Shown in pieces: positions 1 to 64,000 of a stretch of 64,000 bases of DNA. This stretch comes from Haliclystus octoradiatus (Eukaryota; Cnidaria; Staurozoa; Stauromedusae; Haliclystidae): positions 2,864,001-2,928,000 of the forward strand of contig OU744449.1 in NCBI GenBank assembly GCA_916610825.1. Reading direction: 5' to 3'. Each line of letters starts with the position of its first letter. Position 1 is the first letter of the stretch. The translations under genes were made by a program, and so were the position numbers. The notes below the pieces were generated by a model. It was not told the DNA's origin. It worked only from the letters and a program-made list of their open reading frames with translations, and ran no database searches.

Positions 1-689
1 ATATGTTCAATGCATCAAATGACATAAATCAGCAAGCCAAGGTTTTAAATATATTTTAGTTTGGATTGAAATGCTTTAGAAGTTTTTGACGAAATAAAAG
101 CAAGGACATGTTACAGTTTTGGCTGTGTCTTGTTGTTGTTCAATGAAGGTTGAGATAATGTTTTTTTCTTTTATGACCGACTTTATAGAAAGGAGACAAA
201 TAAATGGTTTGTTAGTGAAGAAGGTGATGCATTGAACATATAAATAACATATATTGTGAATGATTTACATTTTCAATGCTATGAGCGTGGATATGTGTAT
301 AGCGTCCATCAATTCAGTGTAATGAAAATGGTTATGGTGTTCTTAATAGCGTTTCCCACCATACATTATGATTTTTACCCTCAAAAGAACACTCCATTTT
401 CAGTGCAGACATATGCTTACAACAATAAATTCTACTTAGCTAGCTTTTGTGGTCACCAGAGAATCTTTTGATACGTGTTAAATATGTGTGAGAATGATAT
501 GTCAAAATATAATCTGTATTACGCGCGCTACGAATGAAATATTTTCTGATTTTTATTTTCTTCAAATTCGTGAACTTTAAAATCATTAAATCATCTGGAA
601 TTTTGCTACTCTTGAGTTTATATGTTCTTCCTTACCTCAGTTTTGTGGGAGAGAAAAATAGATTGCCGTCACAGAGCTACGCCATCTCA

Positions 690-945
690 AACGTAACATC
701 GCGTGATTAATCCGATCTAAAGTCTATTAGAAAAACCACACGACTTGTGACTTTGTCGTCATAAAGCTAGATCCAATCCCTTTTTTTCCCTCAGCGACAT
801 TTGGGCCAAAACACCACTTTGAAGGCATTTTTCACCAAGAAATAATTTCCAGATCGAAAAAAAAATTACGCCATTGTTTTTTTCACGTCGGGTTCTACTA
901 CATATGTAAAGATAGTCTGGGGGTTTATTCCCACTTTAACAGAAG
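690..945 (+). repeat. dispersed repeat, family C copy
   Basis: This segment is clearly related to 37600-37905. Both share AAAGCTAGATCC, a run of T then CTCAGC, TTTGG.C.AAAACACC, CCAGATCGAAA and a closing TTTTCCCAC-like end. The 37.6 kb copy is one arm of a nested inverted-repeat element, so this is probably a solitary end or fragment of the same transposon. Confidence 0.5.
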
Positions 946-2332
946 TTTTAATGTTCATTTTTAGATTTGATAGCAGGATACTGAAAATGTAAAAACGGAA
1001 AAATGTTTGAAAATCACAAAGATGGAATGTGACTTTCAACGAATTGCACTGAATCGGTTTCAACTATTACGAATTAAGTTAAATTAAGTTAAGTTTGATT
1101 TGTGGAGTTGGTTTTAGTTTGAAATGTGATAAGTTATTTGATTAGTCCTTATGCATTGAACTATTTACTTGCGGGTCAGAGAGGATATAGCTGCAATTAA
1201 ATTATATTTTAATGTGATTAAGTTAGACATTGTTACACCGTAAATCCCTTCAGTTCAAATGGAAATATAAAGGTGAATTTGTAGGTACAATGATTGTAAA
1301 CATGAGTTTGAATGTCTACGAAATCAAGAATGGAAATGTAACTCGGAAATAAACTTTTTAGTTCCAAACGTGTGTGGGTAAAAATGTGAAAGTCATATTA
1401 ACAAATTGAACTAAAGCAATTGACGTTGTTCTGTAGTTTAAATTTGACAGTATTTTAAGTTATGTTAATTTGAATGTGATTATTGATTATGATTGCCTTG
1501 AAAGTTATAAAAACTGCATGCAACTGTTATAATTGTGTCTTGTGTCATTCATGGATAACGTATCGCTGTTGCTCCTTCATGTGATTAGCATCTCACAGCC
1601 AACCACGCATCACCCTAGGCAACAATGAATGTTCACTTTTCGTTTGTTTTATTTCAATAACCTCATTGCTCATGACCGTTTTTAATTTATATAAATTGTG
1701 ATTTTGATGAATGATATAAATTTTAAAAAATTTGGTAACTTTGTAATGAGTACAGTGTTTATAAGTGTTGATTAATTGAGAAATTACAAAATTTCATTTA
1801 CATGTTTGTAGCCTATTGTGATTGACAGTACCTTTGTGATAATTATTTGCATGGTTTATCTTTGGTTGCTGTTCAATTTGACATTATTAGCCTATATTTA
1901 CATATTTACAGTGCTGAAATGCAAGGAGACAAAAGTAAATTAATTCTAGGTTGTTGTAATTGTTGCAATAGTAATAAAACTAGACACAATGTTACATGAT
2001 TGAATGTGAATTTTTTCCTTCCAACGTTGATTTCATCATCATTATCATTATCATTTATTCAGAAATACCTGACAAGTGTGCATAAACTGAGAAAAGTATT
2101 AATACACTTTTTTCACAGGGCTGATTGTTATTATCAAAGTTGTACAAAATGGATAACAGATTTTATGTATTGATATTAGTACACCGTTATATCAGTGGTA
2201 GAGTTCCTGTAATCCATGCTGGAGAGGGCATATCTGATTTCTCAATTTAAAAATCCCATTTTATGTACGGAACTTATAATTGTGTGAAGATTATTGTAAT
2301 TTGGAAATTCATGAAGATAATAAATGTGACAA

Positions 2333-2497
2333 AAGTGGGAATCCTGAAGTCATAGATCCTGGAGGGCTAGAGTAAATTCAGAAAAAAATGATAATTTTCT
2401 GATTTGTAAGCCAAACATCAACAAAAATATTTATATAAAAATGTTGAAAATGTGTTACTTTTACAGAATACTAAAGCTTTTGTCAGACACTGCTTGC
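2333..2497 (+). repeat. family D MITE-like copy (GGGTCCGACAAAAG ends)
   Basis: The copy opens with GACAAAAGTGGGAATCCTG and closes with TTTTGTCAGACACTGC, which is the inverted form of the same end. The interior (AGAGTAAATTCAG, GATAATTTTCTGATTTGTAAG, CCAAACATCAACAAAAATAT) recurs at about eight other places in the window. Confidence 0.6.
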
Positions 2498-2654
2498 GTT
2501 CTTATTTAGTGATCTTATAGCTGATGTGTTGTGAAGTATGAAGTAAAAAAAAATTACACATGCGCATACACATACCTTTAATTGCCCAATTTGTATCCCA
2601 TAATTTATAATGAAAGCTTTCTTAATGTTGAAGTTTATTTACATTTATTTACAG

Positions 2655-2713
2655 TATTGTGTTGGATGCATCAAGATCATCTGATGAGGTTCTGAAATGC
2701 AACATAAGTATAG
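2655..2713 (+). other. candidate single coding exon
   Basis: A good acceptor (TTTATTTACAG) and donor (ATAG|GTGAGA) bracket 59 bases that are open in one frame, with a reading containing VLDASRSSDEVL. The DASRS-D-V pattern loosely recalls the C-terminal lid of nucleotide monophosphate kinases, but no companion exon was found. It may be a chance match. Confidence 0.2.
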
Positions 2714-2777
2714 GTGAGATGCAGGTTGTTGTGTATTTTTAGTTGTTAACCTTGATTTTAAGATTTATAAAGTTTAC

Positions 2778-3489
2778 CTCGATAAGTTGTTAGTTTCCAC
2801 ATTTACAAATGCTGAATTACAAATTGTCTGTCTATTTCGGAAATTGCTTTCAATATGTACAAAATATGCTGATTGCTTGATTCTGGATTCGAGCGTTGTC
2901 TGATGAAGTTTGTCAAGTTGTTGATTTCGTTGACATCTTCGTTGGTTGGTGTTGATTTTGCCATCCACTAACAAGGGCAATACCTTTCCATTGGCGGAGA
3001 TGGTCATTACAAGCATATGACCAACTGACATTGTGCTTATTGAACCTGCATGGAATAAAACAAATGTTTAGGGATGATTTCATTTATGTTTGAAAAAAGT
3101 GATACATGTTTTTTAATGGCCTCTATCACTGTCATAGTAGTGATGGTTCATTTTGATTGACTTGTAACAAAGTTAAAATGAGAGGCAATAAATGAATTAA
3201 TTTTTATGTGATGGATGATGATGTTTTTGACAATGAAAATGAAAAAAGCCTGTAGGAAGGTATAGAAAGATGGCAAGATTGTTGAGTTCAAACAGACTAT
3301 TCTGGGAGAAAACAAAATACTGGATTCTAACAGAAAAAAAATCGGAGTTAAAATAAAGATATGTAGAGTGCAATATTACATCAGAGTTAACTAAAAAAAT
3401 TTATCAATAAAGAAGTTACTACTTACGTATTGAACGTGCAATGTTAATTTCATGAATACACTATAGCGTTGGAAGTAGATTGTCTTGCC
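2778..3489 (-). other. possible extra 3' exons downstream of the RepHel gene
   Basis: Two segments with plausible splice sites follow the GIY-YIG exon on the same strand: about 3427-3489 (acceptor TTTTCCAG, donor ATAC|GTAAGT) and 2778-3045 (acceptor CCATGCAG, donor CGAG|GTAAAC). The second is open for 85 codons in one frame, with no recognised motif. Their link to the helicase gene is inferred only from strand and spacing. Confidence 0.3.
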
Positions 3490-3576
3490 TGGAAAATAAC
3501 GTAATTTGTTAGGAAAAGATGTTCTGTTATTATTTCAATGGTGAACCATGCATTATTTATATTAAAACCTTAGTAC

Positions 3577-4023
3577 CTTGTTACTGACTTGAACATGATG
3601 GATGTTGGACAACTTGGATGGATGCACATTGATGGAATTAATAGGCACGATTATGATTGCTGCCGACAATGCTCCGTTGCTGAATTGAGTTTGCCAATCT
3701 GCTAATAGTTTGGTGGCGTTTGGGAAATTGTGGATATTTCCATTTCTCCAGTTCGTAATTAACGTGTAAACCTTCCATGGACGACACATCTGCAACCTGC
3801 CAAGCAGCGCTGTCTTCTCCTGGTGTAGGGTTAGAAACATGTTATTTGTTCTGCCGATCTTAAAGATGTTGTTGAAAGATTGACTTTGCAAAATATATAC
3901 TGCAGGCAAAGGTGGTATGATGAAATCATCTCGAAAGAAAGTTGCATGTCGATTATTCCTGAGTGATAGTTTAAATATCACTTCAGTGGACAGTGTAAAC
4001 ACTTGTGATGCAAGACTTGCAAT
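3577..4023 (-). pseudogene. GIY-YIG nuclease-like terminal exon of the RepHel gene
   Basis: This exon follows helicase motif VI. The upstream exon ends ACT CAT|GTGAGT and this one begins TTTCATTCAG|ATT GCA, so reading continues in phase 0 from helicase into this domain. The translation contains VYILQS, then FKIGRTNN about ten residues later, then TLHQEKT. This is the spacing and pattern of a GIY-YIG core (VYI... / .KIG.T.N). A tail with CRPWKVYTLITNW and about 60 further residues follows, and the donor is AACAAG|GTACTA. GIY-YIG domains are known from homing endonucleases and Penelope-like retroelements. I do not know this arrangement as a standard Helitron architecture. Catalytic competence is not shown. 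Confidence 0.6.
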
Positions 4024-5204
4024 CTGAATGAAAAATTTTGTGGATATTGAAAACATATTATATTGTTAGCATGTCAGTGCATATTTAATAAGGGGAAATA
4101 AGGTGAACTCACATGAGTGATAGCATCTTTGTTTGATTGGGAATCACCAACAAAGTACAAATCTTTTACGTGCCTTACCCGAGAAACAAGAACCAGCAGT
4201 TGTTCTCTTTCCCACAGATGAAACATGTGATCGAGAGTAGATAATTGAGTGGCAACTGCTGGCACTGTTTCACCAATGCAAGCGTGAATTGTATCACATA
4301 CATGGTATCTGTAATGGAATAATAAGAATTAATACTGACAGGCTAACATGGTTGAACTCATAGGTGGACGGTGATTTTACCTGAATGGAAGTTGTTTCCT
4401 GCGTGATATTGCATGATGGAAATAGTTGACAACGCCGTGAGAATATCTTGGTGCAAATGTTGCCACTCTGCCACCTTCAAATTTGACCTTGACGTTGTTA
4501 TCAATTGCTGAAAAACTTACAACTTGTACAACATCGCCTTGAGTGTATAAGACTCCAGCTGGTGTGCTGTTGTTAAAAGTTATTTTCAACTTTTGGCCAA
4601 CATAGATGAATAATTGTTTTGGCTCAAGGCATTGGTAATTGAGCTTTGAAATTACACTGGCTCTTGTTGTTGGTTGCCATTGACCTGGTGAAAACTCAAT
4701 TTCATCTTGCGATTCAAATGTAATTCCATTGTTTTGTTGCTTTGCCTGACTGATAACTTTGTCAGTGATAAAGGATTTTGCAGCTTTTGTCGACACTATT
4801 CGTAGCATATTGGAAGGAACATCCATGATGAAAACGTGCCTGCATTGTCAATAATGAGATCCGCAAGCTCAATGCACTGGGCTACATCCAGGTGCGACCT
4901 TAGCATGGAATTGATTTTTTTTAAATTAAGATCTGCTGCGCATCGGACCTTGAAAAATAAATAGATATCAAAATAATGTTAGCAATGTTGCTTTTGAAAT
5001 CAATTTAGATGTTTTTGGTTTGTGTAAATGCTTTCTAAAGGTGTACCTGCTCTTTCAACGGTATTACTTTGAAATTTGTGAAAACATGCTGACCGAGCCA
5101 TATATATGTCCCTACAAGTAAAGGCATTGAAATTGATATATTTAGATGAGACTTAATTTAGTTGAACTGGAAGATATATTGCTAAAATAGGGTAGTATGA
5201 TTAC

Positions 5205-5679
5205 CTGAATGGGCTGGAGCTGGCAATGATCTCCTGATGCAACGATGTACACACCACCAAAAGGCAATGTATTGCAATGTATCATTTTTAAGACTGAATC
5301 AATAACGGTTAACAATTCCGATGATAACATTCCAATTTCTTCGGTGAATAAATTCTTGATTGATTTTAGAGCGTGGAATTTTACTGGATTTGAAATCAGT
5401 GAACTGTAACTCTGTATTGATGTTTTCGGTACAGAATCAATTAAATTGTTGTTGACAACGATGTTGAATAGAAAACGGATGTGCTCACCACCTAAATTTC
5501 TAGCTCTATTTGCAGATGATGATGTAAGCATGCAATTTATGTTGCAACTGATGGCATGCAACAGTGTTATCAACAACAGTCGTGTCTTTCCTGCACCTGG
5601 TGGACCAACGAAGATATGTCCTCTTTGATTTGTGAGAGATGTATTCACGTGAATTTAATCATCTATGAGATTGATTGAC
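5205..5679 (-). pseudogene. helicase motor exon (Walker A/B, motif III) of the RepHel gene
   Basis: The exon encodes the N-terminal motor of a superfamily 1B, Pif1-like helicase. GPPGAGKTR is the nucleotide-binding P-loop. EEIGM sits where DEISM-like Walker B is usual. SGDHCQLQPI matches motif III (GDxxQLxPI). The donor is CCCATTCAG|GTAATC. The 5' part of the exon has a TGA or TAA in the candidate frames before GHIFVGPPG, which suggests a frame break close to the acceptor. Confidence 0.75.
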
Positions 5680-8045
5680 CTGAAAATGAATAAAAAATGT
5701 AATTATTAGAAGTAAAGTATTGTGAATTATTAATTGAAATAATAATGAGAATCATTTAATTTACTTACATTTGTGTGGAGTTTTCTTGCTCTAGTTTGGA
5801 CTCATTGGTTTGACCTGGAAATGTTCCAGGAGTGGCAACATACAATGTCGGTAATCCTTGTAATAGTGACTGCAATGGTGGCATGTTTGGAAGCTGTTCT
5901 TTCTGTAAAATAACTAAAAGGGTTTCTAAACGATTTTGCTGAAGTTCTTTTATTTTTTGTTGCAGGATTTCATTCAACTGCTGATCGTCAACAACTGGCG
6001 GCGGTAATTGGCACATCAGTATGCAGAAACTGAAAGCGCAATTCTGAAAGGTGAGAAAAGAAATAGCAAGAATAAGAAGGGTGATGAGGCACAAAATTGA
6101 TCAATGTATATGTAAATTCTTACGCTCATTTGCAAGAAGAAGGAATTTTTGAAACTCTTTCCTTTTTAAGGGTAAAAAATCCAATTGTTCTAGGATATAT
6201 CTTTTTAGCAGTACATCAATATCCTCACTGGTGACTAGTAATGCATCTGGTAGAAGGCGAGCTTGAAAGAAAACCTGCAATAAATGAATTACAAATTAGG
6301 ATTCAAATGTGTTTGATTTGTACGTACTGATACTATTTGATAAACTTACCTCAGTCATGTTATGAGAGTTGCAAAACAAATCCCATTCACTTTCATAGTG
6401 TCCCATGGTGAGAAGCAGATGGTTGAGAAAAACAGCAAGGTCATCAGGTGTAACATGGCTGAACACTACCACAGTTCTTCGATCTGTAGTGACGTCAACA
6501 TACTGAAGAAACATTGATCACCATTGCTGCAGTTCGTAATCAGTTTCATCTCTTAGAACTCGTAAGCTATACAAAAGATTTAACAGTTGCGTACGACCTA
6601 AGAAAATATTAGTGTGAGATGGATATCAGTTGAATGTTGATTACATATGTGCTTACTGATAAAGATTCAATAGCAATACTGACACACACCTGGTGTATTC
6701 CTTGGAACTACATTGATAAGAAATTGATATACATCGTCAATGTGACAGTAACGAATTCTAATCTAAAATGAGAGGATGGATAAGTAAAATTACAATATCC
6801 CCTATAATTTATTATGATAGTAATTCCATGTTGTTTAAATTGTTACCTGGCAACAGTATGCATCGATCCAAGGTGTTGTGTTAAATATATCCAGCGAAAG
6901 AGGATATTTGTTCAGCTTTTTTCTTGTGAAGCATTGAGCATATGTTTCCAACAGACTTATCATGCGCAACTCTGGAGGACGTAGTGAAAACGCCAATGTC
7001 TCATCTATGCAGTAGCTACCATTTAAATAATCATTGAGCATTGATATCTGTGAGGCAAATAAGTATGACGTAAATGATTTGAAATTTCATGAATGAAGTT
7101 GAAAAGGCTATGTATATGTAAAAGGTTACCTGTCCTTGGCTGTGTTGCCTCCATTGCGGTAGATGCGATCTTTTGAAATGGCAGTCAACTGGCCATTGTC
7201 GTCATGTGCAGATGCTGGAGATCTTGTGTTGTACTTTTTGATAAAATATCTTCTGTCTTTTGGTAGCGTATTAACATTAACAAAGTCAACAGTAGATTGC
7301 ATAAAATCTAGATCCAGCATATACCAAAGAACTTCGGTTAAACAGATTTCTCTTTGGAGCGATTGATGCTGGGATTCAACAAATTTTCTATGAACAATAA
7401 TGAATGTAACGAGAAGATTTATAAATAAAGTAGATTAAATGCTGTGAAAATGTTGTTCGTACAGCTACGTAAATGTTTCCTTGCTTACCTGTGAGTTTGA
7501 ATCTTGTTGTGGTCTAATGTTCTTGGCTGGGCATTGATTTGAGATTGGCCTCTGCGTTTAGAGATTGTTACCGAACGCATATCATTCACACCGCTGCAAT
7601 ATTTTGTCACGTATGAATGTAGAATTCTATGATCCATGACTTGAATGTTACTTGATGAACATAAAGATAAGAAATTCATTGGCTCTGTAGGGCTGAAGGT
7701 TTCACCTGGATGGGCAGGAATAAGGTACTTTATTGCCTTGAAGTGGTCGATCGGGTTGATGTCACCATTTAATGATTGAGTCGCCATAGTCCAACCTTAG
7801 CAATTTTTGTAGAAGTTCCTCAGTGTATATGGTTGGTCTTTCTCTTTCGGAATACTCGTTAGAAATAGGATGCTGAAACACTCGACATAGTGTATTGCCG
7901 AACTCATCAATTAATTTTTTACATCTGCTACCAGCTGTAATTAAATAATTGCATAAATCAAAATGATGTTAATAAATGAAAGATCACTTTACATAGATGA
8001 GTGAATAGCAGTGGCTTAATTGTTTTTTTTGTTTTTATGAATTAC

Positions 8046-8282
8046 CTTTGTCGCAGTCGTGCTGCTGCAATATGTCTGCTAATTCAATTTTTTTGTAAAG
8101 ATCACCCACATCTTCTATTAGCTCATGATCCAGGAGAAAGTCTATTCCTAATTTGGCCAAATCATGGGCTCGACATACAATTCTTTCGTGAGTGATGCTG
8201 CTAGAAATGGACACCCCTCCGTGGATGTGGGGCTTTCCTCCTTCGGCACCAGTTGACTGGAGTTCATAGCGATACCAAGCAC
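8046..8282 (-). pseudogene. HUH endonuclease exon of the RepHel gene
   Basis: The translation runs WYRYELQSTGAEGGKPHIHGG and continues to DILQQHDCDK. An E.Q..G..PH.H block is the signature of the Rep (HUH) nuclease of Helitrons, with the two histidines as metal ligands. The upstream exon ends ATT G|GTAATA and this one starts AG|GT GCT TGG, giving a clean phase-1 join. The downstream tyrosine motif (YVTKY) lies in the next exon. Confidence 0.75.
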
Positions 8283-9463
8283 CTTAAATTAAGTAGAAAC
8301 AAGATGAAACAAGGGATTTTTATATCAACCGATTGTTAAACTGAAAACTTCTAGCACATTCTCGTATAACTGTCCAAAACAATGGAATTTGTTAGCAGAT
8401 GAGTTGAGGGACCTTACTTTATTTTTTATTTGACATTTTTAAAGGTAAAGTAAAAACATTTTTATATTGTAAAGAATATGAATGAGAATGTTAATATAAA
8501 AATAACGTAAGTTTTAATCCATGTAAATATTTTTGACTTTAGAACAATCAACATCGAAATAGCGCCATACATATATCACTATCACTATTAATTATCATTA
8601 GTTATTACCAATAACATCGCCTATAAAGCCCTGTTCCTCGCTATGAATTCTCCATCGATAATGCCAATAAGAAGTTCGTTCCCATGATCTACAAAGAAGA
8701 TTGTTGTACGAGGACATAATGTGACGCAGCTCAAGGGGAGACTTATCACTGTAAGAAGAAGACATGCTATACTGTAAGAGAGTTCAAATATTTGACATTT
8801 AAATGGAATAACAGTAAATACTTACATGTAATGCCTCAAATGGCCATTCGAATTGGTTTTAACCCATAGGTTTCAAAATCGTTAGCTGTATCGGTGATAA
8901 AGTAGGCCCAACTGCCTTCATCTCGCTGCTGTGCACATAATTTTTTTGCTTGCTGCTTTGAGTCGATTTCACCAAATGGAAGGTGGTGTCCCTCTCCAGT
9001 AGATACAACGTTGGGGGCATTATTTTTATTGAGGTACTCCATCCCTCTTTTGATTATTACTGCTGCACTGTTGTTATTCAAAGCTGTGTTTGTTTTGACA
9101 GAGAAAGCCCAGTTTTGATATTGTTTATCATTTGATGTTAATAGAGACAGATCGTGAAGGCGAACTGCCAAATGTTCTTCAATGCTTCCCAGATGTGTGC
9201 TTGGCTGGAAATTTGGGCTATACATGGCTGATGGCATTGCACCTAAAACAGATCCGTTGACCTTAGAGAAGAAGCCGAGAATATATGAAATGGTATAATG
9301 TTATTATAGCAAAAATGTTAATGGAAGTATATTAATGATGAGATTGACGACATGACTTTTGAAATTGTATAAAAATGTGAAAATGTTCTGTAATATTTGG
9401 ACTTGCTAGTATATTGTAAAATTAGATTGATAGGTCTACTTATTCGTGCCTCTTAGTCCTCCT

Positions 9464-9645
9464 AGCCAGGGTGCGACAAAAGTAGGAATCCTGAATCCTA
9501 GATTCCGGAAGGTTAGAGGAAATTGTGAAGAAAATTAATATTTTCATGATTTATGTGTCAAACATCAACAAAAAATTTAGAGGAGAAGGTTGAAATGTCT
9601 GTAGGATTCCAGAAGGCTGAACCTTTTATCAGATGCTGTTCCTAG
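9464..9645 (+). repeat. family D MITE-like copy inside a RepHel intron
   Basis: The copy starts GGGTGCGACAAAAGTAGG and ends near CCTTTTATCAGATGC. The interior matches the other family D copies (TCAAACATCAACAAAAA, GATTCC.GAAGG). It sits between the first two RepHel exons, so it inserted after, or as part of, that locus. Confidence 0.6.
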
Positions 9646-10098
9646 CCAACCACTTTGTTACGGCAGATGATATTGAAAGTATATAAAATTTGACGTTATA
9701 CCAACCTCTCTGTGAAAGATTCGTGGTGCCACCACCGCCTCAGGAAAGAGAAGTGGTAACGATGTATGCTGGTTGATTGAAGAAAGATGCTGCATAATTT
9801 GGGCCGTATGGACTGGTTGTTTACCAGCACCAAAAGATGGAATGTGGCAGTTCAAGGTGTTGTTTAAAATAAAATGTCCTGATGTGGATGCAGATGTGTT
9901 TTCTAAAAACAATTTCATAAATGGGATGTTATAATAAGTTGAGAACCTTTTATCATTCATGAAGTATGAACCGAATGGTATGGTGTTATACGAAGCGCGC
10001 TATCATGAGATTTAATTCGAATGAATGAATCAATTGAGTTCGGTGCGTCCATATAACCCTAGCCTAAGCAATGAAAATCACTCCATTTAATCTATTTT

Positions 10099-10435
10099 GG
10101 TATGGTCTAGTGGTGGAGCGTCTGCATCAGGCGCATGGGGTTTGGAGTTGCGAGTCGAATCCCATCGGTCCACAGATTATAACGACCAGATACTGCACTG
10201 AAAGTCGAATTCAATTGTTCTTAGCCTAGCTCCACAAGGCCCACTATTCCGCTACGTACCTGCGCTCATCTGGTACGCCCTATGCGCAGCAGCCGCAGGT
10301 CAAGTGAAGTACTGGGGCATGTGGCACAGGTCTAAATTGTTCTCGGCGGCCATTATGTTTAATGCCTCTCGATGACCTGGCTGCAGTTACGCGCTAAAAT
10401 CGCAATGGAAAAACACGATAAGCTTGCACTTATTT
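10099..10435 (+). mobile_element. tRNA-derived SINE
   Basis: The head begins GGTATGGTCTAGTGGTGGAG, which contains an RNA polymerase III A box (TGGTCTAGTGG). About 45 bp later comes a B-box-like GAGTCGAATCC at 10152-10162. A GC-richer body of about 250 bp follows and grades into AT-rich sequence near 10440. The base composition differs sharply from the flanks. Related pieces lie at 11223-11330. The 3' end is not precisely defined. Confidence 0.65.
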
Positions 10436-11222
10436 TATAGGCAAATTACATGTTTCTTTTGCGCCCAATTTTCATGCTAAAGGAAAATAACAGGAAAGTA
10501 TATCTTCTATTTTGAGATGATCGTTTGATAATGGTATATTGTGTACTAGAAGACAATATTTTATTGACTTATGAAAGTTGAACAAAATCATTGATTTTAC
10601 CGAAGAGAAAAACTGGCTATAAATTATGAATACAAGCATTTTTTGGTAAATAAAATTTACAATTACATTGCAAATAATATTTCGTAATATGATTTCATTA
10701 ATTTATCGAATATATGTGGCTCTTTACACGAATATTCCGAGTTTGAGATGCCGTGGTTTTGGAGTGCGTGTGATCGTATTCGATCGAAAATAATGGCAAA
10801 AACGTAAGCAGTAATTTCCATAAAAACCCACTCCAAATAGCCTGTTCTTTGATTGTGATTGCGTTATTCCATATCACCAAGCATCAGTGCATATTACTTT
10901 ACAGTTTGCAATGAAATTTATGTGATAAACTATAAATATTGTCGTCCTTTCTTCATTTCAACCGTAGACTTTTTAGGTTTTTGAATTTATGGCATTTAAA
11001 ATAAATTTGTTAATATCAAAATTAGGATTTTAAATTTACATATAGCGTACCATTCATCCACTTGCATTGAGTAGCTTGAGAAAGGCTGAATTCAGCTTCA
11101 AAAGTTTCAAGTATCATTTTGTCGATAAATCCCTAAAATCGTAATGGACAACGATGAAATGCGTCAAAAATGGGCAACAAACATAATGGCCGTTATTTGA
11201 CCAATCACAATTTTCGAACGTT

Positions 11223-11330
11223 CAGTGCCGTATCTGGTCGTTATAATCTGTGCATCGGTCTGCATTAAAATTTTTTCGAGTTTTTCGAGTTTTCGATTTT
11301 TTGGAGTTGCGAGTTCAATCCCATCGGTCT
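11223..11330. repeat. rearranged fragments of the 10.1-kb SINE
   Basis: Bases 11223-11252 are the reverse complement of 10172-10201, with one mismatch seen. Bases 11301-11330 are a direct copy of 10142-10171. The two pieces are joined by T-rich sequence, so the SINE head was duplicated with one part inverted. Confidence 0.65.
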
Positions 11331-11595
11331 GCATTAAAATGTTTTCCTTTTTTATTTGATTTATTATTTGAATATATTTTTCTATATATTATTATATTAT
11401 TTGGATATTGTTTTAATTTATTTTATTTTATTTGATTGAAGTTGATTTTTTTAATTGATTTGATTTTATATCATTCGATTGGATTTATTTACTTTTTTGA
11501 ATTTGATTTGATTTTCTTTTTCTTTGCATGATGATTTGATTGATTTGATATTCTATAGTGAATTTGATTCAATTGGTTTATTTTCATTATATCAT
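11331..11595. repeat. T-rich low-complexity stretch
   Basis: TTTATTTGATT and TTTGATTGATT words repeat imperfectly. There is no coding potential. Confidence 0.7.
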
Positions 11596-11599
11596 TCAC

Positions 11600-12232
11600 C
11601 ATGAGTCCGAGCGTAGCGAAGCTAATTTTCTTTTGCGGTGGATATTTTCCGGCTGCCGGGATGTTGTTCTCAGAAGATAATGTTCCGTGCGTCCTTTGCG
11701 CATGCGTATATAAATAGTAAACATGGACATGTCCAAAATAAATCTTAAACAGTTTGTAAAAGAATTCATAGCATCGTAGATTGGATCAACTGTTTGGAAT
11801 ACATATAAGACAGAAACGATATTCAACATATGATATCAGTACATTCTTAATTTTATTCTGTGTTTGATTTATCGAAGCTTTTCAGCGACGTGGCCCAGCG
11901 TTTTCAATATTTGAGTATCGTGACATATATTTGTTCGCTTTTTCTATAAGTTTAGGAGCATGATTTGTTGTGGTATTTAGCGTCGTGAATCACTCATATA
12001 TAATGCTCTCACCTTCTAGCACTTTCATTTTAAGTTCTTTTATATATTCTACAATAAATTGATAAACAGAATTGTTATTATATGGTCAAGGAACAGGACC
12101 GTCCGTCGCAAATTGCATGTTGAACTAATGTGAGAGAAAAACGGACAACAGATAACGCATGCACAAAAGACGCACGGAACATTATCGCTAGTAATCAGGA
12201 TTCCGGCAGCCGGAACATTATCCACTTTGTTT
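11600..12232. mobile_element. inverted-repeat unit of about 630 bp
   Basis: The arm at about 11610-11720 and the arm at about 12155-12232 are imperfect inverted copies. Both contain GACGCACGGAACATTATC and CCGGCAGCCGG in opposite orientation, next to GCGCATGCG or GCATGC. The interior is AT-rich with no ORF of note. It may be a non-autonomous DNA transposon or an inverted pair of fragments. No target-site duplication was identified. Confidence 0.5.
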
Positions 12233-12373
12233 TTATTTTACAAATTTTAAATTTCAAAACAAATTTTTATGGAGAACATACAAAGGAGAGATTTACAAAT
12301 TATATTTATATTCAAATTAATTTTTTATTCTATTTATTTTTACTTAATATGAAGTTGATGTGGGTCCATCATT

Positions 12374-15300
12374 AGTTGATGGATCCTACCACATCTGTTA
12401 TGTTGGCATTTTGTAGGGTGTTAGTGAATGGTGTTCGCTTGATTGTTTTTGAACCCCGAATACACAAAATTGCAGATCTAACAAGGGCGGAGGACAATTT
12501 GTTTCTAAGCCAATTTTTTACAACGCTGAGATTATTGTCTTGTTTCTCTGCCAATTTTACAGATATCTCACTTATGAAGCGTTCAGTTTCTGGACTGCAG
12601 CCACCATACGCAGAAAAGATCAGAGGTGTGAAAAAACCTTGTTCAACTTCTATGATTCTTTTGTTGTACTTTTTTTTCCTGCGTTTTGAAATTTTGTTTG
12701 AGGTTTAGGTTTAGATTGGAAGGAGCAAAGGGATTGAACACCCTTACGTCAAAAAATGCTCTTTGACCTCTAATCCAAAAACCTCTAGCACAGATATCTA
12801 GGCGGGCTTCGTCTCCTGTTATTGTAGATGGTGTTAGATTTTCTCCTGTTAAAGGGGCAAGATGCGGCTCAATTGCAACATCTCTACAGGTTTCCTCTAA
12901 AACTTTCCCCAAGGTGTCTCTAATGTTGTCATGGCGTTGAAACATGTACCCCCCTTTAGGGCAGGATAGAGCATGATCGATGGTGTATTTTTTTCCACAT
13001 GGACAGTGTGAGGGGACATGCTTCATTGGCCAGCGATATCGAAGGAAAATTGCATCAAAAAATTCCCGCTTACTTGGAGAGAAAATTCTTTTGACTTCAA
13101 AGGTAAAGTTGTTAACCGATTTGATGACCCTTTCATACTAAGAAGCTGATTTGCACGAAGACTCATACTATTCATTCTCGCCTGTAGGTCTTCAAGTAGA
13201 GTTTGGCGGTTGATGTTTCTTGTGTTGATGACATGTTTAATTGACGATCTAAATTGAGTAATGTCTATGTTGCTCTCCTTACTTTGGTCTTTGATGCTGC
13301 TAGTTAATTGATCTGTTACTAGTCTGGAGTTGGTGCATTCTTCAGCAGAAAGGATAGAGAAAATTGGTAAAGCTAGGCCCCCCATTTTCACTGGTAAAGA
13401 TAGTAAATTTCTTTCAACCTGTGTGCAGACATGTCCATCGCAAATTGATGGGATGAAAAGAGTGTCAATGGCATGATCTAAAAAGGGAAGTTCAGTTTGA
13501 ACCTCTGGGATAGTTCTGAAGTGAAATGTTAGCGTATGACGAAATTCGCCAACAAAGGCAGTGTATGCAGCTTGGGGTTGACTCTTTGCAATCTGAGACA
13601 CGCCCACTATTTGTTCATACCATTTTCTTACTAGCTCCGAAGTGTATGGAGATGTTCCTTCTGTATTTCCAATAAATTCACCCAGATATTTTTGCCCGTT
13701 TAGTGTAGTATTGATTTGTGTTCCTTCAAGCAATGATTTGGCTATTTCAGCTTTCTCTGGAGATTTCACAATTAGCCATGACATTTTGGGGTTAGGATAG
13801 TATCCAAGTTTGGGACCATATTCTAGGATTTTATCCCTCCATATACGTAATTCGTTGAAAGTGCCTGCTCCTCCAAGATCATTAGCAAAGGCAGCATGGC
13901 GTACCTTTTTTGTTGGTAGTTGTCTAATAAACGATAACAATGGAGTTATAACAAGTAGACCGACATGGCCATCGGGTCTCCTTAAGTGGTCCCCTCTGCA
14001 GAAGCAATCTCATAGCCACCGGAAACAAACAATCAAGATGGTGCTTAATAGCAACTACGTTCATAAGTAGAAATCGGAGGGCATATGTATTTGATGTTGT
14101 GGAGAAGGACATTTCTATTAAGGGCATTGAAAGCGTTGCTGGCATCTACAAGCAATAACCCATCTGTTTCTTCTTCAGCAAAATATCAGACATTACGTGT
14201 ACAGCTGCTTCACAGCCTGCTGATTGTCCAGCACATAGTTGGAGATTACTTGCACTGGAGATAATGTCAGGTCTAGTAACAAGAATTTGGGCTTTACCTA
14301 TTATTCGACGTAATAACTCTCCAACACCTATTGGTTGTACTTCAGGATCTTTATCTAGTGGGATAAGGCGACATGCAGTATATGCCTCAAGGGATGATAC
14401 ACAATCATCACCGTCAGTGGAAAAGTGTTCTTGCTTGGAACATAATAGTCTTGCAAAAGCTGCGATGGTGCAGCGTAGCTCTTTCCCTGCCATACCAAAG
14501 CTCTTGGAGACAAGGATTCTTCACCAGCCATTAGCATCTAGACCTGATGGACCACATGAACCCTTTGTTTTTAAAGCTGATCTTGAGATAGAATCCTCAT
14601 CAATGTTATTGAACATAGCATTATCAACAAATGGGATGTCACCGCTGATTAGTATTGACTCATCTGCAGGTTTAGCTGCAGGGGGCTTTACCTTGACTTC
14701 AGCAATTGTTTCAGGAGTAAGTTTCAATATTCCTTTTGAGGTGGTGGTACTATCAAGCATTCTAAGTGCTGCATTAACTTTTCCCTGTATAATGTAATTG
14801 GCAAATGTTTTTGAAAGTTGCTCTTAAGTTTGAGACTGCTTCAGGGATGGAGGGCTTACGCGGGCTTCTTCCACAATGCTGTTAAAATCCCCATCAGCCC
14901 AGCTTACCAGTCTCCTCTATTTAGACTTTGACCGTGTTCTTTTGCTTTGGATCTGAAACTTTGTTTTTGTAACAGCAGAGCTGGCATTATTATTATAATT
15001 TTCATAACAATGTCTTTCATTTGAGTCCCACTATTCCAAAGGTTGAAAAGCCATTTCTGACACAAACTTCTTTCCGACAGCCCCACTTGCTAGCATGAAA
15101 ACGTTCTTACGCCAAAATACTATTTCCTCATAAATACAGTTGATTGAGTGTTTCAAATCTTCAAAGGATAACTGACCCCATATGAGAATCATTGTTTGTG
15201 AATTGTGATTGAATGTAATTTGTATTAATTATGAGTGATGATTGTTGAATAGCATCAATTCCTGCATTATTTGCAGGCATGGGAGCATTATTCGAGCTAG

Positions 15301-15770
15301 TAGATACATTTTCATGTGAAATGTTTGAATTAACAGCTCCTTCATTGTGAACTTGTTCTAAATGTTTCTTTCTACACGTAAATAGATGAACAGATCGACC
15401 ATGATCACTTGTGAATCCCCCGGGGGGTAACTCCACTAGGACGGCTATACGGGGACGTGCCACTATTTTTGGGTCCATATTCCAGCTGAGAAAGAACTTT
15501 TTGGGTATGAGATTTCAAATTTTGGAGCTTTTGGGTATCCTATTTTTGACTTTTTCAAGAATTTTTGAAATAATTTGCATCATTTTTGTGTATTTACCTA
15601 AAATTAATCAACCTGTTAGAACTTTTTGGGTAGCATCAACAAAATTTTTGGAACCTTTTGGGTACCTTACCTTTTTCCAAAGTGGCACCTCCCCGTCTCT
15701 GAAGAGATGGAGTTACCCCCCCGGGTGAATCCTCAGTTACAAAGATCACATTTGAAGGTGCTCATGACTG
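12374..15770 (-). pseudogene. reverse-transcriptase retroelement, inactivated
   Basis: Reading the minus strand there are, in order: a C2-type zinc-finger region (15760-15360, interrupted by a MITE at 15419-15725), a linker, RT blocks with LKTKGSCGPSGLDANGW, ACRLIPLDK, IGVGELLRRIIGK and LVDASNAFN, a palm motif, a long thumb-like region, then CPCG..(x)..DHALSCPKGGY (a CCHC-like finger) and a C-terminal nuclease-like domain (DEARLDICARGFW, FFDVRVFNP, FFTPLIFSAYGG) to about 12374. I infer an RT with a restriction-like endonuclease, as in early non-LTR elements. It is dead. The catalytic motif reads FAND where FADD is expected (near 13885). Several TAA and TGA stops fall between 14080 and 13940, and frame shifts occur near 14150, 13085 and 12640. 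Confidence 0.75.
15419..15725. mobile_element. 307-bp MITE with TIRs and target-site duplication
   Basis: Terminal inverted repeats are CCCGGGGGGTAACTCCA at 15419-15435 and its inverse at 15708-15725, with one extra G in the right arm. Flanking direct repeats TGAATCC lie at 15412-15418 and 15726-15732. A GTGAATCC reading would make them 8 bp, as for hAT elements. The insertion splits the zinc-finger part of the retroelement: KCDLC is encoded to the right of it and GFTSDHGR...HLFTC to the left. Confidence 0.8.
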
Positions 15771-17871
15771 TAAATGATATATGTTAAGCTAGAATCAAAA
15801 TGTATAAAGAATCTGAAATGTCATTGCAGGGATTCCAAAATAGATGATATTTATAATATTATCCTGAACATTGTCATAGTAATAATAAAGAACTAGGTGC
15901 TTATGGCATAAATACGAATATTTGACGAATATAATGTCTCCAGTCCAACGTAATCGACTCTTTGATCCGGAACAATTTATTGCACCTTCATGCATGTTCT
16001 TGAATTAAGGCGCATAATTTGAACATTTAAACCTTCTTGGATCACATGATGGTTCGCCATATGTTATGTTTGGCTAGTGATTAAGTTGACATGATATAAC
16101 TAAAACATTTTAAATAGTGGATAAAGAATAACACTACGGTAAAAAACGGACATATTAAATACTTTTATGCCATTTATGAAGCCAGAACCAGTAAACTCTC
16201 TGCACAAAAAAATAAAAATAACCATTAAACAATCACTAAACAAACCATCAACGATCAGTTGATACGTATCAGAATTGTATAAGTAGTAAATGAAAAACTT
16301 TGTCATTGTTTACTGTTTAATAAAACCAAGATAATAACGGACATAACATACTTTTCTTTTATAAAACAAGTTTTTTAATTATTTTTACATTTTGTTTTGA
16401 TCGATTCATGTTAAAGTACAAACCCAGGTGAGGGTGCTTTTTTAAAAATTCAGAAAAAACTGGTAGGGTATATTTTTTTTTCAAAAATTCTGACTTGCAA
16501 ATAAAGGGAGGTAAGCTTCCACTTAAATATTGCCGCAATTACATAATTTACAAATACATATAGAAATTACGAGATACAAAAAACTTAACTTGGTAATTAA
16601 TTATAACTAATATATAAGATAACCTTCCTAATACTCTTTACTACATAGGAGTGTGAAAAAATAGTCAGTAATGATATACAATTTAGATTATTTTATTTCA
16701 TTTGTATGCTTTACGAGGAAAATTTTTTGAGGTATACATTCCAACATTTTATAAAAGAAAATTATGTTCTTTTTCCATCTAAGTTAGTTTTTTTGCTTAA
16801 ATGTTTTCTCGATTTTTTGGTAGTAGTAGTATGTAGTGTATTTGAGACACATAAACAGTTTGTTACATTATAGAAATTGATATTTATAGTTATTTACATT
16901 TTTTTACTTTTAATTATGTTGCTAATGCTTCTTGATGTACTGTAGTACTTTAGTAAGTATGTTTTTTCAATTCTCAATACAATACAAACGTAATTAAAAA
17001 TTAAACATTCATTATGTAACTAATTTATGATAAATTAGATTTTTGTTATGCCATCTCAATCTGTCCCTGCTATCTAATTTAAACAGTGTCAATCTATACC
17101 AATAGACATAGTATGCCAGCACAACTCTCTTTCAAGAATATTTTTATAAATATCATTTTATTCATGATTGTAAATTATCATTATTAATCTTAAGCTTGAC
17201 ACTGTAGAAGTGTAGATCACAATAGAGTCCGTAATAGAGTTCATTGTGGTTTTTATTGTAAGTTTATGCTGCTCTCAAAGACCTTCCAACATTGGCATCA
17301 AGATCTCCCGATGGTTATCTATATTCTCAACTCTACTGCATCAAAGATTGTCTATCCGTTATCTGTTTCCTATACGGCGTTTCCTTAAAGACTGGCATAC
17401 TACCAAAAATCTGGTAACTTGCGATTATTAATCCTATGTTAATCTGTTGACTTATTGTCAAGGTATAGCGATATGCTAAGCTAGTAAGTCATACATGCTT
17501 CTGATCTTATTTGTCCATTTTTTCCGAAAAAGGCGTGGCATTTTTACAGTTGGGTGCTTCAGTAACTCTGCAACACCCTCAAAATTGCACGAATTTTGAA
17601 ATTTTTCGTCTCACAATTGCCCGAAATTCAACCCATCATTTTCAGTCTGCCCCCCTTACGCACACCAGGAATTTAGGGAAGTGCACAGAGATCCCCACCG
17701 CTGAACCCCGGCTGAACCATGGCTAAACTGAACACACAATATGATGGCATTGTTCGTGAAAAGTTACAGCTGAACTGAGACCCTGGAGCCTGACGACCAT
17801 GTTTTGACGTGAAAGCATAATTGATATAGTCAATGTTTTGACTAAAGTAATTAATAATTTTTCAATTTATT
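15771..17871. other. non-coding stretch, no gene recognised
   Basis: This is AT-rich sequence with no recognised repeat ends and only short unsupported ORFs. It includes the upstream region of the MFS gene. I could not identify a promoter element. Confidence 0.5.
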
Positions 17872-19311
17872 ATGATTTCAAGAACATCTTCCCAAACTAG
17901 AAGAATTCTAACAAGTATTGTATATGGTTTACAAGTGTTTATAATTGGTTTTGATTTTAATATACGAAGAACACAACTGGTATTTTATTTAGAAGAGATA
18001 AACGCTAATAATATAGCATTCTATCAAGGTCTTATTACAGTTGCTAGTCAAGTTACTGGTGGAATTGCTGGTTTAATACTTGGTTATTTATTAGATAAAT
18101 ATGGCCATGCAAGGCGGTTAATATCTCTAGCTAATTTATGTGGATTTATTGGGATTTTTATATACAGTATTCCTACTTCACCCATTGTTATGCTTCTAAG
18201 CGAATTATTAACTGGTGTTAATGTTGGTATATTTAGTTTAATTACAGCTGAAGCTGCTCGTATGTATAATAAACATCAACTAACTAAAGCAATAGCTGCA
18301 ATTAACTTAGGTTTTACAAGTGGGTTATTAATTGGCCCACTAACAAATTTTATTTTAGTTCAAGTGAATTTTAATTATCATACATTTTATATTCATCCAA
18401 CGAATGCACCTGGATTTATTACCTGTATACTCCTTATTTTAGTGCAATTTTTTGTTTGGATGTTTTTAAATAATAGCGAAGAAATCATCAAATTCGATGA
18501 AAGTTCAAACGAAAGTTCAAGCGAAAACGAAAATAGCCTTTTGATCACACATAGAACTACAACAAAAGATAATAAAGCCACCATGCGTAGTAGTAATTCC
18601 ATCAAGCATGACACAATTGACAAAGATGAAAATATATCGTCCGTTTTATTATCTAAGCCAATAACTAATAAATTGAAATTACGTTTATTATTAACGAATC
18701 ATTTATTATTAATTTTATATTTTTGCACATTATTATGGATGGTTATATTAATATCGTTTGTAGCACTTTTACCATTAATTTCTGTAAAATGGCTTAATTT
18801 TACAGCACTTCAATTAAGTATTGTTTATATAATTGGTGGTTGTACATCAGTAATTATTAATATATTAATTGTAATATTTCATAATAAACAAAATGATATT
18901 ACTCCAATATATATATTAGTTATTATACAAATTGCTATTCCATTATTATTAATATGGATGTGGGAATTTTATACCATTGGAAAATATATTCATGTATTAT
19001 ATTATTTATGGATAATTCTTGGTAGTGCAACATGGCCATTAGAAAATGTTCTCGTTAGATCGATAGCATCAAAATTTGTTCCACTTGAAATACAAGGATT
19101 TGCTGAAGGATTAAGGATTATACCATTTACAATCGGATTAGTTATTGGTGGATTTTTTGTAACAGTATGGTTTAGTCATGTTGTTACTTGTTCAATAATT
19201 ATTACTTGTATGCAATTATTCGTTTTATTGATGTTAATATATAAAAGAAAATCATTTTCTCAACCAGAAAGAATGACTTTACCAATACGTGAACTTACTA
19301 ATACATCTTAA
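17872..19311 (+). CDS. intronless MFS transporter, MFSD8/CLN7-like
   Basis: The 479-residue protein has about twelve hydrophobic segments in two sets, separated by a hydrophilic Ser/Glu-rich loop at about residues 205-265. It belongs to the major facilitator superfamily. The first half has the loop-2/3 signature around GYLLDKYGHARR (residues 80-91), and a G-rich TM5 block (NLGFTSGLLIGP) follows. The HP.NAPGF segment before TM6 resembles lysosomal MFSD8-type and SPX-MFS proteins, so I infer an organellar or plasma-membrane solute carrier with unknown substrate. The start at 17872 is the first ATG of a fully open frame. Unlike its neighbours it has no introns and is very AT-rich, suggesting a retrocopy or an intron-poor family member. 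Its last 40 or so codons are copied again just downstream (see 19191-19464). Confidence 0.7.
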   Translation: MISRTSSQTRRILTSIVYGLQVFIIGFDFNIRRTQLVFYLEEINANNIAFYQGLITVASQVTGGIAGLILGYLLDKYGHARRLISLANLCGFIGIFIYSIPTSPIVMLLSELLTGVNVGIFSLITAEAARMYNKHQLTKAIAAINLGFTSGLLIGPLTNFILVQVNFNYHTFYIHPTNAPGFITCILLILVQFFVWMFLNNSEEIIKFDESSNESSSENENSLLITHRTTTKDNKATMRSSNSIKHDTIDKDENISSVLLSKPITNKLKLRLLLTNHLLLILYFCTLLWMVILISFVALLPLISVKWLNFTALQLSIVYIIGGCTSVIINILIVIFHNKQNDITPIYILVIIQIAIPLLLIWMWEFYTIGKYIHVLYYLWIILGSATWPLENVLVRSIASKFVPLEIQGFAEGLRIIPFTIGLVIGGFFVTVWFSHVVTCSIIITCMQLFVLLMLIYKRKSFSQPERMTLPIRELTNTS

Positions 19312-19464
19312 TTCTTCAATAATTATTACTTGTATGCAATTATTCGTTTTATTGATGTTAATATATAAAAGAAAATCATTTTCTCAACCAGAAAGAATGA
19401 CTTTACCAATACGTGAACTTACTATTACATCTTAATTCTTCAATAATTATTACTTATATGCAAT
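19191..19464 (+). repeat. 124-bp tandem duplication over the MFS stop codon
   Basis: Units start at 19191 and 19315, and a 26-bp partial third unit starts at 19439, each with TTCAATAATTATTACTT. The spacing is exactly 124 bp. The second unit repeats the MFS C-terminal coding segment and its TAA with essentially one visible change (ACTAATACA to ACTATTACA), so the duplication is recent. 124 is not a multiple of 3, and the extra copy lies after the stop. Confidence 0.85.
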
Positions 19465-19633
19465 TGTGTAATAAAACTAAGCGATAAAATAGACGTTGTT
19501 TGAGCTTTCGACATGTCATCTTCAGAAATTTATTTAAAAAGAAAAATTATTTAAAATACATGAGTTTAAAACTTTAGAGATGACATAAGCAATGTCGAAA
19601 GCTCAAACAACATCTTACTGTTATTACACAATT
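19461..19633. mobile_element. foldback (hairpin) element
   Basis: The left arm starts CAATTGTGTAATAA and the right arm ends TTATTACACAATT. The inner arms share TTTGAGCTTTCGACAT and its inverse. The loop is AT-rich. It abuts the partial third unit of the 124-bp duplication. Confidence 0.7.
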
Positions 19634-20366
19634 AATAAGTAGAAACTTACTGATACGAATTTTATGTGCAATTAGCAATTTTATTCGCGATAATATATAA
19701 AAAGCCAATCATTTTGTGGAGGAGTGGCCGTTCTGACATATATTCAAATGACAATTTCAAACATTAAGTTATGAAAATATATTTAAGTCTCCTGCACTGA
19801 GCTTGTATGATGGTATCACCATTAAAGAAAATTAAAATAGATATTTGATTTATTTGTACGCTTTCTATTGTTATCAAGACAGAAAAACAATGCGACATTT
19901 TTTGCAATTTTCCTTCAGTGTTCTTTTAAAAAGTGCAACAGAGGCAGTCAAGATACGTACAAACTTTGATAGACAACACCCTCTCCCATATACGCAGTTG
20001 CACGCTTCTGACGTGACCCTCTCCCCCATTAACTGACTCCCACGTACTTTTGTGAATTTCGAGTTGCCCGGAGAAATCTGCTGTTTAAGATCTTTAGAGT
20101 TCAGTCTTCTTTTTAGCAAAATAAATTTATGATAAATAAATCAATAAACAATAGGTATTCTAATTCTGAGGCAAAACAGAGAAGATTATAGTCACATATT
20201 TACAATTGTAATTTCAATAAAAAAACGATAGTGAAGTAAGAAATAGAGAAGGAAATCTTAAATGTCCATGGTCCCTTACTGTATATCCAAATAAATACTG
20301 ATTTTGTGAATGCAGACATGTTTGATTGAGAAAGAAAATGTAAATACAATTCTTCTTTACTTTGAA

Positions 20367-23300
20367 TTAATTTGTGAGGTCGATTGTTTGGCGTTGAAAT
20401 AATATCGATTTTGAATTTCTCACAGTTGTTAGTAGCTCCATAGTAGCTTTAACCTATTTACAAATAAACAATATATTATATTATTATAACTATGTGACGG
20501 TTCGTGTCAGAAACAACAATCGGGGAAAAATCCAACTGTAAAGTTTGGCGGGAAGAAGTGGGAAATTATTGAAAATTTAAACATATTTTAATAAATAAAA
20601 TGAGATAGAGTCCGAAATGAAAACAAACAGAACATTCAAAAATAGATTAAAATTCTAAATTAGATAATTGAATAAAACGAAATCCAAAATTTTATTGAAA
20701 TGTAGAATCTGAAATGAACCGTCACATATTCTCAGTGTGAATGATAGCCTATATAGCAGATAAGATAGTGACCAGAACTTATTTCATTATTATTTACCAA
20801 CATTATTTCATTAGAAATTGAAGATCAAGTCCTCATTGGACATGCTACATGGGAATGTAACTTTTATTGGGATTATACTTCATGAGATTCTGCTGAAGTT
20901 ATAATAATTTTCAGGTTTGCTTTTTTTGTTCTTTTGACTTTACTGTCCTAGAACTGACATATTTATACTACTTGCAACCGAAAAAGTGATATGAAACTTG
21001 AATATTACGTTCATGTTTCTAAATGTGTGAAGTGTATCAGTCCAAACCAAAGACATGCAAGTGTAAAGACCTATCGTCTTTTTTTTCAGTATCAAATGAA
21101 AGGCGAATTGGATCAAAAATTATTCAAAATGGCACACCTTCTTTGCCACAACTGTCAAAAGAGCCTCTCAGAAACGATTTGGCAGAAACAGTGTAGTTAC
21201 GTCAACGGGAGCCTTTACGGACCAACTTCGTCATGCAAACTGACGCAAATTGCAATTTTCAAATCATTTTGCGTTATTATTAGCAGCCATGCTTGTATTT
21301 CAACGATGATGGCAGTTTCTTTATGCTTCCTTGACTTGTTTTGTGTAGGCAACACTCCTACTCGGTAGGTGAATGATCAACGACCATGTTCATCATGATC
21401 ATCATTTTGCATGATGTAATTGTTCCATGGACTCTGTTTCTGCCAAATCAGGAACCGGCTACAGTATAGCCATGGATAGAAAAGCAAGATGGAAGAAAAA
21501 ATGAAATGACTACGAAATATGATAATGACGATGGTACACACAGTCAAACCTACTTTTTGGGTGTTTCAAATCATTTTCTCAACCAGCTCTCAAAACACGG
21601 TAGTACATTGTTATACAGGCTGCTGCTATATAGAGGTGGTCACTAAAGCATGATTGACTGTTGACTGATCTATAAGACACGCTTTGATATGCCGCAAATT
21701 GAAGAGTTGTAAGAGTTTCAAATATATCAAAATCGTCATAGTAAAAAGTGAGACTTGGGCGAAAAAAACTTCTGAACGTTTTTCTCACTATTTTACTAGG
21801 CAACCATCAATTTGAGGACCTGATATGTATTGCATCATAATTATGCACTTTGCGTGAGAGGGGCGATTGGTAGATGTAGATTAAAGTAAGTAAATGAGAC
21901 GGTATCACGCCACCAAAGGCACCTGTACCTCTATTTGTAGAGGAGTATCTATTTTCACCGAGGCAATGATGTTAAATGCTCCTTATCGATCTCTGTTGCC
22001 ACACTGCATATTAATTTCAAAAGATTTCAAGGCAGATATGCCTCAATTGTCAATGTGTGTTGCCGCTACTCACAATGCAATCTTTTTGGACCATTTTAAC
22101 CGCCCATCTGAGCTGCCATCGATGGATTTGAATCACAGTCAATCAGATATGATCAAATCTAAAGTTCAGTAGCTCTGCCATCTTATTTAAACTCCCAGAA
22201 GTGGCCTATGTAGAAGTACTATTTTTCATTTATGCTGAGACGAAAATGCTTATAATTATGAAGAATTCAATTCACGTAATAATGATTACCTGGGACTGTG
22301 TCAAACATTGTGTCTCGTCAATAATGAGAAATGTAACAAATATTGACTCCAGCTGCAATTTCTCAACATGATTGATCTAAACATGAGAAAAATAAACCAT
22401 GTCAAGGACTGAGCTGGAAATAATTTTCATCGCGTTTTCACAAGTTTTAAAAGTTTTGAGTCTCTAAAACATTTGGTGGGTGGCCTATATTGAGAAGTAG
22501 CTCAAACGAAAGAGCAGCTCAGCAGACAATACAAAATGAACAATAAATAGGTGGCCACATTACAGAGGTGATCGCTATGTCAGGTTTGACGCTTGCTCTT
22601 ATTGATTGGATAATCAACTTTATAGGGTCAGGTTTTTGTGTACAGTGTAACCTCATTAATATCACTGCCTTGGTGCAGCTGAAAATCGTTATAATAGGCG
22701 GATTGCGATATTAAGTGGAGTGAAATAGTGGAGTTTGACAGAAACCGGTTTTGAAAAATGAGTGGTTGCAAGCGATTGTGATATTAACCGGCGAAAAATA
22801 GTGGAGTTTGATAGAAACCGGTTTTGAATCATTAATGATATCAAGCGGATCGTGATATTAACAGTAGTGACATTAGCAGGGTTACAGTGTAGTCCCCTGC
22901 AAACAACAGTTCAGGAGTTCATGAATAGTTCGTGAACAGTTCACTAACCTTCACGGGTAGTTCATGGACAATTCATGAACAGTTCAGGAAAATTTGGAGC
23001 CGTTCAACGTTCATGAGCTGTTCATGAAGTGTTCATGAACTCCTGAACTGTTTTTCGCCAGGGGTAGGGGCCTATAGATAGATATTTTCTATGAATGAAT
23101 ATGTTTGTTCCCGTAAGACATACTTCTTGGTTGTAATTCTGTTTGTTTGTAAAACAAACAATGTGAACTCTTCTGCTGCATTTCATATCAAGAGTTTGTT
23201 GGAGATCATTAATCTAAAGTAGTCAAAAAAACATGCAGGGTTGTTAATTAATTCAATGATTGTTTTCTGACAACCTAGATGTCAATTTTTACGAACAGTC

Positions 23301-26300
23301 TTTCTGCTTGATTTCCTGCCAGAGAATGAAATGAATACTATTCAAAACACGCAAGTAATATCCAACATTTTTATTCGCAACACCTCGGAGTTGCTCTGAA
23401 TCCATTCTCAAGCAATTTTATATTCCACAAAGAATATTGATCATTGTGCATAGCCTCAGAGATTAAACTTCTTTTTCTAAATTAATAATATATTCGGTTT
23501 TAGATGTTATATTAGTGTTAATCTCACCTGTATTAGTTTGAAGCAAATGAGGGATATATGAGTGTTTGCTGCTTGCTAGGATAAGAAATAATGAATATCA
23601 AAGGGGTATGCAGTACAATTGTACATTGAAATTTGCATGAGAATCAACTGGAGGTACAGCAATGTATTACAGATCATATAATGCATAATTACATACATAA
23701 GACGGTATTGCTCTACTCAAAGGCAACCATATCATCATTCCATACACCATTACCATATTTTTACCATACAAAAGCTTATGACAGTGTAGCGTAGCCCCTT
23801 CAAGCACAATTCAGCTGAGTGAAATCCTCACTTATCTGCAACCTGGCTTTAAAAGAATATAAACTATTTTGTTGTCAACTCCTTGTTAAACGATTTTGGA
23901 TTAGTTCAAATTCAGATAAATGCAATGAAAATCGTTGGTGATCTTGATTTACACTTTATAGGGTATTAACACAGTAATGAGATTAGATGCGGCACTGCAT
24001 ATCAATTTCTACAGATCCTCTAGCAAGGCCTTACAATAGAATTGCTGAGGCACACTTAACTGCCCCAGTTCTTTATACCCCTGTGCAAAAGTGCACAAGT
24101 TGATGAAAGTGAAATTTAATCAATTGTCTGTAAAGTGCTCATGAAAACTTGGGCAGCTTAACGTCTGATTAACTGGTTTGTGAACTGTTCAAGAACCCAC
24201 AAAGACATTGCCATTAACTGATGAATTTTTCCACAGGTGAATGCAGCTCCCTCTGGATCACTATCCTACCATCAAAAGATGATACTCATTTGTTGTGCAG
24301 ATAAAATTGAAGCTTATTTGACCTCAAAGGATTTGAACCAAAGACTTCAGATTTGGGGTATGAGAACTTTCCCATCTGAGTTGCCTAGGTCAAGGTCAGG
24401 CAACATTTATATTAAATTTAGCGTTACAGCAGTATTATTCAACTATGATTCTTACCACAGTGGAACCTTTTACAGTGACCACCTATAGACAAACATTCAA
24501 TCTACCAATGTCTTAAATAGCGCTTTCCATTGTATTTACCCTGTATATAATGGTCACCTGCATATAGTGGTCAATTTTTCTATCTCTCATAGCTGGCTGT
24601 TATATACATGTTTCACTGTCAAAATGTCCTCGTTTTGATGAAATAGTAAGAGAAAATTGATTTTTGATTTCAGACACAAAAGTACGGGATTAACTGTTCA
24701 TACCATACTACGACAGGGGACTCCAAACATTCCAATAAAAATTAAATTAAAAGATTCATCATACCTTTTCTGTGATTGATATGATGTTTTCAAGATTATC
24801 AGTGCCATGCATCTGCAAAATATAGATATTATCATTGAAGGTTCCACATTAATTAATGAATGAAATTCAATAGAGTATAGAATGCCTTCTTGTTTAAAAA
24901 GGGTACAACGGCATTACAAGGAAAACAGTATTGTTCATGGTGAGCTTAAAGGAACAAAATTGACCAGCAGGCTCTACGCGCTCAGAGTGACGTGTGTGTT
25001 TGTCGTTTGTATTGTTTCAATGCCTGAAACCATGCTGAAACTGAAATTTGAAGCCATTCCAAAGCAATGACTGACATTGATCTTTGAATTTATGCTAAGT
25101 TTAATTCAATCTGAGCTTATAAGGACTGCCGGTAAACTTTGCTCCTTTAACATATTTTTTACACAAAGATTTCAAATTTTCACGAATCAAAATCAGAAAC
25201 AGCAAATTTAGCGTTATTATGATTCCATTGTTGTTTTTCTTTTACAAAAAACGATTTCACAGTAGAAGGTTTATCAAATATTTAAAGACGGCTATTGGCC
25301 AGAAATGAATACTTCTCTATTGATATGTATCGCTCTTATGCTTGTGAATTCGATAAATCTGACCTAAATTACTCCATTAGGATCAATCAATGTTATAAAG
25401 ATACCTGTAGACATATATTTCAATAAATTTTTAATAGAGAATCACTACAAATAAGAATAAATATACAGTAAAGGTAATCTATACAATAGAAATATTACAT
25501 TATTTCACATTTCGAAATATATTCATTTGATTGTAAGTAGTTTGCTGGTACAGTCAAACCTGTTATAACGGTCACCTCTATACAGCGGTCACCTGTCTAT
25601 AGTGGTCACTTTTGCAATGTCTAAAATAGTATTCTCTATTGAATCAAAGCTGTATATAAAGGCCACCTGTCTATAGTGGTCAATTTATCTACCTCTCGTA
25701 GCTGGCCGTTATATACAGGTTTCACTGTAATGTTAATCCTGCTATAGCGGTCACTCTATACAGTGACCACCTGTCTATAGTGGTCAATTGTCTACTTCTC
25801 ATTGCTGGCTGTCATATATAGCTTTCATTGTATGACGTTTTTATATCATAGTCAATCTCTCCTTCTCTTAGAAGTACGGAAGACTGTTAAAGGGCAGAAA
25901 CGAGTACATTCTATTACTAAACTATAACCGACTTGAGTGCAGTCAAAATTGCTAATGATTTTAATCGCATTTATCATAATTTGCATTTAACCAAAGTTGA
26001 TTAAGAAGGATTTGACCACAAAAAATAATTTGATAGGGTTACAAAACAAGAGATGCAGATAAATAAGTGAGAATTTTATTTATATTTGTATTACATTGAA
26101 GCATGTAAAACTTTTCAAATTGTCGTTTTGATATCATAAATAGTAGAAAGTGATAAACAATATACTAAAACAATGAAACAAATCGAATTGAAGTACAAAA
26201 CAAAACTGTAACTGTATCAAAAAAAAATTTTTGTTCTTGTTGTTGTTTATTTGTCAAAAATACTGACCGGATGATATAGGAAAGTAAAACTTCCACTTAC

Positions 26301-29300
26301 ATATATCCTTTAAATACATAAAGAAAGCATAAAATTAAAATGTGTTACTGTGTTAACTAGTAGTTCATATAGTTTGTTAATTAACTTTGCACAAGGCATT
26401 TAGGATCAACAGTGTTCAATATTGAAATATTAATTTTAGCTAACTAGAAATTTTAAATAATTTTGATTTGAAGGAAATTAATGTTTTGGAGGTTATCACA
26501 CTTTCTCGTAAGCTGTTCACTTAACATGATAATTCTCGGATTGTGTAAATGCAATTGCATACTGTCAAACCTTTTACAGTATTCGCATCTATACAGCGTC
26601 CATCTGTCTATAGTCGTCACTTCTGGTATATCCAAAACAATATTTTCTATTGAACTAAAAAGCCTGTATATAAAGACCGAATCAAAAATGGAATCCATTA
26701 CTCACTTGATAATTTTCCATTTCTAGTGCTTCACATAAACTTTTATTTGAAACTTCTGTGTGATTGAAAATTATTGCGATCTTTACTGCATTTTCTGAAA
26801 ATAACAATTTACAATTAATTGTAACTAAAAAGTAGGAAAGAAAATCAAACTCAAGTAGGCAGGCTTACCCCTGCGAAAAACAGTTCAGGAATTCATGAAT
26901 AGTTTGTGAAACTTCACAGACAGCTCATGAGCAGGTATTGGCAAACAGTTCATTAAAATTTTGGGCCATTTAATGTTCATGAACAGTTCATGAAAATTTT
27001 GGGCCATTTAATGTTCATGAACAGTTCATGAAAATTTGGGGCCATTTAAGGTTCATGAACTGTTTATCGCAGGGGTCCTCTCACAAGAACATTGATTTGA
27101 GTTGATAATATAAGATATACAGGCATGAGAGTCAAGCTCAGTAAAAAATGTGGAAACTCTTTGAATAATGCTTGAACAATAGCAATTATAGGATATTCTG
27201 AAAACGAGAAAATTTATTTCTGGAAAACCAGCCTTCTTGAATAATTTTTCTGCCAACAAAAAATTGATTAAAGAAGTTCTAAATAATTATAGGATATTCT
27301 GAAAACGAGAACATTTATTTCTGGAAAACCAGCCTTCTTGAATAATTTTTCTGCCAACAAAAAATTGATTAAAGAAGTTCTAAATAATTATAGGATATTC
27401 TGAAAACGAGAAAATTTATTTCTGGAAAACCAGCCTTCTTGAATAATTTTTCTGTCAACAAAAAAGTGATTAAAGAAGTTCTAAATAATTATAGGATATT
27501 CTGAAAACGAGAAAATTTATTTCTGGAAAACCAGCCTTCTTGAATAATTTTTCTGCCAACAAAAAAGTGATTAAAGAAGTTCTAAATAATTATAGGATAT
27601 TCTGAAAACGAGAAAATTTATTTCTGGAAAACCAGCCTTCTTGAATAATTTTTCTGCCAACAAAAAATTGATTAAAGAAGTTCTAAATAATTATAGGATA
27701 TTCTGAAAACGAGAAAATTTATTTCTGGAAAACCAGCCTTCTTGAATAATTTTTCTGCCAACAAAAAATTGATTAAAGAAGTTCTAAATAATTATAGGAT
27801 ATTCTGAAAATGAGAAAATTTATTTCTGGAAAACCAGCCTTCTTGAATAATTTTTCTGCCAACACAAAAGTGATTAAAGAAGTTCTAAATAATTATAGGA
27901 TATTCTGAAAACGAGAAAATTTATTTCTGGAAAACCAGCCTTCTTGAATAATTTTTCTGCCAACAAAAAATTGATTAAAGAAGTTCTAAATAATTATAGG
28001 ATATTCTGAAAAGGAGAAAATCTATTTCTGGAAAACCAGCCTTCTTGAATAATTTTTCTGCCAACAAAAAATTGATTAAAGAAGTTCTAAATAATTATAC
28101 GATATTCTGAAAAGGAGAAAATCTATTTCTGGAAAACCAGCCTTCTTGAATAATTTTTCTGCCAACAAAAAATTGATTAAAGAAGTTCTAAATAATTATA
28201 GGATATTCTGAAAACGAGAAAATTTATTTCTGGAAAACCAGCCTTCTTGAATAATTTTTCTGCCAACAAAAAATTGATTAAAGAAGTTCTAAATAATTAT
28301 AGGATATTCTGAAAACGAGAAAATTTATTTCTGGAAAACCAGCCTTCTTGAATAATTTTTCTGCCAACAAAAAATTGATTAAAGAAGTTCTAAATAATTA
28401 TAGGATATTCTGAAAAGGAGAAAATCTATTTCTGGAAAACCAGCCTTCTTGAATAATTTTTCTGCCAACAAAAAATTGATTAAAGAAGTTCTAAATAATT
28501 ATAGGATATTCTGAAAAGGAGAAAATCTATTTCTGGAAAACCAGCCTTCTTGAATAATTTTTCTGCCAACAAAAAATTGATTAAAGAAGTTCTAAATAAT
28601 TATAGGATATTCTGAAAACGAGAAAATTTATTTCTGGAAAACCAGCCTTCTTGAATAATTTTTCTGCCAACAAAAAATTGATTAAAGAAGTTCTAAATAA
28701 TTATAGGATATTCTGAAAACGAGAAAATTTATTTCTGGAAAACCAGCCTTCTTGAATAATTTTTCTGCCAACAAAAAATTGATTAAAGAAGTTCTAAATA
28801 ATTATAGGATATTCTGAAAACGAGAAAATTTATTTCTGGAAAACCAGCCTTCTTGAATAATTTTTCTGCCGACAAAAAATTGATTAAAGAAGTTCTAAAT
28901 AATTATAGGATATTCTGAAAAGGAGAAAATCTATTTCTGGAAAACCAGCCTTCTTGAATAATTTTTCTGCCAACAAAAAATTGATTAAAGAAGTTCTAAA
29001 TAATTATAGGATATTCTGAAAAGGAGAAAATCTATTTCTGGAAAACCAGCCTTCTTGAATAATTTTTCTGCCAACAAAAAATTGATTAAAGAAGTTCTAA
29101 ATAATTATAGGATATTCTGAAAAGGAGAAAATCTATTTCTGGAAAACCAGCCTTCTTGAATAATTTTTCTGCCAACAAAAAATTGATTAAAGAAGTTCTA
29201 AATAATTATAGGATATTCTGAAAAGGAGAAAATCTATTTCTGGAAAACCAGCCTTCTTGAATAATTTTTCTGCCAACAAAAAATTGATTAAAGAAGTTCT

Positions 29301-32300
29301 AAATAATTATAGGATATTCTGAAAACGAGAAAATTTATTTCTGAAAAACCAGCCTTCTTGAATAATTTTTCTGCCAACAAAAAATTGATTAAAGAAGTTC
29401 TAAATAATTATAGGATATTCTGAAAAGGAGAAAATCTATTTATAGAAAAACCATTCATCTTCAATAATTTGCTTGCCCAAAGTTGATATTTTTGGGAAAA
29501 TGCACTATATATAAGGTCAAAAGTCAGAGAATCAGACAGTCCTGTTTGCTACTTGAAGTTTCACATTATTTAAGCTCTGCAATATTTTGCATTGAGCCCT
29601 ATGTTCAATCAGTAAGACAAACCTTTACAAATAAGGTCAAAACATATAAATTTTTTAGGATCAGATAATGATGTTGACCAAAGATCTATTTTATAAATTT
29701 GAATTATTCAATGTTTCAGGAGATGATCTATCTGAGTTTAGTTAGAAATTCACACAAGAGTAAGTAGAAATGATTTTTGTATTACTACAGTGTATGGAAG
29801 ACACAACTACTACGGAAATTTGTGTGATGAAGAAAGTATAATTTAGAATTCAGCAGAGAGTGATTATTTGAGTGCATTGAGGTCAAATTTAAAATTGCAA
29901 AAAGCAAAGAAATAAAGGAGCAAGAAAAAGACAATGTCGTTTTGATTCGTTGCCTTTATTTGTTTGATTACCGGTAGCTGGAAAAATAGTTTGTTAAACC
30001 CCAGGTTCCCACATAGAAAAATTTGCCTAGGTCACAGCCGTAGACATTTAATGATCTTTTTTCTATTGCTTAGACCAGATATCATTAGTATTGCCTGCGT
30101 CATTTCAAAGTTGAACGCCGTAGACATTTAATGATCTTTTTTCTATTGTTTAGACTGGATATCATTAGTATTGACTGCGTCATTTCAAAGTGGAACTCAC
30201 TCCAACTTTGATTGACGCAGGCAAGACTAATGATATCCAGTGTAAAAAATAGAAAAAAGATCACTTAATGTCTACGGCTGTGACGCAGGCAAATTTTGCT
30301 ATATGGGAACCAGGCTTTACTCTTTTTGGTAATACTTTTCGGTTCCACACAAACAATGCTAAAAAATGCCCTTAAAATGACATTCAAATTCAAACAATAA
30401 TCTTACAAAAAAGGTATTACAGTACATACAAAGCTTAATTTTGCTTTTACGGAATCAGTAATTGTAATTAGTTTAAAAAGATGAGTAATTGTAATTAATT
30501 AATTTTTGGAACACAGTAATTGTTATCATAAAGCAATTGTGAAAAATAATTGTAACGGTAATTGAGCAACAAAATCCCAGTAATTGTATCAATTGACAGC
30601 CCTAATGTCAACTAGAATAGATCTAAATCGATTCAATCAAACAATGACAATGATTTCCTATTTTAGAAATCTTTTCCCAGTACTCATGTTGTGAAATGCT
30701 GGCTTCATTTGGCCACCCAGCCAGCATTTTGCCAGACTTTAACTGAATTGATGCAAAATTTTCATAAAATGCTGGCAAAACGTTGGCTTCAATGGGTCAG
30801 GACTTGAAATGAAACACTAAAATCATTCAAATTAAAAAGAAACCTAAATGAAATTTTACAAAACAAACTTCATTTTCGTTTTCAGATTATGTATTAACTC
30901 ACTTATCAAAAAACATCATGTTTCAGGAGTTAATATCATCAAAGTTTTGTAAATTATTGTAGGCCTAACTATTATTTAACCTTGTAAGTATCAAACCTCA
31001 TTTTGTTACGCCCCTTCATAAGTGGTTGTTATTTTTAAACTCACTACGCCAACTGTTCCTGTCGTGCTTAAATTATGATGACAGAACATATACATCTACA
31101 TATCTAACTAGCTCTAATCATCAGTAATTGATGATGCTAACATCGACAGAAGCTCACCAGTGCATTAGATAATAAATCACCCAACCTTGAAGGATTGCCT
31201 TTAATGCAAAGAGATCTTTTGGTTGTGTTACCTGAATAACAATAACAAATATTTCAATCATAGGGACTGACAGACATTCTACCATTGAACTATTGGCCCA
31301 CAGAGTACGATGATCATATATCTATAAGGGCATAATTCATAACGTTTAGCCGGTAAAAAGTAGGGATTCCTCTAAAGTGAAATACTTTCCCAAACATTGC
31401 TTAATAAACCCTTTACTTATTTTTTTTTATTTCAATAAATTAAAGTCACGTATATATACAGTGTTTTTTTTACAATTTTTAAAAGCGTTAACTAGTATTA
31501 ATATTAGGCCTACATTTTTACAGATCATCATTATATATCGGTAGGAGGGACTTACAAGTTATTAATGCCCGTTGAAGTATCCCCACTCTGGACTTGGGTA
31601 TATCACAAGTGTCATTATTGCAGAGGTTTCGTAATTTGCTAACCGCTTCTCTAGTAGTGAAGATGAGTTTATTTTTTGGATTTCGTTGGTTTTCCTTTGC
31701 TGCTTTAAAACAATTTTTAATTTTGGAATCTTCAATGAATTCCTTCGGTAGGGCGACACCGTCCCTAAATGAATTCTAAGATATAATCCTGACAGGAATA
31801 TTTAGGAAATAGTACCTTCCATAAGCAGTCTGGACCATCAACAAGTTTTGGTTTAACCTTTTCATATTTCATAACTAAATGCAGGCATTCGGTACCAAAT
31901 TCAAAATCATTTGGCGAACACTAAAAACGAACAAAGAATAAATTCAAAGCCTTGAACAAGTGAATATACATGTACTTTAAATTATATAATAAAATTTACG
32001 TTTATCTAATAGCAGATAATATAGGGCTCTATGTCTTCATTTGACAAAGCGGTAAATAATAATAATTTATGGCGAAAGAGTCAAAGAATACACATTCTTT
32101 ACTGTTACTCAAGTTTCAAGCATTCCACAGCGATCTTCAGACAGATTTTTTACTCAATCTGAAGATCGCAGTGAAATGCGTGAAACTTGAGTAACAGTAA
32201 AGACAGTAACAGTAACAAAATTCTTTGATTCTTTCGCAATGCATTATTATCGTTTCATTAAAAAAGATTTCAAGCATAATTTAGTAGGGTATAATTTTCA

Positions 32301-35300
32301 TTCAGTGCACAATGTTTTCACAATTTTGTTATTTTCTCATGTTTTCATAATTTTTCACAAGATTTTCACCACTTTTACAGGTCATGGATGTACATATGAA
32401 CATATATGTAGCTTTACACAGAGAATTCTTCCAACTTGTATATCAACTAATTTTATCCGACTATCTCAACCTTCAACAGGTAGAAAGACAAATTAGTAGA
32501 AATAAAAGTAATGTTGATTAATGGTGACGCAATAAATATTTAAAAGGAGTAACGTACAACCAATTAATCAAGATACATTGATGAATTAGTTAACATGTTG
32601 TCCTACCTTTTGATATGCTTTATAAATTACATCATAGTTAAAGGCCTGCGGCATTTCACTGTTGAAATATTTTGACCTGTAAAAACAAGCATATTATACA
32701 CAATGAATCTTGGACTGATAATAATGTAGGCCTATTATTATTATATTATAACATACTGGAATGGTATTGAGCACCGAAACCATACTGAAATTCAAAAGAA
32801 AATTACATCTGGATTATTCTCATTCAGTCTGTGAGTAAAGGGTTAAGACAGCTTTGACTATACTACATTTTCAGTTATCTGCATATTGATAACTGACAGT
32901 CAACTGTAAGTACAAGTATCACAAACCGGGTAAGATAGTGGATACTATCACCAAGGTTGTTGGTAGGTTTGTTAGTGTTTCCAGGGCCAGACAAAGGTAG
33001 AAATCTTGGAATCCCAAATCCGGAAGGTGAGAGAAAAGTCGGAAGAAAATTGATATTTTATGATTTATTGGTCGAATTTTAACAAAAACATTCAGAAGAA
33101 ATGCTGAAATGCCTTCAAGAAGGCTGAACGATTTGTCAGACTCTGAATAGTAGGCCTACTTCTACAAATGATTGAACACTAACAGCGTAGTTTATATTCA
33201 ATATTTACCTGTCTAAAGAATTTAGTAAGAACCCTTCATCATCTTTTGAAATAACAGTTGATGTGAGAGGACGCACCAGCCCAGCAGCCTGTCGTATAAT
33301 TCAGATTACAAGGTTAACATCTTGGGGCATCCCCTGCGAAAACCAGTCCAGGAGTTCATGAACATAATGTTAATAAACTGTTCATGAACTGTTCATTAAC
33401 TGTCGTGAATGTCCATGAACTGTTCATGGACAGTCCATTTAAGTTATTTAACGTTCCTGAACTGTTCATGAACTACTGAACTGTTTCCACAGGATAATCA
33501 TCCAATTGTTATCATCAATTAGTAGTTCAGAAGTAACCATTACTCTTCATAAACATACCCCATATTTTTTAGCTGCAATTGCAGCATCTCTCAATGACGT
33601 TTCTTCAATAAATGGTCGCACTGCATCGTGAATGATTACCTGAATAATGCAATATAAAACAGAAATAAAATAATGTGATAGTGCCTAATAATTTGTTTTT
33701 CAAAATCAAACAGATAATATATATATACAAATACATGATGTGTAACACAATAAACGTTAGTTGCATAGAACAATACATAAATAAACAGAAGCCGAAACAA
33801 CAAGGTACTGAACAAAGAAAAAATAGTGTCATCGCGTGACAACCACAACATGCAATTGTAGAGCTGAGTCAGATAATTGTGTCTTTTCATGAACTGTGTA
33901 GCAGCTGTCGAGGATCTGTTTATGAAATTTGTGTGGGTTCACAAACAATTTAAAAGTTTTTAAGAGAGGAGTGCCACAATATAACTGTATAAGGATGTTA
34001 CGCTGGAAGTTCACCAGCATAAAAATGTTCGTCTTTAGGCTATAATCCAGATCTCTTAAGACCCAAGCAAAGGATCCAATTTTGTATGTTCGACTTTGTT
34101 GTATGCAAAAGTCGAACCTTTGTTGAATGCATTGGCAAACGATAATGTGACTTTCTAGCCAACTGCATCAAACTTTTATTAAACTTGGCTTGAATGCAAT
34201 ACTAAAAATTACTCACATCCTACATGCTAAAGTCTATGAACTGTTCATGACGTTTTGCAGGGTTATATAGGCTACATTTCATATGAAATTATGTTCCGAA
34301 AGTTGTACTTGTGTAAGTTAGATATACATCATACATATCACTGTAAGTATTATATTTTTAAAATATTTATTCCAAAAATTGGGTAGGCCTACTAATCAAG
34401 CCAGGGTATAGTACTGGCTAGTGGATTTAGAACATCCAGACCAATAGTCGGACAAAGGGTTTTACCTTCTGAAAACCAAATTTTAATTGCATGAAAAGTA
34501 AAATTGTTCTCTTGTTTTGAAAATTTAAATTTTATATTCATATTTCCATCTTGATTTTAGCGTTATATCCAATGTTGGTGTGTTTTGCAATTTGCTTTTA
34601 AATTGCTGTCTCAAAAACAGGTTTTCCGACTTTCAGACTTTTGTTAGACCTTAACCCAGGCAAAATATCACATGTTACTGAAGAAGAAATGTTGTGTTCA
34701 TCATCATCACCAAAGTATGAACTTTTGCAATGGCAAGCACGCATTGTATGCAATGTTAAAATCAAATTGTTTGTATTTGTCAAAAACAACAATAATATAA
34801 TCCAGGTGGTTTCATAGACTTCCATTATGAAAACATTATTCTAAGAAACTTAGAAATAGATAAAGCATTGATTACCACTTGAGGAGGATCAGCGGACAAT
34901 TCTTTTATCCCAGCATAAACTGATTGATGCCTACAGAAAAGAAGTAGTATCATCAATCACAGATATTTTTAAAACAACAACTTGCAAATAATATCTATTT
35001 TCAGTCCATAGAATACAACTTTTAAATACATAGATACACACATTCATATATACATATTTATGTATTCATTTTCATTTACTAAAAAAAAAATTATATGAAG
35101 ATTTTCAAGATTATTCTTACAATGTTTCATACATGCATAGAAAACTATGAACAAGAAAATACAGTTGTTACCTTCGCAAGTAACGGATATTATTGCCACG
35201 TAACAACGCCCTGTTCATGAACCTAATTCGCAAGGCACAGTCACGCGGCCAATATCAACACAAAGCTGGAAGTCTTGGAGAGGCACCATGAACACTACTA

Positions 35301-38300
35301 GTACAAACCTTTGCTAAATAAAGCACATTCTAATATCATTTAAGACTTCGCTGAAAGTCTGATTCGTATTTTGAGAATGGAATCGTGATATATAAAAATT
35401 CATACATCATATAGCGATTTTGTAATCTTTTTCCCGTTTCTATGACCATTTTATATGCATTTGAGCTAAGAAGGGTTTGACCATAAAATAACATTTGTAA
35501 AAGCTCTCCTGCTGTGATTCGTTTGTTTGATCGGTTCAACACCTCCATTGCGCTTTGCGAAATTGATTGGAACAGGCTCTGACTATATACAAAGGTGAGA
35601 CTAAGGGTAGGGTTTGATCTAACTGAAAGAATCTATCAATAAAGGAACAATTTCTACACAAGGAGATAGTAGGCTATCATTTCAAACTAAATCATGCCTT
35701 TTGGATATATTGAATCGTTATTGAAAACCTACTGAAAACAGACTGGAACGGTAGGCTTATTGAAATTCATCAGAAACTTTAATCAAGATTCTCCTGAAAA
35801 GCTACTGAAATGCACCTTGATAATTTAAAATCTAGGCCTACTAATATTACTTATGACCAATTCATTACTGTATTCAGTGAGTTTTCAGTAAGATCTCAAT
35901 TCGTAGTGCAAATATACATTGGAAAATGATTTATAATCCTAAATATCGTTAATATTCTAATCAATATCTGAATTGAAATTAACCTGAAATTTTCTCCCTT
36001 TGCGAGTACAACTTTTAAATATCCATGAAATTTAATAAGCTAGAAATGAAGAAATGAAAGAAGATTATGACAGCTACACATAGAAACATGAGTAACAATT
36101 CAGATGTCAAGAACTGAAAGATAAAATTACCTGTTTGAAAAATTCTTGCCATTCAGTTGATATGGATATCACAATACATTTTACCCATGGAATTCTGAAA
36201 TAGGATATAGAAGATTGTAGGCCTACATTGCTATTGCATATAAGTGGGATCCTAGATTCCAAGAGGCTAGAGAAAATTCAGAAAAAAACTGATAATTTTC
36301 TGATATATAATTCAAACCTCAAAAAATGTATAATAGGCCTATTGTTTAAGTTCCGGAAGGTTAAACCTTTCGTCGGACACTTAATTGGTCAGATCGGATC
36401 AAATTGTCAATGCATATCTGAACATTTTGTTTTTTTGTTGTTGATTGACAGCATTCAGATCGAATATTTTTTGCGAACATTCTGATTAGGCTATTAACAC
36501 CCAATCTGATGCGAGGCAGACCTCTAGTTAATACTAATGCAATAAGCATTTGGTGGTGCTATTTATATTCTTCCTCATGCATTTATCGAGATGGATAATA
36601 ATGACCTTCTAACTTTTGCCTAGTGTTCTACCTCTCAAATGCTTCAATTGAGTAGCAAATTAATGGTTTACCTCCAACTTCAATATACTACAATGAAAAG
36701 AATACAGGACAATTCAATAGACGATTAGCCAAAAATTCACATAAATCTAAAAATCTAAAATGATGTCAATTATGTTCAATTATACTGTAGCCTTGTGATA
36801 AGTTCACAAGCAGATGGAAAAATCCATACATTTTAAATGATAGAGTTCCAACCAAATTGTTCACATTGGAAACAATCGGACTGACTTTTGACTGGAGGAA
36901 ACACTTCTGCAAAAACAGTTCAAGAGTTCTTAAACGATAAAGTCTTGGGAAAAACCTTGAAACGATAATTTAATACATGATGTATTCGACTCTGAAAATT
37001 CTCCTTGTTGGTGTAAATTACCATCATAGGGGGTAATTTAGGCAAAATCTCGCTGAGTAAGAGAAAGAGATTAGATCTAGTTGTATTACAAAAAACCAGG
37101 ATCACATTTTTTAAGAGGGAAGTGATAGACTTTGTTACCCAATATCACTTTAGATGTCAAATTATTTATCATTACGGCAATATATTTGGATTCAAAAGAG
37201 CCTGAGATAAAGATTAACATGTACTCTCCCTATTTATATATAAGTTTTGTTTTTATTAATTGCCGATTTTATAAAAATATTATAACAACTTTGATTATTG
37301 TTCAACTTTCTTCCCTGATCACTCGTTTACTGAACGGCGCTTGTGGTTAATGGGTGACAGGCAGCGGCACATCTCTTGGTAGAGTAATTCTCAAATTCGA
37401 TACAAATATTTTGTTCGCTTGTGGTTTGTCGAAAGTGATTATGTTTCTTCATTTCGGTCTTATGTCAATGGAAAAAATCGTTCCTCAGACAGTCATCTCA
37501 AAAGCACTTGCCATTTTAAAACTCTAATTCGGAGTCCATAAGACACTCTAAACATCAAAATGTTTGGATAATAGAATGAATATATATATGGTTTTGGCTT
37601 CAACCTTGCCTAGATGAAAATTGTGTGTCAGGTTACTGAGCTGTATTAAATTAAGAAAAATATTGCGTGACAGTCCTATACGTTTCTCTATTAAAAAAAT
37701 AATTTTGTTCTTAGTTTTAGGCTACGCCAAAAAGCTAGATCCGGCCTATTTTTTTCTCAGCAAAATTTGGCCTAAAACACCCCTTCGAATGGTAGTTTAC
37801 ACCAGCAAGGAAATTCCAGATCGAAATAAAAATTATGCCATTGAAATTTTCAGGCTCGAATACATCATATATATCAAATTATAGTTTCAAAGGTTTTTCC
37901 CACTTTTAATGGCCCCAAACTCCCACAAACTGTTTATGATCAGTTCATGAAAATTGGGGTCAATTAACGTTCATGAACTGTTTTTGAATTGCTGAATTGT
38001 TTTTCGCAGGGACAGGGACAAAGTTTTGCTGTTTTGGCAATTCTGATTTTGATAATTAGAAAATAAATGCTCAATTTGTACTCAAATTCAACTGATTAAG
38101 TCTGTAGGCTAGCCTACTTTTTTTTATTTTTCATTATTTTCAATTTAGTAGCATACCGGTATTTTTAATTCAAAGCTAAAACCCCGGTAAATTACTTTTT
38201 ATTGAACGATGCAGTGGGAAATAAATACTAGGCCTACAGTTATTTAGCCACCCACACAATGTTGGAGTAAGTTGGCGTATGCTGAAATTTACTTTGAAGA

Positions 38301-39085
38301 CGTTCAAAAATTTTGTCAACATTGTGACTATTCCATTGTTCTTGACGTAGTTGAAAAATTGGCTATATAGGCCTACTTAGAAAACTTTTAATTTTCGTTA
38401 ACATGAAATTGATGAAAATATGAGGCTTCTTTTGATTGGGCGATAAAGTAATGATGAAATAAAAATAAGTTTTGCAGGGTTTGACATGAGGATAACATAT
38501 TTTATTTTACAGTATATTTGCTAGTTTGTTTTCTGTCAACAGACGTTCAATAAACACACCCATGGTCCGACAAAGGAAGTTATTAGCAGATATTCTGCCA
38601 TCCTAAAGTCCAAGAAGACCAGAGCAAAATCAGATAAACTAAATATCCTTTTGAGTTATAACTATATGCAAAAACACAACAACATCAATAAGTAAAACAC
38701 TTTGAAAATTTTCTAGGAGAAGGATTAAGGATGGCGCTAAGCAGCTAACAAAACTTTTTCTCACGAACTGATAGCCAGATTTCAAAAAGGGTTTAAATAG
38801 TCTTATGGAATAATTAAATATTTCAACACTGTAATTTTCTTTGAAGTTTTGGTCTGGAATTGAATTTTGCTAGTTTGCTTCGTTTTTGGTTTTGGAGGCG
38901 TTAGGGTTAGTTAGGAAGGACGGGGGTTTGGAATTAGGATTTCTTCTCACCTGTTTGGGACGCTTGCTTTTCATTCGTTGCCCAGTTCCTCCAGCAGGTA
39001 ATACGACAGAAACCATGAGATCCATGGCTGTATCAAGAACTGTGTTAACTTTGTTGAGATATCGAAGTGAGAAGCTGCAATGCAA
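20367..39085 (-). CDS. CRPPA: D-ribitol-5-phosphate cytidylyltransferase (CRPPA/ISPD)
   Basis: CRPPA makes CDP-ribitol in the cytosol for ribitol-phosphate addition to alpha-dystroglycan. Thirteen exons join in phase: 38951-39085, 36632-36687, 36131-36194, 35984-36039, 34876-34930, 33559-33639, 33209-33288, 32607-32676, 31816-31920, 31186-31231, 26706-26794, 24765-24812, 22290-22376 (324 codons). Exon 1 has the nucleotide-binding loop VVLPAGGTGQRM...KRPKQ. Later exons give HDAVRPFIEE, GLVRPLTST, MPQAF and FEFGTE, all hallmarks of the IspD-type cytidylyltransferase domain. The last three or four exons match the start of the C-terminal domain. A further exon at 20367-20453 either ends the protein with TAA at 20367 (about 352 residues) or stops at donor ACT|GTGAGA (20424). 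The roughly 100 residues expected after that were not found. The start is MHCSF at 39085 or the internal Met at 39025. Confidence 0.9.
20491..20728. mobile_element. 238-bp MITE
   Basis: Perfect 13-bp terminal inverted repeats, TATGTGACGGTTC at 20491-20503 and its inverse at 20716-20728, flank an AT-rich non-coding core. It lies in the CRPPA 3' intron or region. Confidence 0.75.
21888..22185 (-). mobile_element. tRNA-derived SINE, second family
   Basis: On the minus strand this matches 60951-61312 over its length. Shared blocks include AGATNTGATCATATCTGATTG, TTGCATTGTGAGTAG, CATTGACAATNGA, CAACNGAGATCNATAA and GGTGCCTTNGG. GATTCAAATCC is a B-box-like remnant. It lies in a CRPPA intron. Confidence 0.65.
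22641..22891. mobile_element. TA-flanked MITE (TACAGTGTAACC ends)
   Basis: It starts TACAGTGTAACCTCATTAAT and ends ATTAGCAGGGTTACAGTGTA, a near-perfect inverted pair bounded by TA. Inside, two direct copies of a block with GTGGAGTTTGANAGAAACCGG occur about 75 bp apart. TA bounding suggests mobilisation by a Tc1/mariner-type transposase. A fragment related to one half lies at 41155-41255. Confidence 0.7.
22893..23065. mobile_element. family A palindromic MITE (GTTCATGAAC family)
   Basis: The left end is CCCCTGCAAACAACAGTTCAG and the right end CTGAACTGTTTTTCGCCAGGGG, which are inverted copies. The interior is a chain of GTTCATGAA-like words. It directly abuts the TA-flanked MITE that ends at 22891. 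Confidence 0.8.
24237..24410 (-). mobile_element. tRNA-derived SINE fragment, second family
   Basis: On the minus strand the head reads CAACTCAGATGGGAAAGTT (A-box like), then GGTTCAAATCC (a perfect B-box match), then ATGAGTATCATCTTTTGATGG and CCAGAGGGAGCTGCATT, as in the 60951 copy. It is truncated relative to that copy. Confidence 0.65.
24458..24620. mobile_element. family B MITE (CAGTGAAACCTG ends)
   Basis: It begins CAGTGGAACCTTTTACAGTG and ends with ACATGTTTCACTG. The interior carries the family words ACCACCTATAGAC, TATAGTGGTCAATTTTTCT and AGCTGGCTGTTATATAC. A second, fuller copy is at 25549-25729. Confidence 0.65.
25549..25729. mobile_element. family B MITE, TA-flanked
   Basis: Sequence TACAGTCAAACCTGTTATAA through TATACAGGTTTCACTGTA gives inverted ends inside a TA pair. 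Internal repeats of TATAGTGGTCA alternate in both senses. It is followed at once by a second degenerate copy (25729-25832). Confidence 0.7.
25729..25832. mobile_element. family B MITE, degenerate adjacent copy
   Basis: GTTAATCCTGCTATAGCGGT through ATATAGCTTTCATTGTA repeats the ends and inner words of the copy directly to its left. The two form a tandem pair sharing a TA boundary. Confidence 0.55.
26564..26690. mobile_element. family B MITE, truncated
   Basis: The left end ACTGTCAAACCTTTTACAG and middle (ATCTGTCTATAGTCGTCAC, then AATATTTTCTATTGAA) match family B. The right end is lost next to the CRPPA exon at 26706. Confidence 0.55.
26878..27074. mobile_element. family A palindromic MITE
   Basis: The left end is CCCCTGCGAAAAACAGTTC and the right end GTTCATGAACTGTTTATCGC plus AGGGG. 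It contains an internal direct duplication of a block of about 41 bp with TTTGGGCCATTTAATGTTC. Confidence 0.75.
27186..29455. repeat. 101-bp satellite, about 22.5 copies
   Basis: The word GGATATTCTGAAAA recurs at 27191, 27292, 27393 and so on to 29413. That is 22 exact steps of 101 bp, so no net indel in 2.2 kb. Two linked variants alternate in blocks: AAAACGAGAAAATTT (most early copies) and AAAAGGAGAAAATCT (copies 9, 10, 13, 14, 18-21, 23). The last copy decays from about 29440. The array lies in the 4.4-kb CRPPA intron between 26794 and 31186. The unit has stops in the frames I checked and no recognised motif. Confidence 0.95.
29996..30318. mobile_element. MITE with long TIRs and an internal duplication
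   Basis: The left end AACCCCAGGTTCCCACATAG and the right end (inverse of AAAGCCTGGTTCCCATATAG) are followed inward by AAATTTGCCT and ACAGCCGTAGACATT in inverted orientation. An internal block with CCGTAGACATTTAATGATC and TGCGTCATTTCAAAGT is tandemly duplicated. Confidence 0.75.
30400..30605 (-). mobile_element. hAT-like transposon fragment
   Basis: On the minus strand it starts TTAGGGCTGTCAATTGATAC and continues with repeated CAATTACTG and CAATTAC words. AGGGCTGTCAA ends are typical of non-autonomous hAT elements. No second terminus was identified. Confidence 0.45.
32072..32237. mobile_element. foldback (hairpin) element
   Basis: The arms read GCGAAAGAGTCAAAGAATAC at the left and the inverse of GCGAAAGAATCAAAGAATTT at the right. 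Inner arms share ACTGTTACTCAAGTTTCA and GCGATCTTCAGA around a short loop. It sits in a CRPPA intron. Confidence 0.75.
32990..33155 (+). repeat. family D MITE-like copy
   Basis: GGGCCAGACAAAGGTAGAAA through GATTTGTCAGACTCTG gives inverted ends of the family. The interior has GGAAGAAAATTGATATTTTA and AACAAAAACATTCAGAAGAA. Confidence 0.6.
33331..33492. mobile_element. family A palindromic MITE
   Basis: It starts CCCCTGCGAAAACCAGTCC and ends CATGAACTACTGAACTGTTT then CCACAGG. The interior has several TTCATGAACTGTTCAT words. It is 40 bp upstream (plus sense) of the CRPPA exon at 33209-33288. Confidence 0.7.
36238..36383 (+). repeat. family D MITE-like copy
   Basis: AAGTGGGATCCTAGATTCC through CTTTCGTCGGACACT. 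The interior AGAGAAAATTCAGAAAAAAA and GATAATTTTCTGATATATAA matches the 2333 and 42360 copies. A TAGGCCTA word is embedded. Confidence 0.55.
36902..38012. mobile_element. family A MITE split by a nested element of about 960 bp
   Basis: Bases 36902-36938 carry only a left end (CTTCTGCAAAAACAGTTCAAG) and 37912-38012 only a right half (TTCATGAACTGTTTTTGAAT, then TTTTTCGCAGGG). Between them lies a unit with inverted arms at about 36945-37080 and 37720-37905, sharing GGGAAAAACCTT, GATGTATTCGA and GTGTAAA.TACCAT. The arms belong to family C (see 690-945). The simplest reading is insertion of a C element into an A element. Confidence 0.6.
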
Positions 39086-39465
39086 AATGCGAGTTCACTT
39101 TGACTTCAGTAATCAGTTCAGTATTGATTCAGTGATGATCATACTGGATACCAGGTACCAGTGGTGAGTCGGCGGTTATATAAGATTCGACCGTGATTCT
39201 TATCACAGCAGTAGAAAACAACAATGGAAATGTATACATATTTCATACTTCTATATATCAGTCACTGTTCTATTTTGATTGGACTCCAATTGTGGCAGAA
39301 AAAGCGAGGCAAATGAGGGACAATATCATATCGAGGCTTGAAGTCCGTTTTGTCCATTTTGAAACTTTATGTCTTCACTTTTCGTGTTTCTTTCTCAAAT
39401 TTGCTATTATTAGAAAAGATTAGCGGCAGATCATTTGAATACCATTCTCATCCATTACTTTCATT
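39086..39465. promoter_or_regulatory. probable bidirectional promoter, CRPPA / MMTAG2
   Basis: The first coding ATG of CRPPA (minus, 39085) and that of MMTAG2 (plus, 39466) are 380 bp apart and divergent. A TATA-like GGTTATATAAGA is at about 39175-39186 on the plus strand. A paired ATTGG/CCAAT motif is at about 39278-39292. Use of either element is inferred, not shown. Confidence 0.5.
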
Positions 39466-42400
39466 ATGGCTATATTTCACCCAACCCGTGGTGGTAATCG
39501 AGGTGGAAAAGATCTGTTTAAATGGGAAGATGTAAAAAGCGATAAAGACAGAGAAAGTTATCTTGGTAAGACTCAGAAGGCCTTGATAAATAGCTAATAC
39601 CAGAATATTTAGGCTTGCTCGATATATATATACATATGTAGTAGCCTATTATATAACTTATACCAATCATTTGTGACGCTTGAATAAATAGTTTTATCAT
39701 TTTACATTTTTACATAGAATCATAGTTCCCAGTCCCAGTGTGTTGTACTTATAATCAAAATTTGGTAGTGCAATCAAATATAACATCATGTTTATAAAAT
39801 TAAAGGCCTATCCTAGTTATTATATGTATATATATTTCATATTTGAAGAGGACATACCTCACTCATCTCATACTCATCTTAGATGGATCTTTCAGGATGT
39901 TCCAACAGTCCCATTCAATATCATTTGAATAAATTCTGTTTCAGGAGAGCCAGAGTGAGGAAGCAGTATTTTCATAAAATTTGTTTTATGTAGTGTGATA
40001 TATCTGTGGACGATAAATTGCTCAAAAAATTTCTATTTCTCAAACTTGTAAGCCTATCAAAACTTTATCTTTCCATTTTCTGGGGCTAGGCCCTACTTAT
40101 AAGGAATTCCAAAAACATTTATGTGTTTATTGATTACTTAATCATGATTGAAACATTAATTTAATATAATTTTATCAAGCCAATATTAAAGAGTCAAATT
40201 GCAAATCCGGAGTAAATTAAGTTTTGGGCTGATCTTTAGAACATGAAATTACTCTTAACATTATGCGTCTCACAATGAAATTATTACAGTTGAATGAGAT
40301 GCCTGCTGTTTGTTGCGTTCGCAAAATGTTTTTGTATGCATCTGCACAGACTTGATTTTAGCTGTATTAGCAACTTAAAATCATTAGAAATTTCTAGTCT
40401 ATACTATGTGGCAAATTGTATTTTTTTCAACTGACTCCTAGCCTAGCGAAGAATTCTGAGATCTGGATTTTGCGTGGGGAATGCACTTAGCCTACCGTTA
40501 AAGAGCACTTATTACTTTAATACATGTTAACTAAGTAGTTAGTATCTCCTCTTTTATTTTCCCACCTTCCTCAGCGTTCCCACCAGTGTAGAAGAAAAGA
40601 ATCCTTGATTCTGGAAGTCTACTTCGAGAATGGTTTATGTAGGAAAAATTCAAATTTCTGTCCAAGTCTTGTCTCTTGGATTCCACTGAAATTAGATATT
40701 GTTTGTGATAAAGATATTTTTTGCTTCTTTTGGTACGTTATGGGGGAAAATTCCAAAGAAAAGTAAATTCGGAAAATCTGACGATTTCGGAAGTTAAAAT
40801 CTATTCTCTAACCCTACTTTACAACCCCACAAAAAGACTGATTTACAGTTCCAGTCTACAGACAAGGCATCATATTTTCTCCAGCGGAACATCATATTGT
40901 TTTAATTGTCCCCCTTTTCATCGGCACCAGAGAATTCACGTTTGAGCAAGTTTGATGATAATAGGCTATAGCTGCTGTATTTCCATACAATTTCTTTTTG
41001 AAACAAAACATTTTTTATCGCTGTTATTTGTTACAAATTTAATAAGCAAGAGATTGTTAATTAATTTCTTTTAAACATTTGTTATAATTCTAGGTCACTC
41101 TGTTATGGCCCCAGTTGGTCGTTGGCAGAAAGGTAAAGATTTAACATGGTAAGATGTTCTTTCACCGGTTTTGAAACCAGTTTTCAACTTTTGTGATATT
41201 AAGCGTATCTTGATATTAACAGTAGTTATAGTAACGGGGTTATACTGTATTATGAATTTAAATAAATTTGTAACCTTACGCATCAAATATCTATTAAGTC
41301 AATTCGATCTGACATATTTCCTGTCTTTACGCAATAATATGTACTTTGAACTAGCTGTCTCTATTTCTGATGTTTAAGTACTTGTTTATCTTAGGTACGC
41401 AAAAGGAAAAGATGAAGACCGAATGGCAAAGCAAAGAGAGGTATGAGTAATCTTCTAATCCGATGGCTGGCAGTCAAATTGCCCCAAATATGTAAAAATG
41501 TAACCTGCCTCAAACAGCTCATGACATGAATGTCTCGAGGATGATCTAATTAAGAACATTCACAAATCATTGATCAAAATGCATGGGAAGTTCATGAACA
41601 TAAGTGATGATGGGTTGGTAACCAAACTGTCATAATGATTACATAAAATGTTTATGAGTTTCACAAACTGAATTTTTATACCCACATCGTCACTGACTCC
41701 CTTACATGTGAATTGTGTGTACTGTATTCATTTTTGTGGCATTTAATCCTTGTTGAAGATTTGGATACAAATACAAATTTAGAAAAATGCTGCGCAATTT
41801 TCTTGTCAATTTTGACTAAATCTTTTAAGCAGGTCACACTGTACTGTAATTTTAGAAAAAGCTGCCTTTCATTTTTTTGAGCCAATCTTTACTTTTGGAT
41901 TTGTAGCACATAAAGTCATACAGAGTCCGGCAGAGTAGGCTACATATTAAACCTTGAAATAGGTTTGCTGAAGTTTAGGAGAATTGGTAAGGAAAACTAA
42001 AAATGTGGAATTTTAAATTCAAAAAGGATAGTATTACAAAGGTTTCCTGAAATCACATTTTCAGATCTGATTACTTAGAATTGAAAAAAAAAATTTGATC
42101 AATGTTAGCAAGAAGAATTTCTGAAGATTTATGAATAACATTCCAAGTATTAAATGGTTGGGGAAATTCTCTTTTGGTCCTCGGAAACAACGTAGACTTT
42201 TTTATTCTTATTGTGGTTCATTGACAACATTTTGTTAGGAAATAAGAAAAGTGAAAGAACAAGAAGCACAAGCAATGGCTGCAGCCTTGTGAGTTACAAC
42301 TATTGAACTATGCAATAACAATGTTTTGTATATAGGCAAATCTTTTTTCTCCTATTGTCAGTGTCCGGCAAAAGATTTAGCATTCCGGAATCTTAAAAAT

Positions 42401-45400
42401 ATTTGCATCATTATCTTCTGACTTTGTGTTGATGTTTCACCCATAAATCAAAGATTTTTTAATTTTTTCTGAACTTTCTCTAGCCTTCCTGGATCTAGGA
42501 TCCCAGGATCCCCACTTTCGTCAGACCCTGCCTATTGTTCTCGCTAAATTCAATATCTATGAAGTCTTCTATTTTTATTCATATTATTCACAATATTTGT
42601 TCGGCATTTTCTGCAATTGGCAAGTACATAAAAATACACAATCAAACCATTGATGAAATAGTGAGTCGTTTTCAAGTAGCCTACTTCGTCATTGTGAATC
42701 CAAATTGGACTGCCATAATGGGACATGTATTATTAAAGGGTTACCACATACTCAAAAAGGTTGGGAGACACTCAGGAAGCTAAAAATCACTCGCTCAGAG
42801 CTCGTGATTTTTTAGCGCTTCACTCGTGTCTCCCAACATTTTCTCGTTTAGTAAATATGAATACAAACATTTGCAAGTATGTGGTAACCCTTTTCTAAAA
42901 TAAAACAAATGTCGGAATCTCATTCGACGGCGAATTTTCAATTCATGAATTCACAATTTAAAATTCAATTTCAATTCATAAACCATGTTTTACCCTAGGA
43001 TTTCATGCACGCTCTTTTGACCAATCAGATCGCAGAAAACCTTTGTGATATTTTAGAAATGCTTTTCATAAGAGACTTGAAACCTATATTCCTCGGCAGA
43101 TTCAATCCGCTCTGTATTATTTTAAATTAAATTTCAAAGAACTTAATTTACAGTGACATAAAGTTTTAGAATATATAAAACAACTTTACCCTTGAAAATA
43201 TAAAAGATATCCGAAATGTTTAGTTTGAAAATAAAATTAGAAAACTGCTGACTTTTATTCAGAATATTCACAGAATATTAAAAAACAACAAGTTTCCAAG
43301 TAAATTATTATGAAAGCATACCTTTTGCAGATATTTATAGCTTTATTTTACTACAAAACCAAAATACAGTACACTATAAGTTTGATATAGTTTACTTTTT
43401 GCATAGTTATTAATGCTTTCATGTTTATTACAATTTATCTCTCATCAATGGCTCTGGGCTAAACTGATTTGCTTACCATACAATGTTTCAAATAAACCTT
43501 ATTTTAATCAATTCAAATCACAAGAAGATCCAAGAAGTTCAAGAAACACAAATACTTATAATGAACTCAATCTAAAATCTTATTTGTGGACGAGGACACA
43601 TTTTAAAAAGTCGTCAATTGTTTTTTAATTCTCAGAGGCCATGCAGTTTTAGCCAAGCCAACTTCCTCGCTTTCTAAAGAGGTAAGTATGCAGTGTTTGA
43701 TGATAAAAATATTATTTATATGCTACATAGTCTTGTAATTGTCAGAAACCCTACTCAGTTCATGAAGTCACAAGCTGGTAAATTAATTAACAATAAAAAC
43801 AATTTCAATTAGTTAATGCCCATATCAAATGTCATCCTGTAGATTTTTCATAATTAATAATAATAATGAGAAGGTCAAGAAAGACACATTCTTTGGTTGT
43901 AACTTCAAATTTCACGTTATTAAACGATCATGTCTGATGATCGTTTAATAACGTTAAACTTAAAGTTACAACCAAAGAATGTATCTTTCTTGACCTTCTC
44001 ATTATTATTATTATAATTTACGCTCTGCTATTCACTAGCATTAAGCACTATCCAATTGCCAATATTAAGGTTTAATATTTCTAATAATATTATTAGGCTA
44101 CTATATATATTTATATAATAATTTTTCATAATTATAATGCTATTGTAATTACTCATTTTGTGTCAGCGTGGGGAAAAGTTATCTGAACTCAGCTCCTCAA
44201 GTTGTATTTGCACATATGTTTTTGTTAAATTTCACGAGGGGGTGGCGAGAAAATGCAGATTTGATATGGAATGACCCAGAAGCATTACACTCACTGACAT
44301 GATAAATCAAACGTAACATAGCCAAACATGCTTGACATATCCGCTCTCGAAATATTAGCGACATTTTCCAATGACATAGATTTTAGAAATAAATCTTGCA
44401 TGTCAAGTTAATAAATTTTATATTTTGTGTTGTGAAGGAAATGGCTGAGGTATTGAAGAAAGGAGGAATGTCTCGTGATTCAACTGATATTGAACGTGTC
44501 AGTGGTATGGGATATAAAGGAAAAAAGTGGGTATATTTTTGATTAATTTGATTCACTGAATAGAACAGATTTTTTTGGATCAAAATCGATATGTGGTCTA
44601 CTCTTTTGTAATAAGTATTATTTTTTGAAAAAGAAGTAAGTACATAAACAGATTGCATTGCCCCATTGAAGGGGTCTGTGTAAGGCCTCTATTTCCAAAT
44701 GAGTGCCTCTTTTCCCTAAAGGCAATGATGATCAATGCTCAAACTGATATCAGGCGCAACATTTACCGGTACAAATCAATTTCAACAAATTTCATGGTAG
44801 ATGGGTATTTATTATCAAAACACACCCCTGTGAAAAACAGTTCAGGAGTTTGTGAACTGTTTGTGACGGTTCAAGAACTGTTCATGAAACTTGGGGTCAT
44901 GAACTGTTCATAAACTCCTGAACTGTTTTCGCACGAGTACCAATAAGCTGCAATTCCCTCTGTGTTATGCTGATTTACTCAGAAATCTGATAGAGTTAAA
45001 AAAGTTTGACTGATTGATTCAGATAAAAAGTTGTATTTGATCAAATCAGACCCAGAGTTAGTGGGCCCATTAATTTCAATAGATCCTCCTTTTGATGTGG
45101 TTTATACATAGTTTCTCAAAATTTCTTTTGAACTATAATTGGTTAGTTGAAATTGCATTCCACTTAGCAATAAATTGACTTTTGTTGCTATTTTAAGGTA
45201 TCGTCTATCGTCAGATAATAATGGTTCAATGTTTGAGGTACAGTAATATAACGTTTGTTTTGAAATTAAGAATATAATCAAATGCTTTGAATATAAAGTT
45301 GAATAGTAGGTTACCATGTTTGTGAAATATGATTTACATTAGAGTATGGAAACTTGAATTTTCAGACATGAAAATAGTTTCAATTCCAAATAATAAGAAA

Positions 45401-47821
45401 ACAATCCTGATAATCTTGAAAACCTTGTGAATTTGTGCTGGCCTTCTGGGAACCTGGTTCTCCCTGGATGCCATACTTTCTGCCAGCCTGTCTGATGAAT
45501 TTAACCTTTTTGTTGCATTTGTTATTGTTAGGCATCTAAACAGAACAACAAAGAAGCAGTGAATAACAAGGCTCAACAGTAAGCATTATTAATTTCTAAG
45601 CTCTGGGCAAACACCGGCAACGTTTACTCAACAAATTTGTTTTTATCTTACTTGTGTTGAAGCAGTCTTTTTAAGAGCGGCTGTACGGACCCGATTTAGT
45701 CTTTTTAAGAGCGGCTATACGGACCCGGCTTAGTCTTTTTAAGAGTGGCTATACGGACCTGGTTTAGTCTTTTTAAGAGCAGCTATACGGACCCGGCTTA
45801 GTCTTTTTAAGAGTGGCTATACGGACCCGGCTTAGTCTTTTTAAGAGCGGCTGTACGGACCTGGTTTAGTCTTTTTAAGAGCGGCTATACGGACCCGATT
45901 TAGTCTTTTTTAGAGCGGCTATACGGACCGGGCTTAGTCTTTTTAAGAGTGGCTGTACGGACCTGGTTTAGTCTTTTTAAGAGCGGCTATACGGACCTGG
46001 TTTAGTCTTTTTAAGAGCGGCTGTTTGGACCTGGTTTAGTCTTTTTAAGAGCGGCTATACGGACCCAGTTTAGTCTTTTTAAGAGCGGCTGTACGGACCT
46101 GGTTTAGTCTTTTTATGAGCGTCTATACTGACCCGATTTAGTCTTTTTAAGAGCGGCTATACGAACCTGGCTAAGTCTTTTCAAGAGTGGCTGTACAGAC
46201 CTGGTTTAGTCTTTTTAAGAGCGGCTATACGGACCTGGTTTAGTCTTTTTTAAGAGCGGCTATACGGACCCAGTTATTCTCAAGACTTTTAAAAATATAT
46301 CAATGTCTTGACAGAGCTTAAAAGGAAGCCATGTAGAAGCCATAATATGAAAAGGGTTCCATAATTTTGGAACAAAATTATTCCAAAAAAAATGATTATT
46401 TTTAATTGATTAGTTGCTTTTATTAACAGCAATGCATGCGTATTATGAACAAACAGCTTATAGACATTCATACATGAGAGTAGAGCTCAATCGAAAGGTA
46501 GTGAAGTCCTCAAAAACCTTAAAACTATAGCTAGACCAGTGCTTTCTTTGTTTTGGAGTTGATAGAAAAGGAGGAACTCTGCTGGTTGGAGGAACCCTCT
46601 CATGCCTAACATTTGGGAACATAAATAATGATAAGAGATGAATATTATCTTAATACTCTATCAGGACCCAACCTGTATGACCCGCAGGCCGCATACGTGT
46701 AAGACACAATATCCAGAACACTAACCACTACGCCATATGACCGACAAAAAGGTGGTGAAACAAAAATATATTTTAAAATCAATGAAAAGAATCTTTTTCT
46801 CGGGCTGGCTGTAGCAATGAATTTTGGGCAAAAATAAAATCCTTCATGAAAAATATTATTATGTAGAAACTGAACCTTTATAAAAGTTCATGAACTTTTG
46901 TGACATTTCGCTTTTCGAAAGGTCTGCCACTGTTTCGCTTTTCACCGAGTCTGACAAAAGGTTTTGCCTTCCGAAATATTCTCAACATTTTCTTCTGAAT
47001 TTTTGTTGAGCTCTTTCCTATAAATCAGAACATTATCAATTTTCTTCTGAATTTGCTCTAGCCTTCCGGGGTCCTCACGTTTGTTAAGACCATGCATGGA
47101 CTATACCTTTAATGTTTAATCCTATTCTCTGTATAGGTCACACGAAAGACCAATCAAAAAAGAAACAGAATCACGCCGTGAATCAAAGAAAGAAAAGCAC
47201 GAAAAGAAGAGGAAAAAGAAGCACAGACGCCATGATAGCAGCTCAGACGAGGAAAGTAACGAAAGAGGGAATCGTAAAGAATCAAAACGTAGACATCATT
47301 CTAGTAGTTCAGATGAAGAAAATAATATAAAAGATGTTGAAAGATCGAAACGAAACAATGATGAGAGAGACTCAATAGTACAACAGAAAAATAAAACATA
47401 TAACGATAAAAGTAACGTCAAACGATATAAAAGTTCAATTAGCCCTAATCGACGTCACGAAAAACATCTTTCATCTCTCCGACAATACAAAAAAGAAAAA
47501 TACACAAACAGAAAAAGACAGGATAGCGAATCATCAGATAATGAATATGAAAAGAAACATCAATCTCCATCTCATAGAGAAATTAAACGAGAACGATATG
47601 ATACCGATAGAAAAAGACGGTATGATGATCAACAAAAAAATGATTATGAACAAAGACACAGATCTCCACATCGAAGAGAGACAAATCAAGAACGATATAA
47701 TTCAGATCGAAAAAGACGGTATAATGATTCACCAGAAGTTGATTACGAAAGGAAGAATAACTCTTCAAGAAGATACAATGATAGAGAGAGATCTCCTCAT
47801 AACAGAAACAGGCATCGTTGA
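39466..47821 (+). CDS. MMTAG2: MMTAG2-like (multiple myeloma tumor-associated protein 2, C1orf35)
   Basis: Nine coding exons join in phase: 39466-39565, 41094-41148, 41395-41440, 42239-42288, 43636-43681, 44438-44526, 45198-45237, 45532-45578, 47137-47821 (385 residues). The N terminus has the family core: FHPTRGGNRGGKDLFKWEDV, then YLGHSVMAPVGRWQKGKDL, WYAKGKDE and EAQAMAAALG. This matches the conserved MMTAG domain (about residues 1-85), of uncertain molecular function in the nucleus or nucleolus. The last exon alone encodes a highly charged tail of about 225 residues: a Lys-rich KKEKHEKKRKKKHRRH nuclear-localisation-like stretch, two SSSDEE acidic casein-kinase-like sites, and three imperfect repeats with ERYD/NxDRKRRY. 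The tail is longer than the human protein's and reads like an RS/RD-rich splicing-associated domain. It runs divergently from CRPPA and tail to tail with ATIC. Confidence 0.85.
41155..41255 (+). repeat. fragment of the TACAGTGTAACC MITE family
   Basis: CACCGGTTTTGAAACCAG, GTGATATTAAGCGTATCTTG and ATATTAACAGTAGTTATAGT plus GGGGTTATACTGTA match the right half of the element at 22641-22891. It is in MMTAG2 intron 2. Confidence 0.6.
42360..42532 (-). repeat. family D MITE-like copy
   Basis: AGTGTCCGGCAAAAGATTTA through CACTTTCGTCAGACCCTGCC. Both inverted ends and the interior (TGAACTTTCTCTAGCCTTCC) are preserved, in opposite sense to the 2333 copy. It lies in an MMTAG2 intron. Confidence 0.65.
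42735..42894. mobile_element. foldback element (AAGGGTTACCACATAC arms)
   Basis: The arms AAGGGTTACCACATAC and GTATGTGGTAACCCTT are exact inverses. Nested inside are GGTTGGGAGACAC and GTGTCTCCCAAC. The loop contains CTCGTGATTTTTTAGCGC, a block also found in the element at 61313-61435. Confidence 0.75.
43852..44017. mobile_element. foldback (hairpin) element
   Basis: The left arm AATAATGAGAAGGTCAAGAA with AGAATGTGTCTTTCTTGACC-type pairing, and the inner CGTTATTAAACGATCA with its inverse, give a hairpin of about 75-bp arms and a very short loop near 43932. Confidence 0.75.
44825..44934. mobile_element. family A palindromic MITE, short copy
   Basis: CCCCTGTGAAAAACAGTTC at the left, and CTCCTGAACTGTTTTCGCA at the right. 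Only two to three GTTCATGAA words lie between. Confidence 0.75.
45664..46276 (+). repeat. 34-bp tandem array, 18 copies
   Basis: The unit is AGTCTTTTTAAGAGCGGCTA plus TACGGACCTGGTTT. Starts occur every 34 bp from 45664 to 46242, the final unit having one extra T. Variants cycle between GCGGCTATACGGACCCGG, GCGGCTGTACGGACCTGG and AGTGGCTATACGG. It lies in the MMTAG2 intron between 45578 and 47137 and is markedly GC-richer than its surroundings. Confidence 0.95.
46955..47093 (-). repeat. family D MITE-like copy
   Basis: GAGTCTGACAAAAGGTTTTG through GTTTGTTAAGACCATGC, with TTTTCTTCTGAATTTGCTCT and AGCCTTCCGGGG inside. It sits 44 bp before the last MMTAG2 exon. Confidence 0.6.
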
Positions 47822-47867
47822 TGTATCTACGTTGTTGTACTGATATATTTTGAAGAACTTCCCCCTT

Positions 47868-48182
47868 AACCCTGTGAAAAAAGTTCACAAGTTCATGAAC
47901 GAGAAATTATCTAATTTTTCATAAAGTGTTCATGACGTGTTCATGGAAATGTAGGCAGTTTCAACTGTCGTTCTCATGGACTATTCATGAAGGAGAAGTT
48001 ACCCAATTCTCATCAAGTGTTTATGACGTGTCCATCGAAATGTAGGCAGTTTTAACTGTCATTTTCATTGCCTGTCCAATTGTCCATAAATGAGAAATTT
48101 CCTAATTTTCCATCAAGTATTCATGACGTGTTCATGAAATTGTAGGCAGTTTCAACTGTCATTTTCATGGACTGTTCACAGA
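47868..48182 (+). repeat. family A derivative: three tandem units of about 104 bp after the MMTAG2 stop
   Basis: After a family A type start (CCCTGTGAAAAAAGTTCAC) come three imperfect units. Each contains CATCAAGTGTTCATGACGTG, GAAATGTAGGCAGTTT and AACTGTCATTTTCATG. It begins about 47 bp after the stop codon and is therefore likely in the 3' UTR. Confidence 0.6.
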
Positions 48183-48557
48183 CTGATAAATTTTTCCATT
48201 GGTTTTCAAACGCTACCATTTTTATTACATATGTAAATAGAATATAATGATATTAAATGTTGGCATATAAAACCATTTCTAGCTATAATTAATGTAAAAG
48301 TATTTTCTTTATGTGAAACGGGACATTTTTATTTCCAAAAAAAAGTTACAACATTTTGAAACATTTCCATTCTTTATTATTTTATTATAGATTTTTACAA
48401 AATAATATTCAAAGCCTAATTCATTTTATTGAATATCAAAGTATCAATATGTATGAAAACACAACGTTATAAATAACCCATGATTCAAAAGACAGATACG
48501 TATTGTAGATATAAAAGTATTTCGCATCAGTCATTAATCAAAGTTATTAAATACTGT

Positions 48558-51500
48558 TCAATGATGAAATAATCTTGTATCGGAATGAACAAGCACCATG
48601 TTGTGTTCGTTACATGCTTCTGCAACAAGTGAATCTGCGGCTGAACCAGCAGGACTAATGATATACTTCACACCACTCTATAAAATAAACAAATCAATAT
48701 TAAACTGTTTCTACTGAAAATTATCTTTCAAATAAATGTTTGATATACTGATGTATATGAACTGAAAAAAATGATTGAAAAAAGTTCCAATCAAATAAGA
48801 AATGACAGAGATATCAATGGTTTAAGTCAATAAGTCTATTCTGCCACACATTTATTTCGTGGGGCCGTTATTCAAATTTTTCTCCATCTAATTAAGAAAA
48901 ATACTGAGTAGTGATATCTCGAAAATAAACATGCAGCAGAAAACATTTTAAAAGGGTAGTTAATGACCTTAAACTTACTTGCTGGGCGCGATCAACAGAA
49001 TCACGAAATGGGAAAAATGCATCAGAACTTAACGCAACACCATTCAACTCTTTGATCCATTCTTCCCTTGCAGCCTAAAATTTAAGAATAAACGAGACTA
49101 TTTTCAGTTGTCACACCTTCTACTACATCCAAATCAAACATGTGGAATGATTTTACCTCTGTCAAGTCTGGTGGAATTTCAGCAAATTGACTCTCCCAAG
49201 TACCTCTGTCCATGTCCTATAAATCAATCAAATGATAAGTTTAAGTTTATAATATCTAGCTTTTTATATTGACCATGATTCCACAATGGCATTTACATTT
49301 ACATTAACTTACATCAAGCAACCTAATTTACATTTCATGATTCACATACAAAGACTACTTGGAATTTTGAGAAATGCAGCTTTATAAAGCCTCGAGGTCT
49401 GTGATTCTTTTGTTTTCCCACAATTTTGCTAATCCTAATATTCTATCCTAATAAGCATGATGAAACACCAAATATATGCATGGCTCCGACAGTTAACTTG
49501 ATTTGTAAATTCAAGTTAACTTGTTTTCCCACCTGCCGTTTCAGATCTGTGGTGCTCTGTCTATCATCGTGTTAAATAATACCTTTCCTACTGTACCGTT
49601 GACATAAACATCGATTACGTTTGACTTTTCAGCTCTTTTTGTTCCTTCTTTGAATTTCATGGCCAAGACATTAGGATGTTGACGTAGCCACCTAGTATAT
49701 AAAGTTAATGGATAATATCTCCGAAAATGCAAAATGCAAGATGCTTGTTCAGATCCTATATCAATTCACAAAATTACATGGATTGTTCTGGTGGTATACA
49801 GAAATGAAAAGGTGTCAGCTTTCCGCGTTAGACAGTGTCTGCTTACGGCAGTGATAACCCTATTGGAATTGTCAACAGCAGGCATTGATGTGTAGGGTTA
49901 AGACAGGTGTCCGCTTAGGACAGGTTCAACTGTATTGTTATAATCTTGTAATCATTGTGTCATTTCCACTAACGTCTCTGTAATGTATCTATCGTATGCG
50001 CATGCGTAAGGTTATTTATAACTAAATGACTGCGCAGTTTTAAATCAGAGTGTTAGTGACGACCAGTGTAGAAGGTCGTATGTACGTAATATTAAATACA
50101 TGATTCAGATCAACAGGATATACCTATTCGGGTGTTTATTCGTCTATTGTCTTCGTATCTTACATGGCGCAGTTGATCCTGTTATTTGGACAGTAATATT
50201 TTACGTTATTCAAAGAGTTTAATTTTATTGCGTCACGATGGCTGATGTTAAATTATTGAAAAACAGTCGATCAGGCCTTAAAGGACATTTGACAAGAGCC
50301 TTAGATCGTCTGGTGGCATCCCTCACCAGTTTCACCAGTACAGAAGTAGCAGAACGAACTGAAAGTGATAGGGAAAATTTGACGATCACAACGAAACGCG
50401 CTCACGATGCGCTGGAACGCTATGTGGCGTCACATTTGGCCGTGTTGGTACAAGAACCCATCAAAGATGGAGCAGGAGACCCGGAAGAGCCACAATTGGT
50501 TGAATTAGAAAACAGTTTTTATGACCTCGAGAGACAAGTGCGTGCCGTTACGGCCGTTGTGCCGAAAACCGTAGTCACAAGCACCACTGATCCAGAAAAC
50601 CGAGAAAGCACGTCTCAGCAAGTCAACGTTCAGACCTCTGCCCGACCTGTCATAAAGACACCACCAACATTAGATGCAGACATCAACCTAAAGCAGTTCC
50701 TGGATTGGCAGGAGGTATTTTTGAATTATATCGCGATTATTGATTTAGACGCCCAGCCTCATGATAGGCAAATTGCTACCTTTTGGGGTCTGTGTTCCCC
50801 AGCATTTCTGAACATGGTACGCCGCGTCATCAAAATCGAACGTTCAACGACGGACTCCCTTAAGTTAATACTGAAAAAGATAACCGATCACTTAAGATCT
50901 AAGCGCAACTCTAACCTCGACTGGCAAAGCTTTCTCACAGTCACTCAAGGCTCAAACCAGTTAATTGATCAATATTACACGTATTTAATATTACGTACAT
51001 ACGACCTTCTACACTGGTCGTCACTAACACTCTGATTTAAAACTGCGCAATCATTTAGTTATAAATAACCTTACGCATGCGCATACGATAGATACATTAC
51101 AGTCTCTTCATATCTGTATCAAATATCGTCCATTCATTGTCAACTCATGTAAATACCGTCTCCAGATATTGTAATCTTATTTCTTTACTGAGTACTCACA
51201 CAAATAACATCTATAACAAATAATTCAATATGTTGTTGTCATCTACCCAACTCATAATTGTTTAACAATGGTGAATAGGAGGATCATTCTCATATCAAGG
51301 GTAAATGACCCTGCTATCCAAAAGATATTTCCTGTTGTGTAATCTTGGATTTCTAAGGAAGATTGACCCTAATACCTGACACAACTAGTTGGCCAATTTT
51401 GGTTGATAATTTTATTGCTGCCTTGCAACAATCAAGAATCATCTTCCTTCTTTACAAGATTTTAAATAAAATTTGTGCGAGAGTTGATACCTTTTTTTGA

Positions 51501-54500
51501 ATAGAATATCTCCCCCTTCTTACCTTATCTCAGATACAAACAACCAAAACAAACATTGAACAGTGACGCAAAAAAAAACAGTGAAAAACAGTTCAGGAGT
51601 TCATGAATAGTTCATGAACAGTTCATGAACGTTAAATGGCTCTAATTTTCCTGAATGTCTCATGAACTGTTCATGAACCCTCACAGACAGTTCATGGAAA
51701 TTTGGGGCCATTTAACGTTCTTAAACAGTTCGTGAACTGTTCATGAACTCCTGAACTGTTTTCGCAGGGATTGTGGCACAATAAAAGTATTAACTATCAA
51801 CATATCTACACCTAATCTTTAGAAATTAATATTTTTAGAAGTTTTATATCAATTGTTAATCTGGAGTCAATGTTTTCATAAGAAGCCCCCATTGTTATGT
51901 AGTTTAATTGCATCTACAAATTGAAATTACCAGTTATTGGCTTTGTCACCAGCAAGTCGGACACAATGAATTCTAGATTGTTGCCCAGCACCGATTCCAA
52001 TAACCTAACAAAAGAAATGAATGATCCAAAAATCAGACACAATGAATATGAAGTAGTCTGTAAATGTTGATAATATTAATAAAAATGAGAGTCTTGCAAG
52101 AGATAGATAGATAGTTTGTTTATTAGTAATATCAAGGTACTTGTGTTGTCTTTGCTGTTTCAATAGTGCTCGATGCCATAAATGCAGAGCTGTTTAATAA
52201 TTAATAAACGAAAAAATCAGACATTCATATTTGCTACTATTAGTTTTACGCCAAGGCGATCATCAGGCAATTTAATCTCAAATTAATTCAAATTAGTTTG
52301 TTTATTAAAGACATATAAACTTTATGATAAGTACAGGATGTTTTAATTTTAATAATATATATTACACCGATATTTTGCTACTGTTTTGATTATTTAAGTT
52401 TCATGATGTTTGTGCTTGATTGTGGTTATTTGTTCTGTAAATGTTACAAGAGCAATGTGATCTGGTAGAAATTAGAGAATGTTCATGTCTGCTCAGCATT
52501 GCACTATCAATGTCAAGTGCTGATAAATAATTCGAAAAAAACATATTGAATCAACTGGCTGTAAACATTCCTGCTAGGAAAGGGAAATAAATTCAAACGT
52601 TAAACCCTCTGAAACATTTATTTTGTAAAAACCACTTATGAACGTTATTGGCTCAATTTTCATGAACTTTTCAAGAACAGTTCATGAAACTGTTAAGAAG
52701 ATTTTCATGAAAACTTCATTAACTTTTGTAAAACGTGTGTACTGTTCATGAATTTCAAATGGTCCTAAGGTTATGAAAAGTTCATAAGGAGTCATTCAAG
52801 TTATCATGAAGTAGAGTGGACCTAACGAAAAATTTAATCAGTTCCTGAAACTTGTGAACATCCATGAATTGTTAATGAACATATTGTTAACAGTTTATGA
52901 GCTCTTCAAAAACACATAACTAATAGTTCATGAACCGTGCAAGACCAATTCATGGATGTTAAATGGTCTGTTTTTTTGTGAACCCTTAAATGAACTTTTC
53001 ATGAACTAATGAGCCGTTCATGAACAGTTAATGAAAAGAATAATGAAAATCAGGCTAACTTATAACGTTCAAGAACTGTTTCACATGGGTAGGGAATGCT
53101 TTTATTCCGACGAGAAGAGTATCTCATTATCAAAAAAGCAGCTGATTAATATTGAATAAGGTTAGACCTATCATACCTGACCCCGTTTGACATAGCATAC
53201 AGAATTTGATTGAGTGTATTTCACAGCAATTGTAGCAACCAGCAAATCACGCTTGGCATCTTCTGATATCTAATGATAATGAGTACGAAAATACAAGAAA
53301 ACAAAATAAAAATATCTTACTATAAAAAATTTACCAAGAAAAAAACTTTATCCAAGAAAGAATGCTTCATTTTTGAAAAATATAATTGAAAACAAGCATA
53401 TTTAAAATGAAATTGAATAGTCGATTGCTTGATTTCACTATTATCCAATTATCGATATTGTATGATATTAGATTCTCCGGTATTCGATTTGTATCCCTAG
53501 CATGAAAAACATGATAAAATAGACTTTACCCATAACATAAAAAATAGACAAACATAACATACCTCCTTGTCATTGGTGACACGATTTGTCAAAATACTTT
53601 CATTAATAACACTGTTATTTCGTTTTTGTTCAAGATGTAAACCAAATATTGTTCTCGATTCCATTTCACTTGGTTCATAGGTTGCGTCAATCTAAAAACA
53701 CATCAGATACAGAAGTGGACTTAGTGTAGTTGTTAGGGTGTTGGACGTCAACACACAAGATCTTGCCACTGCAAAAAACAGTTCAGAAGTTCATGAACAG
53801 TTCATGAAAATTTGGGGCGATTTAACGTTTATGACCTGTTCATGAACTGTTCATGAACTCCTAAACTGTTTTCGCAGGGTTCTAGGGTTTGATCCCTGAT
53901 ATGAACAGGATTGGTGTCAGAAGGGTATCAAGGCTTTGTCTCCTCTCTTAAAAGAGAAATCAAATGAATGTTCTGTTACTTTTAGATTTTTATTTGAGGA
54001 AACTATGTATGGCAAATACGCTTTCAGTTCTTTACCGTAGTTGATCTTTTTTCTGTCAGTTCCCTTTGATGTGTAGGGGGGAGACAGGGGAGGCTCGGAC
54101 CCTTTTCACATTTTTAATTATTAAAATTATTGTGATTGTGCAAATGCAACAAATTTTATGTCATTAATTAGCCAACATGCTCAAATCAAAAGGGTAAGAA
54201 TATCAATTACATAAATGTAGCAGTTTTTCAATTATTTAGTGCGGAAGACCAACCATTTTAGAGGGGAGACTTGGGACACGGTGGGGTGACATGGATCAGG
54301 CATATTTTCTCAAAATTTCATTAAATAACTGACAAATTTACTTTCCAGTACCAGACACTACATCTGTTGCTTTGACTTAGGAAGTTTATTTGATCAAAAT
54401 TAAGCCAGCAACAAGTAATTTTAGCATTAATAAATAAGATTAATTTTTGACACACCTGTCATCAATCTAATTGTAATTGATTTAGCAACTTAATCTCCAC

Positions 54501-57500
54501 AAAGTAAAAAATTCAAATACAGCGCATATAAATGAAAACAAACTCATATCTCAACCAAATGCGATTAGTTACCCATTCGTGGTTGATGCTAAAACGCGCT
54601 GTTTCATGTCTCCCCGTTTGACTTCCCAGCAAAAAATGAGGTGGCTCTCCTCATCAACAGGAATGTATTTAAACATTTTATATTAAAAGATTCATCAAAG
54701 TAAAACCGTTGCAATGGCACCGTTCAAAATGGCAATTAAACACTTATTCCAAAATTAATTTAATCAAAAGAGGAATCGTAAAACGCATGTCGATCATTGT
54801 AAGCTGTACATTAAAATTTCTTGATAATTAGTTATTGTTGGTTATTGAAATTTAGGCAAACAACATGAAATGAAGCGATATATAACATAATAGAAGATAA
54901 TTTACATGGGTAATCAGGAACGCTCTTGTCCCATGTCTCCCCGGTCTCCCCTGGCTTAATTATCTGGTGTTTGCTTCAACTTTTTTCTGCTCCAGTAAAA
55001 CGATTGATAGGTCATAATAATACAACATATAAACTTACTTCTAGTATACAATATTTCCCTCCTTTTTTCTTTTTGAGCACATCTAATGCTGCAGGCTCAT
55101 ATCCTGGGGCAATAATTCCATCTGAAACCTGAAAACGCAATATAGGGCATTTGATTATAAATGTAGGCTAGAAATAAATCTCTTCAGAGTTCTTGTTAAG
55201 TCCTCTCATAGGAATCATATGATAATTGATAAAAAAAATTTCATATTTATGCAATATGGAATGGAAAAGAGGATTGTATAGCGTTCTATTGACAACTGCG
55301 ATGCGTAGTACTAGTGAGTGACAAGAAAAACATTAAAGAATGACAAGACGTCAAGACAGTATTACAGCCATTATAGCCATCTACACACTAGAGTAGGCTT
55401 TAAATGCTTCCCCTATATCACTGATCACTGAAGTGGTCAATTTTAGTCAGGTGACTGATTATAGAGGAGACAATTACATCAGGATTGAATTTACAATTTA
55501 CAATAGTATAATTACAAACCTCTCTGGAGATAATTTTTGCAGTAGGTAGATCGCACACATCAGACAATGCTACAAAATCACCAAATGATGACATCCGATC
55601 TGCACCTCTTGCTCTCGCATATGCCCTAGCCAATGGCGTCAATTGTTTATGCATATCATGAACCATACATAATTGTTCTTCTTCTTTAGTCATTTCAAGA
55701 CCAACTGCGGCACCAGCAGGGCTGACATGCTTGAACGAAGCTGCTGCTGGCATTTGTAATCCTGCTTTCAGCTCCTGTAAAGAGAAAATATTGAAAACTC
55801 AATTGGCTTGAATTTTGAAAAACTGACATCTTACTGAGAATTTACTCACCGGTAAAAGGGTATTGAATTGGGCAAATTCAGTAGATTTCAAAGTTAAGAT
55901 GTTTTTGGTAGTTTTGCAGTGGAATGAGAGGAACAATCTAAATTAAATTTCCGGGTGAACTACTGTAAAAAAAAGTATCCAATACAACTCCAGTATGTTT
56001 TCAGTAGGTTCAAAATTCATAGTGATTGGAGGAAGCGCTTAACATTTGAGTATTTTGTGCATGTGGTTTGAGTGTAAAATGATTGACCGAACCTCTTACA
56101 GATATTGCCATAATATGCATTTACAATAGCAATTAAACAATTATGCATAACATTTCTTGGTTCAACTAATTTGTTAAAACTGGCTTTAAACAGAAACTAA
56201 CAATTCAGTTTTCGGAGAAGACTCAATCCACCAGTGCTACGCTTTCCTCCCTTTACACCCAACATCAAAGTGACTAAGATCAATAGGGGAGAGCGGGGTG
56301 AATTGGAACAAATTTTCTTAAAAAAATTATTGCTCCAAAACGGCTCACGCAAAACTCACAATTTTGGTATCGATTTGTAGGAAATTGTCTGAAGTTTATA
56401 ATGCAAAATACCTGAATATTGTCAAATCAAAGTTGAAACAATGTTTAAAGGAAGAATGACATTTTTTCAAAACCGCGATTTTGCGAAAATGTGGGGTGAA
56501 ACGGAATGACCACAAATTTACCATTATTTCATCGAATTTGTTCAAATAAATTGAGTATCATAGCTATTGAGCCTTTAAAAATTGATATCAACAATAATAA
56601 ATTAGATAGTTAAAGAAACTTACTTCCAAATATTAATTTATAAGATTATTATTTTCCATTCAAAAAAATGCGTCTCCGTAAAACACGATAATATTTTCCC
56701 GTACTAGTATAATTTTTCAAATTTCAGTTATAATTGAGAGAATATGAGTAAGGTTAATCATTCAAATGGGTTTTAATTAGATTTAACCAATATAATATGA
56801 ATAAAACAACATTTAATTTCATGCAGTCCTTCGACAAAGTCGCTTTCCTTCCGAAGGTGTCAAATTCAAAGAAACCGCTCATGCAAATGTTTTGTTTACA
56901 TTATAATTCACACTGATTCACGAAGGAAATAATAAGTCAAAACAAGACAATACAAACTCATTAATTTTACGTTGAAAATAAAACAACAAAAAGATCAATG
57001 GTTCAGAGAAATAATACAAGGCTATTTACTAATGAAAAGAGGCAATTGAACCAATTTAATGGATTAATTTGAATGATTTCTTCTTGGTGTGAAATCAAAG
57101 GCGGAGCAACAACAAAGCAAAGCAGTGTGAAGCCAGACTGTGGTTGAAATGTTTCCCGCCGTGTTCCATTCAACCCCATCGTGAATCTTGCAACATAAAC
57201 ACTATTTACTAGAAAGTTTGTTGGAAAAGACAAAAATGACAACTGCCTACGTCATAACACGGAAATTCTCTACACAATGGTATGCAATAACACCTGATGC
57301 GTGAAGAAATGAAAATAAAATCAAACACGATGTGAAAAGCGAATGACTTGCATCACGCGTACAAATTTTCAAAGGCTTATAATATTTTATTTACTTTATG
57401 TATCGAAATGAAACTTTACACAATGTTTAGACTATTTAAGAACAATGTTCTGCTGCAATTTTGTAATTTTTGAGTCTTTAGAAGTTGTGTATTCTGATTC

Positions 57501-60500
57501 ACCCCCGTTCCATTTCACCCTGCTCTCCCCTACAATGTATTAATACCCTTTGTGATATTAAAATCATTAATTTTAAATAGCATGTTTCTTCCCTTGTGAA
57601 AAAACTTGTTGCCTTCATGAACTGTTCATGAATAGTTCATGGAAGTTACGAACTTTCATAAACTGGTCATGAACACTTTGAACAAACTGTTTTCACAGGG
57701 GTTATGAACACGACTCAGTTTCACACGGGTTGATTGCTATTAAAATTTCTTGAACCCTCATTCCAAATTGCAAACATCAATTGCGTGATTTTTACCAAAC
57801 TATTCTCCACATAAAACGATTTAAACATGCATAACAGTACATATTGAAATTTACCTTGATAAGCTACCATGCATCATATCATCGTAAGCAGACCGAGAAA
57901 AGTATTCAAAATAATAGACAAGACAACAATTTAAGGAGACAACGGTTCACAGTCAACTCTCAGAGGACGATTGAAACAAATTAAAGCTTTGGAAAATCGT
58001 TTTTCAAATTCATTCCTAATAGATAACAAATGAAAAATCCATTTTCTTTGGAATTTTGTCCAGCCCCCGGCGAAAAAAGTTCATGAGCTTAAGAATGTGA
58101 AATTGCCCAAAAGTTCATTAGCTGTTTATGAACTTTCTGGCAATTTCACATTCATGAACAACTTCATGAACCGGTTTATGAAGAGTTCATGAACTCTTTG
58201 TGACTGTTCATGAACCCGCAAAAAATGTTCATGAACTGTTCATGAATTCATGGATTTTTTCACATAGGCATTCTGGAATCCTAGTTGCTGGGTTGCCAAG
58301 TTCTGTCGGACCCTGAACACAAGAAGATTCAAAACTGCACATGCATAATAAAATTTACCTTGACGAGCTGCCAAGCATTCAAAGCATCACATAAATTGAT
58401 AAATCCAGGAGACCCATTAACGACTGACAATGGTAATTTAGCTAATGTTGTTGTAAGCTGAGCTGGTTTCTGATGTGGATTCATACCATAGCGAAGTGTT
58501 AGCTGTGATTCATTACATGAATATTGTTTACGGAAGTAATCTGTTATAGCTGTATCATATTCCATTGTGTGAGTGAAAGCCTATAGCAAAGTCACATAAA
58601 ATTATGAGGAGTTTACAAAATGTTTACAATTTGTTTCGATACGAAGAGTAAAAAGTGAAAATAGGAAAGAAAAAGATATGAGAACACAATCAAAACACGG
58701 GGATTCGGATGATGCTACTTTCATACATTTTCATGGTAAATTCAGAGTTAACAGGGTCCATACTACATACGTTTGAAGCAGATCTCTTTGATTTGATTTT
58801 GGCTCACAAAGTCAACAATATCAGAAGAGGTACAATCAAACCTCTTAAAACGGTTACACCCAACTACAGCAGCCACCTGGCGATAGGGTCACTCTTGGTA
58901 TATCTGACATAGCAGACTATTATCTATTGAATCAACCCTGCCCCTGCAAAAAAAGTTCAGGATTTCATGGACACTTCATGAAAATTGAGTCATTTAACAT
59001 TCATGAACTAGTTTGTGAACTGTTCATGAACTCCTTGACTGTTTTTAGCAGGAGTGTTAGGATCATCTGGATATAATGGTCCATTTATATATCTATCTTA
59101 GCTGGCTGTTATATACAAGTCTCGATTTATAACCACCTTGAGTGCAAGTTGTTGCCTAGTTGATACTCCAGTGTCTTTTGTTTGCGAGTTACCCATTTCT
59201 GCTAATACACTTCAAATAAAAAATCAGCACATAGTAGATTAATGCAAAGGCGAAATCAGGCTCTCAGTAACGTACTAGTTGAAAAGTTGGTTCACAAATT
59301 ATTTATCTAGTGAAGGCCTCTAAAAGTGGATGATCTTTCTACAAAGGTTAGATTCAATGGAAATTATCATTCACAATATTATAAAGAGACCATTATAAAC
59401 ACAAGGCTGCTTTTTAGGGTGACTGTTAAACACAGGTTTCATTGTAAGTGGTTTGATTAAGGAGAAAAGACAACAATAGGCCTATCAATGTTACATATAT
59501 ACGTGTTCTTCATTCACTGATATTTGAATTCAACTTGGATAGAGTTAGCATAAAATATAAATCACATAAATGTTGATAATTAATATTATAAAATATGGCG
59601 TCATAATCAATAGTAATCTTGCAATTTGATAAGTTGGTTCATGTATCTGGAAATTCTAGTTCTAGAGATGAATATTGTTCAAAAATTTTCATTTGAGATT
59701 TGACGATACAATTTTGTACTATTAAGGAAACAATATAAACAAAAACTTTCTCCATTTAAGAAAAACAATTGCAGAGCTTTCATTTAACTTAAGGATATAA
59801 CAGCAACCAGTGTATAGGATCCCTCTACTGATGTTCACTATTAAATCTACAAAAACTTCAATCTACTGAAAAACAGCCGCAGTGGAGTTTGTGAGCACAG
59901 ACCTGCTTTAAAGCTAAATATTCTGTATGCAATCCTGAAAACTTTATAGAAAATAACAAAATATCAAAGTATAGCCTACTCCTGTGAAATACATTGATGA
60001 GTTCATCAACTTTCATGAACAGTTCATGATCAGTCAAGAGCAATTCATGAACAGTTTGTGGATTGGTTTGTTAACTGGTTCATGAATGTGAAATTGCCCA
60101 GAAAAGTTCATAAACAGTTCATGATTTTTTTGAAAATTTCACGCTCGTAAACTCATGCATTTTGTTTACAGAGAAACAAACAGATAGTAAATATACCTTT
60201 GGTAATCATTAGGATCGCAGATAACTGTTACTCGTTTGTGATTTTTTGCTGATGCCCGCAACAGTGTTACACCGCCTGAATAAGAGATGATAATACAAAT
60301 AAGTAAGTAGTTTCCTCGACGGCAGGGTCCGAAAGAGGGTTCAGCCTTCTGGAATCCTAGGGGCATTTCAACATTTTGTTCTGATTTTTTTGTTAATGTT
60401 TGACCAATAAATCAATAAAAGTATCAAATTTTCTTCTGAATTTGTTTTAACCTTCCGGAATTCCTACTCTTGTCAGACTATGCCGGGCGACAATCTCAAA

Positions 60501-63500
60501 GTTATAGTCGTCTGTTTACGATATACCGGTATGCATGTCAAAAATTAGTATATAGGCTTATAAAATCATTGAATGTGATACTGATCGCTGATTGGCTGTT
60601 GTTCATGTTTGAGTCCGGCTACGTAAAATCTGAAAATTTATGCCTTTTTCAGACTTAACAAATCTCTTTGCGTTTATTTTCAATCAATTTTTTTCCATTT
60701 TTATAACTTGTTGTAGATTTCTCAAAAACGTAGATTGTTATTGAACATCTGCACTCGTTCTAGTCTCTATGATGACGTCATTTGAGGATCATTCAAATGC
60801 AATCATTATTTTGAGCTTTTTAGTGTCGATGTAAACAGTTTATATATTTTATGAAACAATTAGAAAACGGTTAACCGTGTTTAATACTCTGATATGAACA
60901 CTTTACACTTTATATGAACACTGGACAGATTAGCTCAGATGGTAGGGAAAATTAGCTCAGATGGCAAAGCTACCAAACTTCAGATCTGATCATATCTGAT
61001 TGAATGTAGTTAAAATTCCCAAAGGTCAACTCTCCCTTGACTTTATCTAAAACATCAAATGAGTACCATCTGAAGATGGCGAATGGAATGGTCCAGAGGG
61101 AATTGCATTGTGAGTAGTTGCTGTGCATCGTTGCGCATTGACAATCGATGCCTAATCTCTCATGAAGTCTGTTAAAATTGATCTGCAGTGTAACGGTTGA
61201 GATCAATAAAGGGTGTTTAACATCATTGCACTCAGCAAAAAGAACCACTGGCCTGGAAATATAGAGGAGTGGTATGGGTGCCTTAGGTAGGGTAATACCG
61301 TGTCAATCACTTTTATTATGAACACTTTGGGTGCGATGAGACGCCCAAGATGCCAAAATCAATCGTCTAGCATCTCGTGATTTTTTAAGCCTCTTTCATG
61401 TCTAATTACACACCTAGCGTGTTCATAAAAGAGTACATAAAATTGTGCACCGTTTTTTGTTAAATATAAAAAGATGTTTAGGGACAAGGAAAATAAACAG
61501 AAATTAACTGTTCATGAACTGTTTTGTAAGGGACACATTCGGTACTACTCTTGTAGTTACATGACCTCAATCGACATGTGACTGCTACATATTTTGTTTT
61601 CATATAAATTCAAAGTGTTCATTTTATAAACTTGCCAATATCAATATTTTCTACTGCATCATCCAAAGTTGAATTTTCTTTTGACACCGCTTTCACAAAT
61701 GGATACAAATTACATACAACAACTCTGAAAAAAGACAGATATGATCATATTTCGTTACAGCTCAACAAAGAACTATTTTCCAAATGAAATTCCATGCATA
61801 TCTTAAATAATCCAACAGTGAACAAAGACGTTACTCAAAGGATGGTGATTGAATTAGTTGACCACATTTTCGGTGATATAATTGGTAAATAGAATAAATA
61901 ATTCAAAAAATAAATAAATGGATCCAATTGTTAATTGATCTTTCTTATAATAAATTGATTTGTAGGCCTACAAAAGTGAGACTAAATTTATCGAAAAAAG
62001 AAAAATGTGCATATTGTTATTTACATTTGAAAATTTCAAAGAAGGATCTATCCGAAATTTAAATATAGGATACAGTTCATTCCTTCAATTTGTATTTAGA
62101 AATATTTGCAATCAGAGATGTGATGTTAATATTGTTTTTGTTGGCTCAATATTAAAAATTGTTCCGCATTGATATGATGGTAACAGCTTACCGCATGCAA
62201 TATTAACTCAAGGTATGATTAACTCCTGTCTTGTGTTGGCTCGTGTTTTTTTTCTCCAATGATGAATAGATATATATACGCAGGACAGACTTTGTTCTTA
62301 ACTTCCCACACTAACAGTGCGGCTGATGTTACGAAACGATGGTGTGGCAAAGACTTCATTTGCATCATATCAAAACAGTCATTAGATGGACTAGTTATGT
62401 TATAATGTCACCTTTTATTATTGTTTATAGCGTACTGGATTTTACTGATGTGTCTGGTGAAATTTGGTATCTTACTTCTTAAATAATTTGCTACAATGGC
62501 AAATCGTGTATAAGCAGGGCCCGACAAATGTTTTATCCTTCCTGAAACCTGACTTTTTATTCAAACAACTTCTGTAAACGTTTCACCTGAAAGGTTCCTT
62601 ATAATATTGTCATTTCTCTAAATTTGTGGAGAAAAATGAAACAAAATCCATTTTATTCTGAATTTTTGCCAGCCTTCCAGAAACCTAGTTGCCAGGTTGC
62701 TTGGTTTTGTCGGACCCTGCCTATAACAAGTTTCCTAGGGGAGACAGAGACAGTTTCTAATGTATTTAAAAAAAAATGAAATTGTGAATTTCTTCCAGCC
62801 ACAATTACCTAGCTGTTGATAATTTTAACTGCGCCAAAGGAAGCGAAAGTATATGAACCAAGTCATTCATTTGATTGTATTACATCTAGTAGACATGAAA
62901 GTAATATTGGTTTTATTTATTTATTATTATTAATTACCTGATGTAGTCAAAATGATGTTCATCCATATCCTTCTCATCAGCAGCTGTCAGCCTGGCCAAG
63001 ATTCCTAAGACAACAATAGGCTAACATAAAGAACGTTGAAGAAAACAATAGGCTAAATAAAGAACGTTGAAGAAAACAATAGGCTAAAATAAAGAACGTT
63101 GAAGAAAACAATAGGCTAACATAAAGAACGTTGAAGAAAACAATAGGCTAACATAAAGAACGTTGAAGAAAACAATAGGCTAACACAAAGAATGTTGAAG
63201 AAAACAACCAGGCTTACAATTATCCGCATAGTTGTTTGACTTGGACTTTAAAGGGACAATGCTAACATCATCATCATCATCATTAATTCAGGACCTGATA
63301 AGTTCACATAGAACTTTTTTCACAGGACTGATGCAGGCGGCCGTTACAAGCTCAAGTTGAAACAGGTTTAGCGGTTTATAGACTTATTGAAACTCAGACT
63401 TCTAGCGTTCGATCATGTTAGATAAAGACAATATTTTCGAAACCACTAAGCATTTTCAACTTCAGCATATAGTGGCCGCCGGTCAATATTGCCCCAAAAT

Positions 63501-63849
63501 TGACAATCCCCTAAAACCTGTGATAACAGTCACCTGTCATTTCTAGAAACATTGACCTCCCAACAGATGGATGGCCTTTAATACAGAGACCCAATTCTAT
63601 AATGACTGAATTGACACTATTAAGACTATAAGACTATAAGGTTCACTATAAGACTATTGTTTTGTTATTACTGAAATGGCCACTACATACAAGTGACCGA
63701 TATACAGAGGTGGTCCCTGTAGGAGGTTAGATTAGAAATCAATATCACTGGTTAGTAAATAAATGTACCTACCACCATGAACAGCTGGATGTAATGTTTT
63801 CACTCTACCACCAAGCATTTCTGGAGCACCAGTTACCTCTGATACATCC
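48558..63849 (-). CDS. ATIC: bifunctional AICAR transformylase / IMP cyclohydrolase, 5' end outside window
   Basis: The enzyme catalyses the last two steps of de novo IMP synthesis in the cytosol (AICAR to FAICAR with 10-formyl-THF, then ring closure). Fifteen exons join in phase: 63773-63849, 62938-63004, 61636-61724, 60197-60275, 59137-59209, 58359-58580, 55520-55774, 55039-55128, 53563-53691, 53177-53269, 51931-52004, 49583-49691, 49157-49216, 48979-49074, 48558-48677 (543 residues). The cyclohydrolase part has [35 protein letters not shown] and YGMNPHQ. The transformylase part has [13 protein letters not shown] (catalytic Lys-His), [43 protein letters not shown] and SPAGSAADS. The protein ends LFHH, as in vertebrate ATIC. 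About 48 N-terminal residues lie beyond 64000. The intron after 61636 uses a GC donor. No break was seen, so it looks functional. Confidence 0.97.
49840..49933. repeat. MITE end fragment (CAGTTGAACC type)
   Basis: It ends GGTGTCCGCTTAGGACAGG plus TTCAACTGTA. Upstream is CAGTGTCTGCTTACGGCAGT. This matches the end style of TA-flanked MITEs (family B relatives). It lies in an ATIC intron, 45 bp left of the LTR element. Confidence 0.45.
50165..50180 (+). other. putative primer binding site
   Basis: TGGCGCAGTTGATCCT starts immediately after the LTR end CTTACA. A TGG start is expected because it pairs with a tRNA 3' CCA end. The cognate tRNA was not identified. Confidence 0.5.
50238..51035 (+). 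CDS. gag-like ORF of the LTR element, 3' truncated
   Basis: The 265-codon ORF starts at ATG 50238 (MADVKLL), 74 bp after the LTR. Residues 1-110 are helical and charged. A linker rich in Thr, Ser and Val follows. A block with [20 protein letters not shown] and [18 protein letters not shown] resembles the capsid-like Gag of LTR retrotransposons. No zinc knuckle, protease or polymerase follows. From about 50981 the frame runs into inverted LTR sequence, so the last 18 or so residues are not gag. Codon use is much less AT-biased than in the host genes. The element could only move with help from a relative. Confidence 0.65.
   Translation: MADVKLLKNSRSGLKGHLTRALDRLVASLTSFTSTEVAERTESDRENLTITTKRAHDALERYVASHLAVLVQEPIKDGAGDPEEPQLVELENSFYDLERQVRAVTAVVPKTVVTSTTDPENRESTSQQVNVQTSARPVIKTPPTLDADINLKQFLDWQEVFLNYIAIIDLDAQPHDRQIATFWGLCSPAFLNMVRRVIKIERSTTDSLKLILKKITDHLRSKRNSNLDWQSFLTVTQGSNQLIDQYYTYLILRTYDLLHWSSLTL
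51581..51770. mobile_element. family A palindromic MITE
   Basis: GTGAAAAACAGTTCAGGAG through CTCCTGAACTGTTTTCGCAG. Two copies of AGTTCATGAACAGTTCATGA-like chains face each other around GGGGCCATTTAACGTTC. It is one of the best-preserved copies. Confidence 0.85.
52603..53090. repeat. family A-like long derivative
   Basis: About 490 bp rich in TTCATGAAC and GTTCATGAA words, from AACCCTCTGAAACATTTA to CAAGAACTGTTTCACATGGG. It is more diverged and longer than the typical copies, and may be an older or expanded member. Confidence 0.55.
53766..53880. mobile_element. family A palindromic MITE, short copy
   Basis: CACTGCAAAAAACAGTTCAG through CTAAACTGTTTTCGCAGGG. It has a GGGGCGATTTAACG centre and is close to the ATIC exon at 53563-53691. 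Confidence 0.8.
54074..54952. mobile_element. TIR element of about 880 bp (GGGGAGACNGGGGAG ends)
   Basis: It starts TAGGGGGGAGACAGGGGAG and ends CATGTCTCCCCGGTCTCCCC. The ends are inverted copies, and an internal copy GGGGAGACTTGGGACACGG lies near 54262. There is no ORF of note. It lies in an ATIC intron and is likely a non-autonomous DNA transposon. Confidence 0.65.
56284..57532. mobile_element. 1.25-kb TIR element (TAGGGGAGAGCGGGGTGAA ends)
   Basis: The left end TAGGGGAGAGCGGGGTGAA and the right end, inverse of TAGGGGAGAGCAGGGTGAAA, pair over about 26 bp. An internal GTGGGGTGAAACGGAATGAC echoes the end. No transposase-like ORF was seen, so it is non-autonomous. It lies in an ATIC intron. 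Confidence 0.75.
57591..57703. mobile_element. family A-like MITE
   Basis: CCCTTGTGAAAAAACTTGTT through AACAAACTGTTTTCACAGGG. Inverted ends enclose TTCATGAACTGTTCATGAA. Confidence 0.65.
57830..57890 (-). repeat. partial copy of an ATIC exon end and its splice donor
   Basis: The minus strand here reads GGTAGCTTATCAAG|GTAAATTTC, matching GGCAGCTCGTCAAG|GTAAATTTT at the end of the ATIC exon 58359-58580. The adjoining intronic ACATGCATAA is also shared. About 50 bp are recognisable. It looks like a decayed local duplication, each copy having a family A MITE nearby. Confidence 0.5.
58063..58268. mobile_element. family A-like MITE
   Basis: GCCCCCGGCGAAAAAAGTTC through TCATGGATTTTTTCACATAGG, with GTGAAATTGCCCAAAAGTTC and several TTCATGAACT words. 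It is 90 bp from the ATIC exon at 58359. Confidence 0.6.
58828..59135. mobile_element. family B MITE interrupted by a family A MITE
   Basis: The left part (TACAATCAAACCTCTTAAAA through TATCTATTGAATCAA) and the right part (GGATATAATGGTCCATTTAT through AGCTGGCTGTTATATACAAG) are the two halves of a family B element. The segment 58940-59054 between them is a family A copy (CCCCTGCAAAAAAAGTTCAG to TGACTGTTTTTAGCAGGAG). Confidence 0.7.
59979..60172. mobile_element. family A-like MITE
   Basis: CTCCTGTGAAATACATTGAT through TGCATTTTGTTTACAGAG, containing AACAGTTCATGATCAG and GTGAAATTGCCCAGAAAAGT as in the 58063 copy. The right end is poorly defined and lies 25 bp from the ATIC exon at 60197. Confidence 0.5.
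60323..60485 (-). repeat. family D MITE-like copy
   Basis: AGGGTCCGAAAGAGGGTTCA through CTCTTGTCAGACTATGCC, with TTTTCTTCTGAATTTGTTTT inside. It lies in an ATIC intron. Confidence 0.6.
60951..61312 (+). mobile_element. tRNA-derived SINE, second family (longest copy)
   Basis: The head TTAGCTCAGATGGCAAAGCT resembles a tRNA D-arm / A box, and a related AGCTCAGATGGTAGG lies just upstream. GTTAAAATTCCC is a decayed B box. The body matches 21888-22185 (inverted) and part of 24237-24410. A fragment with similar blocks is near 44690-44780. It lies in an ATIC intron. Confidence 0.65.
61313..61435. mobile_element. foldback element
   Basis: TTTTATTATGAACACTTTGG at the left pairs with GTGTTCATAAAAGAG at the right. 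CATCTCGTGATTTTTTAAGC in the loop is shared with the foldback at 42735. Confidence 0.6.
62517..62725 (-). repeat. family D MITE-like copy
   Basis: CAGGGCCCGACAAATGTTTT through TTTTGTCGGACCCTGCC preserves both ends well. The interior has TTCTGAATTTTTGCCAGCCT. It lies in an ATIC intron. Confidence 0.7.
63012..63215 (+). repeat. 32-bp tandem repeat, about 6 copies
   Basis: The unit is AACAATAGGCTAACATAAAG plus AACGTTGAAGAA. It begins 8 bp from the ATIC exon 62938-63004, just upstream of that exon's acceptor on the minus strand. Confidence 0.85.
63480..63730. repeat. family B-like fragments
   Basis: ACCTGTGATAACAGTCACCT near the left and GACCGATATACAGAGGTGGT near the right recall family B words. 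An internal AAGACTATAAGACTATAAGG is a short direct repeat. Ends are not resolved. Confidence 0.4.
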
Positions 63850-64000
63850 CTTTTAAATAGCAATACAGAGTGGTCACTAATAACAGGTATTTGATTAAAA
63901 AAAAGATAATTGAAAATATCATACCATGAAGAATTGCAAGCATTTGTCCGAATTAGTAAGTTGAACATGTAGTTCATTATAGTTAAGTGAGGGTAAATTC

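Follow-up and report, generated by a model that had tools for sequence, protein, structure and literature searches.

A Helitron-like element of Haliclystus octoradiatus whose C-terminal domain probably derives from GIY-YIG and is probably non-catalytic

In the 64,000-nucleotide stretch of Haliclystus octoradiatus DNA analysed here (the window), the minus strand from about 9906 to 3450 contains exons encoding the 3′ portion of a transposon protein of the Rep-helicase type. The sequence is apparently the 3′ part of a decayed, 5′-truncated copy of a Helitron-like transposon, and the element is probably a Helitron-like variant in which the C-terminal domain descends from GIY-YIG and is probably non-catalytic. 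We favor, with moderate confidence, a reading in which the copy comprises a Rep with the HUH motif and two tyrosines, a Pif1-like helicase, and an SLX1-type GIY-YIG-derived C-terminal domain (the tail) that does not cut and likely binds DNA junctions or a partner. The features of the copy are collected in Table 1.

Table 1 Features of the Helitron-like copy in the window
Feature	Position	Strand	Basis
Rep-side exons retained in the window copy	8609-9906	minus	spliced model
Rep exon, HUH motif (GGKPHIHGG)	8046-8282	minus	P-H-I-H-G invariant in alignment A3
Rep exon region, YVTKY (Y-x3-Y), frame break near 7780	7489-7934	minus	Y442 and Y446 invariant in A3 (three rows)
Conserved exons between Rep and helicase	5769-7387	minus	spliced model based on sequence conserved in C6 and C20
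Pif1-like helicase exons, Walker A GPPGAGKT, stop at 5655-5657	5047-5679	minus	Pfam PIF1 E=2.2e-10, main exon
Helicase middle exons, frame break near 4840 in the window copy	4381-4978	minus	
Helicase exon, motifs V-VI (TIHACIGET ... LWEREQLLVLVSRVR)	4113-4308	minus	spliced model; 38 genome loci
Exon with putative SLX1/GIY-YIG-derived domain	3577-4023	minus	open frame and splice sites; family profile matches SLX1 first
VYILQS; FKIGRTNN; RPW	3883-3900 (VYIL 3889-3900); 3841-3864; 3775-3783	minus	inside exon 3577-4023
Last exon, ARQSTSNAIVYS then stop, 13 codons	3450-3488	minus	acceptor 3489-3490 and stop

The helicase motif VI exon ends ACT CAT/GTGAGT at position 4113, and the next exon (the GIY-like exon) opens CAG/ATT GCA at 4023, in phase 0 on the minus strand (slashes mark exon boundaries). 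The same junction is present in the spliced models of two related families, C6 and C20 (one copy each), and a splice between the motif VI and GIY-like exons is predicted from this conservation. The phase-0 joining of the two exons at 4113/4023, proposed in a first-pass annotation of this DNA, is confirmed on the sequence, and the exon pair recurs at 35 of 38 helicase loci of the genome. The donor of the GIY-like exon is AAC AAG/GTACTA, at 3577, the same start as in that annotation. By eye, a short last exon like that of the window also lies 3′ of the GIY-like exon in other families. The window copy is disrupted in at least three places, by the stop at 5655-5657 and by the frame breaks near 4840 and near 7780. 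In addition, the N-terminal exons of the C6 and C20 families were not found in the window between 9906 and about 16,000, the limit of the search.

The tail is not peculiar to this copy. The 262-Mb genome to which the window belongs was searched with two helicase and two exon queries, and the resulting counts are lower bounds: at least 38 helicase-motif loci and at least 39 GIY-like exon loci. At 35 of the 38 helicase-motif loci a GIY-like exon lies downstream on the same strand, separated from the helicase by 74-290 nt at 34 loci and by 1612 nt at one; 4 of the 39 GIY-like exon loci have no adjoining helicase-motif match. Of the three remaining helicase loci, L065 has downstream a divergent, third version of the GIY-like exon, identified by eye, which brings the total to 36 of 38. 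Similarity is broken at L066 and L067, where inspection by eye of the 0.6 kb fetched shows no GIY-like exon. Therefore, on the question of whether other copies end at motif VI, which the first-pass annotation had raised against itself, the count speaks in its favor. It had also suggested a search for less decayed copies with the same domain order. Four near-identical C6-family copies at other places in the genome keep both the helicase-VI exon and the GIY-like exon open, the latter identical in sequence; three of them are alike over more than 25 kb and the fourth over 8.5 kb, with its 5′ side cut off. Spliced models with the same domain order as the window copy comprise 2,352 residues for C6 and 2,329 for C20 (one copy each). 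Both are rough: their starts are undefined, the C6 model includes two spurious 2-nt exons, and neither has the last exon. The exons of the different clades are 22-51% identical to the window's exon. The GIY-like tail is an old, standing trait of the lineage and no one-off capture.

The dN/dS ratio was determined for 11 exon pairs from related copies rather than from the broken window copy. It is 0.18 for C6/L028 (35 changes), 0.20 for L034/L036 (17 changes), 0.20 for L042/L050, where silent sites are near saturation (dS 1.67), and 0.29 for L034/L037, on 6 changes only. For three pairs within a single recent group (L042, L045, and L046) the ratio is 0.37-0.67, from 9-13 changes each; the four distant pairs are saturated. 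The low ratios suggest that the GIY-like exon is probably kept as protein, that is, under protein constraint in the related copies.

Single-sequence searches identify the tail poorly. Pfam T5orf172 matches six of ten exons (best E=0.0096) and Pfam GIY-YIG one of ten (E=0.097), all below the cut-off, and chance Pfam families score alike on the same exons (E 0.05-0.14). A genome scan with Pfam GIY-YIG gave 16 places, none of which, compared by eye, is an exon of this family. A family profile was built from ten exons picked from 41 matches, mostly full-length and open (alignment A2); its rows are dependent, two pairs being near-duplicates. Against 177,635 PDB sequences, the profile finds SLX1 first, with E=7.7e-4 (best single stretch 0.0049); SLX1 accounts for four of the six sequences listed, the three lower ones at 0.09-0.58. 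A profile of the five rows of clade A, to which the window's exon belongs, finds SLX1 with E=3.4e-4 (best stretch 0.0012), and its first four places are all SLX1. The best PDB match of a reversed eight-row control profile has E 1.6. With the four rows of clade B, SLX1 was not found in the PDB, and the best match (E=0.12) is an engineered protein. The clade-A alignment to SLX1 covers the GIY strand, the YIG strand, and RPW, with the right spacing between GIY and YIG; RPW is invariant in the ten exons and also present in SLX1. We read the relation to SLX1 as true but distant, and as carried by clade A. The tail domain is most likely derived from GIY-YIG. The first-pass annotation had named the lack of any GIY-YIG profile match as an argument against itself. 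This outcome was narrowly missed: the single-sequence Pfam matches lie below the cut-off and the genome scan hit none of these exons, and only the family profile is significant for SLX1.

An AlphaFold model of the window exon, from the single sequence, has a pLDDT of 30.7. A protein-database search with the ten-exon alignment gave 2054 word-sharing candidates, none with E<=1, and among 193 pattern matches in viral contigs there was no relative. Among phage records, 35 match, and the 20 matches listed all lie within the helicase part. A protein-database search with helicase plus tail gave one match, P0001, among 7995 candidates scored. P0001 (440 aa, ENA) is 38% identical to the helicase and shows no GIY-like part at its end.

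The catalytic residues of Candida glabrata SLX1 are given as Y14, Y26, R36, and E79 in the accessible text of PMC8599992. At the position of Y14, the ten exons read YYFYYFLLVI, with tyrosine in four and phenylalanine in two. At Y26 they read KKKKQQRRRK, with no tyrosine; at R36, the invariant arginine of the arginine helix, TKEEKKTTTS, with no arginine; and at His40 EEQQLLSSEA, with no histidine. The position of E79, the metal-binding glutamate, was placed by eye for the five clade-A rows, the clade-B rows lying outside the placement; it holds L in the window, V in C6, Q in C20, S in L031, and L in L034, hence glutamate in none of five. The C6 exon has one glutamate two residues before this position. 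In the SLX1 exon of the host genome, GVY, YIG, the arginine, and the histidine are all retained. The tail of the two common clades, A and B, thus lacks catalytic residues and is probably non-catalytic. Because these residues are missing, the first-pass proposal of two different DNA-cutting activities is unsupported for the window copy and for the two common clades.

A third lineage, seen at three loci (L065, L069, and L070), looks nearer to the canonical pattern. At the same place after the helicase it reads GVYVLRS...LYV, and in L065 an ungapped count by eye puts Tyr, Tyr, and Arg at the spacing that Y14, Y26, and R36 have in SLX1. The automatic alignment placed L065 only as far as the YIG-like strand, leaving its arginine unplaced, and in L069 and L070 the canonical pattern is partly lost. 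None of four third-lineage pieces matches the GIY-YIG families. A cutting ancestor of the tail is plausible from these sequences. An account that goes further seems to us unlikely: the lineage may once have had a working SLX1-like junction nuclease behind the helicase, joining an HUH nickase and a branched-DNA nuclease in one protein; the third lineage would still show Tyr/Tyr/Arg at one locus, and in the two clades that spread the domain would have become a module that binds junctions without cutting. The window also contains, at 2931-3045 on the minus strand, a remnant, FNKHNVSWSYACNDHLRQWKGIALVSGWQNQ, which follows an acceptor and is similar to the latter half of the GIY-like domain that L070 of the third lineage carries (E=0.02, genome search). 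It is situated downstream of the GIY-like exon, at a distance of only about 550 bp, and may belong to an older element on the same strand.

Three other readings of the tail have to be weighed. It could be an active second nuclease that, next to the HUH Rep, cuts target or donor DNA, as the tyrosines and phenylalanines at the Y14 site and the by-eye Tyr/Tyr/Arg of L065 would allow. However, tyrosine 26, arginine 36, and histidine 40 are kept in none of ten exons and glutamate 79 in none of five clade-A rows, the host SLX1 exon does keep its motifs, and the arginine of L065 is the one that the automatic alignment leaves unplaced; we regard this reading as very improbable. The likeness to GIY-YIG could instead be due to chance, the exon encoding an unrelated, lineage-specific C-terminal domain. 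The sub-threshold Pfam matches, the genome scan that hit none of these exons, the lack of a homologue among the 2054 word-sharing candidates, and the failure of clade B alone and of the third-lineage pieces to match SLX1 or GIY-YIG families would all be consistent with chance. They are opposed by the clade-A search, headed by four SLX1 sequences aligned on the GIY and YIG strands and RPW, by the reversed profile, which finds nothing below E=1.6, and by the GVYVLRS...LYV of the third lineage at the same position after the helicase, and chance appears quite unlikely to us. Finally, the host SLX1 gene could have been captured recently by one element, Helitrons being known to take up pieces of host genes (PMC6431247). 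We give this almost no credence: the domain is present in clades that have diverged to 22-51% identity with the window's exon, the element exons are much further from the canonical pattern than the host SLX1 exon is, and the 13-codon exon and stop that alone follow in the window are too short for a RING finger.

The Rep and helicase point to Helitrons by their motifs. P-H-I-H-G of the HUH motif (motif only) and Y442 and Y446 of Y-x3-Y are invariant across three families in A3. The corresponding residues of Helraiser, H593/H595 and Y727/Y731, were mutated and shown to be necessary, according to the accessible text of PMC4778049. From the second histidine to the first tyrosine there are 169 residues in A3 versus 132 in Helraiser. 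Pfam PIF1 matches with E 2.2e-10 for the window and 4.6e-11 for C6, and from the splicing we infer that the Pif1-like helicase is in the same protein as the Rep. In the PDB, the helicase matches plain PIF1 (3.6e-11) far above Helraiser (0.0087). Helitron_like_N (PF14214) matches two of three Rep sequences, with a marginal best E=0.022. Of the three profiles named in the first-pass annotation, PIF1 is found clearly, GIY-YIG remains sub-threshold, and Helitron_like_N is borderline. A genome scan with Helitron_like_N listed 54 places, 52 over the cut-off, so that clear Helitrons occur elsewhere in the genome; all 54 are more than 15 kb away from each of the 38 helicase loci. With the Rep alignment, the best PDB match has E=0.14 and is a protease inhibitor, and a PHROGs search gave no match.

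Ends of the Helitron type (5′-TC, CTRR-3′, a 3′ hairpin, and no target duplication) were sought in C6-family copies and in L033-L037, and no clear termini emerged. The three long C6-family copies remain similar beyond 25 kb. On their 3′ side (L010-L015, L059-L064), the gene is followed by tandem units, each about 2.2 kb long, and a palindrome lies at the same place but differs in sequence between copies, the flanks being alike. Downstream of the GIY-like exon at L033 and L037, similarity to L034 stops at the same 3′ point, and unlike hairpins follow.

These data leave room for a rival to Helitron membership, a separate HUH-Rep and Pif1 lineage that is convergent with Helitrons or split from them early. 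The marginal Helitron_like_N matches and their absence near the helicase loci, the higher rank of plain PIF1 over Helraiser, and the lack of clear Helitron termini argue for it; the domain order, the HUH motif, and the Y-x3-Y motif are as in Helitrons, with the difference in spacing noted above. We consider a separate lineage somewhat unlikely and Helitron membership, judged by motifs, likely, and 'Helitron-like' is the safe name. Of the Helitron lineage with a captured GIY-YIG nuclease proposed in the first-pass annotation, the domain, most likely GIY-YIG-derived, stands as an in-frame part of the Rep-helicase and a lineage trait; the Helitron class is likely by motifs, with a marginal profile match and no clear termini.

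The window has further features. Two arms of an inverted repeat, at 11644-11707 and 12155-12218, are 64 nt long, 80% complementary, and separated by 447 nt; both contain, by eye, a GC-rich palindrome, and together they look like a small non-autonomous element. ORFs at 12372-14520 on the minus strand have motifs of what we take to be a decayed reverse transcriptase; three of them were scanned against Pfam without a match. A single open frame of 486 aa at 17851-19311 on the plus strand matches MFS_1 (E=5.3e-28). An exon at 55418-55798 on the minus strand matches AICARFT_IMPCHas (E=6.1e-14) and probably belongs to a host gene.

For the Helitron-like element with a non-cutting tail, we propose the following mechanism. 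By analogy with Helraiser, the Rep would nick and rejoin single strands, and the helicase would unwind DNA and drive rolling-circle displacement. The tail would no longer cut and would act as a pseudo-nuclease, binding branched DNA, the junction of single- and double-stranded DNA, or a partner protein. In this way the helicase would be kept in place, either at the fork or at the ends of the element. The junction-binding role, given a non-cutting domain, is the weakest step, and we rate its chances a little below even. The idea is reasonable because SLX1 has known DNA-binding surfaces, described as DNA-binding patches in the accessible text of PMC8599992.

Extra protein domains reported for Helitrons include RPA, OTU, and AP endonuclease (PMC6431247, accessible part). 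Like the present element, Helentrons have an additional nuclease-derived domain on the Rep-helicase protein; however, theirs is an AP endonuclease, along with an OTU domain (PMC6431247), whereas that of the present element is GIY-YIG-derived and apparently non-catalytic. Penelope-like retroelements are likewise eukaryotic mobile elements with a GIY-YIG domain (PMC5718144), but they are reverse-transcriptase elements rather than Rep-helicase elements. In the literature covered, in part as accessible excerpts and with subscription journals and Repbase Reports outside the coverage, no paper describing a GIY-YIG-derived domain in a Helitron was found. Helitrons of the Helraiser type share with the present element a Rep with HUH and Y-x3-Y followed by an SF1/Pif1 helicase in one protein; the present element differs in its very divergent Rep, its many introns, and its SLX1/GIY-YIG-derived C-terminal domain. 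The profile aligns with SLX1 across GIY, YIG, the arginine helix, and RPW, but the element exons lack Tyr26, Arg36, and His40, clade A also lacks Glu79, and the C-terminal RING finger is missing; the short last exon of the window leaves no room for it, and the situation is similar, by eye, in other families.

To our knowledge, the role of the extra Helitron domains in rolling-circle transposition has been little tested. If our reading is true, the function of such a domain could be tested on this lineage, in which an SLX1-type pseudo-nuclease would be fixed behind the helicase. It raises the question of whether a branched-DNA-binding module helps a rolling-circle enzyme to find or finish the element ends. 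Rolling-circle transposons would then also join the eukaryotic mobile elements that have GIY-YIG-derived domains.
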